A stretch of DNA of 64,000 nt, from contig NC_018025.1 of assembly GCF_000266945.1 (NCBI RefSeq), positions 4,096,001 through 4,160,000 of the forward strand. Reading direction: 5' to 3'. A program made the translations under genes and the position numbers. Positions 1-64,000 of this stretch are shown here, one piece after another. The stretch's first letter is position 1, and every line of letters begins with the position of its first letter. This DNA comes from Desulfomonile tiedjei DSM 6799. Its GTDB lineage: Bacteria > Desulfobacterota > Desulfomonilia > Desulfomonilales > Desulfomonilaceae. Under the pieces are notes generated by a model. The model was not told the origin of the DNA. It saw only the letters and a list, made by a program, of their open reading frames with translations, and did not search any database.

Positions 1-2
1 AT

Positions 3-1673
3 GACGTATACCTTGTGGATAATGCGGGTGATGTGGTCGTTGAGAATACAGATGAAGGAGTGGATACGGTCCACAGCTCTGTAAGCTTTGCACTGGGAGC
101 TCATCTGGAGAATCTTACGCTTACCGGCTTCAATAGCATTTACGGCACAGGTAACGAGCTGGATAACATTCTGACAGGCAACAGCGGTGACAACATCCTT
201 GATGGCGGAATCGGAGCGGACTCCCTCTTCGGTGGGACAGGCAATGACACGTACACCGTGGATATGAATGACAGCGTTACCGAGAATATCGATGAAGGCA
301 TTGACACGATTCAAACTTCAACAGACTACACCTTGGGAGCGAACTTTGAGAATTTGATCCTGATCGGATTGGCAGCAATCAACGGAACAGGAAACGACTT
401 GGACAACCTCCTGACCGGTAACAGCGTAGATAATGAGCTTACCGGCGGTCTGGGCGATGACACTTTGCAGGGTGGTGAAGGAAACGACACGTATGTCTTC
501 AACCTTGGTGACGGCCTGGACATGATTACCGATACCTCCGGGACGGATGCGATTCGATTCGGTCAGGGAATTGCTCAGCAGAATATTTCAGTGAAATCGG
601 ATTCTTCCGGTGTGCATGTCAGGTTACTTGACGCTCAAGGCAATGAAACAGGCGAAGGCCTTGACATCAATACATTGCAGGACGGAACCCCTTCAGTTGA
701 GAATATACAATTTGCTGACGGCACCACAGCGAAAGTGACAGATTTTCTGAACGTCCGTAATGTCGTGTATGGAACAAACCGACTTGACATCATCATCACC
801 GGAAATACTGCAGATGAAATCTATGCCAAGGATGGCGTCGACTTTGTCTATGCCGGCGGGAATAACGACATCATATATGGGGGTGACGATCTGGACTTAC
901 TCTACGGGGAGGACGGAAACGACACCATTTACGGGGAAAAAGGTTCTGATGTATTGATGGGCGGGCAAGGAAACGACGTCTTGGACGGAGGATCCGGTGC
1001 CGATCTACTCATGGGAGGGAAAGGCGATGATACCTACAGAGTGGATAATTCCTGCGATATCGTGATAGAAGGCTATAATGAAGGAATTGACACTGTGGAG
1101 AGTTCAGTCAGGTATGATCTCGGTTACAGTGTCGAGAATCTCACTTTGACGGGAACTTCCTCGATCAATGGCTCTGGAAACACATCAAACAACATATTGA
1201 TCGGAAATTCTGCAGCAAATAAGCTTTTCGGCGATCTTGGCAATGACACTCTGGATGGCAGAGCCGGTAATGATACCCTGGAAGGGGGAAGAGGCAACGA
1301 CACGTATCTCTTCGGCAGAGGATACGGAACAGATCGCATCGAAGAGAATGACTCCACCCAGGGCAATCACGATGTCCTTGCATTCGGATCCGAAATATCA
1401 ACAGATCAGCTCTGGTTCCGACGCAGCGGAAAGGACCTGGAAATAAGCATCCTGGGAACGTCGGACAAAACGATTATCACTGACTGGTATAAAGGGACCA
1501 AGTATCAGGTAGAGGAATTTCAAACTGCTGACGGCAGAGCTCTTCTCAATAATCAGGTTGATGCATTGGTGACTGCAATGGCCGCTTTTGCTCCGCCTGG
1601 CGCGGGTCAGATGACGTTACCGGAAAGCTACCAGGCGGTGCTTAATCCTCTATTAGCTGCAAATTGGAGATAG
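3..1673 (+). CDS. RTX-type calcium-binding repeat protein, 5' end outside the window
   Basis: The frame is open to the window edge and the first residues already belong to a repeat (DVYLVDNAGD), so this is the C-terminal part of a larger protein. It alternates blocks ending in GGxGNDTY or GGxGDDTY with NLTLTG, GTGN and LTGNS segments. Those glycine/aspartate nonapeptides form calcium-binding parallel beta-rolls in secreted RTX proteins. A run of GGxGxDxLxG units sits in the middle (nt 840-1040). The last 60 residues lack repeats and read PPGAGQMTLPESYQ, then LNPLLAANWR, a tail typical of type I secretion substrates. No signal peptide is expected. The HlyB-like and HlyD-like genes directly downstream are the likely exporter. 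Whether it is an adhesin, enzyme or toxin cannot be told from this part. Confidence 0.9.
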   Translation, partial: DVYLVDNAGDVVVENTDEGVDTVHSSVSFALGAHLENLTLTGFNSIYGTGNELDNILTGNSGDNILDGGIGADSLFGGTGNDTYTVDMNDSVTENIDEGIDTIQTSTDYTLGANFENLILIGLAAINGTGNDLDNLLTGNSVDNELTGGLGDDTLQGGEGNDTYVFNLGDGLDMITDTSGTDAIRFGQGIAQQNISVKSDSSGVHVRLLDAQGNETGEGLDINTLQDGTPSVENIQFADGTTAKVTDFLNVRNVVYGTNRLDIIITGNTADEIYAKDGVDFVYAGGNNDIIYGGDDLDLLYGEDGNDTIYGEKGSDVLMGGQGNDVLDGGSGADLLMGGKGDDTYRVDNSCDIVIEGYNEGIDTVESSVRYDLGYSVENLTLTGTSSINGSGNTSNNILIGNSAANKLFGDLGNDTLDGRAGNDTLEGGRGNDTYLFGRGYGTDRIEENDSTQGNHDVLAFGSEISTDQLWFRRSGKDLEISILGTSDKTIITDWYKGTKYQVEEFQTADGRALLNNQVDALVTAMAAFAPPGAGQMTLPESYQAVLNPLLAANWR

Positions 1674-1741
1674 ATCTTTAGAAAGTTTTCCGGTTGGAAA
1701 CTTCTAGGATAAAGCGAATACTAAAAGTTCTTGGGAAGGGA

Positions 1742-1775
1742 CTGGGAAACACTTCTTACAAGAAGGGTTTCCCAG
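1742..1775 (+). terminator. Strong hairpin between the RTX gene and its exporter genes
   Basis: The arms CTGGGAAAC and GTTTCCCAG pair perfectly and are extended inward by CTTCTT and AAGAAG around a short loop. A T/C-rich stretch (TCTTCTTTCTTT) follows. It lies 68 nt after the RTX stop codon and could terminate or attenuate transcription, so that substrate is made in excess of exporter. It resembles the hairpins near 34517-34677 and 60929. Confidence 0.6.
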
Positions 1776-1817
1776 ATCTTCTTTCTTTGAATCCAATTGA
1801 GAGAGGCGTGTTTGGTG

Positions 1818-3941
1818 ATGGAGGGAGGTAATCCGCCACAAATCGATCCAGGTTTAGCCTGTCTCGTTATTATCGCACGTTTCCATGCTATCGCAGCAGA
1901 TCCAGATCAACTTGCCCATCAATTCAAAGTGGATGGCAAGCCATTCTCCAAATCCGACATTCTCCTTGCGTCCAAACAACTCGGTCTGGAAGCCAAAGCT
2001 GTGAAAACTGTCCCGAAGCGTCTCGATAGAACCCCCTTGCCTGCTCTTGCTCTCTGTAAGGATGGTAGCTGCTTCATACTTGCACGGAGCAACAGTGAGC
2101 AAGTCTTGATACACGATCCGGCTGCAGGACTTCCTCAGATGATATCGCTCGCTGACCTGAGTAACCGATGGACCGGTGAGCTCATTCTCTTCACGTCACG
2201 TGCGTCTCTTGCTGGAGAGATGAGCAAATTCGATTTCACCTGGTTCATTCCAGCAATAATGAAATATCGTAAATTGTTGAGCGAAGTGCTCCTGGTCAGT
2301 TTTGTGCTCCAGATCTTCGCCCTTATTACTCCTCTCTTCTTTCAAGTGGTAATGGATAAAGTCCTGGTACACAGAGGCTTCACGACTCTTGATGTCATTG
2401 CTATAGGCATGTTTGTGGTAATCGTCTTCCAAGTAGTCTTAAACGGTCTACGGACCTACGTCTTCTCGCACACCACCAGTCGGATCGACGTTCAGCTTGG
2501 GGCTCAATTGTTCCGTCACTTGCTCAATCTGCCAATGGCGTATTTCCATTCACGGCGAGTGGGAGATTCGGTCGCTCGAGTGCGTGAACTGGAGAACATA
2601 CGGAATTTTCTTACCGGCAATGCAATCACGCTGGTTTTGGATCTGTTATTCTCCGTGGTATTCATGGCAGTAATGCTCTATTACAGCATGTGGCTCACTT
2701 TGATAGTGGTAATCTCCCTACCCTGCTATGCAATTCTCTCGGTGGTTTTCACCCCTGTTCTTCGTGCCCGCCTCCATGAGAAATTCAATCGGGGTGCCGA
2801 GAATCATTCCTTCCTGGTGGAGACCCTCTCCGGCATCGGAACAGTGAAGGCAATGGCAGTCGAACCTCAATTGACCCGCAGGTGGGATAATCAACTGGCA
2901 GCGTACGTGTCAACGAGCTTTCGCACCGCGACAACCGGTAACTTGGCCAGCAGCGGTATTTCACTCATCAGCAAACTGGTGACGGTTGCTACTCTGTGGC
3001 TTGGTGCCCGGCTCGTCATAAATGGTGACATGACTGTGGGCCAGCTCGTTGCCTTTAACATGCTTGCCGGCCAGGTCTCACAGCCCATAATACGACTCGC
3101 ACAACTCTGGTCGGATTTCCAGCAGACTGGTATCTCCATTCAACGACTTGGTGACATTCTCAATGCTCGCACCGAAGTCTCGAGCGCTAAGAGCACCCTT
3201 CCGCCGATTCAGGGAAGGATTGTATTTGACAATGTGGTCTTCCGGTACAAAGCTGATGCTCCTGAAGTGCTCAGAGGAATCACCTTTGACATCCGCCCCG
3301 GCGAGATCATCGGTATAGTCGGCCGGTCCGGTTCAGGCAAGAGTACTGTCACCAAGCTCATTCAACGACTGTATGTTCCGGAACGTGGTCGGGTGATGAT
3401 CGACGGTCTCGATCTTGCTCTGGCCGACTCCTCCTCACTTCGGCGCCAGATCGGGGTCGTACTCCAGGAGAATGTGCTCTTCAACAGGACAATTCGAGAG
3501 AACATCGCCCTTGTCGACCCGGGAGCGAGTATGGAACAGGTCATCCATGCAGCCAAACTTGCAGGAGCTCATGAATTCATACTGGAATTGCCCGAAGCCT
3601 ACGACACCATGGTCGGAGAACATGGAGACACTCTGTCTGGAGGCCAACGCCAAAGAATCGCAATCGCTCGTGCTCTTATGACAAACCCTCGCATTCTTAT
3701 ATTCGATGAAGCAACGAGCGCTCTTGATTATGAATCGGAGCGAATAATTCAAAACAATATGAAAGCGATTTGTGCAAGCCGTACGGTGATCATTATTGCG
3801 CATAGACTCTCTGCAGTCCGCATCACGAATCGCATTTTCGTCATGGATCACGGACAGATCGTTGAACAGGGCCCTCACGCAGAACTGCTGAATCGTGAAA
3901 GAGGCTATTATGCTACTCTTTATCGCCTGCAACAAGGTTGA
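1818..3941 (+). CDS. Type I secretion ABC transporter (HlyB-like permease/ATPase)
   Basis: This inner-membrane exporter of about 707 residues follows Escherichia coli HlyB closely along its whole length. An N-terminal C39-peptidase-like domain (residues 1-130) precedes a six-helix ABC membrane domain (about 150-440, starting FDFTWFIPAI and containing ALITPLFFQVVMDKVLVHRG). The C-terminal ATPase has Walker A GRSGSGKST (502-510), signature LSGGQ (606-610), Walker B with D630/E631 and the H-loop IIIAHRL. The peptidase-like domain should be inactive: proline (P11) stands where processing enzymes have the catalytic cysteine and C85 stands at the histidine, so it probably only docks substrate. ATG 1818 was chosen because it aligns with the start of HlyB; the frame is open upstream to TTG 1797. 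The HlyD-like gene follows after 8 nt. Confidence 0.93.
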   Translation: MEGGNPPQIDPGLACLVIIARFHAIAADPDQLAHQFKVDGKPFSKSDILLASKQLGLEAKAVKTVPKRLDRTPLPALALCKDGSCFILARSNSEQVLIHDPAAGLPQMISLADLSNRWTGELILFTSRASLAGEMSKFDFTWFIPAIMKYRKLLSEVLLVSFVLQIFALITPLFFQVVMDKVLVHRGFTTLDVIAIGMFVVIVFQVVLNGLRTYVFSHTTSRIDVQLGAQLFRHLLNLPMAYFHSRRVGDSVARVRELENIRNFLTGNAITLVLDLLFSVVFMAVMLYYSMWLTLIVVISLPCYAILSVVFTPVLRARLHEKFNRGAENHSFLVETLSGIGTVKAMAVEPQLTRRWDNQLAAYVSTSFRTATTGNLASSGISLISKLVTVATLWLGARLVINGDMTVGQLVAFNMLAGQVSQPIIRLAQLWSDFQQTGISIQRLGDILNARTEVSSAKSTLPPIQGRIVFDNVVFRYKADAPEVLRGITFDIRPGEIIGIVGRSGSGKSTVTKLIQRLYVPERGRVMIDGLDLALADSSSLRRQIGVVLQENVLFNRTIRENIALVDPGASMEQVIHAAKLAGAHEFILELPEAYDTMVGEHGDTLSGGQRQRIAIARALMTNPRILIFDEATSALDYESERIIQNNMKAICASRTVIIIAHRLSAVRITNRIFVMDHGQIVEQGPHAELLNRERGYYATLYRLQQG

Positions 3942-3949
3942 GCTAGGCT

Positions 3950-5374
3950 ATGGGCATGCTGCTTCGACTCAGAGCTTTCGGCGATCTCTTGCAACGCTAT
4001 AAGATGGTGATTGCGTACGCATGGAAGCATCGGAAGGAAATGGATTCACCTCCTCGTTTGTCTCATGAGGCTCAATTTCTTCCCGCTGCACTCGCCCTGC
4101 AAGAAACACCCGTCTCCCCTGCCCCGCGTGTCATCATGTGGCTGCTTATTGCATTTGCGGCAATCACTTTATTGTGGGCGTTCTTTGGTCATGTCGATGT
4201 TGTTGCCACTGCCCAGGGAAAGATCGTCCCTAATGAAAGGGTCAAAACAATCCAGCCGTTTGAGACTTCCACAGTGAGAGCAATCCATGTCACGGACGGG
4301 CAAAACGTGAAAGCCGGCGACTTGCTGATAGAGTTGGATTCCACAGCAACCGCTGCCGACATGGCTCGACTGGAAAACGATCTCATCGTTGCTAGATTAC
4401 AGGCAGCCCGATCAGGTGCTTTTCTCCGGGCAATGGACGGTGGCGACCCTGTCCTGAGCGATTTGCCTGATATTCCTGTGGATCGATCGAGAGAAGAGCA
4501 GCGTCTTCTCGAAGGCCAGTGGCACGAATATAAAGCGAAGCTGGATCGCACCGAGGCTGAAGTAACCCGTGTTGAAGCGGAACTGCGTTCCACCAAGGAG
4601 GTGGTCAACACTCTTGAACGCACTGTCCCCATTGCACGTGATCGAGCGGAAGTGTTCAAAAAGCTTTACGAACAGGACGTCGCTTCAAAGCAAGACTATC
4701 TTGAACGTGAGAAGACGCTTATTGAGCAGGAGGGCCAGCTCGCATCTCAAACGGAGAAACTTCGGGAGAGTCAAGCAGCTCTCGATGGGGTCAAGAAGCA
4801 AAAAGCTTCACTTATCGCGGAGACCCGCAGAACCATGATGGACACTCAGCGGGAAGCCGACCAGAAAGTAACTGCGAATTCTCAGGAGCTGATCAAAGCT
4901 CAGCAGCGCCATAAGCAGATGAAGCTCCTTGCACCTGTAGAGGGTTCAGTCCAGCAGCTTGCAATCCATACAATAGGAGGTGTGGTCACTCCCGCGCAGC
5001 AGCTCATGATCATTGTCCCTAAAGATGATGCTTTGGAGGTGGAAGCATTCCTCGAGAACAAGGATATCGGTTTTGTCACTCCCGGTCAGGATGCAGAAGT
5101 AAAAATCGAAACTTTCACCTATACGAAGTATGGAACGATCCACGCAGAGGTGAAGCACGTATCGTCCGATGCGATACAGGATGAAAAACGAGGTCTGATC
5201 TATTCGACACGCGTCAAGCTGGGGCGCTCCACGGTTCACGTTGGCAAGAACGTGGTGAACCTGTCCCCTGGAATGGCGGTAACAGTCGAGATAAAAACCG
5301 ATAAACGAAGAGTGATCGAATATTTTCTTACACCTCTTATCCAACACGCAAATGAAAGCCTACGGGAGCGATAG
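3950..5374 (+). CDS. HlyD-family periplasmic adaptor of the type I secretion system
   Basis: This 474-residue membrane-fusion protein links the inner-membrane ABC exporter to an outer-membrane TolC-type channel. It has a cytoplasmic N-terminus of about 60 residues, one transmembrane helix (about 62-81, MWLLIAFAAITLLWAFFG), a split lipoyl/barrel-sandwich region starting VVATAQGKIVPNERVK, a long alpha-helical hairpin (about 140-310) rich in Glu, Lys and Gln, and a beta-barrel end. VTDGQNVKAGDLLIELD is the typical lipoyl half-motif. It starts 8 nt after the transporter stop, so the two are co-transcribed. No TolC gene is present in the window, so the outer-membrane partner is encoded elsewhere. 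Confidence 0.93.
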   Translation: MGMLLRLRAFGDLLQRYKMVIAYAWKHRKEMDSPPRLSHEAQFLPAALALQETPVSPAPRVIMWLLIAFAAITLLWAFFGHVDVVATAQGKIVPNERVKTIQPFETSTVRAIHVTDGQNVKAGDLLIELDSTATAADMARLENDLIVARLQAARSGAFLRAMDGGDPVLSDLPDIPVDRSREEQRLLEGQWHEYKAKLDRTEAEVTRVEAELRSTKEVVNTLERTVPIARDRAEVFKKLYEQDVASKQDYLEREKTLIEQEGQLASQTEKLRESQAALDGVKKQKASLIAETRRTMMDTQREADQKVTANSQELIKAQQRHKQMKLLAPVEGSVQQLAIHTIGGVVTPAQQLMIIVPKDDALEVEAFLENKDIGFVTPGQDAEVKIETFTYTKYGTIHAEVKHVSSDAIQDEKRGLIYSTRVKLGRSTVHVGKNVVNLSPGMAVTVEIKTDKRRVIEYFLTPLIQHANESLRER

Positions 5375-6042
5375 TAAATGTGATGACAACCCTCTATTAC
5401 CATCACATTGATGCAACCATTCTCGGTAGACTCTTGACTCTGTATTTTCCGAATTACCCACCTTGTAAGAAAGATCTTGATGCACTGGTGTCAGAGTTGA
5501 ATGAGCAGAATTGTTAACTGACACATATTGTGGAAGCCTGCCAACGCGTCCTCCTACTCTTGTCCATTCCCGGATCCGCTATTGCAGCAGAATTCGACAA
5601 GTTCATTGCCAAACGCCGACTGAATCAAAACGATGCTCTGCGTGAACCGATTTTACCCTTTGTGAATGCCCTACGATTGTTCTCTCGACCCTGGCGTTGC
5701 ACCCCTGACCTCCTCGCTGGACAGCTTGAATCTCATGAATGAGACAGTCTCAGATGTGAGACAGGTCATGAATAGTCCGTTTGTACGGGTATCCATTCTC
5801 GAAACTAAGACAAGGACGGTGTGCTGGGGCATCTATCATAAGTTCCAGGGACCGCTTGAGATCTGGCTGGCCGAGAATTCGTCCGATCACGATGCCATTC
5901 TCCTTCCTGCGACCAATACCTCGTAATGGCTCCGTTCCCAATGGCTTGCCACTTTTGGGGCAGTCAAAGACCGCCTCGGGCTAGGGACTCGACGTTTCGT
6001 ACACCGACAGCTCTCTCGCACTACAAAGTGAGCAAGCACTTT
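5375..6042. other. Intergenic stretch without a convincing gene
   Basis: About 670 nt separate the secretion genes from the catabolic cluster. Short frames occur, including a 44-codon one at 5383-5517, but they lack good ribosome binding sites and recognisable products. The 3' part contains two short dyads that could bind the sigma-54 activator: TGCC and GGCA arms at 5947-5962, about 85 nt upstream of the -24 element, and CACT and AGTG arms at 6019-6030. Confidence 0.5.
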
Positions 6043-6058
6043 TGGTACATCCCTTGCA
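6043..6058 (+). promoter_or_regulatory. Sigma-54 (-24/-12) promoter of the cysteine/thiazoline cluster
   Basis: The sequence TGGTACATCCCTTGCA matches the sigma-54 consensus TGGCAC-N5-TTGCA with one difference (T for C) and exact spacing: GG at 6044-6045 and GC at 6056-6057. It lies 45 nt upstream of the first gene. The cluster ends with a sigma-54 activator gene (14167), which gives it an obvious activator. Confidence 0.7.
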
Positions 6059-6102
6059 TATAGCGTTGACGCGATAAAGAGATAATAAGGAGGTCACAGA
6101 CC

Positions 6103-7386
6103 TTGTCAACCGAAAGGAACAAGAAACTGCTGGAGGTTCTGCAAAGTGTGGTGACGCCGGCCAGCGGCTGCACAGAACCCGTGGCAGTAGCCTATTCTGC
6201 CGCTCTGGCAAGATCAAAGGTTTCGGGTACGTTGGTGGGTGTGGAAATCCGATTGGATCCGTTGCTCTTCAAGAATGCGTTAAGAGTAGGGATACCAGGA
6301 ACTACTGCCAGAGGTTTGCAGATAGCTGCTGCTTTGGGGATAGTAGCCGGCAAACCCGAAAAGGGATTCTGTGTAATAGACCAGTGCACTGAAGAGGATG
6401 TCGAAAAAGCCCAAGAAATAGTTCAACAGAAAAGGGTCACCATCACAGTGCCGGAGAATTGTACCGAATTATTCATTGAAACCATTTTAACGACCGATCA
6501 AGAAAAAGTGCGCGTCATCACGAAAAACCAACATCTCAATGTGGTCAGCATTGAAAAAGGAGATCATTTTCAACCGTGGGACCTGAATGCGCAACTGCCG
6601 GACTCGTTGGCCCATGATATCCAGGCCTACGACTTGGAGGATTTCATCTCATTTGCCGAGACTGTGTCAGTCAGTGATTTGAGTTTTCTCCAGGACGGGA
6701 TTGCAATGAACATGACTATTGCCAGGGAAGGCTTCGCCATAAAGAACGGCGCGAGCCAAAATTATGCCAAGCTGGTTTCCGAGACATTCGTGAGCGACGA
6801 TATGATCAGTCTGGCGGAAAGACTCTGCGCTGCCGCGTGTGAAGCAAGAATGTCCGGGAGTCGGCTGCCTGCTATGACCTGCGCCGGAAGTGGCAATCAA
6901 GGCATCACTGTTTTCCTCACCATGGAGGCTGTGGCGGAAAAGACTGGGGTCTCCCAAGAGAAGCTCTTGCGGGCTCTAGCGTTGAGTATCATTATCACCG
7001 TCTATTGTAAGTCGTTTACAGGAACTCTATCCCCCATGTGCGGATGTGCAATATCCGCTGGGGTGGGCACCTCCGCGGGGGTGGCATACCTCCTCGGTGG
7101 TGATGCCAGGCGAATCCTGGGGGCGGTCAGCAACGTCGTCGGAAGTATTTCGGGGATGATTTGCGATGGAGCCAAAGAGGGTTGCGCATACAAAGTCGCC
7201 TTGGCCTCCGGATGGGCCATAAAAATGGCTCTTCTGTCCATGAGAGGCTCGGTAATCAGCAATACCAACGGAATACTTGCCGACAACTTCAGAGAGTTGT
7301 TTGACAATCTTGGAGCTCTCTGCAAAGAAGGAATGGCTTCGGCCAATAAGGTTATACTTCGGCTGTTGACAAAAGGAGGCAGATAA
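6103..7386 (+). CDS. L-cysteine desulfidase family protein (CyuA/CdsB, UPF0597)
   Basis: This 427-residue cytoplasmic protein belongs to the serine-dehydratase-alpha-like UPF0597 family. Characterised members (CdsB of Methanocaldococcus, CyuA/YhaM of enterobacteria) use a [4Fe-4S] cluster to split L-cysteine into sulfide, ammonia and pyruvate. Family landmarks are TPASGCTEP with C23, AGSGNQGI, LSPMCGC with C313 and C315, and GMICDGAKEGC with C354 and C361. The start is TTG at 6103, supported by AAGGAGG 9 nt upstream. It is the first gene behind the sigma-54 promoter, and its TAA overlaps the next ATG by one base. The downstream RidA and hydrolase genes suit a role in degrading a cysteine derivative. 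A serine or other amino-acid lyase activity is possible. Confidence 0.87.
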   Translation: MSTERNKKLLEVLQSVVTPASGCTEPVAVAYSAALARSKVSGTLVGVEIRLDPLLFKNALRVGIPGTTARGLQIAAALGIVAGKPEKGFCVIDQCTEEDVEKAQEIVQQKRVTITVPENCTELFIETILTTDQEKVRVITKNQHLNVVSIEKGDHFQPWDLNAQLPDSLAHDIQAYDLEDFISFAETVSVSDLSFLQDGIAMNMTIAREGFAIKNGASQNYAKLVSETFVSDDMISLAERLCAAACEARMSGSRLPAMTCAGSGNQGITVFLTMEAVAEKTGVSQEKLLRALALSIIITVYCKSFTGTLSPMCGCAISAGVGTSAGVAYLLGGDARRILGAVSNVVGSISGMICDGAKEGCAYKVALASGWAIKMALLSMRGSVISNTNGILADNFRELFDNLGALCKEGMASANKVILRLLTKGGR

Positions 7387-9164
7387 TGTCAGCCACAATA
7401 ATCGATACGGACGTGTTGGTTGTGGGGGGCGGCGGGGCCGGCTTCAGGGCCGCGATCGGCGCGCGTCAAAAGGGTGTCAGGGTGGCGTTGTTGAGCAAGG
7501 GGCCTATAGCACGATGCGGAGCGACCCCGATGGCAGGAGCGGATTTTACGCTGAATGGCGCGAGCATGGCTAAAATCGAAGGGCTGCAAGGAGATCCCAA
7601 CGACACGCCTGAGAAGGTCTTCAACGACATTGTTACGCAGGGCTGGTTCCTGAACAATCAGAAGTTAGTCGAACAGTATATCAGAGTAGCGCCTCAATGC
7701 CTACGGGAGCTGATTGAATGGGGAATCAAGATAAAAATATCCGACGAGCGCATGGTGTTCACCTCCGGAATCGGCATCATGGACGCTTTGCTGAAAAAAG
7801 CGAGGTCCCTCGGCGTGGACCTGTTGGAGGACACCGCTCTCCTTGAGCTTTGCACGGAAGACGGAATCGTCACGGGTGCCGTCGGGCTGGATATTCGTTC
7901 CGGGGAGTTCGTACAGTTTCACGCCAAAGCCGTGATCATAGCATCAGGTGGCTGGCACAAGGCTTTCTGGCCCAATACGGGTATGCGGGATCTCTCGGGG
8001 GACGGGACCGCCATTGCCCATCGTGCGGGTGCGGACCTCGGAAACATGGAATTCATAACCTTTTGCTGCAACGTGTTTCTCGAACCCCCTATCTGGAGGG
8101 GGAGCATCGCACCGTACATTCTCAGCTTGTTCATGGGCGGTCGTTTGACCAATAGCGACGGAGAGGAATTCCTCAAGAAGTATGATCCCTTCGTCGTTGA
8201 AAAGGGAACCTTTACGGAGTGGAACAAGAGCTTCATTTCGCATGCCACCTTGCAGGAAGTCCGAGCGGGCAAAGGGTTGCCCAACGGAGGGGTGCATTAC
8301 ACCAGGGGAGACGTGCCGTGGGAGAGAGTCGAGGGCGTCGTCTCCTTGATATTCCCAAATTGGAAATATAAGGCTATCGACCTGTCCGACTGGGGCAAAA
8401 AACTCAAAGAGAATGACCCCATGGAGGTCGGGGCCGCTGCGGAATATTTTGACGGCGGAATCGTAATAAACGATCGATTTGAGACCACCGTTCCGGGTCT
8501 GTATGCGGCTGGGGAATGTAGCCTGGGCGTTTTTGGAGCCAACCGCGTTTTTTCGGCCATCACCGAGATGCTTGTTCACGGAGCGGACGCTGGAGCCAAT
8601 GCAGGAGAGTACGCAAAAGCGGCACACGTTCCCAAGACCGACGCGAAGGTTCTTGCAGGCTTGCAGGAGAGCGCCGAGGCACCTCTGCGCACTTCCAATG
8701 GACTCAAGCCGGCTCAGGTGAGAAGACGCGTCCAAGAAGCTGCCCATAAACATCTGGGGCCGATACGCAACAAGGAAGAGCTTCAGGCATTCATCCAATT
8801 CCTCGACTCAGTCAGCAAAGACGAAATTCCGAATCTGGCGTGCAGCTCGAAGAGCCGGAAATACAATAAAGAGTGGCTGGACGTCATCGAAACGAAAAAT
8901 ATGGTTCAGTTGCTTGATATGGCCGCTCAAAGCGCTCTAGCCCGTGAGGAAAGCCGAGGAGTCCATTTCCGTGAAGATTATCCGAACACCGACAATGATA
9001 TTTGGCTCCAGGAGAGCATTCTGAAACGCACAGGTGACGGATTTGCTCTGAGCAAGCGACCCGTGACAGTCACCGCTATGAGTCTACCCAAAGGCACTCA
9101 TCCTTACTTGGAATTCATGAAGGAACTCATGGCGTCGCATTCTGACACTCTCGGAAAACACTAA
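7386..9164 (+). CDS. Fumarate-reductase-like FAD flavoprotein of unknown substrate
   Basis: This 592-residue protein resembles the flavoprotein subunits of succinate dehydrogenase, fumarate reductase and APS reductase. It opens with the dinucleotide motif VVGGGGAGF, and a late FAD motif reads VPGLYAAGECS. Two features argue against a true fumarate reductase. The segment that carries the histidine for covalent FAD reads RCGATPMAGAD, so FAD should be non-covalent. The conserved HYxMGG active-site motif is replaced by EYFDGG (353-358). No signal peptide is seen, so it should be cytoplasmic. It is translationally coupled to the desulfidase gene and followed by a [2Fe-2S] protein that could serve as its electron-transfer subunit. 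The substrate may be an unsaturated or saturated sulfur-containing amino-acid derivative; this is inference. Confidence 0.85.
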   Translation: MSATIIDTDVLVVGGGGAGFRAAIGARQKGVRVALLSKGPIARCGATPMAGADFTLNGASMAKIEGLQGDPNDTPEKVFNDIVTQGWFLNNQKLVEQYIRVAPQCLRELIEWGIKIKISDERMVFTSGIGIMDALLKKARSLGVDLLEDTALLELCTEDGIVTGAVGLDIRSGEFVQFHAKAVIIASGGWHKAFWPNTGMRDLSGDGTAIAHRAGADLGNMEFITFCCNVFLEPPIWRGSIAPYILSLFMGGRLTNSDGEEFLKKYDPFVVEKGTFTEWNKSFISHATLQEVRAGKGLPNGGVHYTRGDVPWERVEGVVSLIFPNWKYKAIDLSDWGKKLKENDPMEVGAAAEYFDGGIVINDRFETTVPGLYAAGECSLGVFGANRVFSAITEMLVHGADAGANAGEYAKAAHVPKTDAKVLAGLQESAEAPLRTSNGLKPAQVRRRVQEAAHKHLGPIRNKEELQAFIQFLDSVSKDEIPNLACSSKSRKYNKEWLDVIETKNMVQLLDMAAQSALAREESRGVHFREDYPNTDNDIWLQESILKRTGDGFALSKRPVTVTAMSLPKGTHPYLEFMKELMASHSDTLGKH

Positions 9165-9181
9165 GAAATGAGGGAGAACAC

Positions 9182-10027
9182 ATGTCCGCCGACACGATAA
9201 AGGCAAAGGTTTTTCGCTTTGACCCTTCCGCAGACGCTGAATCTCATTACGATACCTACGAGGTTCCTTTCGAGGAAGGGATGAGCGCTATGGATGTGCT
9301 CGATTACATATATCAGAATCTGGACAGCACCCTGGCCTATTACGACCACGCGGGCTGCTCGCTTGGAATCTGCGGTCGATGCACGGGAAGAATCGACGGC
9401 AAGCCCGGCTTGTTTTGCCAGACCAGCGTTGATGGCGACGTCACGCTAGAGCCTCTCTCCAAGGAGAAGGCTCTGAAGGACCTCGTGATAGATAAGGATT
9501 CCCTGGGGAAACAGAGAGAAACGGCCGCTGGAGAGCAGGAAGGACCCGCAGCCTCGGACATCGACACGGTCTCCACCCTCACACGAAGGGAAATTGAGGC
9601 CCTGATTTCCGTTCCGCTGATCGAAGCGTTTATTGAAGAATTCGGCCGTGAAAAAACTCTCGAGGTAGTGGAAAAGGCCATTGCCTCCCTGGCGAGGACT
9701 GCAGGCACTGCCCTGCGAGATGTGGTCGGAGGCGATACCCTGGAATACTTTCAGAACAAGGTCTTACCTCTTTTCGGCAAGGGCGGAGCTCTGGATGTTG
9801 AAGTGCTCGATACGACACCGTCGCGTGTTGCATTCAACGTCACACGATGCCGATATGCCGACATGTACCGGAAATGCGGGCTGGAAAACTTCGGATACAT
9901 ACTCTCCTGTGCCCGTGACTATTCGTTGATAGAGGGTTTTAACCCGAAGATCAAGTTTACGAGGACGCAGACGATCATGGAAGGCGCGGATTTCTGCGAC
10001 TTTCGGTTGTCGATGGAGGATGCCTGA
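9182..10027 (+). CDS. [2Fe-2S] ferredoxin domain fused to an ATC-hydrolase-like domain
   Basis: The 281-residue protein joins two modules. The first 105 residues resemble the N-terminal domain of SdhB/FrdB, with a plant-type [2Fe-2S] motif C59-x4-C64-x2-C67-x11-C79 (GCSLGICGRC). The 3Fe/4Fe-cluster domain of SdhB is absent. Residues from about 140 match the L-2-amino-thiazoline-4-carboxylic acid hydrolase family (Pfam ATC_hydrolase), ending with CRYADMYRKCGLE, then YILSCARDYSLIEGFNPKIK, then TIMEGADFCDF. In Pseudomonas, ATC hydrolase opens the thiazoline ring to a carbamoyl-cysteine. Here the domain sits beside a flavoprotein gene 17 nt upstream, so a redox-linked hydrolase or an electron-carrying subunit are both possible. 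GAGGGAG before the ATG supports the start. Confidence 0.85.
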   Translation: MSADTIKAKVFRFDPSADAESHYDTYEVPFEEGMSAMDVLDYIYQNLDSTLAYYDHAGCSLGICGRCTGRIDGKPGLFCQTSVDGDVTLEPLSKEKALKDLVIDKDSLGKQRETAAGEQEGPAASDIDTVSTLTRREIEALISVPLIEAFIEEFGREKTLEVVEKAIASLARTAGTALRDVVGGDTLEYFQNKVLPLFGKGGALDVEVLDTTPSRVAFNVTRCRYADMYRKCGLENFGYILSCARDYSLIEGFNPKIKFTRTQTIMEGADFCDFRLSMEDA

Positions 10028-10297
10028 GTCGGCGACCCGTGGAAGCAATCCTCATGGCTACATGAGCATGTTTGCTCGCTGCAGAGGGCATGCAAGATCC
10101 GGCAGGCCGAACAGCGCCAGGCGTGTGCGATCAGAATGACAAGCCGGAAAGCCTTCGGCTATTCCGAGGCGTCATGCGAGGCCATTTTATTTCTCTCTGC
10201 AAGGCTGGCCCAAGGTTCAGGCAAGGTTGATAGCGATGGCCCCTGCAGCGTCTCGCAAGAAATAGACCAATTAACAGAGAGAAGGGAGACGACTGAT

Positions 10298-10681
10298 ATG
10301 AAAAAGCGAGTGATTGCATCCCCGGAAGCACCGACGCCGATAGGTCCGTATTCCCAAGCGATTCAAGCAGGCAACCTGGTGTTCTTGTCCGGACAGATTC
10401 CTATCGACGCTCAAACGGGAGATGTTGTCATGGGGTCCGTTGAAGAACAGGCAAAGCTGGTCTTGGAAAATATCAAGCACGTGCTGGTCGCGGCCGGGAC
10501 CTCCCTGGACGCGGTAGTTAAGACCACGGTGTTCCTGCAGAACATGGACGACTTTCCCAGGGTCAACGAGGTCTACGCTACTTTCTTCACGGACGAGCCG
10601 CCGGCACGCTCCTGTGTAGAGGTGGCAAGGCTCCCAAAAGGAGTCCTTGTAGAGATTGAGGCCATAGCTCTCGTACCTTGA
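10298..10681 (+). CDS. ridA: RidA family 2-iminobutanoate/2-iminopropanoate deaminase
   Basis: This 127-residue protein is a full-length YjgF/YER057c/UK114 family member. RidA hydrolyses reactive enamine/imine intermediates such as 2-aminoacrylate to 2-oxoacids and ammonia. Signature segments are [14 protein letters not shown], the binding-site arginine in [15 protein letters not shown], and the final [12 protein letters not shown] 10298 is preceded by AAGGGAG nine nt upstream; longer in-frame starts lack such a site. The 270-nt gap before it holds a small hairpin (CTCATG/CATGAG, 10051-10066), so expression may be partly separate from the upstream genes. In this cluster its obvious job is to remove 2-aminoacrylate released by cysteine desulfidation. 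Confidence 0.93.
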
Positions 10682-10724
10682 GCGGTACACAGAGGCAGGC
10701 GAAAGAGTTGTAGAGGTGGACAAA

Positions 10725-12134
10725 ATGACGTCTGAAATAGGGCTCAAATGGGTGAACGAGCATTCCGAGCGGCTCATAGAGACAAGCGACAAACTGTGGG
10801 AATTTGCGGAAACAGCGCTGCATGAATACCAGTCTTCGGACTTGTTGCAAGGCGAGTTGAAGCAAGCGGGATTCGAGGTAGAAACTGGAGTCGCCGGCAT
10901 GCCCACCGCATTCAGGGCTCGTTGGGGTAATGGAACCCCTACCGTTGGATTTCTGGCCGAGTACGACGCTCTTCCGGGACTGAGTCAAAAATCCGTCCCC
11001 AGGAAAGAGCCGATGAAGGAAGGAGCGCCCGGCCACGGTTGCGGCCACAACCTCCTGGGAACTGCGGTCCTCGGCGCAGCACTAGCTCTGAAAGCCGAAA
11101 TGGAACAGGACAACTTATCCGGTACTATCGTTGTGTTCGGATGCCCGGCCGAAGAAATCATGGTGGGAAAGATTGTTATGGCCAGAGAAGGGCTTTTCGA
11201 CGAACTGGACGTCGCCCTCACATGGCATCCTCAGTCGCTCAATGGTGTTATGAACTGCGGATGGGTGGCCATGAATTCGGTGAAATTCGATTTTCACGGC
11301 ATAACGTCCCATGCCGCTTTTGCGCCGGAAATGGGGCGGAGCGCTCTGGATGCAGTCGAATTGATGAATGTGGGGGTCAACTACCTGCGGGAACATGTGT
11401 CGAGCAATGCCCGGATCCATTACGTAATAACGAATGGAGGCCGAGAACCGAATATCGTGCCCGGGTACGCTCAGGTTTGGTATTACATTCGCGCCCCGAA
11501 GAGAGAAGAAGTCGACGCAATATATGCACGCATCAAGGATATTGCAGAAGGTGCGGCCCTGATGGCGGGCACGAAAGTGGAAGCACGCCTCTTGACCGCA
11601 TGTCATGATTGTTTGCTTAATACTTCTCTCAACCGACATCTCTCCGATTCCATGCAATGTGTAGCTTCACCTGTGTGGAGTGAGGAGGAGCTGAGGTTCG
11701 CAAGGGAATTGACACAAGGCTTCGACGCGAATCAAAGAATGAGGCAGATCAGCATCTTTACACGGGATAACCTGGAAGGGCACATGTTACATTCGGATGT
11801 GCTCCCTCTTAATGATACCCATATTCTCTTGCCCGGCTCTACGGATGTGTCTGATGTGAGCTGGATAGTCCCGACAGGTCAGATCATGACAGCCTGTTAC
11901 CCTATCGGGATACCACCGCATTCCTGGCAGCTTACAGCGAGTGTCTCCACGAGCATTGGGCACAAAGGCATGCTGTACGCCGCGAAGGTCCTGGTAAAGG
12001 CTGCTTCGGAGTTGATTCGTGAGGCCGGCTTGTTGGCACGCGTGAAGGCGGAACATCTGAAGAATACTTCAGAGAAAAAATACGTATGTGCACTACCGGA
12101 AGACTTCTCGCTTTCGACTGTGCATTTGGAATAA
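10725..12134 (+). CDS. M20-family amidohydrolase (AbgB-like aminoacylase/carboxypeptidase)
   Basis: This metallo-hydrolase of about 469 residues resembles AbgB, the p-aminobenzoyl-glutamate hydrolase subunit, and other M20D enzymes that remove acyl or carbamoyl groups from amino acids. Metal-site and family motifs are FLAEYDALPG, GHGCGHNLLG, the catalytic glutamates in FGCPAEE, SHAAFAPE in the dimerisation domain, and NIVPGYAQVWYYIR. GTG 10716 is an alternative start, but GAGGTG six nt before ATG 10725 favours the latter. In the ATC pathway of Pseudomonas the second step is hydrolysis of N-carbamoyl-cysteine to cysteine, and this gene could fill that role. The exact substrate is unproven. No signal peptide is seen. 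Confidence 0.88.
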   Translation: MTSEIGLKWVNEHSERLIETSDKLWEFAETALHEYQSSDLLQGELKQAGFEVETGVAGMPTAFRARWGNGTPTVGFLAEYDALPGLSQKSVPRKEPMKEGAPGHGCGHNLLGTAVLGAALALKAEMEQDNLSGTIVVFGCPAEEIMVGKIVMAREGLFDELDVALTWHPQSLNGVMNCGWVAMNSVKFDFHGITSHAAFAPEMGRSALDAVELMNVGVNYLREHVSSNARIHYVITNGGREPNIVPGYAQVWYYIRAPKREEVDAIYARIKDIAEGAALMAGTKVEARLLTACHDCLLNTSLNRHLSDSMQCVASPVWSEEELRFARELTQGFDANQRMRQISIFTRDNLEGHMLHSDVLPLNDTHILLPGSTDVSDVSWIVPTGQIMTACYPIGIPPHSWQLTASVSTSIGHKGMLYAAKVLVKAASELIREAGLLARVKAEHLKNTSEKKYVCALPEDFSLSTVHLE

Positions 12135-12373
12135 CTCGCGTTCGCATAATCGCAGCGCCTGCCATTCACCTCTGCCGATTAGAACGAATCGGCATGAGAA
12201 TCGCATTTCTACCCGGCCGCTACGGAACTTGAATAACGCGCATACGGTCGGAGAGTGGTCATGAAGAGTCTGGAAAAAGTGAGATAGGTCATTCAAAGAC
12301 TGGAGCGTTGTTCACGGAGGGGACAATCAGCGGCGGCCCTTGTGCAGACTTGAGAAATCAAAGGAGAATCGTC

Positions 12374-13660
12374 ATGTCGATTGAAGCGACAAGATTGGAC
12401 CAGCCCAGTGCCCCTGTGATAGCCAACGTCAAGGTTGGCAAGTTAAGATTATGGATTTGTGTGGTTACATTTCTGGCGTACATGGTAGCCTTTTTCGATC
12501 GCGCGAACGTTGCGGTTTTGATTGCGGATAACGCTTTCACAAACGCCTTCGGGATCACCGAGGACAAATCTGTCCAGGGATTGCTACTGACAGCTTTCTT
12601 ATTCTTCTACGGTGCCGCCTGCTTCTTTGCCGGGCCTTTCGTACACCGCTTCGGGCCCCGAAATACTCTTGGGTTCGCTCTCGCATTTTGGGCTGTCCTC
12701 ATGACCGTCATGGGCTCCATTTCATCCGTGGCCGTATTGCTGGTTTGCCGTGCACTCTTGGGTCTCGGCGAATCGGTCCTTGGTCCAAGTACTTCCAAGT
12801 TGGTTCAAGCCTGGTTCCCGGTTCACGAGAGAGCCAAGGCCAACGGGGCGTGGTACATGGGCATTCAGTTGTCCCAGATGCTTTCCATGCCATTAATCGC
12901 GTGGTGCATCGCCTTATTCGGCTGGAGAGAGAGTCTCTTCATGCTGGCAGTAGCTGGAGCTGTCCCGGTTCTTCTTTGCTTCCGGTTTGTGTACAATTCT
13001 CCTTCGCTGCATCCCAGAATCACCAAGGAAGAAGTTGCCTACATTACGGCGGGGAGAGAGGGGGAAGTAGCAGAGGAGCGTGCGGGACGATTCTCCTTTG
13101 TTCGGAACCAGGATTTTTGGTTAATCGCTCTCATTTACGCGTGTCTTAATGCCGGATTCTGGGGGTTCATGGGATGGGTTCCCACCTATTTCAAGGCTAC
13201 CCTCGGGTTTTCATTTACCACCATGGGGGTGCTTTCAGCTTTGCCTTATGTAGCTGGAGCAATTTCGATCATAGTTGTCCCCCCACTCATGGATAAGTTC
13301 AACTCGAGAGCCGCTTTCGTCATGATCGGTTGTCTCGGCTTCGCCGTCCTGCTCTTCGTGGCCATGTACGCCACAACACCGGCCATGTGCGTGGCTCTCC
13401 TTTGTTTGGCTCAAGTGTTTCTTTCACCGGCAATCGTCGGCGTTTGGACCGTACTCCAAAACGTTACGAAATCTACAGAGGTGGCCAATGCGACAGGGTT
13501 CTTCAACGGTGTGGCATACGTGTTCGCATCGGCGTTCCCCTATGCAATGGGTGCCCTCTATTCTTTCACGGGAAATCTGCAAAACGGTTTCTTCTTACTC
13601 GCTGCCTTGATGGCAGTTGCCGTGTTCTCCAGCCTGCCTCTGATCAAGCGGCGCTTGTGA
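12374..13660 (+). CDS. MFS transporter, anion:cation symporter (ACS) type
   Basis: This 428-residue inner-membrane protein has about 12 hydrophobic segments and ACS-family landmarks: AYMVAFFDRANVAVL in helix 1, the loop VHRFGPRN between helices 2 and 3, and RALLGLGESVLGP in helix 4. ACS members (GudP, ExuT, phthalate and allantoate carriers) usually import organic anions with protons. ATG 12374 was chosen because AAGGAGAA lies immediately upstream; a longer frame starts at TTG 12308. It stands between the hydrolase gene and the activator gene, so it most likely imports the carboxylated sulfur compound degraded by this cluster. Confidence 0.9.
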   Translation: MSIEATRLDQPSAPVIANVKVGKLRLWICVVTFLAYMVAFFDRANVAVLIADNAFTNAFGITEDKSVQGLLLTAFLFFYGAACFFAGPFVHRFGPRNTLGFALAFWAVLMTVMGSISSVAVLLVCRALLGLGESVLGPSTSKLVQAWFPVHERAKANGAWYMGIQLSQMLSMPLIAWCIALFGWRESLFMLAVAGAVPVLLCFRFVYNSPSLHPRITKEEVAYITAGREGEVAEERAGRFSFVRNQDFWLIALIYACLNAGFWGFMGWVPTYFKATLGFSFTTMGVLSALPYVAGAISIIVVPPLMDKFNSRAAFVMIGCLGFAVLLFVAMYATTPAMCVALLCLAQVFLSPAIVGVWTVLQNVTKSTEVANATGFFNGVAYVFASAFPYAMGALYSFTGNLQNGFFLLAALMAVAVFSSLPLIKRRL

Positions 13661-14018
13661 GGCAAGCAATTTTCCGGGCATGGCACTCGGCGAAACGGGT
13701 TCCAAGGCTTCCTAGGAGACGAGCGCGGATGTCGGCATGTCCGCAGTCTCGGCAACCTGTACCAATGTGCGTTCAAAGAAGTAATCCACGCCACCGGCGG
13801 GAGCAAATCCGGTCCCGGCAAATAACAGGTTTCTCAATATTCCCTCTATGAAAACACATTGGTATTATCCATGCCACTCTCTGCCCCGCGGCTTGAAGGC
13901 GAAGAACAACGCCTCATGCCGCGGCCCCTATATTGCTTCCCCTATCCCTCTTTGCTATGCTCGACGTCAGTCCTGTGGGCTCGACAAACGAATCGTTCAA
14001 CTCCTTTGAGGAGACGCT
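13661..14018. other. Gap before the activator gene, with a weak possible sigma-54 site
   Basis: These 358 nt contain no recognisable gene. At 13860-13874 TGGTATTATCCATGC has the GG and GC elements at sigma-54 spacing but poor flanking bases. It could be a weak promoter for the activator gene or chance. No clear terminator was seen after the transporter gene. Confidence 0.35.
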
Positions 14019-14147
14019 ATGCACCGTCGCACGAAAAGATCTGTGAAAAGAGGACAGGAGCCATCGCCCCCCAACAACGCCAAAACTCAAGGGGACAAAT
14101 TCCTCTTCCAGGTATGCCCCGCTAACCGCTGCTTGTTAGAAAGGTAG
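14019..14147 (+). CDS. Possible 42-residue leader peptide upstream of the activator
   Basis: A short frame starts at ATG 14019 with GAGGAG five nt upstream, a better ribosome binding site than that of the activator gene 19 nt downstream. The product is basic at its start (MHRRTKRSVKRG) and ends FQVCPANRCLLER, with two cysteines four residues apart. No homologue is recognised. It could be a small regulatory or leader peptide coupled to the activator, or a chance frame. Confidence 0.3.
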   Translation: MHRRTKRSVKRGQEPSPPNNAKTQGDKFLFQVCPANRCLLER

Positions 14148-14166
14148 GCGAAGTGAGGCCCGAATC

Positions 14167-16032
14167 ATGTCAAAAGGACCGCGCACAGCTCAGGATTACC
14201 ACCACCAGTACCAGCAACTCTCCCAGAGAGTCGCGGAGGCTATCCAGGCAGTCCTGCAAATTGACGTGACCATCATGGACCATCAAATGGTCCGGATAGC
14301 CGGCACAGGAATATACAGAGATTGCCTCGGTCAAACCATCGAGACGAAATCAGCCTTTCATTACTGCTTGCAGACCAAAACTCCGATCACGATAGAGAAC
14401 CCGGAAGACCACACTATTTGCAAAGAATGCGTACGTCGGCCCGGTTGCTCTGAAAAGGCTGAGATCTGCGTCCCAATAAAGTACAAGAAGGAATCGGTAG
14501 GAGTCATCGGTATTATCGCCTTTACCGAGGACCAAAAACACAGGTTCCTGGAGTTCGCTGAACGCTACTGCAACTTCCTACAAAAAATGGCATCTCTCCT
14601 GGAGGCAAAATATTCGGAAATTCAAATACTCATCGAAAACGAACTGCTGAGGTCACGGATAGGAAATATCATCAACCACTTGCATGAAGCCCTTCTTCTC
14701 TTCAATGACAAAGGCATGGTCTTGTACAAGAATGCAGCTACTACAAAATTGTTGAGAGAATGTAAAGTTCCAAATGATAAGGCGTTTATCGATCAGGTGT
14801 GGGACAGCGAGCCGGTTCGTGCTGCAGTTACCCGGAGACGATGCGATGCAAAATTGGATGAGATAATCATCAGGTACAGGAACGAGCAGTTTTGTCTCCT
14901 GGCCACGATATTCATACTCAAGAGTCATAACGGAGAAGATGACATCCTGGTCTCACTGCAGGACCTCAAGAAGATGCAAGAGAAGGTAATGCAGTCCCTT
15001 GAGGGTAGCCAGGTCGTCATTCGATTCAAAGACATCATCGGAATCTCGAAAAAGATACTTGAGGCAAAAAATGCTGCCCAAAAAGCCGCTCTCGCGGGTT
15101 CTAACATATTGTTATTCGGAGAAAGCGGCACGGGCAAGGAAATATTCGCCAGAGCGATACATAATGAGAGCGCGAGGGCTTCCGGCCCCTTCTTGCCCAT
15201 AAATTGCGGAGCAATACCCGACGAATTATTGGAAAGTGAGCTTTTCGGCTTCGAAAAAGGGGCTTTTACCGGTGCCCACAACACGAAAATAGGCAAGTTT
15301 GAGGCGGCTGAAAAGGGCACGATATTCCTGGACGAAATAAGTGAAATGCCTCACAGGTTGCAAGTAAAGTTGCTGCGAGTCATTCAGGAAAGAGAAATCT
15401 TTCGTATCGGGAGTAACAGGCCGCGTAAAATAAATGTTCGCATAATTTCCGCGACAAACAAGGATCTTTTTCAGCTCGTAAGCAGCGGCATGTTCCGGGA
15501 AGACCTTTACTACAGACTGAATGTCCTGCCGATTCACATTCCGCCTCTCCGCGACAGAAAAGGTGACATCTTGTTCATGACCGACCATCTGATTGCCTAC
15601 TATTCGCGTATACTTAACAAGAAAATCACAGGTATTGCAGAAGAGGCGAAAAAAATACTCCTCTCCTACGATTGGCCCGGCAATGTGAGAGAGCTGCAAA
15701 ACGTCATAGAATATGCCGTGAATTTCGCATCAGGCGCAGTGATATCCAAGGAACTCATACTGAAGAGAGTGAACGTGATGAGAGCGGGATGTCGGAAACG
15801 AAGTAGCGCAGTGGAAGCCAAGCAAGCGGATTCATTACAGAGTTGTGTGGAAAGAACGGAAAAGGAGATTCTTGAATACAAGGTGCGCTTGTATAAAGAT
15901 GACGCAGAATTTGTCACCAGGATTTGTCAGGATCTCAAGATCGGCCGGGCCACCTTCTATAGAAAGATCAAGAAGTACAACATTTCTCTCAACGGCGAAA
16001 CTACCTCGGAACCTCGTTTCACAGTGTGTTGA
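14167..16032 (+). CDS. Sigma-54-dependent transcriptional activator with cysteine-rich sensor domain
   Basis: This 621-residue enhancer-binding protein has a GAF-like sensory region (about 20-140) containing CKECVRRPGCSEKAEIC, four cysteines that could bind a metal or cluster or sense redox state. A PAS-like segment (about 165-280) follows. The AAA+ domain has Walker A GESGTGKE (318-325), the sigma-54-contacting loop GAFTGA (365-370), Walker B IFLDEISE and arginine-rich FREDLYYRLNVLPI. The end is a Fis-type helix-turn-helix (ICQDLKIGRATFYRKIKKY). It has no receiver domain, so a small ligand or redox signal rather than phosphorylation should control it. It lies at the 3' end of the cysteine/thiazoline cluster, whose first gene has a sigma-54 promoter. 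Confidence 0.92.
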   Translation: MSKGPRTAQDYHHQYQQLSQRVAEAIQAVLQIDVTIMDHQMVRIAGTGIYRDCLGQTIETKSAFHYCLQTKTPITIENPEDHTICKECVRRPGCSEKAEICVPIKYKKESVGVIGIIAFTEDQKHRFLEFAERYCNFLQKMASLLEAKYSEIQILIENELLRSRIGNIINHLHEALLLFNDKGMVLYKNAATTKLLRECKVPNDKAFIDQVWDSEPVRAAVTRRRCDAKLDEIIIRYRNEQFCLLATIFILKSHNGEDDILVSLQDLKKMQEKVMQSLEGSQVVIRFKDIIGISKKILEAKNAAQKAALAGSNILLFGESGTGKEIFARAIHNESARASGPFLPINCGAIPDELLESELFGFEKGAFTGAHNTKIGKFEAAEKGTIFLDEISEMPHRLQVKLLRVIQEREIFRIGSNRPRKINVRIISATNKDLFQLVSSGMFREDLYYRLNVLPIHIPPLRDRKGDILFMTDHLIAYYSRILNKKITGIAEEAKKILLSYDWPGNVRELQNVIEYAVNFASGAVISKELILKRVNVMRAGCRKRSSAVEAKQADSLQSCVERTEKEILEYKVRLYKDDAEFVTRICQDLKIGRATFYRKIKKYNISLNGETTSEPRFTVC

Positions 16033-16189
16033 AATCGTCCCCTTGTGGGGTGAACCACTGACTGCTGCACGTCAGGTAAAGGAACAATACGCCACCCCTG
16101 AAGCTCAGTTATCAGCAGTATGACGAACGCTCGTGAGGCGACGATTCGTCTATTCTGTGATGTTTTCACCTGCAAATGTCACCGACTTC

Positions 16190-17191
16190 TTAAATCATGT
16201 TTTGCTCTCTCAGTTCCGACTTGAGCCAGGCGTACGCTACCGGAGCTGCAACGAGACCGGCAATGCCGAAAATTGCCTCCATGGCTATCATGGCACAAAG
16301 GAGTTCCCAGCTTCGGGCCTGCACTTCTCCCCCGATAATATGTGCATTCACCAGGTATTCGAGTTTGTGAATCCCCGCGAGAAACAAGTAGGAAGCCAAT
16401 GCCACTTGAGGGGATATTCCCAGGCTGATCAAAACGATGAGAGTGTTTGAAATGACGTTTCCCAACACAGGAAGGAGGTTGGTAACGAAAGTAAAGGGGA
16501 TCAGAACTGTGACTAGAGGGAAACGGACCCCGGCCAACGGCAGGAATACTGCTAAATAGAGTGCTGTCAGAACGGTATTGAGTGCCGAAATCTTCACTTG
16601 AGCGAGCACGATTTTATCGAAAGCATCTGTCAAGCCTTTTGCCCGAGCATGCAGAGCACTCGCGAACGGAGGAAATCCATCTATATTGCTAAAATGCTGA
16701 AGAGCTGTCATTCCTCCTACGATCATCCCCAACAAAACCTGCACAAATGTCTTTATCCCCGCAACTCCGGCCGCTGAAATTCTCTGAGCATGTTCTCGCA
16801 GCATTTCAGTGATTTGCGCTCGTAGATCTTCCACCGTATGGGGAATCAAATCGGACATGTCGTGAGGCAAGGAACGTTTCAGTTTTTCAAGGGTTTCCGC
16901 AGCGACTTTCAGAAGGGCCGCCATTCCCCCGCTTCCATTGAGGAACCAGGCCAGCCCAAGGCCAGTCCCCAGGAGTCCAATAACCACGAGGACAGCTATC
17001 GCAGCCAATGCCACTTTGTGCGTAAGGCCACCCCATCGAGCAGGTAGTCTCGATGCAAGCTTCAATGTAAGGACATGAACTGCAAGACCGGCAAAAACCG
17101 CAGGAAGAAGACCGAAATGGATTACCAGCGGAACGGCTAATGTGCAGAGGATGTAAGTAGCGTTCACGGAATTAAGCATCGTGATACTCAA
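16190..17191 (-). CDS. AI-2E family transporter (PF01594)
   Basis: The 333-residue polytopic membrane protein has eight or so hydrophobic stretches and the AI-2E/PerM layout: two N-terminal helices, a soluble amphipathic region (about 80-150), then LLGMIVGGMTALQHF and a conserved ending (PFTFVTNLLPVLGN, FLAGIHKLEYLVNAHIIGG, GIAGLVAAPVAYAWLKSEL). Family members have been linked to autoinducer-2 export and to sodium/proton antiport, so the substrate cannot be assigned. The start could be TTG 17191 or ATG 17179; neither has a strong ribosome binding site. It converges with the sigma-54 activator gene and belongs to a different transcription unit. Confidence 0.87.
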   Translation of the reverse strand: MSITMLNSVNATYILCTLAVPLVIHFGLLPAVFAGLAVHVLTLKLASRLPARWGGLTHKVALAAIAVLVVIGLLGTGLGLAWFLNGSGGMAALLKVAAETLEKLKRSLPHDMSDLIPHTVEDLRAQITEMLREHAQRISAAGVAGIKTFVQVLLGMIVGGMTALQHFSNIDGFPPFASALHARAKGLTDAFDKIVLAQVKISALNTVLTALYLAVFLPLAGVRFPLVTVLIPFTFVTNLLPVLGNVISNTLIVLISLGISPQVALASYLFLAGIHKLEYLVNAHIIGGEVQARSWELLCAMIAMEAIFGIAGLVAAPVAYAWLKSELREQNMI

Positions 17192-17401
17192 TCATAATCT
17201 ACCATGCAAGGATTCCCAAAAGACACGGCATCCACGAAGTAATCCTCTTGGATGCGAAATCGTACCAAACTACTTGTCTCTTTATTCTCTCTTATCGTCC
17301 CGAGCAAGACACGAAAACCCTTCATTAGGAAGAATGTAAGCTGTCCGTAGGAATGTGTTTTGATGAAACAGCAGACAAGTACCTCTCCCAATAGCCCATC
17401 T

Positions 17402-18034
17402 TCATCGTGCGAAGCAGGTTGTAAGCGTCCTCAGAAGCACAATGCTTCCGAATACGGCGATGATGCCTCCGGACACGCTGTTCACCATGCGAAGGTGCAT
17501 CCGATCCATTCTATGCGCAACCATTCCGGCGGTAAGCGCCAGTATTGGAGCCCAAATAGCTGAACCGACGATAACTCCGAACACCAGTTTGCCGGCAGCC
17601 ACATAGTCTCCTTTCCACCCGGGCACGCCAAGGGCAGCAAAAGCGGCTGTGAAAACCAGAAGAGGCACGGGATTGGCAAGTGTAAGCAGAAGAGCCGATA
17701 AGAAGGCATCAATCAAGCCTCTTTTATCCGAATTGTTCCGCTGCATCGGAGGATCCGAGCAAACTATGACGATGCCGACGATAGCTATAAGCAGTCCGCC
17801 CACAAGCTGAATCCACTCATGCGCCCGTTCCAGGGCATCTGCAATGAACGTTATGCCAAAACCCGCTATGCAACAGTAGATTCCATCGACAGAGGAAGCC
17901 CCCAATACGGACACCAGGCCTGCAAGACGTCCATGGGTGAGTGTTCTCTTGACGCACAGCAAACCAATCGGGCCGATGGGAGAACATGCGAAAAACCCCA
18001 CGAACAGTCCCTGCACGAATGCTGCTACTTCCAT
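17402..18034 (-). CDS. LysE/RhtB family amino-acid exporter
   Basis: This 210-residue membrane protein has six hydrophobic segments and the LysE-superfamily start FVGFFACSPIGPIGLLCVKRTL, here noted as GFFACSPIGPIG. The asparagine-proline motif LTLANPVPLL comes near the fourth helix. Members export basic or neutral amino acids or cations. GAGGAG lies just upstream of the ATG. It is followed after about 210 nt by the AI-2E gene on the same strand. The substrate is not predictable from sequence. Confidence 0.87.
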   Translation of the reverse strand: MEVAAFVQGLFVGFFACSPIGPIGLLCVKRTLTHGRLAGLVSVLGASSVDGIYCCIAGFGITFIADALERAHEWIQLVGGLLIAIVGIVIVCSDPPMQRNNSDKRGLIDAFLSALLLTLANPVPLLVFTAAFAALGVPGWKGDYVAAGKLVFGVIVGSAIWAPILALTAGMVAHRMDRMHLRMVNSVSGGIIAVFGSIVLLRTLTTCFAR

Positions 18035-18338
18035 ATCAACTCCTCAGATGTGCCGTCGCGACTTCCCTGCCCTGGCACTTGAGTAGGATGTTTCGCGAAA
18101 AAGCTTCTTTCGGGTTTTCCCTCGATCCGGCACATCTTCGGGGAACTGTGAATTATTCTCAGCCTGTGTTCACAGCCTCTAAAATTCTCATTCAAACCGT
18201 CATGGTGAAAAAGCCTGCCCCCAACTATATGATTTTTCAGAATAATCATATTATCACCCGGTTATTACCCGGCCGACATTGTAGGTTTGGGAATTTTTCC
18301 ACGCTTTGACGGACAAAACGACACTCTCCCGCTTCGAC
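18035..18338. other. Intergenic stretch, nothing recognised
   Basis: About 300 nt between two minus-strand genes. It should hold the promoter of the LysE-type gene. No gene, repeat or clear operator was recognised. Confidence 0.5.
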
Positions 18339-18506
18339 TCAGGCGTTCTCTGAACGCGGTTGTTCTGGACAATGGTTTGCCTCATTTGCTTGCTGTTCGA
18401 GTCGATCCATCTCGTCCAGGTAAACCGCCTCCAGAGTGGTGCGCACTTTTCCCAAAATTTGAACAAAGTCTTCGATTTCGATTATATCGCTTTTTGCTTC
18501 ACACAT
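18339..18506 (-). CDS. Small hypothetical protein, 55 residues
   Basis: The frame starts at ATG 18506 with CAGGAG seven nt upstream, which is why this start was preferred to longer upstream extensions. The product begins MCEAKSDIIEIEDF and continues as a charged helical protein (GKVRTTLEAVYLDEMDRLEQQ), probably cytoplasmic. It resembles no family I can name. The acidic, amphipathic helix and good ribosome binding site favour a real gene over chance. Confidence 0.5.
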   Translation of the reverse strand: MCEAKSDIIEIEDFVQILGKVRTTLEAVYLDEMDRLEQQANEANHCPEQPRSENA

Positions 18507-18823
18507 TTTCAGGCTCCTGTTCGGGTTATGGCATCGAAATGCATTAACGTTCAGTGATCGGCCGTTCCCGGAACTCTGGAGAAGATTACCCGGCTCATCT
18601 CGCCTTCCAGCTCCAAACTTGAGCGCAAGCTGCACTCTGGCTCGAGACAATAAGCGAAGACCCCCCGAACGCGGGGCCCCCGGCAAAACAGACTCCTGAG
18701 GAGCCTCTACCCTGTGTAGTGAACGAAATCAAGTGGAAGTTCCCTTATTTACACATTTCTCATACCATGCCAATGCTGCTTTCACATATCATGCGATGTT
18801 TCGTGGGAACGAATTCTCATTCG

Positions 18824-18837
18824 TTGATTTGAATCAA
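18824..18837 (+). promoter_or_regulatory. FNR-type operator (perfect dyad)
   Basis: TTGATTTGAATCAA matches the FNR consensus TTGAT-N4-ATCAA exactly. It lies 128 nt upstream of the zinc-ribbon gene at 18966, and a -10-like TAATAT follows at 18847. Just before it is a second small dyad, AACGAAT/ATTCGTT (18809-18826). Binding by an FNR/CRP-family regulator is inferred from sequence only. Confidence 0.45.
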
Positions 18838-18965
18838 GCTAAGAAGTAATATTTTGAGTGAAACTTAACAATAGACAAATAACCCAGGCTTATATACGAT
18901 GCACAATAAGGTCACTATTTGGTGAGACTTTGTCATTTTGTCAAAACAAAAAGGAGAAGACGTCA

Positions 18966-19199
18966 ATGGATAAATTCTGCTATTCCTGTGGAGCACCTTT
19001 GGACATGCCCGACTTTAAGGGCATATCAGAAGACTACTGCAAATTTTGCATCGACGAACAGGGTAGTATAAAGCCCCGGGACGAGATTCAGGCGGTAGTT
19101 GCCGAATGGCTCAAAACGTGGCAACCCAATCTGAACGACAAGACAGCACTTGAGCGGGCAGCCAGTTATATGAAAGCTATGCCTGCATGGGCTGATTAA
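18966..19199 (+). CDS. Small zinc-ribbon protein
   Basis: The 77-residue protein begins MDKFCYSCGAPLDMPDF and carries a second cysteine pair in DYCKFCIDE, a treble-clef/zinc-ribbon arrangement seen in the putative zinc-ribbon family (Zn_ribbon_2). The remainder is helical and ends KAMPAWAD. ATG 18966 is preceded by AAGGAGAAG at the usual distance. The gene stands alone behind a possible FNR-type box. These proteins are usually annotated as of unknown function. Confidence 0.72.
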   Translation: MDKFCYSCGAPLDMPDFKGISEDYCKFCIDEQGSIKPRDEIQAVVAEWLKTWQPNLNDKTALERAASYMKAMPAWAD

Positions 19200-19845
19200 A
19201 CTGCGAGCAATTGTTTCAAGAAATGTACAAGGGATCGACTTTCTGAAGAAAGTCCTTCCCCTGAACCTCCCCTCCTCCACATGCATAGACTTTGTTTCTA
19301 AGTGTTCATATCGCTAGTTGAACGGCACCAAAACTATCTTCCATTCTTTCCTCGGCTTGACAACAGGCGTATGTTTTTGGTAATTTACGGAAGAATTTTA
19401 TGCTGGAAATTATCTAAGACGCACGGTGCGGAGGGCACTTTTTTAGACACCACTAACCTAAATCCTCAATTGAGAAAAGCCTGAACAAGGCATGCCTACA
19501 ACGGACTACAAGACCGTCGTGGGCTTCTTGACTTCATTCTTTTCATTCAAAAGGGGATTCGGTGCGGTTTACTTTGTCGCAACCAGGTAATTTTCTTAAT
19601 CAATGTATTACTGATTCTTCACCTTCTCGAACAAGAGGCGTCAATGGACTTCTATTGCAGGTTGCAAGAACGCTTTCAGTTTTCCCGGTGAAACGTTATA
19701 GACGGGGGATCGCTCTGCTTTTCAGTGAAAGACCCGGAATGAACGATTCCCTATTTTCTGAAATCCGTGCCCCTGAGACGCAGTAGCAAGAAAAACTATT
19801 AAGCATGAGAAGCGCGCAGGAATTTGGTCGGAGGGAATTCGTACA
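19200..19845. other. Intergenic stretch with a small hairpin
   Basis: About 650 nt without a supportable gene. GACTTTC and GAAAGTC (19237-19254) form a short stem just after the zinc-ribbon gene and could be a weak terminator, but no T-run follows. The 3' half should contain the promoter of the substrate-binding/kinase operon. Confidence 0.45.
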
Positions 19846-20853
19846 TTGAACAGACATCATTTTTCAGGAATTCTTCTCCTTTTTTTATCTGTCATCTCGT
19901 TAGCCTGTTTGTACGGATGTGATGCATCCCAACCGAACACCAAAGCGGCTGATGCTACCGAGAAACTGGTTATTTCCACCTATCCGGGAGATCATTCTGC
20001 ATTATTGTGGATTGCCGAGAAACAGGGATACTTCTCTGCGCGAGGTGTTGACGTACGACTGGAAATCGAGGAATCCGGACTGGCTTCACTACGGCAGGTG
20101 TTTGCAGGAAAGGCCGGTCTGGCGACCGTATCTGAATTCGTTTTTGTGAGCAACATTAGTGAACATCCGGAGCTTCGCGTCCTTTCCGCTATCGGACAGA
20201 CTCGTGATGTAAGGCTTGTCGCGCGAAAGGATCATGACATCACCGAGATATCCGATCTTAGAAACAAACGAATAGGCGTTGTTCGTTCCACCGTTGCCGA
20301 TTATTTTTTTCACCTTTTTCTCATGTTCCACCGCATTCCCCGCCAGGAAATCCACATCGTGGACCTGACTCCTTCCGAACAGATAAAAGCCATCGCCAAA
20401 GGCGAAATCGATGCAGCAGTAACCTGGGCTAATTTCGCCAAGGAGATGGAAAACACATTAGGTGATAAAATGATAAGTTGGCCGGCCCAGAGCGAACAAG
20501 ATTATTATTGGCTGCTCGTCGGGACCAACTCCACTCTGGAAAGACAATCCTCTGAGATAAAAAAAATCTTGTCTGCACTGGATGCTGCAGATGATTTCTT
20601 GCACAATCATCGTGATGAGGCGCTTCGGATCCTGGTATCCAAACTGGGCCCCCATCACATACCGGAAGTATGGGAAAATAGCAGTTTCGATCTCAGTCTG
20701 AGCCGCCCTTTTGTCCTGGCAATGGAAGCGGAGTTGAGATGGATGAAATCCAGTCAGGGTGTTCAGGAATTCGAGATGCCGGACCTCTTGGACTTTATCC
20801 ACTTTGGCGTGTTACAGTCCGTCCGACCCGAAAAGGTCCAGATGCTTCACTAG
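19846..20853 (+). CDS. Orphan ABC-type substrate-binding lipoprotein (NMT1/SsuA-like)
   Basis: The 335-residue protein has a lipoprotein signal peptide with lipobox LYGC (C25). It has the type 2 periplasmic-binding fold of the SsuA/TauA/NMT1 group, as in LVISTYPGDHSALLWIAEKQGYF, here noted as YPGDHSALLWIAEKQGYF, then RNKRIGVVRSTVADYF and AIAKGEIDAAVTW. Such proteins bind sulfonates, nitrate, pyrimidines or similar small molecules outside the cytoplasmic membrane. No permease or ATPase gene is nearby; a membrane histidine kinase starts 9 nt downstream. It may therefore present a ligand to the kinase rather than feed a transporter. The start is TTG 19846. Confidence 0.87.
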   Translation: MNRHHFSGILLLFLSVISLACLYGCDASQPNTKAADATEKLVISTYPGDHSALLWIAEKQGYFSARGVDVRLEIEESGLASLRQVFAGKAGLATVSEFVFVSNISEHPELRVLSAIGQTRDVRLVARKDHDITEISDLRNKRIGVVRSTVADYFFHLFLMFHRIPRQEIHIVDLTPSEQIKAIAKGEIDAAVTWANFAKEMENTLGDKMISWPAQSEQDYYWLLVGTNSTLERQSSEIKKILSALDAADDFLHNHRDEALRILVSKLGPHHIPEVWENSSFDLSLSRPFVLAMEAELRWMKSSQGVQEFEMPDLLDFIHFGVLQSVRPEKVQMLH

Positions 20854-20862
20854 GGACCATTG

Positions 20863-23442
20863 ATGACCATCAAGCGTAGAATTTTAATCACCTCCATTTT
20901 CTTCATCGTCCTGATGCTGATCATCGGTTCGATTCTCTTCTGGAATTCCCATGAGGTGAGAAAAGGTATTCGCCAGAGTGGAATTACCTCCGAAGTGGTC
21001 AGAAGCGCCTTCCTGATGAAGTCCTTCATGGATGAATACCTTACACATGCAGGCAGCCGTCCGTTGAGGCAATGGATCAAGCAGAACGAAGTTCTGGGTA
21101 AAATCATCGACGATGCGAAGGCAGATAGTTCATTCGATCGGGTACTATTACGGGATCTGGCTGATAAATATCGAGACGTCAACTCCGCGTACCGGCAAAT
21201 TGTGGAAGTGGGCAAAAACACAGATCATTACCTTGATCTGAAGCTGCTCAAGGAAACATTGTCAGGCATGGTGTCCGTGCGTCTTGAGGAGTTGGTTAAT
21301 GCAGCAGAACGCCTGGACAGGGCTACACGTTCCCAGATGCTGCAGAAACAGAGGATTACAGAAGTATCGGTGCTGATCGCGTTTCTGACAATGATCGGGA
21401 TTATCATTCTCAATCTCCTCCTCATCAGGAAAGCGGTTCTTTCTCCAATACAAGAACTCTCCCGAGGTGCAGAGATTATCGGTTCAGGAGATTTCGATCA
21501 TTCCATAGTCACAAACAGCAGGGATGAAATAGGAGTGCTGGCCCAAACTTTTAACGGCATGGTGCGGAGACTGCGTCAATCCTATGATTCCCTGCAAGCG
21601 GAGATCGAAGAACGCAAACGGGCTGAACAGACTGTTGTGGCCGAACGAAAACGGCTTTACGACATGTTGGAAACAATGCCGGTTATGGTCTGCCTCTTGA
21701 CGCCGGATTTTCATATTGCATTCGCCAACCGCAGTTTTCGTGAAAAATTTCCTGACGAAAAGGGAAGGAAGTGTTTCGAATATCGTTTCAATCGTGAAGA
21801 ACCGTGTGATTTTTGCGCGGCGTGCAATGTGCTCGAAACAGGTGAACCCCATCAATGGGAAAGTATGGCGCCGGACGGCAGCATCATAGAAGGTTTCAAA
21901 TATCCGTTTACCGATGTTGACGGTTCGCCTCTCATACTGGAAATAGGTATCGACATTACCGAGCGTAGAGAAGCAGAACAAATTCGGGAAAAATCTCTTG
22001 AAAATGCGGCAATCCTCAGTAGAGTTTTCTCTACAACGCATTTTTCGCTTGTTTATCTCGATAAAGAGTTTAACTTTATTCAGGTAAATAAAGCGTATGC
22101 AGACGCGTGTGGTTATCCTCCGGAGTACTTTCCGGGAAAAAACCATTTCGATCTGTACCCGCATGAAGAGAACGAGTCCATTTTCAGGCGAGTGGTTGAA
22201 ACGGGCGAAGCTTTCACGGTTTATGCAAAACCGTTTGATTTTCCTGACGATCCCGATCGAGGAACAACATATTGGGATTGGAGCCTTTATCCGATAAAAG
22301 ATGCAGACGGACAAGTTGAAGGACTTGTCTTCATCCTCCTGGACGTAACTGACAGGCATAAGGTCGAGGAGGCTTTGCAGGCTGCAAGCGCATACAACCG
22401 TAGTTTGATCGAAGCCAGCCTGGATCCCCTCGTCACTATCAGTCCAAAAGGAATTATCACTGACGTCAATACCGCCACTGAGAAGGTCACAGGATTTTCC
22501 CGGGAAGAGCTTGTCGGCACAAATTTTTCGGATTACTTCACCGATCCCGAAAAAGCGCGGGAAGGCTATGAAACAGTATTTAGAGACGGTTTAGTGAGCG
22601 ACTACGAATTGGAGCTTCAACATAGGTATGGCGGAACTGTTCCCGTAATGTACAATGCTTCTCTGTATCGGGATATGTACGGAAGCATTGTCGGAGTCTT
22701 TGCGGCTGCCCGCAATGTCAGTGAGCGCAAGAAGGCGGAAGAGGAACTTCTGAGATCGAACAAAGATCTGGAGCAATTCGCTTATGTGGCCTCCCACGAT
22801 TTGCAGGAGCCTCTGCGTAATATCGCAGGTTGCATGCAAATGCTTGAGAGAAAATACCAGACTCGGCTCGATTCAGATGCGATTCAATACATTCATTATG
22901 CAGTGGACTCCGCGGTACGCATGAAAACGCTCATCCTGGATTTGTTGACGTACTCGCGAGTGGGAACCCGGGGAAAACCTCCAAAATTGACAGACTGCGG
23001 CCAAATATTGGCAGAGGCTTTGAACAATTTGAAGACAATCATTTCCGATACCGGAGCGATAATTACTCATGATCCTCTGCCCACTGTAACAAGTGACGAG
23101 ACCCAATTACTCCAGGTATTTCAAAATCTCATAGCAAATGCTATAAAGTTTCGGAAGAAGGACGTTGCTCCGCATATTCATATTTCAGCAGTCAAGAATA
23201 GGAATAATTGGATCTTCTCCGTAAAAGATAATGGCATCGGGATCGATTCCCAGTATCTCGATCGCATTTTTGTGATTTTTCAAAGGCTCAACAAGAGATC
23301 GGAATATGAAGGTTCCGGAATGGGGCTGGCTATAGTAAAAAAGGTAGTGGAACGTCATGGCGGAAGAGTGTGGGCAGAGTCGGAGCCGGACGTTGGAACT
23401 ACGTTGTACTTCACCATACCAAAAAGGGGTTTACAAGTATGA
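20863..23442 (+). CDS. Membrane sensor histidine kinase with HAMP and three PAS domains
   Basis: This inner-membrane kinase of about 859 residues has two transmembrane helices (about 7-27 and 166-190) enclosing a helical periplasmic domain of some 140 residues. A HAMP linker, three PAS modules (about 265-370, 380-500 and 505-620), a HisKA domain with phospho-acceptor H645 in SHDLQEPLRN, and a HATPase domain (DNGIGID, GSGMGLAI) follow. The first PAS contains CDFCAAC, a possible metal or redox site. The HisKA type matches phytochrome-like kinases. The start may be TTG 20860 or ATG 20863. The stop overlaps the next ATG (ATGA), so the receiver gene is translated with it. Confidence 0.92.
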   Translation: MTIKRRILITSIFFIVLMLIIGSILFWNSHEVRKGIRQSGITSEVVRSAFLMKSFMDEYLTHAGSRPLRQWIKQNEVLGKIIDDAKADSSFDRVLLRDLADKYRDVNSAYRQIVEVGKNTDHYLDLKLLKETLSGMVSVRLEELVNAAERLDRATRSQMLQKQRITEVSVLIAFLTMIGIIILNLLLIRKAVLSPIQELSRGAEIIGSGDFDHSIVTNSRDEIGVLAQTFNGMVRRLRQSYDSLQAEIEERKRAEQTVVAERKRLYDMLETMPVMVCLLTPDFHIAFANRSFREKFPDEKGRKCFEYRFNREEPCDFCAACNVLETGEPHQWESMAPDGSIIEGFKYPFTDVDGSPLILEIGIDITERREAEQIREKSLENAAILSRVFSTTHFSLVYLDKEFNFIQVNKAYADACGYPPEYFPGKNHFDLYPHEENESIFRRVVETGEAFTVYAKPFDFPDDPDRGTTYWDWSLYPIKDADGQVEGLVFILLDVTDRHKVEEALQAASAYNRSLIEASLDPLVTISPKGIITDVNTATEKVTGFSREELVGTNFSDYFTDPEKAREGYETVFRDGLVSDYELELQHRYGGTVPVMYNASLYRDMYGSIVGVFAAARNVSERKKAEEELLRSNKDLEQFAYVASHDLQEPLRNIAGCMQMLERKYQTRLDSDAIQYIHYAVDSAVRMKTLILDLLTYSRVGTRGKPPKLTDCGQILAEALNNLKTIISDTGAIITHDPLPTVTSDETQLLQVFQNLIANAIKFRKKDVAPHIHISAVKNRNNWIFSVKDNGIGIDSQYLDRIFVIFQRLNKRSEYEGSGMGLAIVKKVVERHGGRVWAESEPDVGTTLYFTIPKRGLQV

Positions 23443-23897
23443 TGGTCAGGGGCATGCAGGTGCAATCAGTTGAAATTCTCCTGGTTGAAGACAATCCTAT
23501 TGACGTGTTGATGACCAAAGAAGCGTTTACCGCCGCCAGGATATGCAATAATTTACATGTTGTAGAAGATGGTGAGGAAGCTCTGGATTTTCTCTATAAA
23601 CGAGGAAGATTTACAGACGCTCCTACCCCCGGCATCATTCTGTTGGATCTAAATCTTCCCAAGAAAGATGGACGTGAAGTATTGGCGGACATTAAGAAAC
23701 ATCCGTCTTTGCATCATATTCCCGTCGTTATTCTCACTACTTCTGAATCTCCTGAAGATATCTGGAGAAGCTATGAACTGCATGCCAATTGCTTCATCAC
23801 CAAGCCGGTCGACGTGGAACAATTCAACCATGCGCTGGAACGCCTTGGCGAGTTTTGGTTCACCCTGGTCAGACTTCCAGAAGCCCAGTGCGAATAA
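23439..23897 (+). CDS. Single-domain response regulator (Rcp1-like)
   Basis: The 152-residue protein is a stand-alone receiver. LLVEDNPIDVLMTKEAF provides the acidic pocket, D70 in ILLDLNLPKKDG is the phosphorylation site, LTTSESPED holds the conserved Thr/Ser, and ITKPVD the lysine. Receivers of this type usually partner phytochrome-like kinases such as the one encoded immediately upstream. The ATG lies within the stop codon of the kinase gene. It has no output domain, so it probably relays phosphate or contacts another protein, possibly the activator encoded 28 nt downstream. Confidence 0.9.
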   Translation: MMVRGMQVQSVEILLVEDNPIDVLMTKEAFTAARICNNLHVVEDGEEALDFLYKRGRFTDAPTPGIILLDLNLPKKDGREVLADIKKHPSLHHIPVVILTTSESPEDIWRSYELHANCFITKPVDVEQFNHALERLGEFWFTLVRLPEAQCE

Positions 23898-23925
23898 ACA
23901 CAAGATCGGGGACTGAGAGTTCAGC

Positions 23926-26058
23926 ATGGACCTAATACGAGTGCTAATTGTAGAAGACAATCCCGTAGATGCCCTTTTTCTGAAAGAAGCGCTGAGAGAG
24001 ATCACGAACACGAAATTTTCGCTCACGCATGCGGAAACAATTGAGAGCGCTCAAAAGTGTCTGGAAGAAGAAACCTTCGATGTTATCACTTTGGATCTGG
24101 GATTGCCCGATGCTCAGGGAATTGAGACTTTTCTGGAGATAAAAAAGGTTAATCCTGATATTCCTGTTGTGGTCCTCTCCGGTCTCGATGACGAAACGGT
24201 GGCCATTCAATCCGTGAGAGAAGGCGCACAAGATTACCTCCTAAAAGACAAATACGACGGGTATTTGCTGTCACGATCCATAGCATTCGCTATAGAGCGT
24301 AAGCAAGCGGAAAAGGCTTTGAGAAGAGCCCAGCAACGCTTCGAGTTGGCCCTGACCGGTGCGGATCTGGGCTGGTGGGACTGGAATATTAAAACAGATG
24401 AGGGAGTCCTTAACGAGCAGGGAGCTAGAATACTCGGCTTTAGGTTAGATGAAATAGCACCGAGTCGTGAGAAATGGAGAAAATGTGTGCATCCGGATGA
24501 TGAACCCTCTGTTCTAGCCGCACTGAATAGACACATGGAGGGAAGCACGGCTGCATTCGAATCTGAACACCGCCTGCGCACAAAAAACCGCGAATGGGTC
24601 TGGATTCTCTTGCGCGGGAAAGTTGTCGAATGGGATTCTGAAGGCCATCCCGTACGAATGGCCGGCACTATTATGGATATTACGGCGAACAAAACGGCTC
24701 AGGAAGCTATACGGCAAAGTGAGCAACGTTTCAGAGCCATTTTTGAAGCAGCCGAAGATTACATTTTTCTTAACGATAGATCCTCAAAGTATATCGATGT
24801 AAATCCTGCGGCGGAACGATTCCTGGGGGCACCTGCATCCAAAATTATCGGTAAAACGTACAAAGATTTTCTACATCCTGAAGATGCCGCTTACATAAGA
24901 GATGTGGATTCACGAGTTCTCAAGGGGGAATCAATACAAAGCGAGCACACAGCCAGAATTAATGGTGCAATGGTGACTCTTTCCGACACAAAAGTCCCCC
25001 TGAAGGACGATTCGGGCCAGGTCATAGGTATTCTCACCATAGCTCGCGACATTACCGACCTGAATAGAATCAAGATCTCTCCGGATACTATGGAAGAATA
25101 TCCTTCCAAAGCTATGCAAGCTACTCTCAAGAAAGCGTTGATAGCAGCAAAGACGAATATCACTATCCTGTTGACCGGAGAAAGCGGTAGTGGAAAGGAT
25201 CATCTCGCCCAATATGTTCACAGGCACTCTCTTCGTGCAGGGAGCTCGTATTTTTCCATTAACTGTGCGGCCATAGCACCGAATCTGGCCGAATCGGAAC
25301 TTTTCGGCCATGAAAAAGGAGCTTTTACCGGTGCGGCTGCACGAAAACGAGGAATGCTCGAGTTGGCCGAAGGTGGCACGCTCTTGTTGAATGAGATCGG
25401 TGAGCTTTCATTGCCGCTCCAATCAAAGCTCCTGACGTTCCTGGATACCAAGAAATTTACGAGAGTCGGCGGTGAGAAAGAAATCTCGGTAGACGCAAGA
25501 CTCATTGCCGCTACGAATAGAGACCTGGAAAAAGAAGTGGCAGAAGGGCGTTTCCGACAAGATCTCTTCTACCGGTTAAATGTTATGAGAATAGAAATTC
25601 CGCCGCTCCGGGAAAGATCTGAAGATATTCCCCTGCTTGTGGAGCAGCTTCTCGTAAAACTTGGCGTGGAAATGCAGCTTCATGAGAGACCTCTGATTTC
25701 TCCACAGATTCTCAACGCCCTTAAGAAATATCAATGGTCCGGAAACGTCCGTGAACTGAGAAACGTCCTGGAGCGTGCTTTGATGCTATCGGACGGGAGA
25801 ACACTGACCCTTGCACATCTCGGGCTTCAAGACGATATGCAATTCTCTTCCGACGGCAATAAGACTTCATTTTCCATATCTTTCCCCACGGAACAGTCTC
25901 TCAATGAGATCACCCATGATTTGAAACGATTCATGGTCAATGAAGCTCTGCGACACTCGGGCGGCAGCAGGGTCGGAGCCGCCAAGTTACTGAGAATCTC
26001 ACGCTATTCTTTGAAGCACTATATGAATAAGCTCGGGCTCGATGACGATATGGAGTGA
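23926..26058 (+). CDS. Receiver-PAS-PAS-AAA-Fis sigma-54 activator
   Basis: The 710-residue regulator begins with a receiver domain (VLIVEDNPVDALF, D57 in TLDLGLPDAQG). Two PAS domains follow (about 135-255 and 260-380, the first ending GTIMDITANKTAQEA). The AAA+ domain has Walker A GESGSGKD (418-425) and GAFTGA (465-470), and the end is a Fis-type helix-turn-helix (RVGAAKLLRISRYSLKHYM). The Walker B motif reads LLLNEIGE with N489 in place of the usual aspartate, which may slow ATP hydrolysis. Its position after the kinase and receiver genes suggests it is their transcriptional output. Target promoters are unknown. Confidence 0.9.
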   Translation: MDLIRVLIVEDNPVDALFLKEALREITNTKFSLTHAETIESAQKCLEEETFDVITLDLGLPDAQGIETFLEIKKVNPDIPVVVLSGLDDETVAIQSVREGAQDYLLKDKYDGYLLSRSIAFAIERKQAEKALRRAQQRFELALTGADLGWWDWNIKTDEGVLNEQGARILGFRLDEIAPSREKWRKCVHPDDEPSVLAALNRHMEGSTAAFESEHRLRTKNREWVWILLRGKVVEWDSEGHPVRMAGTIMDITANKTAQEAIRQSEQRFRAIFEAAEDYIFLNDRSSKYIDVNPAAERFLGAPASKIIGKTYKDFLHPEDAAYIRDVDSRVLKGESIQSEHTARINGAMVTLSDTKVPLKDDSGQVIGILTIARDITDLNRIKISPDTMEEYPSKAMQATLKKALIAAKTNITILLTGESGSGKDHLAQYVHRHSLRAGSSYFSINCAAIAPNLAESELFGHEKGAFTGAAARKRGMLELAEGGTLLLNEIGELSLPLQSKLLTFLDTKKFTRVGGEKEISVDARLIAATNRDLEKEVAEGRFRQDLFYRLNVMRIEIPPLRERSEDIPLLVEQLLVKLGVEMQLHERPLISPQILNALKKYQWSGNVRELRNVLERALMLSDGRTLTLAHLGLQDDMQFSSDGNKTSFSISFPTEQSLNEITHDLKRFMVNEALRHSGGSRVGAAKLLRISRYSLKHYMNKLGLDDDME

Positions 26059-26249
26059 GACGACTTCGTCTTCGGGTTGTCTTGACACAATTATGTACAG
26101 TAGCATCTTGTATTCGACAAAAGGGAAATTGGGTTATGCTGCATATGCGCTGTTACAGGTCCCTCTGTCAAACAGATTCTTGGCACTTACGGCGACCCCA
26201 AACCGGATCGGATGAAGACTCCGTTCCATAGGCATGGGGAGGTGGAACA

Positions 26250-26777
26250 ATGTTCAAAGAGGAGCGAACGGCCTATAAATTCCGGTGGCAGGACTTGGGC
26301 GACATCGAGGAAGGTAGACCCAATCTGGGTCCAAGCACCGGCGTGGCCGTTTACAGACTTATGCAATACTCGTTGAGAGACGTCTTAATTGTCAAATACG
26401 GTGTGCAAAGGACCAATGAAATCCTCAAAGAAGCGGGAAAGCTAGCAGGCTCCGAGTTCTGCAAAAACGTGCTGAATATGGATCTTGGGCCGGATGAATT
26501 TCTCGCTGAACTGCAAGACAAACTTAGGTCGCTTGGTATTGGGATCTTGAGGGTAGAATACGCCGACTTCGAGAAAATGCGGTTTACGCTGACCGTTTCC
26601 GAGGACTTGGATTGCTCCGGCCTGCCTGTGGTGGGGGAGACTGTCTGCGACTATGATGAAGGATTTATCGCGGGAATTCTGTATGCGTATTCTCAAAAAG
26701 AATTTGATGTCACTGAAGTTGATTGCTGGGCATCAGGCGGAAGGACCTGTCGCTTTGCGGTTAGTTTGAAAGAATAG
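26250..26777 (+). CDS. V4R-domain sensor protein
   Basis: This 175-residue cytoplasmic protein matches the V4R (4-vinyl reductase-like) small-molecule-binding domain. It starts with RPNLGPSTGVAVYRLMQYSLRD, here noted as STGVAVYRLMQYSLRD, continues with the VKYGVQRTNEILKEAGKLAG helix region, and ends with the cysteine-containing CDYDEGFIAGIL and DCWASGGRTCRFAV. V4R domains sense hydrophobic ligands in regulators and occur in bacteriochlorophyll and BssR-like proteins. A cytosolic histidine kinase starts 68 nt downstream, so the two probably form one sensing unit. Confidence 0.83.
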   Translation: MFKEERTAYKFRWQDLGDIEEGRPNLGPSTGVAVYRLMQYSLRDVLIVKYGVQRTNEILKEAGKLAGSEFCKNVLNMDLGPDEFLAELQDKLRSLGIGILRVEYADFEKMRFTLTVSEDLDCSGLPVVGETVCDYDEGFIAGILYAYSQKEFDVTEVDCWASGGRTCRFAVSLKE

Positions 26778-26845
26778 GGCTGGCGCTCACTGACACGAGC
26801 GTAGGCTTGTTACCATGCCCGCTGGACTATTGAGTTTGGGAGCGT

Positions 26846-28060
26846 GTGGTGACCGAGGCGGAACTTCGAACATTACGCAACCTCACGAAAAGCATTTCAG
26901 ATCTGCTTAATGGTGACGTGCCCGAGCCTCTATCCCTATCCGAGCCCGTGCATGAGGACCTCGCTCTGCTGCGGAAAGCAACCAACGATCTGATTAAGGA
27001 CTTCGATGAGTCACGTAGTTTTATAAGCAGCCTCGCCAGGGGAGATCTGGGCGTCGATCCGCCGGTCCGCAATTTAATGTGTTCCCCGTACAAGCAATTG
27101 CATGCAAACCTGCGGCATCTGGTTTGGCAGACGCGGCAGGTTGCCAAAGGTGACCTGGGCCAGCGGGTTGATTTCCTTGGCGGGTTTTCCCAGGCATTCA
27201 ACTCGATGATACTGTCTCTACGAGAGAAGCGATCGCTCGAGGAGGCTTTGAAAAAGTCCCACGAAGCACTTGAGGCCAAGGTCCAGGAGCGTACCGGAGA
27301 GCTTGCGGCAATAAATGAGCACCTGAAGCAGGAAATCATTGAACGCCAAAAAGCTGAAGAAGGCTTGGAAAAGGCCCTCGCCCATCTAACCCGCATCAAT
27401 GACGAGTTGCGCCAATTCGCCTACGTGTCTTCTCATGATCTTAAGGAGCCGCTTCGTAATATCGCTGTTTCTGTTCAGAAACTGCAAGAACTCCTGCATA
27501 TTGAGGCCGGGTCCGATGAGGAGATGTGGATGAAGTGGGCCGTCGATTCAGCCTCTAGAATGGCTTCTCTTGTTGATGATATTCTGGCGTTTTCCAGGTT
27601 GGATTCACACAAGCCGTATAGGTTGATCGATTCCGAAAAGGCTTACGAAAAAGCCTTGTCCAATTTGCGCTCTGCTATAGAAGAGAGCGGTGCGACGGTA
27701 ACACACGATCGACTCCCGGCCGTGAAAGCCGATTTGAACCAACTTGCTCAAGCATTTCAACATCTTATCGGCAACGCCATAAAATATCGACGAGATGAGC
27801 CGCCTCGTGTCCATGTTTCAGTTGTAGCCGAGCATAAGGAATGCCAATTCTGCGTTCATGACAATGGAATAGGGATCAAGCAAGAATACCGGGATCGTAT
27901 CTTTTCCATTTTTAAACGGCTTCACCACAATAGCGAATATCCCGGGACCGGCATCGGGCTAGCGATCGCGAAGAAAGTTATAGAGGGCCACGGCGGACGG
28001 ATTTGGGTCGAGTCCGAATACGGGAAAGGCTCTCGGTTCTATTTCACTATCCCGACTTAG
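26846..28060 (+). CDS. Cytosolic sensor histidine kinase
   Basis: The 404-residue kinase has no transmembrane helix. A HAMP-like region (about 60-125, including [15 protein letters not shown]) and a coiled coil (about 130-180) lead to HisKA with H197 in [10 protein letters not shown], followed by HATPase motifs DNGIGIK and GTGIGLAI. It resembles the C-terminal half of the kinase encoded at 20863. Input probably comes from the V4R protein encoded just upstream, because no sensory domain is present here. The start is GTG at 26846 or 26849. No receiver gene follows directly; the upstream receivers may be shared. Confidence 0.9.
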
Positions 28061-28290
28061 TAGCTGGCGGAGTGCCTGCAGGTCCCGGGATCGAGAGGAC
28101 CGAACGTCTGTTACTATGGCCGAATCACATCGGCCTGCTGGAGAGCGCGAGGCGTGATGCCAAATTAAGGCCCGTGTTCCGATTTTCCTTCTTTGATTGC
28201 TAATCGCTGTAAAGTCGCTGGTTGTCCGCACGCGACTTTGTCCAAGTCCTCGCATCTAAGCTTGGAGGAAGAACAGGAGGAAAAGAAGCC

Positions 28291-28668
28291 ATGAAAACAC
28301 TTCTTGGGTTGTTGTTATTGATAATATCTGTAACGATCAATATGGCAAACGCGGACACAATTACCGGGAACCCGTTTCCCGTATCGCTCTGTTACGGTAT
28401 TCAGACCTATATAGACCAGATCGACAGGGCATGGACGCAATCCGGGATCGATTCGGATACGCGGAAGACCATCATGGATGCTGCCAGATCGCAGCTCGGG
28501 ATAATTTACGATCAATCCAAGGACAACTTATCGATTGAAGATCGCCTGCGTTTCTCAATCGGGTTGGACGAATTTGTACAAAACTTAAATCGCGGTAATC
28601 TCGATACCACCGACTTGAATCGCCTGCAAAGCAGGTTGATGCAGACGTGTAGCATCGGTATGCCATAA
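28291..28668 (+). CDS. Secreted small hypothetical protein
   Basis: The 125-residue product begins with a clear signal peptide (MKTLLGLLLLIISVTINMANA, cleavage after residue 21). The mature part is helical with two cysteines (SLCYGIQTYIDQ and MQTCSIG) that could form a disulfide. ATG 28291 was chosen over an upstream start because CAGGAGG precedes it and it opens the signal peptide. No family is recognised. It should be periplasmic. Confidence 0.65.
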   Translation: MKTLLGLLLLIISVTINMANADTITGNPFPVSLCYGIQTYIDQIDRAWTQSGIDSDTRKTIMDAARSQLGIIYDQSKDNLSIEDRLRFSIGLDEFVQNLNRGNLDTTDLNRLQSRLMQTCSIGMP

Positions 28669-28824
28669 AGCAGCCGTATGCAGTCTGTTTCACGGAGACG
28701 GGTAGAGGTCGGTTACTTGCTAAATCGATCTATAATACGCGATTACCGCATTTCAGGATTTGTCGTGATAACAAGATCATAGTTCCTAACTGCAATTTTT
28801 GAGAATTTGGTTAAGAGCGCCGTG

Positions 28825-29052
28825 TCATCTCTTTTCGAGAGCACCCATTAATGCTCGGATCTCGGTTTGCATTGCCCTGAAAGCGGCTTCCATGGTAGTA
28901 AGTTTGCCTTCCAATGCTCTCACGTGCTCGGTCGTCAGCATGTTTACCTGAATCTGATCCATTTGTCTTGAGTGTGAGTCCAAGTTTCTTGAGATGCCCT
29001 CCAGGCGAGAAGCCATTTCCTTGACAACTTCTGGAACCGGTAAAACTGCCAT
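28825..29052 (-). CDS. Small coiled-coil hypothetical protein
   Basis: The 75-residue product is almost entirely helical with heptad character (VVKEMASRLEGISRNLDSH, then ALEGKLTTMEAAFRAMQTEI). GAGGGGG lies five nt before the ATG. It has no signal peptide. A 20-bp dyad lies just upstream in its promoter or leader (29075-29094). Function unknown; it could oligomerise or partner another protein. Confidence 0.55.
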   Translation of the reverse strand: MAVLPVPEVVKEMASRLEGISRNLDSHSRQMDQIQVNMLTTEHVRALEGKLTTMEAAFRAMQTEIRALMGALEKR

Positions 29053-29074
29053 GTTGGCCCCCTCTATGGTAATT

Positions 29075-29094
29075 TGTCGCTTGCTTTTGCGACA
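29075..29094. promoter_or_regulatory. Perfect 6-bp dyad upstream of the coiled-coil gene
   Basis: TGTCGC and GCGACA flank an 8-nt AT-rich centre, 23 nt upstream of the minus-strand start at 29052. The spacing is like that of CRP-family operators, and a CRP-type helix-turn-helix protein is encoded at 29278. It could also form a leader hairpin. Confidence 0.35.
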
Positions 29095-29277
29095 TGTGTA
29101 CGTCCTTACGAGAATGAAAATCTATCATTGAATGGCAGTGGGATTGCCTCTCATTCCGAATTATTGGTCGATAAACTGTCAAGGATAATCTAATTTACTA
29201 TTACAATGTTTGTGTCCTGTGTCAACACTTATTTTTAATTGTGTGCAAGCAACGATCGAAGTCCATACCAGAGCAAC

Positions 29278-29517
29278 ATGTCACTTAGTCGCCTGGAAAC
29301 ACGTCTTTACAGTGTGCTTGTCACCGTAGCCAAAGAGCATGGCGTAAGGAGCCGTCGAGGTTTCAGAATTCAGTTCCCTCTTACCCACGAAGATCTCAGT
29401 TTCCTTGTCGGTGCACATCGTGTGAGCATCACCAGAGCCTTGAAAGCCCTCAAGGAGTCCGGCCGATTATCGCAAGAAGGGAAGACATTGATTGTCTATC
29501 CCGAGGAAGCAGCATAG
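29278..29517 (+). CDS. CRP/FNR-type helix-turn-helix protein without sensor domain
   Basis: The 79-residue product corresponds to only the C-terminal DNA-binding domain of CRP/FNR regulators. A dimerisation-helix end (LETRLYSVLVTVAKEHGV) precedes FPLTHEDLSFLVGAHRVSITRALKAL, here noted as LTHEDLSFLVGAHRVSITR, and a short wing. The cyclic-nucleotide-like sensor domain is missing, and the 200 nt upstream do not look like its remains. It may be a free-standing repressor or the stable remnant of a truncated gene. GTG 29239 is an alternative start. A MITE-like repeat begins 5 nt after its stop codon. Confidence 0.55.
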   Translation: MSLSRLETRLYSVLVTVAKEHGVRSRRGFRIQFPLTHEDLSFLVGAHRVSITRALKALKESGRLSQEGKTLIVYPEEAA

Positions 29518-29521
29518 ACAT

Positions 29522-29794
29522 TATAACAGTTGCCAAAATTAGTGTCCGATTGAAGATTTAGGAATATTGGTGGGTGCCGTGCCTCCGTGCCGGCACATTT
29601 TTCAAATACAGATCAACCGGTTCGGGCCGGCAGAGAGGAGGGAGAGACCGTCTCAAAAATCAAAATTTACCCTGGATCGTGGCACGATTCTTTGTCCATT
29701 CATGAATTTTGAGACACTTTCGGGGCGCCGGTCCCTACTAATATCTTGTAATTCACACGAGGGATAAACTACAGAATTTTCGGCACTGACTATA
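29522..29794 (+). repeat. MITE-like repeat, long copy 1 (273 bp)
   Basis: The ends are imperfect inverted repeats: TATAACAGTTGCCAAAATT on the left, and the right end read on the other strand is TATAGTCAGTGCCGAAAATT. The interior carries GGTGGGTGCCGTGCCTC and GTGCCGGCAC, shared with copies at 33712, 37440 and 51144. About 85 bp inside, absent from the 51144 copy, is flanked by GTCTCAAAA and TTTTGAGAC, apparently a nested insertion. No open frame, so mobilisation would need a transposase in trans. Confidence 0.6.
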
Positions 29795-30086
29795 AGTATT
29801 CGTCCGCTCTCCAACTCTCAGGAAAAGCGCATTCAAAACCGGACAATTATTCTCAAAATCAAGGACTCCAGACTCATTGCATGTGTTGACCGCAGAGAAT
29901 TTACTTACGCAATAAGTCTCGTCTTATTACTTACTTGTCAGATTATTCATCCTCCGTCTTGGATTCAAGTTGAAAAAAAAACCTGGAAGGATATACTCCA
30001 GGGCTATGCATTTATGGCATATCAAAGCGGACGAAAATCTTGTCAGGACACATAACCTAATGCATTAGAACGGTGGGAATGAAGCC
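29795..30086. other. Intergenic stretch upstream of the hybrid kinase
   Basis: About 290 AT-rich nt between the repeat and the hybrid kinase gene. It presumably holds the kinase promoter; no specific element was recognised. Confidence 0.4.
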
Positions 30087-33000
30087 GTGAGTTTGGTCTT
30101 TATCATCGCAGCCGTGATTACCGGATTCGTGGCTGCAAGCCTCTGTTTTTTTCAGACTACCAGAAAAACGTATCCAGGCTTTGGCTATTGGACTGCGGGG
30201 GTGGGCGTTATCGCCGTGGGATATCTCCTGATAGGCATCCGGGGCCAAATACCTTTCTGGATCTCCATATTGAGCAACATGCTGTTTCCGCTCGGAATGG
30301 TTTTACATCTGGACGGTATACGACGTTTTTTCGGTCTGAGCCCTGCTTCCAAATGGTGGTACACCCTTCCCGCAGTGGTTGCAGGCGGAATAATAGTCTT
30401 CTATTGCGTGTGGGATGAACCGGTTTTGAGAGGTTGCGTCATCTCGGTTTCTCTCGTTGCTGTCCACTGGACAATGGCAGCATTACTGTTTTCGGGGGAT
30501 CTCCCGTACAAATCCGTGTTCCGTCGGACAATCGCATTTCTTCTAGTCACAGGCGCAGCATTGATTCTTGCTCGGGCCATATGGATGATCTCTGACACAG
30601 GTTTTCTTTTATTCCGTTCTCCCGGAGAGTTCGTCTTCTTCACGCTCTTTATATTGATTCACTTGGGCGAGAATCTGTCGATGGTGATGCTGAACGCTGA
30701 ACGGGTGGAAGACGAGCTTCTCGAAGCCGAAGCGGGGTTGAGTCAAACGGTAGCTCGCCTGGAAGAAGCATTGGCTCGACAGAAGATCGCCGAAAAATCA
30801 CTGAGGGAAAGCGAAGAGCGTTATAAGACCTTTTTCGATACTTCGCGAGATGCGGTCTTCATCTCGACGACAACAGGTCAGTTTGTCGATTTCAATGATG
30901 TTGCCCTGGAAATGCTTGGCTATTCCCCGAATGACAGACAAGAAGTCATGACGAAGAGTACCTTTTCCTTCTATGTGAGACCCGAGGATCGGGAAATCCA
31001 TGTAGCAGCGGTATCGAGGATGGGCTTCCTCAAAGATTATCCGGTAGATCTGCGTAAGAAGGATGGGACGATTATTCACTCACTGGTGACCACGGTAGCC
31101 AAGAAAGACTCCAGCGGCAATGTAGTGGGGTTCCAAGGGACCTTTCGGGATATTACCGAACTGAAAAAAGCTGACGATGCACTGCGAGAAAGCGAGGAAC
31201 GATACAGGCTCATTTTCAACAATGCGCCACTAGGTATCATGCACTTCGACTCCAGCGGCGTAATTGTTGACTTCAACGAAAGATTTTCAAGAATTATCGG
31301 AGCCGAAAGAAACGCTATTCTTGGTTTCAACATGCTGGAGAGAGTAAAAGATCCCATGATGCTTGAGGCAGTTCAACAATGTCTTAACAGCGGATCCGGG
31401 TACTTTGAAGGCGATTATCTTTCTGTAACCGGCAATAAATCCACTCCTGTCAGAGCCCTGTACAGCCGGATCGATTCTGATGATGGCCGATTCCTCGGAG
31501 CGATTGGACTATTCGAGGATATCAGCGAGCGCAGAAAAGCCCAGCGGCAGTTGCAGGAAAGAGAACAAATGTTGGCAAGCATCCTCTCTGCTTCGCCGAT
31601 CGGAATAGCATTAACGAATGTGGAGAGAAAACTTATTTGGGTCAATGACTCTTGGCTCCGCATATTCGGTTTTGAAAGGTATGACGAATGCGTCGGCCGG
31701 AGCACGGAAATGCTGTACCCATCCAAGGAGGAATTTATCCGCTTAGGCAAGATCATCCAATCGGCCTTGGTTGAGTCGAGAGTCATAGATGCTGAAGCAA
31801 AAATGGTAAGAAAGGACGGGACGGTTTTTGATGCCCATGTTCGGCTCAATCCGGTGGATCCGACAGATGAGAATAAAGGGTATATTTCAGCTCTCGAAGA
31901 TATATCCGAAAAGATAAGGACCAATCGGGAACGTGAACAGTTAAAAAATCAGCTCTTCCAGGCACAAAAAGCAGAGGCAATCGGAACCCTGGCTGGAGGT
32001 ATCGCGCATGATTTTAATAACTTGCTTACCATTATTCTCGGATATTCGGAAATACTCCTTCAAGAAACTGATGAGAACACTCTTGCACATGAGGATTTGC
32101 AGAAAATCGTGCAATCGGCCCAGAACGGTTCGGATTTGATTCAACGTTTATTGATGCTGAGCAAAAGGGCGGAAACGCATCCTATCTTTCTGGATTTGAA
32201 TCGTCAGATTCGAGAGACCATGGCTCTGTGGTCTCGTTCTATACCCAAGACGATTTGGGTGGAACTGAGTCTGGACGATAATCTGGGTCTTGTCCGGGCA
32301 GACCCGGCTCAAATCGATCAGATATTGATGAACCTGGCAAACAATGCGGAAGAATCCATGGAGAACGGGGGGAAGCTTACCGTGACAACCTCCATGGTGA
32401 CACTGGATGATGAATTTTGCAGAAGACACCCCGAAATGAGCCCTGGTAATTTTGCGCTTCTCACTGTTTCCGATACCGGCAGGGGGATGGATGAAGAGAC
32501 TCAGGAAAGAATGTTCGATCCGTTCTTCACGATCAAAGGCTGGGATTCTCGAAAGGGAAAAGGTCTTGGACTCCCGGTTGTGCTTGGAATTGTCCAGCAA
32601 CACGGCGGCTGTATTGAGTGCTTGAGTGAAGTCGGCAAAGGAACTGTGTTCAGAATTTATCTGCCTATCTTTGAGACTCAACCTTCTCCTGAACAGGAGA
32701 TCTCCCCTACAATGCCAGCTAAAGGGACAGAGACGATCCTTCTTGCAGATGATGAAGTGCTTGTAAGGGATCTCGGATCGCGATTCTTGACAAAGTCGGG
32801 TTACCGAGTACTGACTGCAGCCAACGGTCGGGAAGCATTAGCAATATATAAGGAGCATCGATCCAATATTTCGTTGGTGATTCTTGACCTGATCATGCCT
32901 GAGATGGATGGCGCACAGTGTCTCAACGAACTTGTAAAAATAGACCCCCACGTACGAGTAATAGTATCCAGTGGACACTCCGATTCCGAACGCCTGAAGG

Positions 33001-33095
33001 ATGTGCATTTCGAATCCATCAAAGCCTTTGTGAAAAAACCCTATGACGTGAAGCAGTTTCTTTCTGTGGTTCGATCCGTGCTTGATGCTGAATAG
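30087..33095 (+). CDS. Hybrid sensor histidine kinase with 7-TM input, three PAS domains and receiver
   Basis: This 1002-residue membrane protein starts with about seven transmembrane helices (1-205) forming an uncharacterised input module. Three PAS domains follow (about 240-360, 365-485 and 490-615), each closed by the PAC-type DITE, DISE or DISE ending. A HisKA domain of the AHDFNNLL class has H641, then a HATPase (DTGRGMDEETQERMFDPFFT, GLGLPVV) and a C-terminal receiver (LLADDEVLVRDLG, D934 in ILDLIMPEMDG, FVKKPYD). The start is GTG 30087. It is a single-gene unit; its output partner is not encoded beside it. The ligand is unknown. Confidence 0.93.
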   Translation: MSLVFIIAAVITGFVAASLCFFQTTRKTYPGFGYWTAGVGVIAVGYLLIGIRGQIPFWISILSNMLFPLGMVLHLDGIRRFFGLSPASKWWYTLPAVVAGGIIVFYCVWDEPVLRGCVISVSLVAVHWTMAALLFSGDLPYKSVFRRTIAFLLVTGAALILARAIWMISDTGFLLFRSPGEFVFFTLFILIHLGENLSMVMLNAERVEDELLEAEAGLSQTVARLEEALARQKIAEKSLRESEERYKTFFDTSRDAVFISTTTGQFVDFNDVALEMLGYSPNDRQEVMTKSTFSFYVRPEDREIHVAAVSRMGFLKDYPVDLRKKDGTIIHSLVTTVAKKDSSGNVVGFQGTFRDITELKKADDALRESEERYRLIFNNAPLGIMHFDSSGVIVDFNERFSRIIGAERNAILGFNMLERVKDPMMLEAVQQCLNSGSGYFEGDYLSVTGNKSTPVRALYSRIDSDDGRFLGAIGLFEDISERRKAQRQLQEREQMLASILSASPIGIALTNVERKLIWVNDSWLRIFGFERYDECVGRSTEMLYPSKEEFIRLGKIIQSALVESRVIDAEAKMVRKDGTVFDAHVRLNPVDPTDENKGYISALEDISEKIRTNREREQLKNQLFQAQKAEAIGTLAGGIAHDFNNLLTIILGYSEILLQETDENTLAHEDLQKIVQSAQNGSDLIQRLLMLSKRAETHPIFLDLNRQIRETMALWSRSIPKTIWVELSLDDNLGLVRADPAQIDQILMNLANNAEESMENGGKLTVTTSMVTLDDEFCRRHPEMSPGNFALLTVSDTGRGMDEETQERMFDPFFTIKGWDSRKGKGLGLPVVLGIVQQHGGCIECLSEVGKGTVFRIYLPIFETQPSPEQEISPTMPAKGTETILLADDEVLVRDLGSRFLTKSGYRVLTAANGREALAIYKEHRSNISLVILDLIMPEMDGAQCLNELVKIDPHVRVIVSSGHSDSERLKDVHFESIKAFVKKPYDVKQFLSVVRSVLDAE

Positions 33096-33235
33096 AAGAT
33101 CCCCACATTTTCGGTATCAAAATACGCGTCGTTAAGCTGGAGTCACAGAGGGAGATCGCATGAGTCTTGCCAATCTTCTGCCCGGAAGTGATACAATTAC
33201 AATTAATGGATTTTGCGAGCACAGGGGGGAAAGCA

Positions 33236-33664
33236 ATGTTAAAAGAATTCAAAGAATTTGCCATGCGTGGCAATGTTTTGGACATGGCGATCGGTATTAT
33301 TATCGGTGCCGCATTCGGGAAAATTGTAAATTCATTTGTTGCGGATATTCTCATGCCGCCCATCGGACTTCTGCTCGGAAACGTGGATTTCTCGAATTTA
33401 TTCGTGAACCTTTCCGGCACTCGCTACAGTTCATTGGCTGAAGCCAAAACTGCCGGAGCAGCCACCCTCAATTACGGCGCTTTTCTCAACACATTGATAG
33501 ACTTCATCATCGTGGCCTTCGCAATCTTTCTCCTTGTCCGCCAGGTCAATCGGTTCAGAGCTCAACCGGAAGTAACGACAAAAGAATGCCCGGAGTGTTT
33601 GTCGAAGATTCCCCTGAAAGCGTCGCGGTGCCCTCACTGCACGTCAGAGTTGAAGTCATCGTAA
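33236..33664 (+). CDS. mscL: Large-conductance mechanosensitive channel MscL with zinc-ribbon tail
   Basis: The 142-residue protein is Msc[24 protein letters not shown] opens the N-terminal helix and pore helix TM1, here noted as [38 protein letters not shown] is TM2. The pentamer opens in the inner membrane on hypo-osmotic shock. The C-terminal cytoplasmic part carries two CPxC pairs (CPECLSKI and CPHCTSEL), a zinc-ribbon-like tail found in many anaerobe MscL proteins. ATG 33236 follows AGGGGGGAAAG; longer upstream starts do not fit the family. Confidence 0.96.
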
Positions 33665-33711
33665 CTGATCGTTCCTGTTTGATAAAGGGCCGATTCCGGA
33701 TTTTTTTACTA

Positions 33712-33774
33712 GATGTGCCGGCACGGAGGCACTGCACCCACCGATTATCGAAAGGGCGCTTTTCGCAATCGAAC
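33712..33774 (-). repeat. MITE-like repeat, short copy 2
   Basis: Read on the minus strand, it starts GTTCGATTGCGAAAA, continues to GGTGGGTGCAGTGCCTC and ends GTGCCGGCACAT. The same order of blocks occurs at 37440-37513. It lies between mscL and the metallo-hydrolase gene. Confidence 0.55.
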
Positions 33775-33832
33775 AAAAAAATTCTGAAATTTGCTATAAT
33801 CGTCCTGAATCGTGAGGAACGAACGAGGAAGT

Positions 33833-34501
33833 ATGAGCAAGAAAATCCTTGAGAATCTCTGGCAAGTCGGCGGCAGCGGACTGACGGATCCTGCGGATGC
33901 GGCTGTTTATCTGGTTCGATTCGGTGATAAGGCAGCTCTCATCGATGCCGGATGCGGAAACGCACATTCGCGCTTGAAAAAGCACGTCACCAAATGCCTC
34001 TCTCCGAATGTGCAACTGGAATATCTTCTCCTCACTCATTGCCACTTTGACCACACCGGCGGCGCCGAAGCCGTAAGAGAGGACTTCGGCTGCAGGATCG
34101 TGGCACACGAGTTGGATGCTGTGTACCTCGAATCAGGTGACAGTGAAGTAACTGCTGCTTCCTGGTATGGCACGCGGATGCCCCCCCTGTCAGTCGATAT
34201 TAAGCTTAGCGGCGAGAATTCGGTCCTTACAATTGGAGACGGCACAGTAAATGCTATTCACTGGCCCGGCCATTCTCCAGGTTCTGTTGTGTACACTACT
34301 CTGATTGAGAATAAGCTCGTGCTCTTCGGGCAAGACGTGCACGGCCCCATCCACCCTGCCCTCCTCTCCGACGAAGAACAATACCAATCCTCTCTGGCGA
34401 AACTCCTTGCTCTCAATGCTGATCTTCTGCTGGAAGGTCACTTCGGCATTCTCCATACAAAAGAAGAAGTGCAGGAGTTCATTCAATCCTTCATGAGATA
34501 A
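33833..34501 (+). CDS. Metallo-beta-lactamase-fold hydrolase
   Basis: The 222-residue cytoplasmic protein has the binuclear metal motif THCHFDHTGG (HxHxDH), a later histidine in HWPGHSPGS, an aspartate in LFGQDVHGP and a final histidine in EGHFGIL, as in glyoxalase II-like hydrolases. ATG 33833 with GAGGAAG just upstream is preferred to GTG 33812. Family members hydrolyse thioesters, lactones or other esters; the substrate cannot be assigned here. It converges with the MotB-like gene across a hairpin-rich terminator region. Confidence 0.87.
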   Translation: MSKKILENLWQVGGSGLTDPADAAVYLVRFGDKAALIDAGCGNAHSRLKKHVTKCLSPNVQLEYLLLTHCHFDHTGGAEAVREDFGCRIVAHELDAVYLESGDSEVTAASWYGTRMPPLSVDIKLSGENSVLTIGDGTVNAIHWPGHSPGSVVYTTLIENKLVLFGQDVHGPIHPALLSDEEQYQSSLAKLLALNADLLLEGHFGILHTKEEVQEFIQSFMR

Positions 34502-34516
34502 TCAAGAACGAGAATC

Positions 34517-34548
34517 GGGGAGGAACTTCTTGTAAGAAGTTCCTCCCC
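34517..34548. terminator. 15-bp perfect hairpin after the metallo-hydrolase gene
   Basis: GGGGAGGAACTTCTT and AAGAAGTTCCTCCCC are perfect inverted repeats separated by GT. It lies 16 nt after the hydrolase stop codon and is the first of three consecutive hairpins between convergent genes. It probably acts as part of a bidirectional terminator. Confidence 0.65.
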
Positions 34549-34560
34549 GAACCCCACCTC

Positions 34561-34636
34561 AAGAACTTTCAATACTCGTCGAAACCTCGATTTCCCTGCG
34601 GGAAATGGAGGTTCCGACGAATGTTAAAAGTTTCTT
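34561..34636. repeat. Long imperfect palindrome between convergent genes
   Basis: The centre ATTTCCC-TGC-GGGAAAT is extended outward by CGTCGAAACCTC and GAGGTTCCGACG, with a mismatch, then by AAGAACTTT and AAAGTTTCTT. Together with the hairpins on each side (34517 and 34648), the 160-nt gap between the convergent genes is nearly one large palindrome. A related half-copy lies after the RTX gene (about 1680-1776). Confidence 0.6.
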
Positions 34637-34647
34637 GGAGGGAGTTT

Positions 34648-34677
34648 GGGGGGCTTTCTTTGCATAGAAGGTCCCCC
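34648..34677. terminator. Hairpin at the 3' end of the MotB-like gene
   Basis: GGGGGGCTTTCT and AGAAGGTCCCCC pair with two mismatches around TTGCAT. It is 20 nt from the stop codon of the minus-strand MotB-like gene and probably terminates that operon. Its order with the neighbouring AAAGTTTCTTGGAGGG block repeats the arrangement near 1719-1775. Confidence 0.5.
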
Positions 34678-34697
34678 GAAATCCGCCTTTCTCGATC

Positions 34698-36071
34698 TTA
34701 GAAGGTAGTGATTTTCAGTTCGATGCGGCGGTTGATTTTGCGGGAATCCGGTAGAATTCTCGGATCTATGGGGTGGAATTCGCCGAAGGAGGCTGATGCA
34801 ATACGATTGGAGGGTATTCCGCCCGATATTAGATATCGCACCACTTCCATGGACCGTGCAGCGCCAAGTTCCCAGTTTGACTTGAATCTGGATCCTGCCG
34901 ATGTCGGCACATCGTCAGTGTGGCCTTGAACCAGAATGACCATGTCCAAGTCCTTGGGTATTTTCACGGCCATTTCTTTGTAAATTTTCAAGAACTTGTC
35001 GAGTTCCTGTTTTCCTCGTTCATTCACGGTCTCTTTGCCGGAAGGAAAAAGAATCTCCGCCTGGAAAATGAACCTGTCTCCTTGGATTTTGATGTCGGGA
35101 ATTCCTCTGAATACCTCATCGAGCTTGGAGAGAAACTCGCTCCTGTAGCGTGCCAGTTTTCGTAGTTTGTCTATTTCTTTATCTTTTTCTCCAATGAGAT
35201 GCACCAGTTGTCCTATTCTGAACTGCTTCTCGGAACTTTCTTGAGTTTCGGCGAGCTTGGAGGAGATATTCTCCAACTGAGATTTCAGTGATACGATCTC
35301 TTTCTGAAGCTGCGCTGCTTTAGTTTTTTCTTTCTGCTCGGATTCGGCGGAATTGGCTAACATGGTATTGAGCCTGGAAATGTCGCTCAGGTATGTTTCT
35401 ACTTTCTTATTCAAGTCTGCTATGGTGCGATTGAGGGCAGCGATTTCAGAAGTAAGCGTAGCAATGCGTGAAACTTTCTCCGTGACTTCGTCTTGGGCAG
35501 TCTTTGTCTTCTTCTCTGATTCACTCAACTGAAGATTTGCATGCGCCAGTTTCTGCTCGGAAGATTCCAGGAGTTCGCTCTTACTCTTTAATCCGGCAAG
35601 CAGCGTGGCAATTTCACCCTGATGCATTTCCAGCGCCTTTTGGGTTTGTTCTGCAAGGTCCTTCTGTTCGGACAGTTGCTTTCCGGAAGATTCCAGTTCG
35701 GCCTCTCTTTGGGCCAGGAGTTGTGTTTTCTCAAGAAGTTGCGCTGCAGATGCTGCTATTTCTCTTCGAAGCTGCTCCAATATTTGCTGGAGATTTGCCG
35801 ACTTATTCTGTTCGGCTCCGAACAACTCGGCCAGCCTGGCAGTTTCTTGCCTGAATCGATCCAATTCTTCGGATGTGCGCCGAATTTCCTGGTTAAGCCT
35901 TTCCAGTTCGCTGTCTTTCTTGCTCAGTGAGCGTGACAGTATGGTTTCGGTAATCGTGAAAATGGTTATGACAAAGATGAAAATGAGAAGAAGCGCGACC
36001 ATGACATCGGTAAAGCCGGGCCACACATTGAAATTTCGTTCCGTACGAGAGAGAGTTCGTCTAGCCATCAC
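34698..36071 (-). CDS. MotB/OmpA-like protein with very long coiled coil
   Basis: This 457-residue protein has one N-terminal transmembrane helix (about 20-44). D22 in PGFTDVMVALLL stands at the position of the proton-carrying aspartate of MotB/ExbD/TolR proteins. A coiled coil of about 250 residues (48-300), rich in Glu, Gln, Lys and Leu, follows. The C-terminal OmpA-like peptidoglycan-binding domain (about 320-457) has VQGHTDDVP, ASFGEFHPID and INRRIEL. Flagellar MotB lacks so long a periplasmic stalk. It overlaps the MotA-like gene by 4 nt, so the two form a proton-driven motor or energising complex. No flagellar genes are nearby. Confidence 0.87.
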   Translation of the reverse strand: MMARRTLSRTERNFNVWPGFTDVMVALLLIFIFVITIFTITETILSRSLSKKDSELERLNQEIRRTSEELDRFRQETARLAELFGAEQNKSANLQQILEQLRREIAASAAQLLEKTQLLAQREAELESSGKQLSEQKDLAEQTQKALEMHQGEIATLLAGLKSKSELLESSEQKLAHANLQLSESEKKTKTAQDEVTEKVSRIATLTSEIAALNRTIADLNKKVETYLSDISRLNTMLANSAESEQKEKTKAAQLQKEIVSLKSQLENISSKLAETQESSEKQFRIGQLVHLIGEKDKEIDKLRKLARYRSEFLSKLDEVFRGIPDIKIQGDRFIFQAEILFPSGKETVNERGKQELDKFLKIYKEMAVKIPKDLDMVILVQGHTDDVPTSAGSRFKSNWELGAARSMEVVRYLISGGIPSNRIASASFGEFHPIDPRILPDSRKINRRIELKITTF

Positions 36072-37120
36072 GAGCTTTCTTTACGGGTTTTTTCCGCTGT
36101 TCCATCAAGGATTTGAGCAGGATTCCCGCGGAGATTGGCAAGTCCGATGGATACGATTTTATTGACTAATCTGTCTTCGGATTCGAAGATTTCCCGCATC
36201 TCATGGCCGGATTTTTCGATTGACTCTCTGGATTTTCGCGTCTCTTCCAGAAGATCCTTCGTGTGATGCCCGAGAACATCGATCCGATCCAGAAGATTGC
36301 TGACCAGGTAGTCGAATTTCGGTGCGAGAGCGGGTTCAACCGTTGGCTGCATTGACATTTGGACGGTCGGCGGTTCCGCAGTGGCCGGCAACATGGAAGT
36401 TACCACGAAGTAATCCAGATCGGCATGCAATCTGGAGCGAGCTTGTCTCGTTTGAATATCTACAAACCCCACGAGCACCGATCCGGCCAATCCGAACAGT
36501 GAAGTGCTGAATGCTGTCGAGAGACCTCCCAGCATTCCGCTGATGGAAGATTTGAATTGCGTGAGAAAAGCAACCGGATCGTCGATTTTCTCTGGCTGAA
36601 GTGCGAACAGAACGTCCTTTACCCCTGAAACAGTGCTCAGTAGCCCCCAGAACGTACCGATCAACCCGAGGAGCACCATGACGCCCAGAAGGTACCGCAC
36701 AATAGAAGCCTTGTTCTCTTCATATTCAGCGTCCACATCTGCCAGGAGCGGTGCAATCTCCATGATCAGGCCTGCTCGGTTCTCGATTGCCAGAACACTC
36801 GAGCATCTGTTTCGTACCAGACCCTGTACTCCATCAGTTCGGAGATCGGATTTCAGTTTTTCCAACGAATTGTCCTGCAGGGCATTGGAAACGGTACGCA
36901 ACACTTGGCATTCACGCAGGATTCCGGTTAGCTGCCGAAAACAGAGCACAAATCCCAGAATGCCGATTCCTACGATCAAGCCGTTTAATTGCGGTGCACT
37001 GAGAAAAAAGTCAATGAGAAGATTTCTCAAGAGGATCAATCCAAATACTATGAGAACACAGAAGACTACAGAGACCAACATAGCCCGGCGCGCAGTCCGC
37101 AAGCAGTGTAGTTGCTCCAT
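36068..37120 (-). CDS. MotA/TolQ/ExbB-family proton channel protein
   Basis: The 350-residue inner-membrane protein has two N-terminal helices (about 14-36 and 44-62), a cytoplasmic loop, and the conserved pair of helices (about 138-165, LLGLIGTFWGLLSTVSGV, and 195-220, GLSTAFSTSLFGLAGS) of the MotA/TolQ/ExbB superfamily. The cytoplasmic tail (about 260-350) is helical. ATG 37120 was chosen because AAGGAG stands seven nt upstream, although the frame is open to 37237. It pairs with the MotB-like protein encoded immediately downstream. The complex could drive envelope, motility or defence-related work; the cargo is unknown. Confidence 0.88.
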   Translation of the reverse strand: MEQLHCLRTARRAMLVSVVFCVLIVFGLILLRNLLIDFFLSAPQLNGLIVGIGILGFVLCFRQLTGILRECQVLRTVSNALQDNSLEKLKSDLRTDGVQGLVRNRCSSVLAIENRAGLIMEIAPLLADVDAEYEENKASIVRYLLGVMVLLGLIGTFWGLLSTVSGVKDVLFALQPEKIDDPVAFLTQFKSSISGMLGGLSTAFSTSLFGLAGSVLVGFVDIQTRQARSRLHADLDYFVVTSMLPATAEPPTVQMSMQPTVEPALAPKFDYLVSNLLDRIDVLGHHTKDLLEETRKSRESIEKSGHEMREIFESEDRLVNKIVSIGLANLRGNPAQILDGTAEKTRKESS

Positions 37121-37439
37121 GCATGGCTCCTTTTTCTGGTGGAGTGCGAAGATAACGTCAGCATAATCAAGGCCCTTGGAATATTTCCATTTCGTGCGAT
37201 TCTGATTCGGATTGCATGATCTTGACTTGCTGAACAAAAGTCAGAGCGTTTGCGTCTAGTCTAACCGAGCGTGCCTGATATCTCAAGAGCATCTGTGAGC
37301 ACGGAGACTCCCGCTTACAATGCAATGCTCAAGATGAGCAAGTGAGGAATTTTTCAAGTAAATTCTAAGTCACCAGACCTGGGATCGTTTTGCCGTCATT
37401 TCACGGCAAGAGCCGGTTATAGCAAGCGTATAAAATAGC
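37121..37439. other. Intergenic stretch upstream of the MotA-like gene
   Basis: About 320 nt that should contain the promoter of the MotA/MotB-like operon. A small stem (TTGCCGT/ACGGCAA, about 37389-37408) is visible; no gene was recognised. Confidence 0.45.
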
Positions 37440-37513
37440 GTTCGATTGCGAAAAAACACCGCCCCACAATTGGTGGGTGCCGTGCCTCTGTGCCGGCACG
37501 TTTTTCAAATATT
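37440..37513 (+). repeat. MITE-like repeat, short copy 3
   Basis: It starts GTTCGATTGCGAAAA, continues to GGTGGGTGCCGTGCCTC, then GTGCCGGCACGTTTTTCAA, the same block order as 33712-33774 on the other strand. The last part matches the interior of the long copy at 29522. It ends at the stop codon of the TIGR03943-type gene. Confidence 0.55.
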
Positions 37514-38247
37514 CACTGAAACAGGAACTGCTCTTTTGGAGGATCTATAGTCTCAACTCTTTCGGCGGTAATTTGCATTACTTGCTTGTCTTCGATGGTT
37601 TCTATCCCCAGTTTTCCTTCAACTCTGATCCATGACCCTGCTGCCAGATTGCTCGAGTCGGCATATTTTACGAGCACCCCAACAGGTCTGGCATCTGCTG
37701 CACAGCAAAACATAAGCAATTGATAGCAGAAAAACGTATTCTCAGGCAGCTTGTCGTTCGTATACACCATGCCTATGGTGCTGATTTTCCTACCTTCATA
37801 GGATTTCGCGTCCACGACGAGTCGAAGCAGTGACGGATCGTTCGGAAGGTCCGCGGCATCGTTTTTCGGAGAATTGGCTGCCATGCTGCTTTGGCCGGAA
37901 TGGCTCATATCGATTGAACGTTTCTCCAGAGCTTCGGGACTGAGTTCCGATACAACAGCCTGCGGGAGGTACAGTAACGGCAGCAGGAGTATCCCTATCT
38001 GTACGAGCAGGGTCACGCCTCTCTTGCCGCGAGTATGCGGATCGCAATAAACACGCGCTATCACAAAGACAACCAGTATGCCCGCGCCTACTTCCACCAG
38101 CCACCAGTAATCGGGACGGAGAAACTTGGCAATCAGATGCCTGCCTCCCATCCCCTGTAGAAGAAGACAGAAAGCCGCAATCCATGCCACCAGGACAATC
38201 AACTGGAACAGATGGGAAAAAGACGCAGTTTCTCGCTTACTGTGCAC
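37513..38247 (-). CDS. TIGR03943/DUF1980 family membrane protein
   Basis: This 244-residue protein has three or four N-terminal transmembrane helices and a C-terminal OB-fold-like domain (about 140-235) with FFCYQLLMFCCAADARPVGV and SWIRVEGKLG. This pattern is that of the TIGR03943 (YcgQ-like) family, which is nearly always encoded beside a permease of the YcgR type, as here with an 11-nt overlap. The conserved CCAAD cysteines could bind metal. Its place at the end of a metal-uptake operon suggests a role in metal homeostasis; this is inference. Confidence 0.82.
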   Translation of the reverse strand: MHSKRETASFSHLFQLIVLVAWIAAFCLLLQGMGGRHLIAKFLRPDYWWLVEVGAGILVVFVIARVYCDPHTRGKRGVTLLVQIGILLLPLLYLPQAVVSELSPEALEKRSIDMSHSGQSSMAANSPKNDAADLPNDPSLLRLVVDAKSYEGRKISTIGMVYTNDKLPENTFFCYQLLMFCCAADARPVGVLVKYADSSNLAAGSWIRVEGKLGIETIEDKQVMQITAERVETIDPPKEQFLFQ

Positions 38248-39373
38248 CGGGCAGACCTCCTAATCCATATTGCAGAAACGAGGTGCACGCCAAAACCATC
38301 CCGAAGATGAGCAAAGAAAGAACCAGGATGGTGCGTTTGCGGAACATGGTCAGGTACATCAGCAGGAGTTTGACATCAAGCATAGGGCCAAGAAGCATAA
38401 AAGCCATTTGAGCAGTATCCGGCAGCACACCTCTGAACCCGGCTGCTATGAATGCATCGGTTTCACTACACAGATTGAGCGCCATTGCAAGCGCCATCAT
38501 TGCGATGATTGCCAGTCCCGGTGAGGCAAACAGCTCACGAAAAACATCCACGCCGATAATCGTCCTGCATCCCGCCGCTACAAATGCTCCAATCACAAGA
38601 AACTTGCCGACGTCAAAGAAATCGTCACAGGCGTGCTGGAACGCTGCAAGTAAGCGCTGTGTTACGCTCCTGTGGCTGTCTCCATGATCGTGTGCGCCAC
38701 AACCGCATGCTGAATGTGTCAGAGCATGCGCATCCTCCAGGAGCATATCTTTCTGTTGAAAGAGAAAGCTCATGATGAGCGCTATGGCAACCGCAATGCC
38801 GTAGCCGAACACCATGCGGGTACCAAGAAAGGTCCAGTCGCCGCGGTACGCGAGCCATGTGGACCCCGCCACAACCGGATTTACGATGGGGCCTCCGAGA
38901 AGAAACGCTATTGCTGCGGATGCGGGAACGCCTTTGTGCAGCAGTCTCCGTACGACAGGGATTATTGCGCACTCGCATACGGGGAAAACCGCCCCTAAAC
39001 CGGCGGCAATAAGAATGCTCGTGTGGGTTCGTCCTGCAAGGATTCGACTCACCCATTCCTGCGGGATGAAAGTCTCTATCAAACCGCCGATTACTGCACC
39101 GATCAGCATGAATGGCATGGCCTCCAACATAATGGCCACAAAGCTGATGGACAGATCGTTGACAGCAGTATCGATCCCGAGCCCTTTTCCAAACACCAGC
39201 AACCCTGCGGCAAAGATCAGGAACGCTGCTTCAATGAGAAACGTGAAATTGAAAGTACCTTGATAATTGGCCGAATTCACATCAGCGACGGACAGATTCT
39301 GTGAGTTGGAGTCTCCACAAGTGCATGAAGTAACGTGGTATTCGGTTTGGCTGCAATGATGATCGTTGGACAC
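38237..39373 (-). CDS. Predicted permease (ArsP/DUF318, YcgR-like)
   Basis: The 378-residue protein has about eight transmembrane helices and the family motifs FVAIMLEAMPFMLIGAVIGG, here noted as MLEAMPFMLIGAV, then GAVFPVCECAIIPVVRRLL and LLGGPIVNPVVAGSTW. The CEC pair in PVCECAIIP is characteristic. The N-terminus (HHCSQTEYHVTSCTCG) and a central loop (ACGCGAHDHGDSHRS) are rich in Cys and His, as expected for a protein handling soft metals. It overlaps the TIGR03943 gene and lies 86 nt behind the ZnuB-like gene on the same strand. The substrate is unknown; metal or metal-chelate transport is plausible. Confidence 0.85.
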   Translation of the reverse strand: MSNDHHCSQTEYHVTSCTCGDSNSQNLSVADVNSANYQGTFNFTFLIEAAFLIFAAGLLVFGKGLGIDTAVNDLSISFVAIMLEAMPFMLIGAVIGGLIETFIPQEWVSRILAGRTHTSILIAAGLGAVFPVCECAIIPVVRRLLHKGVPASAAIAFLLGGPIVNPVVAGSTWLAYRGDWTFLGTRMVFGYGIAVAIALIMSFLFQQKDMLLEDAHALTHSACGCGAHDHGDSHRSVTQRLLAAFQHACDDFFDVGKFLVIGAFVAAGCRTIIGVDVFRELFASPGLAIIAMMALAMALNLCSETDAFIAAGFRGVLPDTAQMAFMLLGPMLDVKLLLMYLTMFRKRTILVLSLLIFGMVLACTSFLQYGLGGLPGAQ

Positions 39374-39459
39374 GGACCGTTTCCATAGTTAAATCAGAGA
39401 TTCAAGGGGTTGAGTGTCTATCGCTTAGCAGGACCAGAGAACTTGGATCGGATTTCGCT

Positions 39460-40308
39460 TCAGGATCTTCCTCGAGTCGAAACCCACTTCAACGTGGTGG
39501 CTGCAAGATAGGCTGCACCGGCAATGATGATCGTTGCCGCTCCGGCAGGATAATCCGGAACGTAGCTCAATGCAAGCCCCGACGTGGTAAATAGGGCGCA
39601 AAGAATGGCAGAAAGGATCATCATCCGCCACAACGTCCCGGAGTAAAGGGCCGCTATCCCGATGGGAAGTGTTAAGAGGGCAATTACCATGACTATTCCG
39701 ACTACAGTGGATAGTACCACGACCGTCAGGGCAGTCAGGCACAACAGCAGCAGATAAAAGAACTCAACGTTGAGACCTCGCAGGCGGGCGAACTCGTCGT
39801 CAAAGCAGACAGCAAGGAACTGATTGTAAAAGAGCACTCCAATGAGAAGAATGACAAAATCCAGGCCGGCGAGAGTCCACAAATCGGTGCTGGAGACGAG
39901 CAAAATATTGCCGAAGAGATAACTCATAAGATCTTCATTGTATCCGGGTGTTCGGGAGATGAAGATAATGCCTATGGCCATACCTACGGCCCAAATAGCG
40001 CTGATAACGTTGTCTTCCCGCTGTTTTGCCCAGAGGCTCACCAATCCTATTATTATGGCTGCCAGGATAGCTGTGACGATTGCTCCATGCATCGGCAGCA
40101 CTCCGGGCATATGATGGACTTTCTGAATGTACAAAGCCGCGCCCATGCCACCCAGTACTGCATGGGCAATGCCGTCGGCAATGTACGATATCCTGCGGAC
40201 CACAACGTACGTGCCGATGATTCCGCAAGCGATGCTGGCAAGGATTCCCGTTAAGAGGGCATGCTGGAGAAAGGGATAAATTTGTACGTCAGTTATAAAT
40301 TGCTGCAA
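39460..40308 (-). CDS. znuB: Metal ABC transporter permease (ZnuB/MntB family)
   Basis: The 282-residue inner-membrane protein has eight or nine helices and the ABC-3 family start FLQHALLTGILASIACGIIGTYVVVRR, here noted as ILASIACGIIGTYVVVRR. The SYIADGIAHAVLGG motif contacts the ATPase, and a conserved FDDEFARLRGL loop precedes the last helices. It forms the channel for zinc or manganese uptake. Its start overlaps the end of the ATPase gene by 16 nt. Zinc is favoured over manganese because of the histidine-rich companions, but sequence alone does not decide. Confidence 0.9.
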   Translation of the reverse strand: MQQFITDVQIYPFLQHALLTGILASIACGIIGTYVVVRRISYIADGIAHAVLGGMGAALYIQKVHHMPGVLPMHGAIVTAILAAIIIGLVSLWAKQREDNVISAIWAVGMAIGIIFISRTPGYNEDLMSYLFGNILLVSSTDLWTLAGLDFVILLIGVLFYNQFLAVCFDDEFARLRGLNVEFFYLLLLCLTALTVVVLSTVVGIVMVIALLTLPIGIAALYSGTLWRMMILSAILCALFTTSGLALSYVPDYPAGAATIIIAGAAYLAATTLKWVSTRGRS

Positions 40309-41057
40309 ATACTGTCCCCTTCACCATTATGTCTTATCATCCTCATAGGTGAGCCATAGATGTCATTGATTATCTCACCTGTTATCTCAGTTGTGGGATG
40401 CATGAGGACTTTGCGTTTCACACAAATCACGCTCTTGATAATTCTCGATACGAATCCCAGATCGTGTGAGACCATCATGATAGTGAGACGTTCATTCAAC
40501 GTCCTCAGCAATTGGTATAGGTCTGTTTCCATGACTGCGTCCAGATTCGCAGCGGGTTCATCCAGGAGTAGCAGGTCCGGTTCGCAGGCCAAAGCGCGTG
40601 CTATGAGCAATCGCTGCCGCTGGCCTCCGGACAGGGCCGAAAATGATTTTTTTCGCAGCTCGTAGAGTCCGACCTGTTTCAGAGCCTCAGAGACGACGTT
40701 CTTGTCCTCCCGTGAATAGCCTCCGAATAAACCGCCGCGGCCGAGCCGTCCCATCAACGCCACATCCATCAACGTTGCGGGAAACAACGGATCGAGTTGC
40801 GTGTACTGGGGCATGTACCCGATCCGCGGCCGTGCCTGCTCCGGTGTCATCCCCATGACTCGGACTTCACCTCGAGTCGGTCGAAGCAATCCCAGTATCA
40901 CCTTCAGGAGAGTGGTCTTGCCGCCGCCGTTCGGTCCGACAACGGATACAAAATCGCCTCGAGGAATGGAAAGATTCACATTCTCCAATGCAGGATATCC
41001 GTTGTACGCGAACCAGAGGTCCTTTACAAAAACTGCGGGACTGTTTTGTTCATCCAT
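40293..41057 (-). CDS. znuC: Metal ABC transporter ATPase (ZnuC-like)
   Basis: This cytoplasmic ATPase of about 254 residues has Walker A GPNGGGKTT, Q-loop YMPQYTQLD, signature LSGGQRQR, Walker B LLLLDEPAANLD and switch histidine MVSHDLGFV, in the order and spacing of ZnuC/MntA-type proteins. ATG 41057 matches the usual family start. An upstream GTG at 41141 overlaps the stop codon of the binding-protein gene and would add 28 atypical residues, so translational coupling from there is possible. It powers the permease encoded downstream. Confidence 0.9.
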   Translation of the reverse strand: MDEQNSPAVFVKDLWFAYNGYPALENVNLSIPRGDFVSVVGPNGGGKTTLLKVILGLLRPTRGEVRVMGMTPEQARPRIGYMPQYTQLDPLFPATLMDVALMGRLGRGGLFGGYSREDKNVVSEALKQVGLYELRKKSFSALSGGQRQRLLIARALACEPDLLLLDEPAANLDAVMETDLYQLLRTLNERLTIMMVSHDLGFVSRIIKSVICVKRKVLMHPTTEITGEIINDIYGSPMRMIRHNGEGDSICSNL

Positions 41058-41137
41058 AGGATTTCTCGCTATCCGTTCTAATACTAATTTGCATTCAAAG
41101 AGATAAGATCTTACTGCCTTGAAAGCACATTGGTAAG

Positions 41138-42046
41138 TCACTTCTTCTGAGTCGCAAGAGCGGCTTCGAGCTTTGAAGCCATATCCTGCAGGTTCTTGAG
41201 ATAATCCGGTGCAAGGTCATCAAGAGGTATCACCGCTCCACCAATGGATCTTGCCAGAGTTTCTGCGGTTTTTTGCGAAAATTGCGGTTGCACGAAGATG
41301 ACCTTCACGTCGTCTTCTTTTGCTAATTCGATCAATCTGGCAAGTTGTCTTGCTGTGGGTTCTTTTCCACCCAATTGGACTGCCACCTGTTTCAATCCGT
41401 ATGCATCCCCAAAGTAGCCATATGCCGGATGGAATACGAAAAATTTCTTACCCTTTATTGGCGCAAGAGCTTTGGTCAATTGATCGTCGATCGCATCCAA
41501 ATCCTTCTGCACATCTGCCAGATTTTTCTCGTACACGGCTTTGTTGGCGGGATCGAGGCTAATGAGTGTGTCGGCAATAGTTTGTGCCTGAATCTTGGCA
41601 AGTCTCGGATCCAGCCATGTGTGCGGATCTTTCTCCCCGGCATCATGAGCATGACCGTGGGAGTCTCCGTGATCGTGCTCTTCCTCTTCCGTCATGGTCC
41701 TGAGTTCAATTCCCTTCTGAAGATCCACTACTTTAAGATTCTTGAACATAGGGCCGATCTTTTTGATGACCGATTCCTCGAACGGAAAGCCCATCTTGAA
41801 CAGGACTCGAGCACCAGACAGCTTCGCGACAAGTTTCGGGGTCGGCTCAAACGTGTGGGGATCCTGACCGGGCCCTACCAACACATTGGTGTTCACATGG
41901 GGACCTCCAATCCGGTCCACAAAATATGCTGCAGGCAGCAAACTGACGAATACTTCTACTTTGCCTTTTTGATCTGCATTGACAGGCAGAGTGACTGTCA
42001 AAATGGCTATCAACAACAGAGTAATTGTGCCCAAAAAAGTTCGCAT
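41138..42046 (-). CDS. znuA: Periplasmic metal-binding protein (ZnuA-like)
   Basis: The 302-residue protein has a signal peptide (to about residue 24, VNADQ) and the cluster A-I binding-protein fold. Metal ligands are expected in GPGQDPHTFEPTP, the second DPHTWLDP and FHPAYGYFGD. A histidine/acidic loop (EEEEHDHGDSHGHAHDAGE) precedes the second ligand, a feature of zinc rather than manganese binding proteins. It delivers metal to the ZnuB/ZnuC-like transporter. The gene lies 48 nt behind the ribbon-helix-helix regulator gene and appears to share its promoter. Confidence 0.91.
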   Translation of the reverse strand: MRTFLGTITLLLIAILTVTLPVNADQKGKVEVFVSLLPAAYFVDRIGGPHVNTNVLVGPGQDPHTFEPTPKLVAKLSGARVLFKMGFPFEESVIKKIGPMFKNLKVVDLQKGIELRTMTEEEEHDHGDSHGHAHDAGEKDPHTWLDPRLAKIQAQTIADTLISLDPANKAVYEKNLADVQKDLDAIDDQLTKALAPIKGKKFFVFHPAYGYFGDAYGLKQVAVQLGGKEPTARQLARLIELAKEDDVKVIFVQPQFSQKTAETLARSIGGAVIPLDDLAPDYLKNLQDMASKLEAALATQKK

Positions 42047-42094
42047 GGTGCATCTCCTTAGCGCAGAGCTGTTCGGCTCTTTCCGGAGGGCCCG

Positions 42095-42385
42095 TCAATC
42101 CGACGAATGGTGATGCAAGTCTTTGTTGTCGCTCCGATCGCATACCACATGGACGGCATTGCAGGTCTCACATTCCTCAAAATGATGATCATGCACGAAC
42201 TCCTCCCAGTGCGGCCGCTGATTCGGCATAATGAGGCCGGTTCCCCTGCAGAGAGGGCATATATTATCGAGCGCTGCTATTACCGCTGCCCGTATAAATT
42301 CCGATCTGTTGGGGATGCCTTTCATTGCGTCTCTCAGAGATTCCGGGACTTTGAACGTGATGACATCGAGCTTTTCCCTTTTCAT
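42095..42385 (-). CDS. Metal-sensing ribbon-helix-helix regulator with Cys/His tail
   Basis: The 96-residue protein begins with a ribbon-helix-helix DNA-binding domain (strand LDVITFKVPES, helices LRDAMKGI and RSEFIRAAVIAALDN) as in CopG/NikR proteins. The C-terminal half has CPLC, HDHHFEECETC and DLHHHSSD, enough ligands for one or more zinc ions, and replaces the ACT domain of NikR. It is probably a metal-dependent repressor. ATG 42385 has GGGAGAG upstream and was preferred to an upstream frame extension. It is the first gene of the metal-uptake operon, with a palindrome over its own promoter and a related one before the outer-membrane protein gene. Zinc is inferred from context. Confidence 0.82.
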   Translation of the reverse strand: MKREKLDVITFKVPESLRDAMKGIPNRSEFIRAAVIAALDNICPLCRGTGLIMPNQRPHWEEFVHDHHFEECETCNAVHVVCDRSDNKDLHHHSSD

Positions 42386-42410
42386 GTGGACACTCTCCCA
42401 ACGCGAAGAT

Positions 42411-42448
42411 TTGACAAGCATTGTTACTTTGTAACACCGACTTGTCAA
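42411..42448 (-). promoter_or_regulatory. Promoter with nested palindromic operator for the metal-uptake operon
   Basis: Inner arms TGTTAC and GTAACA flank TTT (42422-42436) and outer arms TTGACAAG and CTTGTCAA flank these. On the minus strand TTGACA (42448-42443) and AACAAT (42425-42420) are 17 nt apart, a good sigma-70 pair, so a protein bound to the dyad would cover the promoter. The core TACAAAGTA also occurs at 44742-44758. The ribbon-helix-helix protein encoded next is the likely ligand. Confidence 0.65.
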
Positions 42449-42497
42449 GGCTCGTGCGATTGGGCATGTGGCCTAAGGCAGAAAACCCGGCTGAAAT

Positions 42498-42929
42498 TCA
42501 ACCGGAGACCCCAATCCCCCACAGACGGTCGTACCCGTGATCGTGCCCTTTGCCATGTTCATGCCCTTCGTGACTATGATGATCGTGTGAACCGTGTCCA
42601 TCCTCGTGGGACTGGTGATCATCTTCGTGAACAGGATTAGCATCCCCGTGACTGTGATGAGCATCCCCATGATCGTGACTGTCCTTGTGACCGTGTTTAT
42701 GGCTGTGCCCATGACTGTCCCTGCTTTGCTTACTGCCAAGATCTCTCAAATCGTATTTGCTTTTTGGTTTGAGATCATGCTTGTGAGCGTGTTGATGGAT
42801 GCTTTGATCCGCTTGACGGTGCTTGGGCGGTTCGTGACCCTGAGCGATTTTGACATCATTCGCGTTGCACAGCGAACTCACCGTCGTCAGAGAGAACAAG
42901 ATGAACGCGACGATCAATGTTTTCTTCAT
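42498..42929 (-). CDS. Histidine-rich periplasmic protein
   Basis: The 143-residue product has a signal peptide (to about residue 23, SLCNA) and a mature region of low complexity, rich in His, Asp, Gly and Ser, with 28 histidines (for example HGHSHKHGHKDSHDHGDAHH). It ends GYDRLWGIGVSG. Such proteins buffer or scavenge zinc, nickel or copper in the periplasm. The gene follows the outer-membrane barrel gene by 25 nt and precedes the metal regulator, so it belongs to the same regulon. The composition gives little homology signal; function is inferred from composition and position. Confidence 0.72.
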   Translation of the reverse strand: MKKTLIVAFILFSLTTVSSLCNANDVKIAQGHEPPKHRQADQSIHQHAHKHDLKPKSKYDLRDLGSKQSRDSHGHSHKHGHKDSHDHGDAHHSHGDANPVHEDDHQSHEDGHGSHDHHSHEGHEHGKGHDHGYDRLWGIGVSG

Positions 42930-42954
42930 TTTCGAGTCTCCTTAAAGAGCCACT

Positions 42955-44697
42955 TTAAAAGTCGAATCTGAGCAGGAACTCGCCACCTATCACGGGGTCT
43001 ATTTTTTTTGTCGGTCTGGTCCCGAAGAAATTCGCGGGAGTGCCTGTTTCCCATCCTGGAACGGATCGGTCTATGCATGCGTAGCTGAACCACTCGCCCG
43101 GCTGCCAATATGCAACGTTAACCGTGAATAGCCATTGCTCCAGGAGAGCCCAATCAATGCGGCCCATGATTTCCCAGCCCAGGGATCCATCCGGAATATT
43201 GGGCGAGGCCGGATATCGATTGAGATTCAGATCGATGTTCCCGTCAGGCGTCCCGGGAAACGCTCCAAGTCCCGCATTAGGGCCGATGCACCCCCAACTG
43301 TATCCGTTACTGGTCCTCTCGGCCCGCACATAGCTAAGGCAAACGTTCAAGTTCGCTGCCACCGCATAGTCAAGGCGACCTGCCAGGACAAAGGCGTCCC
43401 TCATATATCCCCATCCTGAGAGGCTGTAAGCATTGAGACCCGCCCCATAATCGCGAGCAATGAGCCAACTGTACGGCTTGAAAAGAACGTGATTACCAAG
43501 TGTCCGATCGTAATTAGGGTGACGAACAAAGACTGCAGGCTGTTTGTCGATGAGTGTGCCGTTTCTTCGATCCGGTCCGGGAGACCAAAACTGAAGCAGA
43601 GTCAGTTTTGCCGGCCCCATCAGCCAACCCCACTCCATTGCATAGCGCCATTGCTCGATGTATCGCGGGTTTGGAAAACCTACTGCCTGATTGGGGTCTG
43701 CATGCCACCTGTCCGTCCAATAAACCCATGCCGCCTCTCCATTGATGAAAAACCGGCCGTTGAAGTACTTGGCGAAGACAGAGCCATGGACTATCTCAGA
43801 GTCCTGGGGTACCAATCTCGTAACGAGTGGATCGTTAGGATCGTCGATGAGCGCCTCCGGACCGATGTGGTAACTCCCGTACGTGCCGAGGATTCCCATG
43901 TGCAACGGTCCGTTCATGTATCTGACGAACCCGAGCACATCCTTGGAAAAGGTCCCGCCCCCATCCGCTCTGCTGTAGTACTGTCCAGGTACGACGGCCC
44001 CGCTTGCACGCAGATATTCCGGTAAATTGTAAGGATCCCCCAACTCATCCGCGATGAGTTGAATGCTCGATGTACCCGCGAATCTGAAGGGATAATACGC
44101 GAGGCCAAAGTCCAGGGGGCCGAAGGGAACGTTTATGAGCATTGATTCCGTGGTTGCTGAAGAGCTGCCCAAATCTCCTCCGTCATACTGAACGCCCAGG
44201 CCGAAAGCCCACGGACGTTTTCCAAGGACAAACTGGCCCCAGGGCGTCTGTACCGTGGCCCAAAACAGCGTCCATTGGCCGTCACTCATGGCCGTGTTGA
44301 TTCCCGGCGAGTTCTGGGTGAGGTAATCCTCACTCACCGGTTCACCGTATGAGGCGAGACGATATTTGGCGTTTAGCCGCATTGCGGGATTGAGTTGAAA
44401 GGTAGGCTCGAATTCCACTTCGAAATATGACCAGCCCGCCTTGGCTGAAGTGCTGATATTGGTGTCGAACTGCCCACCGTTCCAGAAATTAAAGTTCCCG
44501 ACCCTTGTGCCGCCTCCATTGTCCACATTGTACGGACCGAAGAATCCTTTGGAACTGGTTTGGGCATACCATTCGTAATGCCACAACATATGCGCGTGCA
44601 GATCCATCTCCCAGGCTCCGACCGAACACGGGATTGAAGCAAGGAGCAGGGCGAGCAATGTGCCCATGAAACATCTGCGAACAATAATCGAACGCAT
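42955..44697 (-). CDS. Outer-membrane beta-barrel protein of the metal regulon
   Basis: The 580-residue protein has a signal peptide (to about residue 28, SVGAWE), a long series of aromatic-rich alternating segments and a C-terminal phenylalanine (GGEFLLRFDF), the signature for insertion into the outer membrane. It resembles large uncharacterised porin-like proteins annotated in deltaproteobacteria. GAGGAGGGAGG is directly before the ATG. A palindrome related to the one before the metal regulator lies 45-61 nt upstream, so it may open the outer membrane to metal or metal-chelates under limitation. Substrate specificity is unproven. Confidence 0.78.
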   Translation of the reverse strand: MRSIIVRRCFMGTLLALLLASIPCSVGAWEMDLHAHMLWHYEWYAQTSSKGFFGPYNVDNGGGTRVGNFNFWNGGQFDTNISTSAKAGWSYFEVEFEPTFQLNPAMRLNAKYRLASYGEPVSEDYLTQNSPGINTAMSDGQWTLFWATVQTPWGQFVLGKRPWAFGLGVQYDGGDLGSSSATTESMLINVPFGPLDFGLAYYPFRFAGTSSIQLIADELGDPYNLPEYLRASGAVVPGQYYSRADGGGTFSKDVLGFVRYMNGPLHMGILGTYGSYHIGPEALIDDPNDPLVTRLVPQDSEIVHGSVFAKYFNGRFFINGEAAWVYWTDRWHADPNQAVGFPNPRYIEQWRYAMEWGWLMGPAKLTLLQFWSPGPDRRNGTLIDKQPAVFVRHPNYDRTLGNHVLFKPYSWLIARDYGAGLNAYSLSGWGYMRDAFVLAGRLDYAVAANLNVCLSYVRAERTSNGYSWGCIGPNAGLGAFPGTPDGNIDLNLNRYPASPNIPDGSLGWEIMGRIDWALLEQWLFTVNVAYWQPGEWFSYACIDRSVPGWETGTPANFFGTRPTKKIDPVIGGEFLLRFDF

Positions 44698-44741
44698 CCT
44701 CCCTCCTCAGCCCTGGTGAAAACTTTCACTGGGCCCTTAAA

Positions 44742-44758
44742 GTAATACAAAGTATTAC
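44742..44758 (-). promoter_or_regulatory. Second palindromic operator, upstream of the outer-membrane protein gene
   Basis: GTAATAC-AAA-GTATTAC is a perfect 7-bp dyad whose core TACAAAGTA is identical to that of the palindrome at 42422-42436. A -35 TTGACA lies on the minus strand at 44793-44788, with a weak -10 (TACACG) after 18 nt, so the dyad falls just downstream of the promoter. Binding by the metal-sensing regulator is inferred. Confidence 0.6.
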
Positions 44759-44982
44759 CTCACCGTGTAGCACAGCGAAAATCCGGTTGTCAATGTAAAA
44801 TCATGATGCCGCGGCAACCATTCGCTGAGGGTGCGGGAGACATTAAAAGACATCTCATTGCGAGCGCGGAGTGGCGAATTCATCTTGTTGTTTGGAGGAT
44901 TCGGATGCTGTTCAAAAGCCGCTAAGAATTGTGAAGGACAAACCTTGGAACAGTTTTGACGCACAAACTACACAATAAAAGT

Positions 44983-45987
44983 ATGGCCAAAAGTGAAATT
45001 CGACAGAACCGATTAACAGAAGAATGGGTCATCTTTGCACCGGCCCGCAGCAAACGTCCCCACGATTTTATCAAAGAAAAACCTGACGGAGCACCTCTCC
45101 CCGAGTATGATCCTGATTGTCCCTTTTGCCCGGGAAATGAAGACAAGCTGAGCGAAATTTTCTTCGAGACCAAAGGAAAGGGCAAGTTGCCGTGGCTCAC
45201 CAGAGTGATTCCCAATAAATACCCTGCCCTCACACCCACAGGTGATGCGAAACGGCACGTTCGCGGCCACCAGATAGCGATGCCGGGGTACGGTCATCAT
45301 GAGGTGGTTATAGAGACTCCTGTTCACAACCGTCCCGTGGCGGCGATGAGTTTACCGGAAGTCTCGTCGGTTATTGAAACGTACCACATGCGATACCGAT
45401 TTCTTACGAGCGATCGCAAGGATATGGTTGTGATAATCTTCCGCAATCATGGTGAAAGAGCAGGAACGTCCGTGTCCCATCCCCATTCGCAGATTATTGC
45501 AGTTGGAGCGACACCGAGGCACATACGATACAGACAACATATAGCGGAAGGTCATTACGACCGTTGGGGGACCTGCTTGCTATGCGACGTCGTTGCCTCC
45601 GAGGTCGAGGCCGGAACCAGAGTTCTTTTTGAAAATGATAATTTTTGGGCCTTCATCCCCTATGCGGCTGAAGTGCCCTTTCAGGTTTGGATAGTGCCTC
45701 GAAAGCATCAGGCCGATTTCGGAGACGTTTCGGAAGAAGAAAAATCCGATCTTGCTGCAATGTTGCTGAAGGTTCTCGCCATCCTGCATGCAAAACTGAA
45801 GAATCCTGCGTACAATTACGTGATACATTCAGCGGGCACACTTAAATCAGGCGAACCACACCTTCACTGGTATCTCGACATCCGCCCGAGACTAATTACC
45901 CGAGCAGGATTCGAGATCGGATCGGGAATCGGCATAAATCCGTCAGTTCCGGAAAAGGACGCCGAGTTTTTGCGACAATCGGATTGA
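44983..45987 (+). CDS. galT: Galactose-1-phosphate uridylyltransferase
   Basis: The 334-residue cytoplasmic enzyme exchanges UMP between UDP-glucose and galactose-1-phosphate. It has the HIT-superfamily active site SHPHSQI with the nucleophilic histidine, the N-terminal zinc pair CPFCPGNE, a second CLLCD pair, and EPHLHWYLDIRPR near the end. RQNRLTEEWVIFAPAR is the usual start of this family. ATG 44983 is preferred to TTG 44956 although its ribosome binding site is weak. No other Leloir gene lies beside it. Some family members act on other sugar phosphates, so galactose specificity is likely rather than certain. Confidence 0.88.
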   Translation: MAKSEIRQNRLTEEWVIFAPARSKRPHDFIKEKPDGAPLPEYDPDCPFCPGNEDKLSEIFFETKGKGKLPWLTRVIPNKYPALTPTGDAKRHVRGHQIAMPGYGHHEVVIETPVHNRPVAAMSLPEVSSVIETYHMRYRFLTSDRKDMVVIIFRNHGERAGTSVSHPHSQIIAVGATPRHIRYRQHIAEGHYDRWGTCLLCDVVASEVEAGTRVLFENDNFWAFIPYAAEVPFQVWIVPRKHQADFGDVSEEEKSDLAAMLLKVLAILHAKLKNPAYNYVIHSAGTLKSGEPHLHWYLDIRPRLITRAGFEIGSGIGINPSVPEKDAEFLRQSD

Positions 45988-46159
45988 CGTCGAACACCTT
46001 ATTTTGTCATGGCAACATAGCGTCCTCCTTTTACTCCATATTTTGAAGTCTTCCTGAAAATTGTCGATGAACCAAAACCTGGTCAAGAAATACCTCCAGC
46101 CATTGTCCCCTCTGTTCCCGGGGAATGACTATTTTTAAGGGAGTATTGAGGAGGAAGCC

Positions 46160-46618
46160 ATGACAACCGAAGCACATAAAGCTATGGAGGAGTCCCGGTT
46201 ATTGGAGGCGATTGAAGGCTTCGTGCAAGCAATCCGCTCCAAGGATCTCGATGGTGTCATGTCCATGTACGCGAAGGACGTAGTATGGTTCGATCTCATG
46301 GCGCCATTGCAGCATGAAGGAGCAGACGCATATAAGAAACTTTGGGAACAGTGTTTTGCCGCTTATCGGGGCCCGGTCAGTATCGAGATACGCGATCTCA
46401 GCATAAGTATGGGCGATGGTGTGGCATTCAGCCATAGCCTCAATCGGATGAGCGGAACATTTCAAGACGGGCAGATCCTCGATTTCTGGTTCCGCTGGAC
46501 CGCTTGCTTTCGTAAGATCGACGGCAGATGGACGATCACACATGAGCATATCTCTATACCGTTCGATCTGGAAACGAACAAAGCTCTCTGGGAGCTTAAA
46601 CCGCAGACAATCTCTTGA
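46160..46618 (+). CDS. NTF2-like/SnoaL-fold protein
   Basis: The 152-residue protein shows the cone-shaped NTF2-like fold pattern: an N-terminal helix ([31 protein letters not shown], here noted as [19 protein letters not shown]), the [13 protein letters not shown] segment, and C-terminal strands [21 protein letters not shown]. Family members include ketosteroid isomerases and polyketide cyclases, but many are unassigned. GAGGAGG precedes the ATG. The next gene, encoding a VOC-fold protein, follows after 19 nt, so the two are probably co-transcribed. Substrate unknown. Confidence 0.8.
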
Positions 46619-46637
46619 CAGCAGCGAGGATCGAATT

Positions 46638-47021
46638 ATGTTCACTATCACCAAGGCTTTCGGCAGTTTTTCGGTAGATGATTTGCAGAAAGCGAAAGAA
46701 TTTTATGGTGAGACACTGGGACTGGAGTTTTCTGAAATGCCTGAGGGATTGGAACTGCACATATCAGGTGGAACCAGGGTATTCATATATCCCAAACCTG
46801 ACCATATTCCGGCAACGTTCACGATACTCAATTTTCCTGTGGATCACATTGAAGAAGCAGTAAATGAGCTTACGAAACGAGGCATACGTTTCGAGGTGTA
46901 TGATGAAGGCGCACTCAAAACAGATGAAAAAGGGATCTTCCGTGACGGCGGGATTAAGATAGCCTGGTTCAAAGATCCTGCAGGAAATTTTTTGTCAGTG
47001 CTTGAGGAAGGACGAGATTGA
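46638..47021 (+). CDS. VOC-family (glyoxalase/bleomycin resistance fold) protein
   Basis: The 127-residue protein has the paired beta-alpha-beta-beta-beta units of the vicinal oxygen chelate family: [21 protein letters not shown], here noted as [17 protein letters not shown], at the start, [20 protein letters not shown] in the middle, and [15 protein letters not shown] at the end. GAGGA lies seven nt before ATG 46638. The metal ligands are not complete enough to name a reaction. It sits between the NTF2-like and methyltransferase-like genes, probably in one operon. Confidence 0.83.
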
Positions 47022-47027
47022 TTTCAT

Positions 47028-47726
47028 GTGAGTGCCATGTCTTCTGATATTTCTCCATTAGAGATCGTCATCCGGTCCATAATCGGCTTGGGTATTTTCT
47101 GCGCTTTGATTTTCGGAGGAGCCGGGACTTTTGCCTGGCCTGAAGGTTGGCTCTACATCGTAGTGCAAGCCGGTTCGTGGACGTACATGGTCCTGTGGCT
47201 CGAGAAATACAATCCCGAACTCTTGAAGGAACGGGCTGAATTGTGGAAACGAGTGACCAAGCCCTGGGACAAAGTTATCGTGATTCTCCTGATGGTCGGT
47301 TTTATACCGCTGATAGGGCTCCCCGGAATTGACGTTATCAGATACCGGTGGTCGAAAATTCCGCTTGTCTTTGAGATACTAGGATTTGTCGGAATTCTCG
47401 TCTCTTCCGGATTAATGTTTTGGGTTCTGAAAATCAACCCCTACTCCTCGGCAGCCGTTGAAATCCAAAGAGATCGGGGCCACAAGACTATCACTACAGG
47501 CCCTTACAAATATGTTCGGCATCCGATGTACGTGGGAGCTATACTGAACATGATCTCCATTCCTTTGGCTTTGGGCTCTCTGATTGCGTTTATCCCTGCT
47601 ATTCTCATGACGGTCGTAATTGTGGTGCGGACCTACCTTGAAGATAAGACTTTGCACCATGAGTTGGACGGGTACGCAGAGTATGCTGACACGGTAAAAT
47701 ACCGGCTCGTTCCTGGAGTGTGGTAG
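47028..47726 (+). CDS. Isoprenylcysteine carboxylmethyltransferase-family membrane protein
   Basis: The 232-residue protein has about five transmembrane helices. The C-terminal SAM-binding signature of the ICMT/PEMT family appears as TTGPYKYVRHPMYVGAIL, followed by EDKTLHHELDGYAEY. In bacteria such proteins methylate small lipids or isoprenoids, or are of unknown function. Translation starts at GTG 47028 or ATG 47037, seven nt or more after the VOC gene, suggesting co-transcription. The methyl acceptor is not predictable. Confidence 0.84.
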   Translation: MSAMSSDISPLEIVIRSIIGLGIFCALIFGGAGTFAWPEGWLYIVVQAGSWTYMVLWLEKYNPELLKERAELWKRVTKPWDKVIVILLMVGFIPLIGLPGIDVIRYRWSKIPLVFEILGFVGILVSSGLMFWVLKINPYSSAAVEIQRDRGHKTITTGPYKYVRHPMYVGAILNMISIPLALGSLIAFIPAILMTVVIVVRTYLEDKTLHHELDGYAEYADTVKYRLVPGVW

Positions 47727-47761
47727 ATTTCTCCTGATGACATTCCTTTGAGGTGTTGGTT

Positions 47762-48019
47762 ATGAGCGACCTTCCGAGTCAACAGATTGACGAATTCAAG
47801 ACGCTCCTTTTTACGTATATCGTAATGGGGCCGCTTCTATCGGCATTGTTCGCAGACAAGATCGATAACATTTTTGTTGCCTGCCTTTTGTTCGTGGGAC
47901 TTGTGGGGACTGCTTTCGGATATTTCAAAAATCGAATTGAAAAACTGGAAGAATCGCTCAAGGAGCAAGAGCGAAAGCTCATGGAGATGGGCGCTCTGAA
48001 TAACGGGGAATTCGAGTAG
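47762..48019 (+). CDS. Small two-helix membrane protein with coiled-coil tail
   Basis: The 85-residue product has two predicted membrane helices (about 14-32 and 38-55, LFVGLVGTAFGYF) and a charged C-terminal coiled coil (RIEKLEESLKEQERKLME). ATG 47762 is preferred because GAGGTG lies six nt upstream. It is not recognised as a named family. It is the last gene before a terminator-like hairpin and the insertion sequence. Confidence 0.6.
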   Translation: MSDLPSQQIDEFKTLLFTYIVMGPLLSALFADKIDNIFVACLLFVGLVGTAFGYFKNRIEKLEESLKEQERKLMEMGALNNGEFE

Positions 48020-48061
48020 GTTCATCCGGAATCATGAGTTGTCTCCCTGGGAAGTCTTTAT

Positions 48062-48094
48062 AACGGGTGCTGAACGTCTTGACGTTTAGCCGTT
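48062..48094 (+). terminator. Rho-independent-like terminator
   Basis: GCTGAACG and CGTTTAGC pair around TCTTGA (one G-T pair), extended by AACGG and CCGTT, and a T-rich stretch (ATTCTTTT) follows. It lies about 40 nt after the small membrane-protein gene and should end that operon. Confidence 0.5.
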
Positions 48095-48320
48095 AGTAAT
48101 TCTTTTGGTAATCGCTATAAGGCGCGCGAACACCAAACCTGGAGAGAAACTCTGGTCGGTGCCGGGACAGGGAAGAGGAAATGACACGAGCATTCCACCA
48201 ACAGCGAATCATATCGCGAAAACAAGAAAAGCTTGACTGACTGCGAGGCAAAGCCTATTCTCACACGGGGCAGGTAATCGTGCCCGGTTTCTTCTGCAAT
48301 ATTTGTTTTTGGGGATTTCC

Positions 48321-48329
48321 GAAAGATAG
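48321..48329. repeat. Left 9-bp target-site duplication of the insertion sequence
   Basis: GAAAGATAG directly precedes the left inverted repeat and is identical to the nine bases at 49810-49818 directly after the right inverted repeat. Confidence 0.85.
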
Positions 48330-49809
48330 CTATAGTTTCGCCCTTTTTGTATTCTGGACGGTTAGATGGTGAGATAATCCTTGAAAAAATAAGGCGTTCC
48401 GCACATACCCGGTTTTGTGTAAAGATTCTGGGAAGGAGGAACGCCAGTTGAAGAGATCTATACCAGATCCGTTCGGGATTGACGAGATTCATTTCAGAGC
48501 GTGTTTCAGCGCACCGAGTTTCCGTATCTTCGTTGCGCTGGTGGTCGGTTGGGTGCTCACTATGGGCAAGCACACTATCAGCCAGGTGATTCTGACCATG
48601 AGACTCCATGAATCCAAGCACTTCGCCAGCATCTACCGATTCCTCGGCAAGGGACGATGGGAGACTGACTTTGTCTCCTATTTCGTCTTCAGAATGTTGG
48701 TAGAAACGCTGATTGCAGAAGGGATCGAGATCCTTGTGGTGATTGACGACACCTTGAACAAGCACACTGGCAAGAAGATCTGTGGCGCGGGCTGGCAGCA
48801 TGATGGTTCACTCCCAAAGCATACTAAGCAAAAGGGGTATGGAGTGTGCTTTGTCATCATAGGACTGGCGATTCGCCTTCCCGGCATCAGCGATCGCATG
48901 TTTTGTCTGCCATACGCTGCCCGCCTTTGGTGGCCGCCAAAGGCCAAGTTTAATCCCAAGAGCCTGCCCTACAAGACAAAACCCGAACTTGGATTGGATC
49001 TTATAAATCTGACTCATTCATGGCTCCAAGAGGGAGAAAGACTGAGAATTGTGTTCGACCTGGGATACTGCTGCGATACCATCCTCAAAGCACGACCCAA
49101 GAATGTGCACATTACAGGGAGGCTGAGAAAGGATGCAGCTTTGTTCGCTGTGCTGGAACCTGCTCCATTTACAGTGATGGGCAGACCTCGCAAGAGAGGC
49201 GCTCGACTGCCCTCCCTGGAAACGATGTTCCAGGACCCCAATCTGGGGTGGAATGAGATTAGGGTCTTCTGCTATGGAAAACAAACTAAGCTCCTGATAC
49301 ATCAGTTCACGGCGCTATGGTATCATAGCGCAGGGCAACAGCCTCTTTCGATCGTGTTGTGCCATGACCCGGCCGGCCACCATGCCAATATGGTGTTTTT
49401 CGATACGGACCCTCAGGCTGCACCACAGCAGATTATCGAGCGCTACGCTGCACGCTTTAGCATTGAGATGACCAATCGAGAGACCAAGAACCTCCTGGGT
49501 GCGGCTGAACCTCAGTGTCGGAAAGAGACCTCGGTAACCCGTGCCCCTATGTTTGCTTACTGGGCCTACTGCTTTGTAGTGCTTTGGTTCGTTGGGCAAT
49601 TCGTCACTGCAAAGAACCTCGTTGCCGACCCGGCTCCCTGGTACTGCCGGAAAAAGTCGTTCACCTTTTCAGACATGCTGGCAGCAGCTCGAAGGAGTCA
49701 TTTCTCGCTGAGAATTTATTCGAAAGCCAGCCGAATCAATAAGTTCGAAAAACTCAACGGCCCGCGCTCCACGCGCGGACTCGACCATGCAAGAATCGCG
49801 AAACTATAG
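48330..49809 (+). mobile_element. Intact insertion sequence, 1480 bp, DDE transposase
   Basis: Terminal inverted repeats CTATAGTTTCGC (48330-48341) and GCGAAACTATAG (49798-49809) are perfect for 12 bp and partly similar further in. They enclose one transposase gene, whose stop codon TAG forms the outer end of the right repeat. Perfect 9-bp target duplications flank the element. This target length fits IS4-like groups better than IS701 (4 bp). The intact frame and exact duplication suggest a recent insertion into an intergenic site. Confidence 0.88.
48448..49809 (+). CDS. DDE transposase of the insertion sequence
   Basis: The protein of about 453 residues has an RNase H-like DDE core: first aspartate in LVVIDDTLNKHTGKK, second in IVFDLGYCCDTIL, and glutamate in the signature IERYAARFSIEMTNRETK, as in DDE_5/IS4-type transposases. 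Its start is probably TTG 48448, preceded by GGAAGGAGGA. No frameshift or internal stop is present, so it should be functional. The gene reads through the right inverted repeat and stops on its last base. No accessory gene is carried. Confidence 0.88.
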   Translation: MKRSIPDPFGIDEIHFRACFSAPSFRIFVALVVGWVLTMGKHTISQVILTMRLHESKHFASIYRFLGKGRWETDFVSYFVFRMLVETLIAEGIEILVVIDDTLNKHTGKKICGAGWQHDGSLPKHTKQKGYGVCFVIIGLAIRLPGISDRMFCLPYAARLWWPPKAKFNPKSLPYKTKPELGLDLINLTHSWLQEGERLRIVFDLGYCCDTILKARPKNVHITGRLRKDAALFAVLEPAPFTVMGRPRKRGARLPSLETMFQDPNLGWNEIRVFCYGKQTKLLIHQFTALWYHSAGQQPLSIVLCHDPAGHHANMVFFDTDPQAAPQQIIERYAARFSIEMTNRETKNLLGAAEPQCRKETSVTRAPMFAYWAYCFVVLWFVGQFVTAKNLVADPAPWYCRKKSFTFSDMLAAARRSHFSLRIYSKASRINKFEKLNGPRSTRGLDHARIAKL

Positions 49810-49818
49810 GAAAGATAG
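49810..49818. repeat. Right 9-bp target-site duplication of the insertion sequence
   Basis: GAAAGATAG follows the right inverted repeat and duplicates 48321-48329. Confidence 0.85.
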
Positions 49819-50060
49819 GACGACGGCCAAAATTGCTTTGGACGGCTTGCCGAAGGGCGAAGTCATACAGTTTGGCCCATGTAATCTTAGAGGAATTGCC
49901 CCCATGTTATGGTTACCATTCACGGGAGGCTCGGGAGCAAACAATCAAGCTTTGTACTTGTTCTCCCTGGCAGTCCCCCACCACATCGGTCACGCAAGAG
50001 AGCCGGAGCGCTAGCGCGTACAAACAAAAATAGTATTCAGAAAGAGAGGGGGATGGAACA

Positions 50061-50456
50061 ATGGCTGACCTTAAGACTAGCGGAATAATACAAGGTGTAG
50101 TCTTGGATAGAAATCGGGACGGGATCATTGACGGCATTGCTGCAGATACCAACCGGGATGGTATCATTGACGCCGTAGCCTTTGATAACAACCAGGACGG
50201 CATTATCGATGCTATAGTCATGGATGTCGATCAAGACGGTATAATTGATGCTGTCGCTTTCGATCGAAATCGAGACGGCGTAATTGATGCCGTGGTATTG
50301 GATGTCAACGAGGATGGCATTATTGATGCTGTTGCCTACAATACAAATCAAGACGGTGTTTTTGACACAGTTGCTGCAGATGTCGATTACGACGGTCAAG
50401 CAGACTTTGTGGCTTTCACTTCAGTAAGCGATATTGACTCCGGCACTGACGTTTAG
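50061..50456 (+). CDS. Protein of eight tandem 13-residue DxNxDG repeats
   Basis: The 131-residue product consists mainly of eight 13-residue units (residues 16-119) such as DTNRDGIIDAVAF, DNNQDGIIDAIVM and DVNEDGIIDAVAY. Each repeats DxNxDGxxD, the geometry of EF-hand, dockerin and thrombospondin calcium-binding loops, without the flanking helices of EF-hands. The DNA repeats with a 39-nt period but is diverged, so selection acts on the protein. There is no signal peptide or membrane helix. GAGGGGG precedes the ATG. A stacked calcium-binding solenoid is likely, but function and location are unknown. Confidence 0.78.
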   Translation: MADLKTSGIIQGVVLDRNRDGIIDGIAADTNRDGIIDAVAFDNNQDGIIDAIVMDVDQDGIIDAVAFDRNRDGVIDAVVLDVNEDGIIDAVAYNTNQDGVFDTVAADVDYDGQADFVAFTSVSDIDSGTDV

Positions 50457-50495
50457 TAGTCGCCTTTATTGACATGTAGCTTTGGGAGGTAAGCT

Positions 50496-50972
50496 ATGCC
50501 TGATGGACAGGATGCTCAGCCAAAGGGGATTATGGGTTCCATTTTTGACAAAACCAAGAAGGTAGCCGAAGCCGGCTTTGAGAGGACAAAGCAAGGATAC
50601 GATCAGGTTAAAGGGGGATCCATTCAAAAGGGTATGCTCGATGCTATGAAGGCTTCAGCACTCTCGTTGGCTAACACCGCCGCCGAGATTGACGCAGAAC
50701 TCAGGGACCGCAATTCACCTTATGAAGTCGCCTTTTATCGAGTATCCGGAAGTCTGACGCTTGTTGGGGGTGTAACTTTTGACATCCATTTTACCAAGAC
50801 GTCTCTGGCCAAGCAGGAAAGCGACTTCATCGTAATAATCAATCCCAGAACGGACAGCCAGATTCGGGTTCCGCGCAAAGCGCTTGCCGGGAGGGAAACC
50901 GCCAAAGTAAGAGATCCCGAAACAGGAGAAATCCTGACCGTAGACGTAGGAACGAGAACAGTTATATCCTGA
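50496..50972 (+). CDS. Hypothetical protein of unknown function
   Basis: The 158-residue product has an amphipathic, lysine-rich helical N-terminus (GIMGSIFDKTKKVAEAGFERTK), here about residues 11-32, and a beta-rich C-terminal part (SLTLVGGVTFDIHFTKTS, then VRDPETGEILTVDVG). There is no signal peptide. GGGAGG stands upstream of the ATG. It lies 39 nt after the DxNxDG-repeat gene on the same strand and may be co-expressed with it. No family is recognised. Confidence 0.6.
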   Translation: MPDGQDAQPKGIMGSIFDKTKKVAEAGFERTKQGYDQVKGGSIQKGMLDAMKASALSLANTAAEIDAELRDRNSPYEVAFYRVSGSLTLVGGVTFDIHFTKTSLAKQESDFIVIINPRTDSQIRVPRKALAGRETAKVRDPETGEILTVDVGTRTVIS

Positions 50973-51102
50973 GCCTGATTACCTGAATGAATGATAATAT
51001 AGACAAGCCAAAAGTTGCAGTATTGTCCCATCAAGAAGTATCCATTCTGTTATACGGGGTAGAGAAGATCTTTTCCTGCGATCACGGACCCTCCGATTTC
51101 AT

Positions 51103-51137
51103 AAATCCCCCTACCCCCTTTACTAAGGGGGGAATTT
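51103..51137. repeat. Short inverted repeat of the AAATCCCCC...GGGGGGAATTT type
   Basis: The ends AAATCCCCC and GGGGGGAATTT are inverted repeats around TACCCCCTTTACTAA. Similar C-run/G-run palindromes are common dispersed repeats in many bacteria. It lies directly next to the MITE-like copy at 51144. Confidence 0.5.
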
Positions 51138-51143
51138 GTGGAC

Positions 51144-51331
51144 TATAGGAATTGCCAAAAACTAATGTCCGATTGAGGACAGGGGTACTGGTAGGTGCCG
51201 TGCCTCCGTGTCGGCACGTCTTCAATATGGTCAATGATATCGATAAAATGGACCGGCAGCGACGCCGGTCCCTACCAATATCCTGTAATTCAAACGCGGG
51301 ATAAAAGACAGAATATTTGGCACTGACTATA
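51144..51331 (+). repeat. MITE-like repeat, long copy 4 (188 bp)
   Basis: It has the same ends as the copy at 29522: TATAGGAATTGCCAAAAA on the left, and the right end read on the other strand is TATAGTCAGTGCCAAATA. It shares the interior blocks GTGCCGTGCCTCCGTG, CGGCACGTC, GCCGGTCCCTACC and the TGTAATTCA stretch. It lacks the nested 85 bp of copy 1. It has no coding capacity. Confidence 0.6.
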
Positions 51332-51693
51332 AACTTACGCGCTTCACACAAAGCCTTGCACTTTTCGGCAATTCTCTCGGCAGCGCTTCGAGCTTATGTT
51401 TTTGGTGGTTTCGTGGTCGCGTCGACCTCTCTCACACATCCCGGATCACTCACTGCAGTTCAGCTTTCTTGCGAAATCAGCGGCCGGTGGTATATATATG
51501 GCCGAGATCTACAAAGATCGTCTCGATTACGTCAGAGAGAGTTCCAGCGAATCAGAAAAGTTTGATTCGCAATGCATGCACTCTCTCACCACAGAGGATC
51601 GCGACGATATGCTCTCGACACTTTTTCTCTGAAGTTCTACTCTCAATTCCAAGAGGGTCGCCTGTTTCAAAGTGAATCCATGAAGGCAGAAGT

Positions 51694-53238
51694 ATGAAAT
51701 TCAAATTATTCCATAAGATTTTTTCAGCATTCATAATCACGATTTTGGCAGCAATAATCGTTTTGGCCCTGGCGATGTACTTTACAGCGAATCGTCGATT
51801 CTCGGAGTATGTGACAAAAGTGGAAATGGGGCAATTGGACGATCTGGTAGTCTCTCTTGGCACTCTCTATCAGGAGAAACACTCTTGGGAGCAGTTCCAG
51901 GAAAACCCTCGCTTCTGGTTTCGATTCATCTGGATGTATTTACCTGAAATCCCCGGCTATCATCCTTCCCCTCCTCCTCCTCTCCCCCAACTGTCCGAGG
52001 GACACAGAGAAAGGAACCTTTCGGCCGCAGATCCTTCATTACGCCGTCAAAAGAATCAGGACACCGGCGATCGCCACGAATTCCGTGAACAAGAAGTTTC
52101 GGGGACGAGACCACTCGGGCCGCCACCTCTTCCTCCCCGGAGAGACTCCATTGGGCCGCGCGTTGCTCTTTTTGATGAGAACAAACAACCTGTTGCCGGC
52201 CCCCCGGGATTTCCTGTCCGAGGTTATGTGCTGCGCCCGATCGATGTCAGTGGACAGACGGTAGGCTGGCTCGGACTCATGCCTTTGAGGCATGGATCCC
52301 ATCCCCTGGAGCTTGCTTTTATCCGGGAACAGACCCGAACGATGTTTCTGGCAGGATTATGTGTCTTCGCTCTGGCAGGCTTGACATCCTTTTTTCTCTC
52401 CAAACATTTGCTCTCACCAATCAAAAAGCTGACAGAAGCTGCAAGGGAGCTCCGCTCTCTTCGATTCAGCACAAAAATTGACGTACATACCCGCGATGAA
52501 CTAGGCCAACTGGCTAATGCTTTCAATTCCATGGCGCAAGCGCTGGAGAAGAATGAAATGCTTCGGAAGCAGTGGACATCCGATGTGGCGCATGAATTGA
52601 GGACCCCTTTGGCCATACTTCGGGGGGAAATAGAAGCAATGCAGGATGGGGTCAGAGAAATCAGCCCCGAGAGGCTCATCTCACTCCATGATGAGACAAA
52701 TCGAATCGGCAAACTTGTGGACGATCTCCACGTGCTCTTTGTAGCGGATTCGGAAAACCTTGTGCAGCAAAAGTACCCGGTGAAGCCGCTGAGAATCCTC
52801 CAAGAGGTCCTTGGCACGTTTGAAACTCGCCTGGAGCAAGCAGGTATTCAAGTTGAGGATCATTCAATCGAGGATCGGGAGTCGGTGATCATCGGAGATG
52901 AGGATCGCCTGAAACGACTGTTTACGAATTTGATTGAAAATACCGTTCGATACACCGATTCTCCTGGATTCTTGCGTATCAATACTTTTTGCTCGGTACA
53001 GAAACTTACTCTCGTCCTTGAAGACTCCCCACCGGGAGTCCCATCCGAGGCCCTCGACCAGGTTTTTGACAGACTCTATCGTGTGGATAAGTCAAGGAGT
53101 CGAGCTTCGGGGGGTAGCGGCTTGGGCCTTTCAATATGTAGGGAAATCGTCACGGGACATGGTGGTTTGATTCGCGCCTCACATTCATCACTGGGAGGAT
53201 TGCTGATTTCTATCGAGTTCCCGCTTCAGAGCGAATGA
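51694..53238 (+). CDS. Envelope sensor histidine kinase (BaeS/CpxA-like)
   Basis: The 514-residue kinase has two transmembrane helices (about 9-31 and 215-238) enclosing a periplasmic loop that is unusually proline- and arginine-rich (PGYHPSPPPPLPQL, GPPPLPPRRDS). A HAMP linker, HisKA with H300 in SDVAHELRTPLA, and HATPase motifs (NLIENTVRYT, GGSGLGLSI) follow. The regulator gene overlaps its stop codon by 4 nt (ATGA). With a CpxP/Spy-like gene and efflux components downstream, it probably senses envelope damage or a toxic compound. The polyproline loop is echoed by the proline-rich CpxP-like protein, which may be its periplasmic partner. Confidence 0.91.
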   Translation: MKFKLFHKIFSAFIITILAAIIVLALAMYFTANRRFSEYVTKVEMGQLDDLVVSLGTLYQEKHSWEQFQENPRFWFRFIWMYLPEIPGYHPSPPPPLPQLSEGHRERNLSAADPSLRRQKNQDTGDRHEFREQEVSGTRPLGPPPLPPRRDSIGPRVALFDENKQPVAGPPGFPVRGYVLRPIDVSGQTVGWLGLMPLRHGSHPLELAFIREQTRTMFLAGLCVFALAGLTSFFLSKHLLSPIKKLTEAARELRSLRFSTKIDVHTRDELGQLANAFNSMAQALEKNEMLRKQWTSDVAHELRTPLAILRGEIEAMQDGVREISPERLISLHDETNRIGKLVDDLHVLFVADSENLVQQKYPVKPLRILQEVLGTFETRLEQAGIQVEDHSIEDRESVIIGDEDRLKRLFTNLIENTVRYTDSPGFLRINTFCSVQKLTLVLEDSPPGVPSEALDQVFDRLYRVDKSRSRASGGSGLGLSICREIVTGHGGLIRASHSSLGGLLISIEFPLQSE

Positions 53239-53963
53239 ATGAAGTTGAGGTAGGCATGGCCGGCAGAAATGTATTAATTGTAGAAGACGAATCCAAAATT
53301 GCCGAGTTGCTGCGGGATTATCTTATCGCGGCCGGTTTTGTTGTAACCATTGTCGGGCGTGGAGATTTGGCGGCCGGGGAAGTGCGGAAGACCTCGCCTG
53401 CACTGGTGCTTCTGGATATCATGTTGCCTGGAATGGATGGAATGGATGTGTGTAGAGAAATCAGGAGATTTTCTACCGTTCCTATTATTATGCTTACTGC
53501 CCGTGTGGAAGAAATCGACCGGGTCATCGGGCTGGAATTGGGTGCAGACGACTATGTATGCAAACCGTTCAGCCCGAGGGAAATAGTAGCGCGGGTAAAA
53601 GCCGTGCTCAGACGCACACAGCCGGAGCCTGGAGAACCTAAGCTGGAGGTGGGCCCGATCTTGATGGACTGTGATACGCGCGAAGTCACTCTCAGAGGAA
53701 TTCCCGTGAGTCTTACCCCCAGTGAGTTCGCTCTTCTCAAAGCATTAATGGAACGGCCGAACCGCGTATTTACTCGCGGAGAGCTTCTGAATCTCGTTCA
53801 AGGCTACAATTTCGATGGGTATGAGCGAACTATCGATTCGCACATCAAGAATTTGCGAAAAAAGATGGCAGAAAACTTTGCGGACCAGGAACTCATAAGC
53901 ACGGTACACGGGGTTGGGTACAAACTCGCTGTGGTTGACCGCGTTCCGGGAGGTGACGGCTAA
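53235..53963 (+). CDS. OmpR-family response regulator (BaeR/CpxR-like)
   Basis: The 242-residue regulator has a receiver (LIVEDESKIAELLRDYL, D61 in LVLLDIMLPGMDG, LTARVEEIDR, CKPFSPRE) and a winged-helix DNA-binding domain (LTPSEFALLKALMERPNRVFTRGELL, here noted as LTPSEFALLKALMERP, ending IDSHIKNLRKKM and VHGVGYKL). It is phosphorylated by the kinase encoded immediately upstream. The downstream stress-protein and efflux genes are the likely targets. An internal ATG at 53256 is an alternative start closer to the family norm. Confidence 0.92.
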   Translation: MNEVEVGMAGRNVLIVEDESKIAELLRDYLIAAGFVVTIVGRGDLAAGEVRKTSPALVLLDIMLPGMDGMDVCREIRRFSTVPIIMLTARVEEIDRVIGLELGADDYVCKPFSPREIVARVKAVLRRTQPEPGEPKLEVGPILMDCDTREVTLRGIPVSLTPSEFALLKALMERPNRVFTRGELLNLVQGYNFDGYERTIDSHIKNLRKKMAENFADQELISTVHGVGYKLAVVDRVPGGDG

Positions 53964-54103
53964 TACGGGTTCTCGGCTTGCATAGTGCTTTCCTGCGATT
54001 ATCTCTTCACTCCATACTCTTAATACAGCTTCTCCATATTTTTTCCACATTCATAGTCTAGAATTTTCCTCAGACAAGCAAAGCCTTGGCGCCAACAGGT
54101 TAT

Positions 54104-54121
54104 AGGTATTTCGCTATACCT
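54104..54121. promoter_or_regulatory. Small dyad upstream of the CpxP/Spy-like gene
   Basis: AGGTAT and ATACCT are perfect inverted repeats around TTTCGCT-type spacing, 34 nt before ATG 54155. It could be an operator for the OmpR-type regulator or a leader hairpin; OmpR-family sites are usually direct repeats, so this is uncertain. Confidence 0.3.
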
Positions 54122-54154
54122 GTCGGTATCTATCGCTTATCAGGAGGAAAATCT

Positions 54155-54694
54155 ATGAAGAAGTCGGCTATCGTTTTAGTCCTCGCGATTCTATTTACTG
54201 CATCAGTGACTTGCCTTCCTGCTTTTGCTGAACCTCCAGCACCCCATCAAGGTCCGCCTCCTCCACATGGAGGAGCATTCTTCGGCGGGCATCCGGGACC
54301 GCCTCCAGGTCCGCCCCCTCCGCACATGGGAGGAGGTTTCGGTCTGTGGGATGCTCCACCTCCTCTGATGGAAAAACTTCAGTTAACTGACGACCAACGC
54401 AAACAGATGCGTCAGGCGTATGTGGATTTTCAGGACAAGACCAGAAAAACCCGAAATGCTTTGATGGGTTTGCATGATGAGAAAAGAACCATGTTGATTT
54501 CCGGCAAAATAGATCAAGCGAAGCTTGCGAAAATCGACGAAGACATTACAAAGCTCTCTTCTGAAGTAATGGCCGAAGAACTTCTCATGAAGAGACAACA
54601 CCTGGCAAAACTCACCCCCGAACAGGTCAACCTCCTGGCTGACTTCTTGGCGAAAAAAGAGATGAAACACGGACCAAAGATGAGGGGTAGATAA
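54155..54694 (+). CDS. CpxP/Spy-like periplasmic protein with Pro/Gly/His-rich N-terminus
   Basis: The 179-residue protein has a signal peptide (to about residue 25, PAFAEP) and then about 40 residues rich in Pro, Gly and His (GPPPPHGGAFFGGHPG). A helical domain with two LTxxQ motifs (LQLTDDQRKQM and AKLTPEQVNLL) follows, the hallmark of CpxP, Spy and CnrX-like proteins. These bind unfolded proteins or metals and restrain a sensor kinase. CAGGAGG precedes ATG 54155; upstream starts in the same frame are unlikely. It follows the kinase/regulator pair and is probably controlled by it. The His/Pro-rich part could bind metal. Confidence 0.85.
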   Translation: MKKSAIVLVLAILFTASVTCLPAFAEPPAPHQGPPPPHGGAFFGGHPGPPPGPPPPHMGGGFGLWDAPPPLMEKLQLTDDQRKQMRQAYVDFQDKTRKTRNALMGLHDEKRTMLISGKIDQAKLAKIDEDITKLSSEVMAEELLMKRQHLAKLTPEQVNLLADFLAKKEMKHGPKMRGR

Positions 54695-54708
54695 TCGTTT
54701 CTTATCCT

Positions 54709-54745
54709 GTGGAGCGCTCTGGAGGGTCTCTCTACTGCGCTCCAC
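54709..54745 (+). terminator. Hairpin after the CpxP/Spy-like gene
   Basis: GTGGAGCGC and GCGCTCCAC are perfect 9-bp arms around a 19-nt loop, 15 nt after the stop codon. No T-run follows, so it may attenuate rather than end transcription into the efflux genes. Confidence 0.45.
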
Positions 54746-54812
54746 CACCATTTGGAAACACGCTCAATAGTAGTAGCGTAAAGTCACATAACATCCTTTT
54801 GGGAGGCTTTCC

Positions 54813-55154
54813 GTGCGAATCTCGAATCAGAATACAAGCATAGTATTAGAGCTCGTAGCCAAGGGTGAGAACCTTGATCCAAATGACCTGCAGGCTTTTT
54901 ATCAATGGATAGACGATTCATATAACGCACTGGAATTCGATCAAGTTCAAAAACGACGGTTTGCCGCATATTGCCGCTCGTCTCTTGATTCGCCTTCCAT
55001 GAGGATTTATGTAGGAGTATGGATTCTTAAGTTGTCCATATGGGAAGCGTCACAAGAACTCATCGATCACCAGGAACGACTAACATTGACAGAGACCGTG
55101 CTTTCACGTGCGACGAATGAGTGCTCGCACTTCTCGAGGAGAAGAGTGAAGTAA
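54813..55154 (+). CDS. Hypothetical helical protein
   Basis: The 113-residue product is mostly helical and acidic (ENLDPNDLQAFYQWIDDSYNAL, about 19-40), with no signal peptide or membrane helix. The start is GTG 54813 with GGGAGG upstream. It lies between the CpxP/Spy-like gene and the efflux adaptor gene on the same strand. No family is recognised, and its frame ends 124 nt before the adaptor start. Confidence 0.6.
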   Translation: MRISNQNTSIVLELVAKGENLDPNDLQAFYQWIDDSYNALEFDQVQKRRFAAYCRSSLDSPSMRIYVGVWILKLSIWEASQELIDHQERLTLTETVLSRATNECSHFSRRRVK

Positions 55155-55278
55155 TCTGGCATCAGGTATGCACACAAAGGCTTTCTGACTCCGGGATCGC
55201 GATCGGAATTCTGCAAAATTGCTTTCACCCTGGTCTCTCGACGATCTTGGGATTTCACAATTTGAAACAGACAAATAT

Positions 55279-56358
55279 ATGCCGAAGAAACAACTGAGAC
55301 GCAAACATGCCGGAATACTGGTGACGATTGCCATAGTAATCCTTTGTGGGGGAGCTTATTGGCTCAATGGAGGATTTTCCGCCAAGCCGCAACAGGAATA
55401 CGAAACGGAAAAGGTTCTGAAGCAGGATGTGAGGTCAGTGGTTCAGGCAACCGGAATCGTCAAGGCAATGGTGGGGGCTGACGTGAAAGTTGGAGCCAGG
55501 ATGCCGGGTAAAGTCGTAGAGCTGCCCATCAATGTAGGAGATAGGGTCAAAGAAGGACAAGTCATTGCCAAAATCGAGCAGGATGATTTAGTCGCAAAGG
55601 TAAAGCTTCAAAAGGCGGTGCTAGCAGAAGCCAGAGCTGAAGAAGTGCGTTTGACAAAGGATTTTGAACGCGACAAGCAGTTGCGTTCTACTAATTCTAT
55701 CTCCCCCCAAAAGTTAGACCAAAGTGAAGCTCAGCACGAAATGGCAAAGGCAAGGACTCTCAAGTGTGAGGCTGAGCTGGAGTATTGGGAATCTCAGCTT
55801 TCGTATGCTACCATCATCGCGCCCATTAAAGGCACCGTCGCCTCTGTCAATACGATGCAAGGAGAGACGGTGGTTACAGGGCTCAACGCACCCACCTTCA
55901 TCAGAATCATCGACCTTGATAATTTGGAAGTGCTGGCCTATGTGGATGAAAACGACATTGGTAAAGTGGAGGTCGGTCAAGAAGCCGTCTTCACTGTCGC
56001 AGCCCATCAAGGTGCCGAGTTCCTCGGCAAAGTAACCTCGATCTATCCCTCAGCAACCACACAAGATAACGTCGTCTACTACATCACATCCGTAAGTGTG
56101 GACAATCGAGGAGGCAAGTTGAGGCCGGATATGACTGCGAACGTGTTGATCCTTGTCGATCGGAGGAAGGGCGTTCTCACTGTGCCTCATAAAGCTGTTC
56201 AACGCGATGGAAATCGGAAGTTCGTTTTTGTGATGAACAATGGCATGCCGATTAAACGGTCAGTGACGATTGGACTGAGAGATACCTCCTGCTTCGAAAT
56301 AACCGATGGTCTGAAAGAGGGCGAGCTGGTGGTTGTCGGCGAAACTCTCCGGAAGTGA
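55279..56358 (+). CDS. MacA-like periplasmic adaptor protein (HlyD superfamily)
   Basis: The protein of about 359 residues has an N-terminal membrane helix (about 11-30, GILVTIAIVILCGGAYWLNGG, here noted as ILVTIAIVILCGGAYW). Lipoyl halves (RMPGKVVELPINVGDRVKEG and SYATIIAPIKGTVASVN), a helical hairpin, a beta-barrel (AYVDENDIGKVEVGQEAVF) and a membrane-proximal domain complete the MacA/AcrA pattern. It would bridge an inner-membrane pump and a TolC-type channel. ATG 55279 is preferred, though the frame is open from 55219 and the ribosome binding site is weak. The downstream genes encode MacB-type permeases without ATPase domains. Confidence 0.87.
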   Translation: MPKKQLRRKHAGILVTIAIVILCGGAYWLNGGFSAKPQQEYETEKVLKQDVRSVVQATGIVKAMVGADVKVGARMPGKVVELPINVGDRVKEGQVIAKIEQDDLVAKVKLQKAVLAEARAEEVRLTKDFERDKQLRSTNSISPQKLDQSEAQHEMAKARTLKCEAELEYWESQLSYATIIAPIKGTVASVNTMQGETVVTGLNAPTFIRIIDLDNLEVLAYVDENDIGKVEVGQEAVFTVAAHQGAEFLGKVTSIYPSATTQDNVVYYITSVSVDNRGGKLRPDMTANVLILVDRRKGVLTVPHKAVQRDGNRKFVFVMNNGMPIKRSVTIGLRDTSCFEITDGLKEGELVVVGETLRK

Positions 56359-56401
56359 CAATGCGGAGGCTTCCAGTGGCACAGGGGGGAACCCTTCTCA
56401 T

Positions 56402-57613
56402 ATGATCAGGATGCTGCGCATGGGCCGCCAAGCACTCAAATCCATTGCGGCAAATCGGACCAGAACAGTCCTCATGATGCTCGGTGTGATCATCGGCGTG
56501 GCGACGCTCACGGTTATTGCCTCTTCAGTACTGGGGGCTCGCGCTGAAGTATTGGCCAGAGTCGAGAAATTCGGTCTCCAGCAAGTCGGTATCATAGCCG
56601 GTGCGGGCAGAAAACCGGGAGTTCCGCAACCCGTTTGCACGAGTCTGAAGGTGGAGGATGCACAAGCGATGCTTTCCGAGATCCCCAATGTGAAGAGCGT
56701 GTGCTCGGAGATCGTACGCACGGATTTCCCTGTAAAGCACGGCAATAGGAGTACTTACGCTGCCATCATTGCAGCCGATCCCAGTTGGGCATCCATGTGG
56801 GGCATCGGTCTGGACAAGGGAAGATTCTTGTCACAGGAAGACAACATTCATCTGGCACGTGTGGGTGTCATTGGCAAGACCATCCAGAGGGACCTCTATG
56901 AACATGAAGATCCGATTGGGAAACGGATACTCATCAACAACAATCCCTTTACTATCGTTGGTGTCCTTGAAACGAGAGGGACAACGCCCCACGGTGACGA
57001 CATGGATAATCAGATTATCATACCCGTTTCCACCGGGCAAAAGAGAGTCTTTCACCAGGATTACGTCTTCGCTATCAAGGTGGAATTGAAAAACTCCTCC
57101 AATATGTCCCGGAGCGTGAATGATATTCGGGAACTTCTCCGGGAAAGGCACAATCTCGGTCAGGGAGTCGAAAACGATTTTACCATTATCACTCCGACTC
57201 TGATCATGAACATGATGGCGAGTCTTTCTGCAACATTCAGCCTTTTTCTCATGTTGGTCTCAGGTATATCGCTTATTGTGGGGGCAATTGTGATCGCAAA
57301 CATAATGTTCATGTCCGTGCACGATAGAAGGAAGGAGATAGGTCTTCGGAGATCGGTTGGAGCGAGAAAGAGAGACATTCTTCTGCAGTTCCTACTGGAG
57401 GCAGTCTGCGTTGCCGCCACAGGCGGGATCTTCGGGATTATTCTGGGACTTGTAGGACTCAAAGTGTTGTCAGGTTACATGAAAGTGCCTGCTACCATCA
57501 TGTGGCAGCCCATCGTTCTTGGGCTAGTAAGTGCAATTGCGGTGGGACTTATAGCAGGAATTCAGCCGGCAAGAAAAGCGGCAAATGCACATCCCGTAGA
57601 AGTGTTGAGGTGA
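56402..57613 (+). CDS. FtsX/MacB-type ABC permease subunit 1
   Basis: The protein of about 403 residues has one N-terminal membrane helix (about 24-46, TVLMMLGVIIGVATLTVIAS), a large periplasmic MacB_PCD domain (about 55-275) and three C-terminal helices with the FtsX motif HDRRKEIGLRRSVGARKRDI. It lacks the N-terminal ATPase of true MacB. ATG 56402 follows a G-rich run; the frame is also open upstream to GTG 56333, inside the adaptor gene. Its stop overlaps the next GTG, giving a tight pair of permease genes. It probably forms half of a mechanotransmission-type exporter. Confidence 0.87.
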   Translation: MIRMLRMGRQALKSIAANRTRTVLMMLGVIIGVATLTVIASSVLGARAEVLARVEKFGLQQVGIIAGAGRKPGVPQPVCTSLKVEDAQAMLSEIPNVKSVCSEIVRTDFPVKHGNRSTYAAIIAADPSWASMWGIGLDKGRFLSQEDNIHLARVGVIGKTIQRDLYEHEDPIGKRILINNNPFTIVGVLETRGTTPHGDDMDNQIIIPVSTGQKRVFHQDYVFAIKVELKNSSNMSRSVNDIRELLRERHNLGQGVENDFTIITPTLIMNMMASLSATFSLFLMLVSGISLIVGAIVIANIMFMSVHDRRKEIGLRRSVGARKRDILLQFLLEAVCVAATGGIFGIILGLVGLKVLSGYMKVPATIMWQPIVLGLVSAIAVGLIAGIQPARKAANAHPVEVLR

Positions 57614-58845
57614 GCCTGGTGCGAACGGGTCAATTACGTGATTTCCGAATTGCTATAAGGTCTCTCACAGGCCACCCATTGAGAGTTGCCCTCTCCGTGC
57701 TGGCTATCATGATCGGCGTAGCATCCCTTATTGTCCTGGTCGGAATCGGAAGAGGAAGTGAGCAAAAAATCCGTAAAGTAATTGAAGATATGGGCCCAAA
57801 TCTGATCGTCGTGAGTGCAGGACAGTCAAGGGTAGTCAAGGGGCAGCTCGGTCAAATGGGCATGATGACGAACTTGACATTAAAAGATGCCAATGCAATT
57901 GCTGCAGAGTGTCCATCGGTTCGCACGGTCGCTCCAGCTTACTTTAAGAAAATGCTGGTAAAATTTGAAAATATGACCTACAGCACCAAGATCGTGGGGA
58001 CTATGCCTTCAATCCAGGAAGCACGAAATGTCTCGGTGCGACCCGGATCGTTTTTTGATGAAACGGAAAACAGCCTCATGGCACCGGTGGCAGTTATCGG
58101 CCCCACGGTAGTGGAGTCTTTATTCGGCCTACGTGACCCCATCGGTGCATCCATCATGATCGGAAGAGTGATGTTTCATGTCATTGGAGTAACCGCCTCG
58201 AAGGGGTCTGTCGCCGGTGAGGATCAAGACGATCAAATATTCGTGCCGCTACGGACAGCCATGGTAAAACTCATGAATGTGACGTACCTGAGCACTGTTT
58301 ACGTTGAAGCTGCTGGAGTCAACCGGATTCACACTGCTGGGGCCGAAATAAAGTCGCTCCTTAGAGAACGCCATCGCTTGCGTGAGAACAAAGAGGATGA
58401 TTTTACTATTCGGAACCAAACCGATGTGATGGAGACCCAGAAGTCGGTCGCAAAGACATTCAGCCTGTTGGTCGCGAGCATTGCCATCAGTTCCCTGATT
58501 ATTGGAGGTGTGGGAATTCTGGGGGTCATGCTTCTTTCAATCCGGGAACGAATAAGCGAAATCGGTATCAGAAGGGCTGTCGGCGCGAAACGGAGGGACA
58601 TACTTGTTCAATTCCTTGTCGAATCCTCGTTCCTTGGCATACTGGGCGGAATTGCAGGCCTCTTCCTCGGACTGGGCGCATCATTTGGAGTGAAGGCGAC
58701 CTCAGGCATCCCGGTAATTTTGCAGCCAGACTACATCGTATTGTCACTCGTGTTTTCGCTCGCGACGGGCCTCGTTTTCGGCATCTACCCTTCCTGGAAA
58801 GCTGCCCGGCTCGACCCGATTGAAGCGCTGAACACTGAAGCATAA
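57610..58845 (+). CDS. FtsX/MacB-type ABC permease subunit 2
   Basis: The protein of about 411 residues parallels its neighbour: an N-terminal helix (PLRVALSVLAIMIGVASLIVLVG, here noted as VALSVLAIMIGVASLIVL), a periplasmic MacB_PCD domain, and C-terminal helices with SIRERISEIGIRRAVGAKRRDI and a FGIYPSWKAARLDPIEAL ending. GTG 57610 lies in the stop codon of the upstream gene (GTGA). The two permeases are similar but diverged, suggesting a heterodimer. No ATPase gene follows; the next gene is on the opposite strand. Confidence 0.87.
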   Translation: MSLVRTGQLRDFRIAIRSLTGHPLRVALSVLAIMIGVASLIVLVGIGRGSEQKIRKVIEDMGPNLIVVSAGQSRVVKGQLGQMGMMTNLTLKDANAIAAECPSVRTVAPAYFKKMLVKFENMTYSTKIVGTMPSIQEARNVSVRPGSFFDETENSLMAPVAVIGPTVVESLFGLRDPIGASIMIGRVMFHVIGVTASKGSVAGEDQDDQIFVPLRTAMVKLMNVTYLSTVYVEAAGVNRIHTAGAEIKSLLRERHRLRENKEDDFTIRNQTDVMETQKSVAKTFSLLVASIAISSLIIGGVGILGVMLLSIRERISEIGIRRAVGAKRRDILVQFLVESSFLGILGGIAGLFLGLGASFGVKATSGIPVILQPDYIVLSLVFSLATGLVFGIYPSWKAARLDPIEALNTEA

Positions 58846-58994
58846 TGCACAAGATCGCAGACGTTTGCAGAGATAGCAATTAGTTGCTGATTGCGAGTCG
58901 GCCGATTGAACTGCGCAGGGAATAGGCAAGGCTTATATGCTCCTACCCCACCTGCAGGATTTCCATTATTCGGCTCCCATATCGGCGACTCTCT

Positions 58995-59888
58995 TCATCG
59001 CTTCCCACAAGAATCGGTCTTGTTCAGTGCTTTAAGGATCTTCTTTGGAATTCCCGATTCGCACGGCACCCCTGTCTGACAAAGTCCACAACCATGCCCG
59101 TCAGAGCCGAAGCTTTTCCTCACATATTCACCGCAGGTCTCATGGACATGCTCCCGACATTTCTGCTTATCGTGACCCGTTTCGGTAATAGCGCCGACGG
59201 GGCATCGTTTACGGCACGCGGTGCATGAGCCGTCATAGAAAAATAGGCAGTATGCGTGGTGATTGTCATATGGTCTTTCCGTAACAGGCACAGACAGATC
59301 GGCAATTACCGAACCGACACGATGAGCTTTCCCCTTCGATGTGATCAGCCCGTCGCAGAGACCGAATGTTCCGAGCCCTGCTGCATAGGCTGCATGACGC
59401 TCCGACCATTTTGAAGAGAAGACGAACCTGGCCGATTTGACCCGACTCCACTCCGGGAGAAGGATTGGTGCCACGGATTTGATACCTCTGCTGCTCAATG
59501 CGTTAACCAGGTGCCGCCGAAGACTATTGTTGAATTCCTCGCCAGGGAACCGAGCTTGCACCCATCGTCGAGACGGGTAAAAGGTCTCTTTGCGATTGTC
59601 TGACCTCGTAGCCTCTCGTTGTGGAAGAATCCAACTGATGACCGTGAGATTGGCAGGATTGACGACCACGTCAGGAAACCCGATTGAAAAGGCTTCAAGT
59701 GGTGTCCAATGTGATTCGCTGACGAGATCCTTGTACGCCTCATAAAGAGGGTCAGCACCTGACGAAAATCCCACGAGAACGGCATCCCACGCCTTTTCAT
59801 CAGGTTCCATCTTGAGAGAATTGTCTGGAGAATCTTTCAGATATTCTTCTATAATTTCGGTTAACCAGATTCTTGCATCTGCAGCCAT
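58995..59888 (-). CDS. 4Fe-4S ferredoxin-type protein related to the QueG/reductase group
   Basis: The protein of about 297 residues ends with two cysteine clusters (CTACRKRCPVGAI and CGLCQTGVPC) arranged like the double [4Fe-4S] domain of epoxyqueuosine reductase (QueG) and related corrinoid reductases. The N-terminal part contains SIGFPDVVVNP and AAYAAGLGTFGLCDGLIT, the latter matching the QueG-like GLGxxGxxG segment. AGGAG before ATG 59888 supports this start. It is not a standard QueG, so the function is uncertain. An iron-sulfur flavoprotein gene lies 80 nt upstream on the same strand. Confidence 0.78.
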   Translation of the reverse strand: MAADARIWLTEIIEEYLKDSPDNSLKMEPDEKAWDAVLVGFSSGADPLYEAYKDLVSESHWTPLEAFSIGFPDVVVNPANLTVISWILPQREATRSDNRKETFYPSRRWVQARFPGEEFNNSLRRHLVNALSSRGIKSVAPILLPEWSRVKSARFVFSSKWSERHAAYAAGLGTFGLCDGLITSKGKAHRVGSVIADLSVPVTERPYDNHHAYCLFFYDGSCTACRKRCPVGAITETGHDKQKCREHVHETCGEYVRKSFGSDGHGCGLCQTGVPCESGIPKKILKALNKTDSCGKR

Positions 59889-59969
59889 AATACTGCTCCT
59901 GAACTTCTCGGATCCAACCGCGCCTTTCAAGCGTTCGCGCAGCGGTACTCCATGTGGAGGTCAGAATAC

Positions 59970-60545
59970 TCAGCCATAAAGCTTTTTCAAAGTCCAGGCC
60001 ATATTCTGGCCCAACTGCTTCATTGTCTGGAGGCCTTCCTCATCCTTCTCCACTTCACCAATCTCCCTGCCAACCCCAAAATTCCAATAGGAAGAGCCCG
60101 GGATAATCATTTGTCCTGACAGGAAGAAATGGTTCATCGTATCGAATGCGTGGATAGCGCCTCCCCTTCTCTGGACTGATACTGCTGCTCCGACTTTTCG
60201 CTTGAACATGTTCTCATTGGCCCTGGACACCATCCCCACCCGGTCTATGAGAGCTTTCATCTCGCTCGACACATCGGTGAAGTAGGTAGGAGAGGCAAGG
60301 ATGATGCCTTCCACTTCCAGCATTACGGCAATGTAATCGTTCACGACGTCCTTTTCGTTCGTACAGCGTTGGTTCTTCTTTCCCCAGCACTTGTAACATG
60401 CCATGCACCCCCGGATTTCCTTGCCTGCCAGTTGAAACAGTTCAGTTTCTACACCTTCTTTTTCAAGTTCTCTGAAAACATGACCTATCAGAATGGCCGT
60501 ATTGCCGTCTTTGCGGGCGCTTCCGCTGAAAGCTGCTACTTTCAT
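59970..60545 (-). CDS. Iron-sulfur flavoprotein (ISF-type NADPH-dependent FMN reductase)
   Basis: The 191-residue protein has a flavodoxin-like fold with FSGSARKDGNT for FMN phosphate, the compact cluster motif C-x2-C-x2-C-x7-C (GCMACYKCWGKKNQRC) that marks archaeal and anaerobe ISF proteins, and SPTYFTDVSSEMKALIDR. ISF proteins carry electrons between ferredoxin and small oxidants such as oxygen, peroxide or quinones. The ATG has GGAGGGG upstream. The neighbouring Fe-S protein gene downstream may be its redox partner. Confidence 0.88.
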   Translation of the reverse strand: MKVAAFSGSARKDGNTAILIGHVFRELEKEGVETELFQLAGKEIRGCMACYKCWGKKNQRCTNEKDVVNDYIAVMLEVEGIILASPTYFTDVSSEMKALIDRVGMVSRANENMFKRKVGAAVSVQRRGGAIHAFDTMNHFFLSGQMIIPGSSYWNFGVGREIGEVEKDEEGLQTMKQLGQNMAWTLKKLYG

Positions 60546-60928
60546 GGTCCCCTCCTTCGTAGGTCCTATCAGTCCAGTGAAAATCCTGTTCAGGTTTGTT
60601 TCCCATGCTTAGTCTCTGCGAACCGACAGCAACAGGAAAGAAGCGATTATTCCACCGAATTATGACTTGTTGAGTCCTCTTTTCATTTCTCCCTTGACGA
60701 CCTTGGAATGCACATATTCCCTATAGTGTAATTCGCTTCCCGATTAAACGGGGGTGTCCTCGATAAAGCGAAACAACAAACCTTATTTTAGAATTATTAG
60801 TGACAAATGTCGCTCGAATTTATTCGAAAGAAAGGGCTTTCAGCGGAGAATTTTGCGGGGTCTATTCGTCGCAACGCGATGTTAAGAATTCCAGATTCGA
60901 AAGAAAGTGAAACCGTACCGGGGTTAGA
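60546..60928. other. Intergenic stretch, nothing recognised
   Basis: About 380 nt between two minus-strand genes. It should hold the promoter for the iron-sulfur flavoprotein gene. No gene or repeat is supported apart from the hairpin that follows. Confidence 0.45.
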
Positions 60929-60958
60929 GAAAGGAACCACTTTCAAGAAGTTCCTTTC
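60929..60958 (-). terminator. Hairpin at the 3' end of the periplasmic coiled-coil gene
   Basis: GAAAGGAAC and GTTCCTTTC are perfect arms with a partly paired centre (CACTT...AAG). It lies 31 nt beyond the stop codon of the minus-strand gene ending at 60989. The GTTCC/GGAAC arms and CTTCTTG centre resemble the hairpin at 34517-34548. Confidence 0.5.
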
Positions 60959-60988
60959 CGATTTTCTTCTTTGGTTACGGAATCGCAT

Positions 60989-61576
60989 CTATTCCCTGGG
61001 ACACGTATCCAAGTACCGTTGTCTATGCTTCTGCAGGACGGCTCGGAAATCCTGATTTCCTGCAACACTGCCGCGGAGCCGAACTGCCGATGCGGCATCC
61101 CAGGCCAATCCTTCGTAAATGTTCTGAATCTTGGAAACTCTGTGAGTTCCCGAATACGGCTGCAACTTGGAGTTCAATTTGTTTATGGCCGCGCGCATCT
61201 TCGTTTCGGCAGCATCGGGACTTGAGCGAAACGCCTCGTCCACTTCGTTGAAGAAAATTCCAACTTCCTTGCAGATGACACGGGTTAATTCTTGTTCACT
61301 GAATTCCTTAACCGGCTTCTGCTTTGGGGCCGCTTCTTGTTTCGAAGCTTCCGTCTCAGCCTTCTGGTTTTCGGGAATCACTACAGATTCCAGCATAACT
61401 CTCCTCAATTCGTAAACCAGATTTCTTAGGTCTCGGACTTCATCTCTTAACTGAGACACGTCTTTTCTGACCTGATCGAGTTGAGAAAACATGTCCTGCG
61501 AGTGGACCGCCGGTGCAGTCCCCAGAAACAAAACAGCAGAAACGACAAGAATAAGACTTGCTCTCACGTTCAGCAT
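60989..61576 (-). CDS. Periplasmic coiled-coil hypothetical protein
   Basis: The protein of about 195 residues has a signal peptide (to about residue 27, VHSQD), a coiled coil (FSQLDQVRKDVSQLRDEVRD), a charged linker with several Lys-Gln pairs (KQEAAPKQKPVK), and a helical C-terminal domain with two cysteines (VICKEVG and LDTCPRE). GGAGGGG precedes ATG 61576, preferred over an upstream start. It is not recognised as a known family. The coiled coil suggests oligomerisation in the periplasm. Confidence 0.65.
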   Translation of the reverse strand: MLNVRASLILVVSAVLFLGTAPAVHSQDMFSQLDQVRKDVSQLRDEVRDLRNLVYELRRVMLESVVIPENQKAETEASKQEAAPKQKPVKEFSEQELTRVICKEVGIFFNEVDEAFRSSPDAAETKMRAAINKLNSKLQPYSGTHRVSKIQNIYEGLAWDAASAVRLRGSVAGNQDFRAVLQKHRQRYLDTCPRE

Positions 61577-61759
61577 GTGCCGCCCCTCCGCAGATATTTG
61601 CAGGTACACTACACCAGCTCAAAATCCAAGTCTACACGATTTATGCGTTTGTAAGTAAGGCTTCAGTCTCGGGCGGTGGTTTGAGAGTATTTTGTCTGAG
61701 TACGTAGATATCGTTGAGCGAAGCGAACCGCCGTTGATGCCGGAGACGTTTGAATGCCT

Positions 61760-61856
61760 GTCATTGCGAGCGAAGCGAAGCAATCCTCTGAAGTGCAGGC
61801 ACGTATCAGGAGATTGTCCCGCGAGACGCGGGATCGCTGCGCTCCTCGCAATGACA
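61760..61856. repeat. 97-bp palindromic repeat of the TGTCATTGCGAG type
   Basis: The ends TGTCATTGCGAG and CTCGCAATGACA are perfect inverted repeats, followed inward by CGAAGCGAAGCAATC and a GCGAGACGCGGGATCGC stretch. This is a widespread dispersed intergenic repeat, often in many copies per genome, with no coding capacity. It lies between two minus-strand genes near the end of the DJ-1/PfpI gene. Confidence 0.6.
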
Positions 61857-61888
61857 TGTCCCATTTTCTTCTTTCGTTGGAAATCGTA

Positions 61889-62470
61889 TTACGGCTCGAT
61901 CTTGGTCCCCAGCACTTGGAGAAACTTGGCCAGCCAGTCGGGATGAGCAGGCCAGGCCGCGGCTGTGACCAAATTGCCGTGTACATATGCCTTGTCATAG
62001 CCCACGTCTACCCAGGTGCCCCCTGCACTATTCACGTCCGGTCCCACGGCAGGATATGCCGAACATGTCTTGCCTCCAACAACGCCGGCCGCAGCGAGTA
62101 CCTGGGCTCCGTGACAGATAGCTGCTATCGGCTTGTTCGTTGCATCGAAATGCTTCACTATTTCGATCACTTCAGGGTTCAGGCGAATGTATTCCGGAGC
62201 ACGCCCTCCCGGGATAACGAGAGCATCATACTCTTCGGCCTTCACATCCGCGAATGTGGCGTTAAGAGTGAAATTGTGACCGGGCTTTTCACTGTAGGTC
62301 TGGTCGCCTTCAAAATCGTGGACTGCAGTACGGATCCTGTCACCTGCTTTTTTATCCGGGCAAATCGCATGGACCGTATGGCCGACCATGAGCAAAGCCT
62401 GGAAAGGAACCATCACTTCATAATCCTCGACGAAGTCTCCCACAAGCATCAAAATCTTCTTGATTCCCAT
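61889..62470 (-). CDS. DJ-1/PfpI family protein
   Basis: The 193-residue protein shows the class I glutamine amidotransferase-like fold of DJ-1/PfpI/Yhb[21 protein letters not shown] with the conserved glutamate, [14 protein letters not shown], and the nucleophile elbow [14 protein letters not shown] with the catalytic cysteine. Members are reported as proteases, deglycases, chaperones or glyoxalases, so the activity is uncertain. GGGAGG precedes ATG 62470; longer upstream starts do not fit. It is a monocistronic gene on the minus strand. Confidence 0.87.
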
Positions 62471-62710
62471 AGTCACCTCCCTGTGTTGTGATGCACAAAT
62501 AGATCGGGTGTAATACCGATTTGTTTTTCTTTTTGTAATCTGGCAGGCTTGAGGTATCCTTCGCTGCGGACGACGCAAGGCCGTCTAATCACTCCGCTCA
62601 GAACACCTCCGCCTTCGCCATCTCATATGCATAATTGCGAAATGGTATAATGTCATTTTATTGTAATCGAAAAAAGGAAACAAAGGAAATCTTTTGCTTT
62701 CTGCTGCTTG

Positions 62711-63769
62711 TCAACGGACCTCATCAACTGCTTTGGTCGCAAGTCCCACTATACGGGTCGGCAGACTGCAGAATCCGAGCGCCTCACTGTAGTGCTGTCC
62801 CTCATCCAGGGCCCAGTGTACAAAATTCTTCACCAGCCCCCCTTTTGCTCCGTCAGAGTAGGTTTCGTAGAGCATTAACCAAGTATATGTCACTATGGGA
62901 TAGGAATTCTCACCCGTAGGGTCCGGCAGAAACATGCGCAGGTTAGCAGGCATGTGCTCTGCAGAGTTCATCAGGGCTGCCTGCCCATTTGATGGCAGGG
63001 GCTCAACAAACTTACCGGACTTGTTCTCTACCAAGGCAAAGGCCAGGCCGGCTCGCTGCGCGAATCCGTATTCAACGTAGCCTATGGCTCCATCACTCAT
63101 CTTGATTCGGCCTGCAACCCCTTCGTTGCCGCGTGCGGCCATGGCATTGGGCGGCCAATTCACGAGCTTGCTGACGCCGGGACCACGGTCGCGCCATTCC
63201 TTGCTCACGGCACTGAGGTGGTTGGTAAAAGCAAACGTAGTCCCACTGCTGTCCACTCGCGTGACGAGGATGATGCTCGCGGCCGGAAGGCTCAGGCCTG
63301 GATTCGCTTGCTGTATTCGAGGATCGTTCCAGGTCTTGATCGTGCCTGCAAAAATACCTACATACACATCTCGCGGAAGCCTGAGTATGCCGTTGAGGCC
63401 TTTCAGATTATATGCGAGTACGATAATGCCCGCAGTAGCGGGGATCAGTTTGACTCCCCTGTTGACCTTGGTCATTTCTTCATCGGACATAGCTGCATCG
63501 CTTGCACCGAAATCCACCTGTTCCTTGAGAAACCTTTTGGTTCCTTCTCCGCTGCCGACAGATTCATAAAAAATGGCTTTATCAGGATTGTTCTTCTGAT
63601 ATTCCTCGATCCATTTACGGTAAAGGGGGGCCGGAAATGTCGCGCCAGCTCCGGAAATCTGTACTTCAGCCTGAGGTTTCGTAGTTTCCGGAGCGTTCTG
63701 CCCACAGGCAACGAGGAACAATGCTATTAGTGTCATTACAATAATAATGGACTGTGACCGAGCAATCAT
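62711..63769 (-). CDS. pstS: Phosphate ABC transporter substrate-binding lipoprotein
   Basis: The 352-residue protein is PstS: a lipoprotein signal with lipobox LVAC (C22), then ISGAGATFPAPLYRKWI, SVGSGEGTKRFLKEQVDFGASDAAM and VDSSGTTFAFTNHLS (noted in parts: VGSGEGTKRFL and DSSGTTFAF), which build the phosphate site. It captures phosphate in the periplasm for the PstCAB transporter. GGGAG stands before the ATG. The gene begins only 19 nt after the stop codon of pstB on the same strand, so pstS follows pstB in the operon here rather than leading it. Confidence 0.93.
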   Translation of the reverse strand: MIARSQSIIIVMTLIALFLVACGQNAPETTKPQAEVQISGAGATFPAPLYRKWIEEYQKNNPDKAIFYESVGSGEGTKRFLKEQVDFGASDAAMSDEEMTKVNRGVKLIPATAGIIVLAYNLKGLNGILRLPRDVYVGIFAGTIKTWNDPRIQQANPGLSLPAASIILVTRVDSSGTTFAFTNHLSAVSKEWRDRGPGVSKLVNWPPNAMAARGNEGVAGRIKMSDGAIGYVEYGFAQRAGLAFALVENKSGKFVEPLPSNGQAALMNSAEHMPANLRMFLPDPTGENSYPIVTYTWLMLYETYSDGAKGGLVKNFVHWALDEGQHYSEALGFCSLPTRIVGLATKAVDEVR

Positions 63770-63788
63770 GATGGAGCTCCCTAGAAAA

Positions 63789-64000
63789 TTAACTGAATTG
63801 ACCGCTCACGTACTCCTTCGTCAGTTCTTCTTGAGGATCGTTAAAGATCTGTTCGGTTGGACCATTTTCCACGAGAAAACCGGTCCTTCCGGCTTTGGAA
63901 ATGTCTACGGAGAAAAAGGCTGTCTCATCTGCTACACGCATTGCCTGTTGCATATTGTGGGTAACAATTGCAATCGTGTATTTTTCTTTGAGTTCCAGCA
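63789..64000 (-). CDS. pstB: Phosphate ABC transporter ATPase PstB, 3' end only
   Basis: The last 69 or so codons of a minus-strand gene run from the window edge to TAA at 63791-63789. The product segment contains the switch histidine region [19 protein letters not shown], the strand [14 protein letters not shown] and a terminal [11 protein letters not shown], exactly the end of PstB proteins. The start and Walker motifs lie outside the window. pstS follows after 19 nt, so the two share an operon. Confidence 0.9.

Follow-up and report, generated by a model that had tools for sequence, protein, structure and literature searches.

The DNA analysed here, a stretch of 64,000 nt that we call the window, is G000:C1:4096001-4160000 of the Desulfomonile tiedjei DSM 6799 genome (6.53 Mb, 2 contigs). 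On its minus strand it carries, in order of transcription, operator 2, a barrel gene, a gene for a His-rich protein, operator 1, a regulator gene, znuA, znuC, znuB, an ArsP_1-type permease gene and a gene for a TIGR03943 protein. The barrel gene (42955..44697) encodes a 580-aa predicted outer-membrane protein with a signal peptide and a barrel-typical C-terminal aromatic residue, and its partner (42498..42929) a small exported protein of 143 aa that is rich in histidine. The regulator gene (42095..42385, with a conserved ATG at 42385) encodes a 96-aa putative ribbon-helix-helix (RHH) protein with a tail of the form CPLC/H/H/CETC/C. It is followed by genes for a ZnuA-type periplasmic binding protein with a His-rich loop and His as third ligand (41138..42046; Pfam ZnuA, 2.9e-75), a ZnuC-type ABC ATPase (40293..41141; Pfam ABC_tran) and a ZnuB-type ABC permease (39460..40308; Pfam ABC-3, 2.1e-67). 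The ZnuC start is perhaps at 41057, as tblastn alignments of relatives mostly open near residue 28-39. These profile matches within one operon, and the retention of the gene order in relatives, bear out the original prediction of ZnuABC-like uptake targets. The interval that it gave, 42095-44758, was too short for the operon, since RHH-znuA-znuC-znuB is followed by an ArsP_1-type permease (38237..39373), probably in the same operon, and by a TIGR03943 (DUF1980) protein (37513..38247) that is probably the partner of the permease and the end of the operon, which thus reaches 37513. Permeases resembling the ArsP_1 type of the window come after an operator-bearing znuA in two other genomes (G282 and G102), and in G102 a protein like that of the TIGR03943 gene closes the znuA operon.

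The N-terminus of the regulator is probably an RHH DNA-binding unit, an assignment that rests on sub-threshold profile matches. An archaeal RHH model matches its first 36 residues below threshold, and among 74 relatives RHH_1 (Pfam) matches 26 and the RHH model aCcr1 (NCBIfam) 73, mostly weakly and below threshold. The AlphaFold monomer had a pLDDT of 64 when built from 21 sequences and 81 when built from 74; the latter contains helices at 15-20, 27-40 and 54-66, its tail also forms two short strands, and its first two helices, behind an extended N-terminus, fit the RHH layout as far as a monomer rather than a dimer can display it. Foldseek and VIA-align returned no usable solved-fold match to the predicted monomer, a result that is uninformative if the dimer is intertwined.

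Across 98 distinct regulator sequences, C43, C46, H59, H67, C72 and C82 are 100% conserved and C75 is 99% conserved, while F11, K12, N26, S28, F30, I31 and R32 are also kept in the DNA-binding half. CPLC, HDHH, CETC and HHH had been proposed as metal ligands standing in place of the NikR sensing domain. All four motifs are present in the protein, and the replacement of the sensing domain agrees with the lack of any NikR_C match there, but as a list of ligands they hold only in part: the Cys residues of CPLC and CETC are kept, as is H67, whereas neither HHH nor the first His of HDHH is conserved, and the invariant H59 and C82 had been missed. The tail had also been called new-looking, and none of the curated models in Pfam or NCBIfam extends over it; over the 74 relatives no model names the whole protein, and the FUR domain (PF01475) has no match in the regulator. 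A DnaJ CxxCxGxG piece matches the tail below threshold (Pfam/NCBIfam), and the DnaJ-type zinc finger scores 19 bits against a Pfam cut-off of 32.7, with a single copy of CxxCxGxG. From the invariant Cys and His residues we infer that the tail binds metal directly; that the seven candidate ligands could make up a sensory site next to a structural one is speculation.

Both palindromes of the original prediction were recovered at their positions, 42422-42436 and 44742-44758. Operator 2 (44742..44758), upstream of the outer-membrane gene, is a perfect heptamer pair, GTAATAC-AAA-GTATTAC (GTAATACAAAGTATTAC). Operator 1, upstream of the regulator ATG, has a 15-bp core palindrome, TGTTACTTTGTAACA, at 42422-42436, and reads GTGTTAC-AAA-GTAACAA on the minus strand in a 17-bp frame (42421..42437). 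Its placement over the regulator's own promoter was likewise upheld: TTGACA, the likely -35 box of the regulator (42443..42448, minus strand), starts 11 bp before the operator, which spans the spacer and the place where the -10 box is expected. TTGACA-like boxes in relatives usually start 9-12 bp before the operator, 11 bp being commonest, and the operator therefore overlies the spacer and -10 there as well. The core said to be shared by both sites, TACAAAGTA, is uninformative by itself, because its 28 genomic copies are fewer than the 57 of the reversed control and show no enrichment.

Nor is the symmetry that of the single palindrome first described, for the operator consists of two self-complementary heptamers, GTAWTAC-N3-GTAWTAC, 10 bp apart. 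The central W bases of the left and right heptamers vary independently (AA 26, AT 20, TA 26, TT 14; Fisher p=0.51), from which it follows that each heptamer is its own dyad at a 10-bp pitch, and not half of one 17-bp palindrome. The spacer AAA is not conserved (AAA 19, TTT 14, and others; n=88 promoters). If one mismatch is allowed, this motif is present in 76 of 98 distinct regulator promoters, and if two are allowed, in 88, while the reversed motif occurs in none of the 98 and never falls below three mismatches; among 18,078 random 212-bp windows from the same loci, 12 contain the motif when one mismatch is allowed. Operator 1, at three mismatches, is a weaker variant, and similar variants are seen at L066 (GTGTTACAAAGTAATAA) and L115 (GTGTTACCGCGTAACAC).

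The genome-wide search for the dyad that had been recommended singled out operator 2 as the only GTAWTAC-N3-GTAWTAC without mismatch in the 6.5-Mb genome. The gene-oriented motif gave 42 sites in 46 genomes, one per genome in most, and 36 of these lie at regulator/znu loci, hence a local regulon. Other candidates were set aside: the relaxed operator TRWTACNNNGTAWYA found 7 matches genome-wide against 6 for the control and no confident extra targets; a one-mismatch site at C1:4846770, just past a regulator-like gene and not ahead of a metal gene, was judged to be chance, as were several one-mismatch matches inside genes in G102, G251 and G131; and a perfect motif inside metK of two spirochaetes is a coding coincidence.

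Homologues of the regulator are present in 21 of 297 genomes of the phylum, that of the window included, and the other 20 are 45-67% identical to it. A profile built from relatives recovered at least 217 matches in 10 or more phylum-level groups, which by record titles include Desulfobacterota, Planctomycetota, Zixibacteria, Spirochaetota, Bacillota and Hydrogenedentota, and further Myxococcota, Glassbacteria, Eisenbacteria, Sumerlaeota and TA06. No relative was found on the viral contigs or the plasmids searched. In all 20 of the other homologues in the phylum, genes for ZnuA, ZnuC and/or ZnuB directly follow the regulator, and 73 of the best 80 among the at least 217 relatives across phyla adjoin znu genes (the sequence of L126 ends too early to judge, and relatives L104 and L123 have neither an operator nor znu adjoining). 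Together with the operator in 88 of 98 promoters, these counts support the proposed grouping of regulator, operators and uptake genes.

To judge from its positions, the operator follows the znu genes and not the regulator gene. At four loci where the regulator does not head znu (L089, L092, L108 and L139) the operator stands before znuA; in G282 and G196, where the regulator operon lacks znuA, it is found before an orphan znuA; and in a spirochaete with a lone regulator gene (G323) a perfect operator precedes znuABC on another contig. Three genomes (G172, G053 and G196) have an additional perfect operator before a gene for a small His-containing membrane protein and a TonB-dependent receptor; the receptor in G172 has metal and heme receptors as relatives in the PDB, and these include ZnuD, which is not the top match. 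The permease linked to the regulator is the sole strong ABC-3 permease in almost all of the 21 genomes; the genome of the window has two more, both without an operator.

Several neighbourhoods depart from this arrangement. Further ZnuABC-like loci without an operator lie elsewhere in the same genome (L233, G000:C1:5010000-5020000; L234, G000:C1:5518000-5527000) and may serve other metals or answer to other regulators. In a member of the Desulfobacteraceae (L079, 6644-8704) transposase-like genes have seemingly been inserted between regulator and znuA, and in a planctomycete (L118, 6510-7472) regulator and operator are followed by a His-rich membrane protein and no znu genes, this protein being possibly a different metal transporter. 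Among the binding proteins themselves, the first metal-ligand His of ZnuA (DPHTFEP) is Ala (SPATYEP) in 19 of 74 relatives, for instance at L166 and L170, which suggests a subtype of ZnuA whose metal site has changed.

In our reading, which we hold with good confidence, high-affinity zinc uptake is under the control of the regulator, a dedicated and autoregulated repressor with zinc as corepressor. The paired GTAWTAC heptamers, one helical turn apart, would hold two RHH dimers next to each other on the same face of the DNA, much as other RHH repressors bind, the number of dimers being suggested by the self-complementarity of each heptamer. Since the operator overlies the promoter, the bound dimers would keep RNA polymerase from transcribing the regulator-znuACB operon and also, in the genome of the window, the genes for the outer-membrane protein and the small protein that accompanies it. 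The tail, C43-x2-C46 ... H59 ... H67 ... C72-x2-C75 ... C82, would bind zinc, and zinc loading would favour the DNA-binding form, so that the operons would be released when zinc is short; corepression by metal is the expected mode because uptake genes are placed under a protein with seven near-invariant soft ligands. Thus an RHH metalloregulator of zinc uptake with a broad distribution is the most likely interpretation of these sequences. With rather less assurance, we favour the wider proposal of a novel metalloregulator family. Its members would combine an RHH DNA-binding unit with a small zinc-sensing module of Cys and His residues that has no relationship to the sensor domain of NikR; they would recognise paired GTAWTAC heptamers and, in Desulfobacterota, Planctomycetota, Zixibacteria, Spirochaetota, Bacillota and others, take the place of Zur in the local control of zinc uptake.

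The identity of the metal is suggested by the target genes, zinc being favoured as effector because of the third-ligand His and His-rich loop of ZnuA and the Cys-rich ligands of the tail. It is unlikely, in our estimation, that the same repressor and operator respond instead to manganese, iron, cobalt or nickel. ZnuABC-type transporters do include Mn and Fe members; with Mn families the ATPase of the window reaches nearly the same score and the binding protein a slightly higher one, and no NCBIfam equivalog cut-off is reached for ZnuA, AztC or MntC. PsaA-type Mn binding proteins, however, have Glu at the third ligand, where zinc-type ZnuA has His, and this position is His in 73 of 74 relatives, many of them with a His-rich loop. 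Moreover, a Cys-rich tail prefers Zn over Mn, and nickel is already served by a genuine NikR elsewhere in the genome. We regard as similarly doubtful the suggestion that the metal of the tail is structural, as in a DnaJ- or anti-TRAP-like zinc knuckle, and that the regulator responds to some other signal, such as a protein partner or the redox state of thiols. A CxxCxGxG motif may have no role beyond structure, that of the regulator resembles the DnaJ and anti-TRAP zinc modules with weak significance, and Cys-rich zinc sites can act as redox switches; but seven near-invariant Cys and His residues exceed one tetrahedral site, the targets are almost only metal-uptake genes, and an uptake system needs a metal-responsive switch.

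Two further explanations have become very improbable. Short dyads are common and the first reading rested on two, so the palindromes might have arisen by chance, act as terminators, or be bound by some other factor, Zur for instance; against this, the motif leaves a phylogenetic footprint over 10 or more phyla and is unlike the Zur boxes reported for delta-proteobacteria (PMC545781). In the 21 genomes no FUR-family gene adjoins these znu loci, and three genomes have none at all, which disposes of a FUR protein as adjacent regulator of znu. As for a nickel regulator of the NikR family, the RHH domain would accord with it, and operator 1 resembles the NikR half-sites of delta-proteobacteria, where the signal is GTGTTAC-N13/14-GTAACAC (PMC545781). 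Membership is nevertheless refuted by the absence of NikR_C from the regulator and by an operator spacer of 3 bp, not 13-14, in 88 of 98 promoters; the targets are znu genes, and the true NikR of this genome lies at C1:3376040.

Zinc-responsive repression by the regulator, as we propose it, has partial counterparts in several known systems. NikR similarly combines an RHH start with a C-terminal metal-ligand part and represses metal uptake operons, as the regulator presumably does. It differs in having an ACT-type NikR_C domain instead of a short Cys/His module, half-sites 13-16 bp apart instead of adjacent boxes 10 bp centre to centre, and nickel targets where those here are of zinc type, with one separate NikR_C gene in the genome. 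The RHH repressors MetJ, Arc and omega bind short tandem boxes, one dimer each, and the boxes described here would each suit one RHH dimer too, although the ligand is presumably a metal held by an added Cys/His tail. Anti-TRAP (RtpA) and DnaJ have the CPxCxGxG signature in common with the regulator, at weak significance, but they are not DNA-binding regulators, their models match it below curated cut-offs, and they lack the rest of the tail (H59, H67, C72, C75, C82). ZnuABC-like transporters are also controlled by AdcR and other regulators of zinc uptake outside the FUR family, AdcR being a MarR-family winged-helix protein unrelated to the regulator of the window. With Zur the regulator has in common the target znuABC and, presumably, corepression by zinc, whereas its fold is unrelated to the FUR family, its operator is different, and its regulon is local, of one to few operons, among which neither ribosomal-protein genes nor folE2 were seen.

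Rodionov et al. 2004 (PMC545781) noted that several delta-proteobacteria possess znuABC but neither Zur nor its sites, and did not settle how the genes are controlled there; the regulator family is a candidate answer. Our search of open-access PMC found no RHH regulator of zinc uptake described and, as far as we could find, no such switch for the at least 10 major bacterial groups that carry the family. If correct, our proposal would give the RHH superfamily a second architecture for sensing metals, beside that of NikR, the only one met in the literature searched. The exact operator lets znu regulons be called in many uncultured lineages, and the small size of the system (a 96-aa protein and a 17-bp site) makes it easy to test.

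The outer-membrane gene behind operator 2 encodes a protein without any Pfam match. A genome of the same family (G102), whose regulator operon lacks znuA, has a 55%-identical barrel homologue that shares a perfect operator with a divergent znuA-permease-TIGR03943 operon, while the barrel paralogues examined in G000 and G102 have no operator (three or more mismatches). The exported partner had been described as His-rich, which is true in the window but not of its counterparts elsewhere, which are acidic. The barrel family has several paralogues in the genome of the window and in G102 (42498-44697; L218, L220, L171, L071), and a small exported protein follows several of these copies, the only motif shared among such proteins being a C-terminal G-[YFW]-D-R-x-W; only the operator-linked partner in the window is rich in His. 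A few kb upstream of the regulated genes there is a transposase-like ORF (48415-49809).
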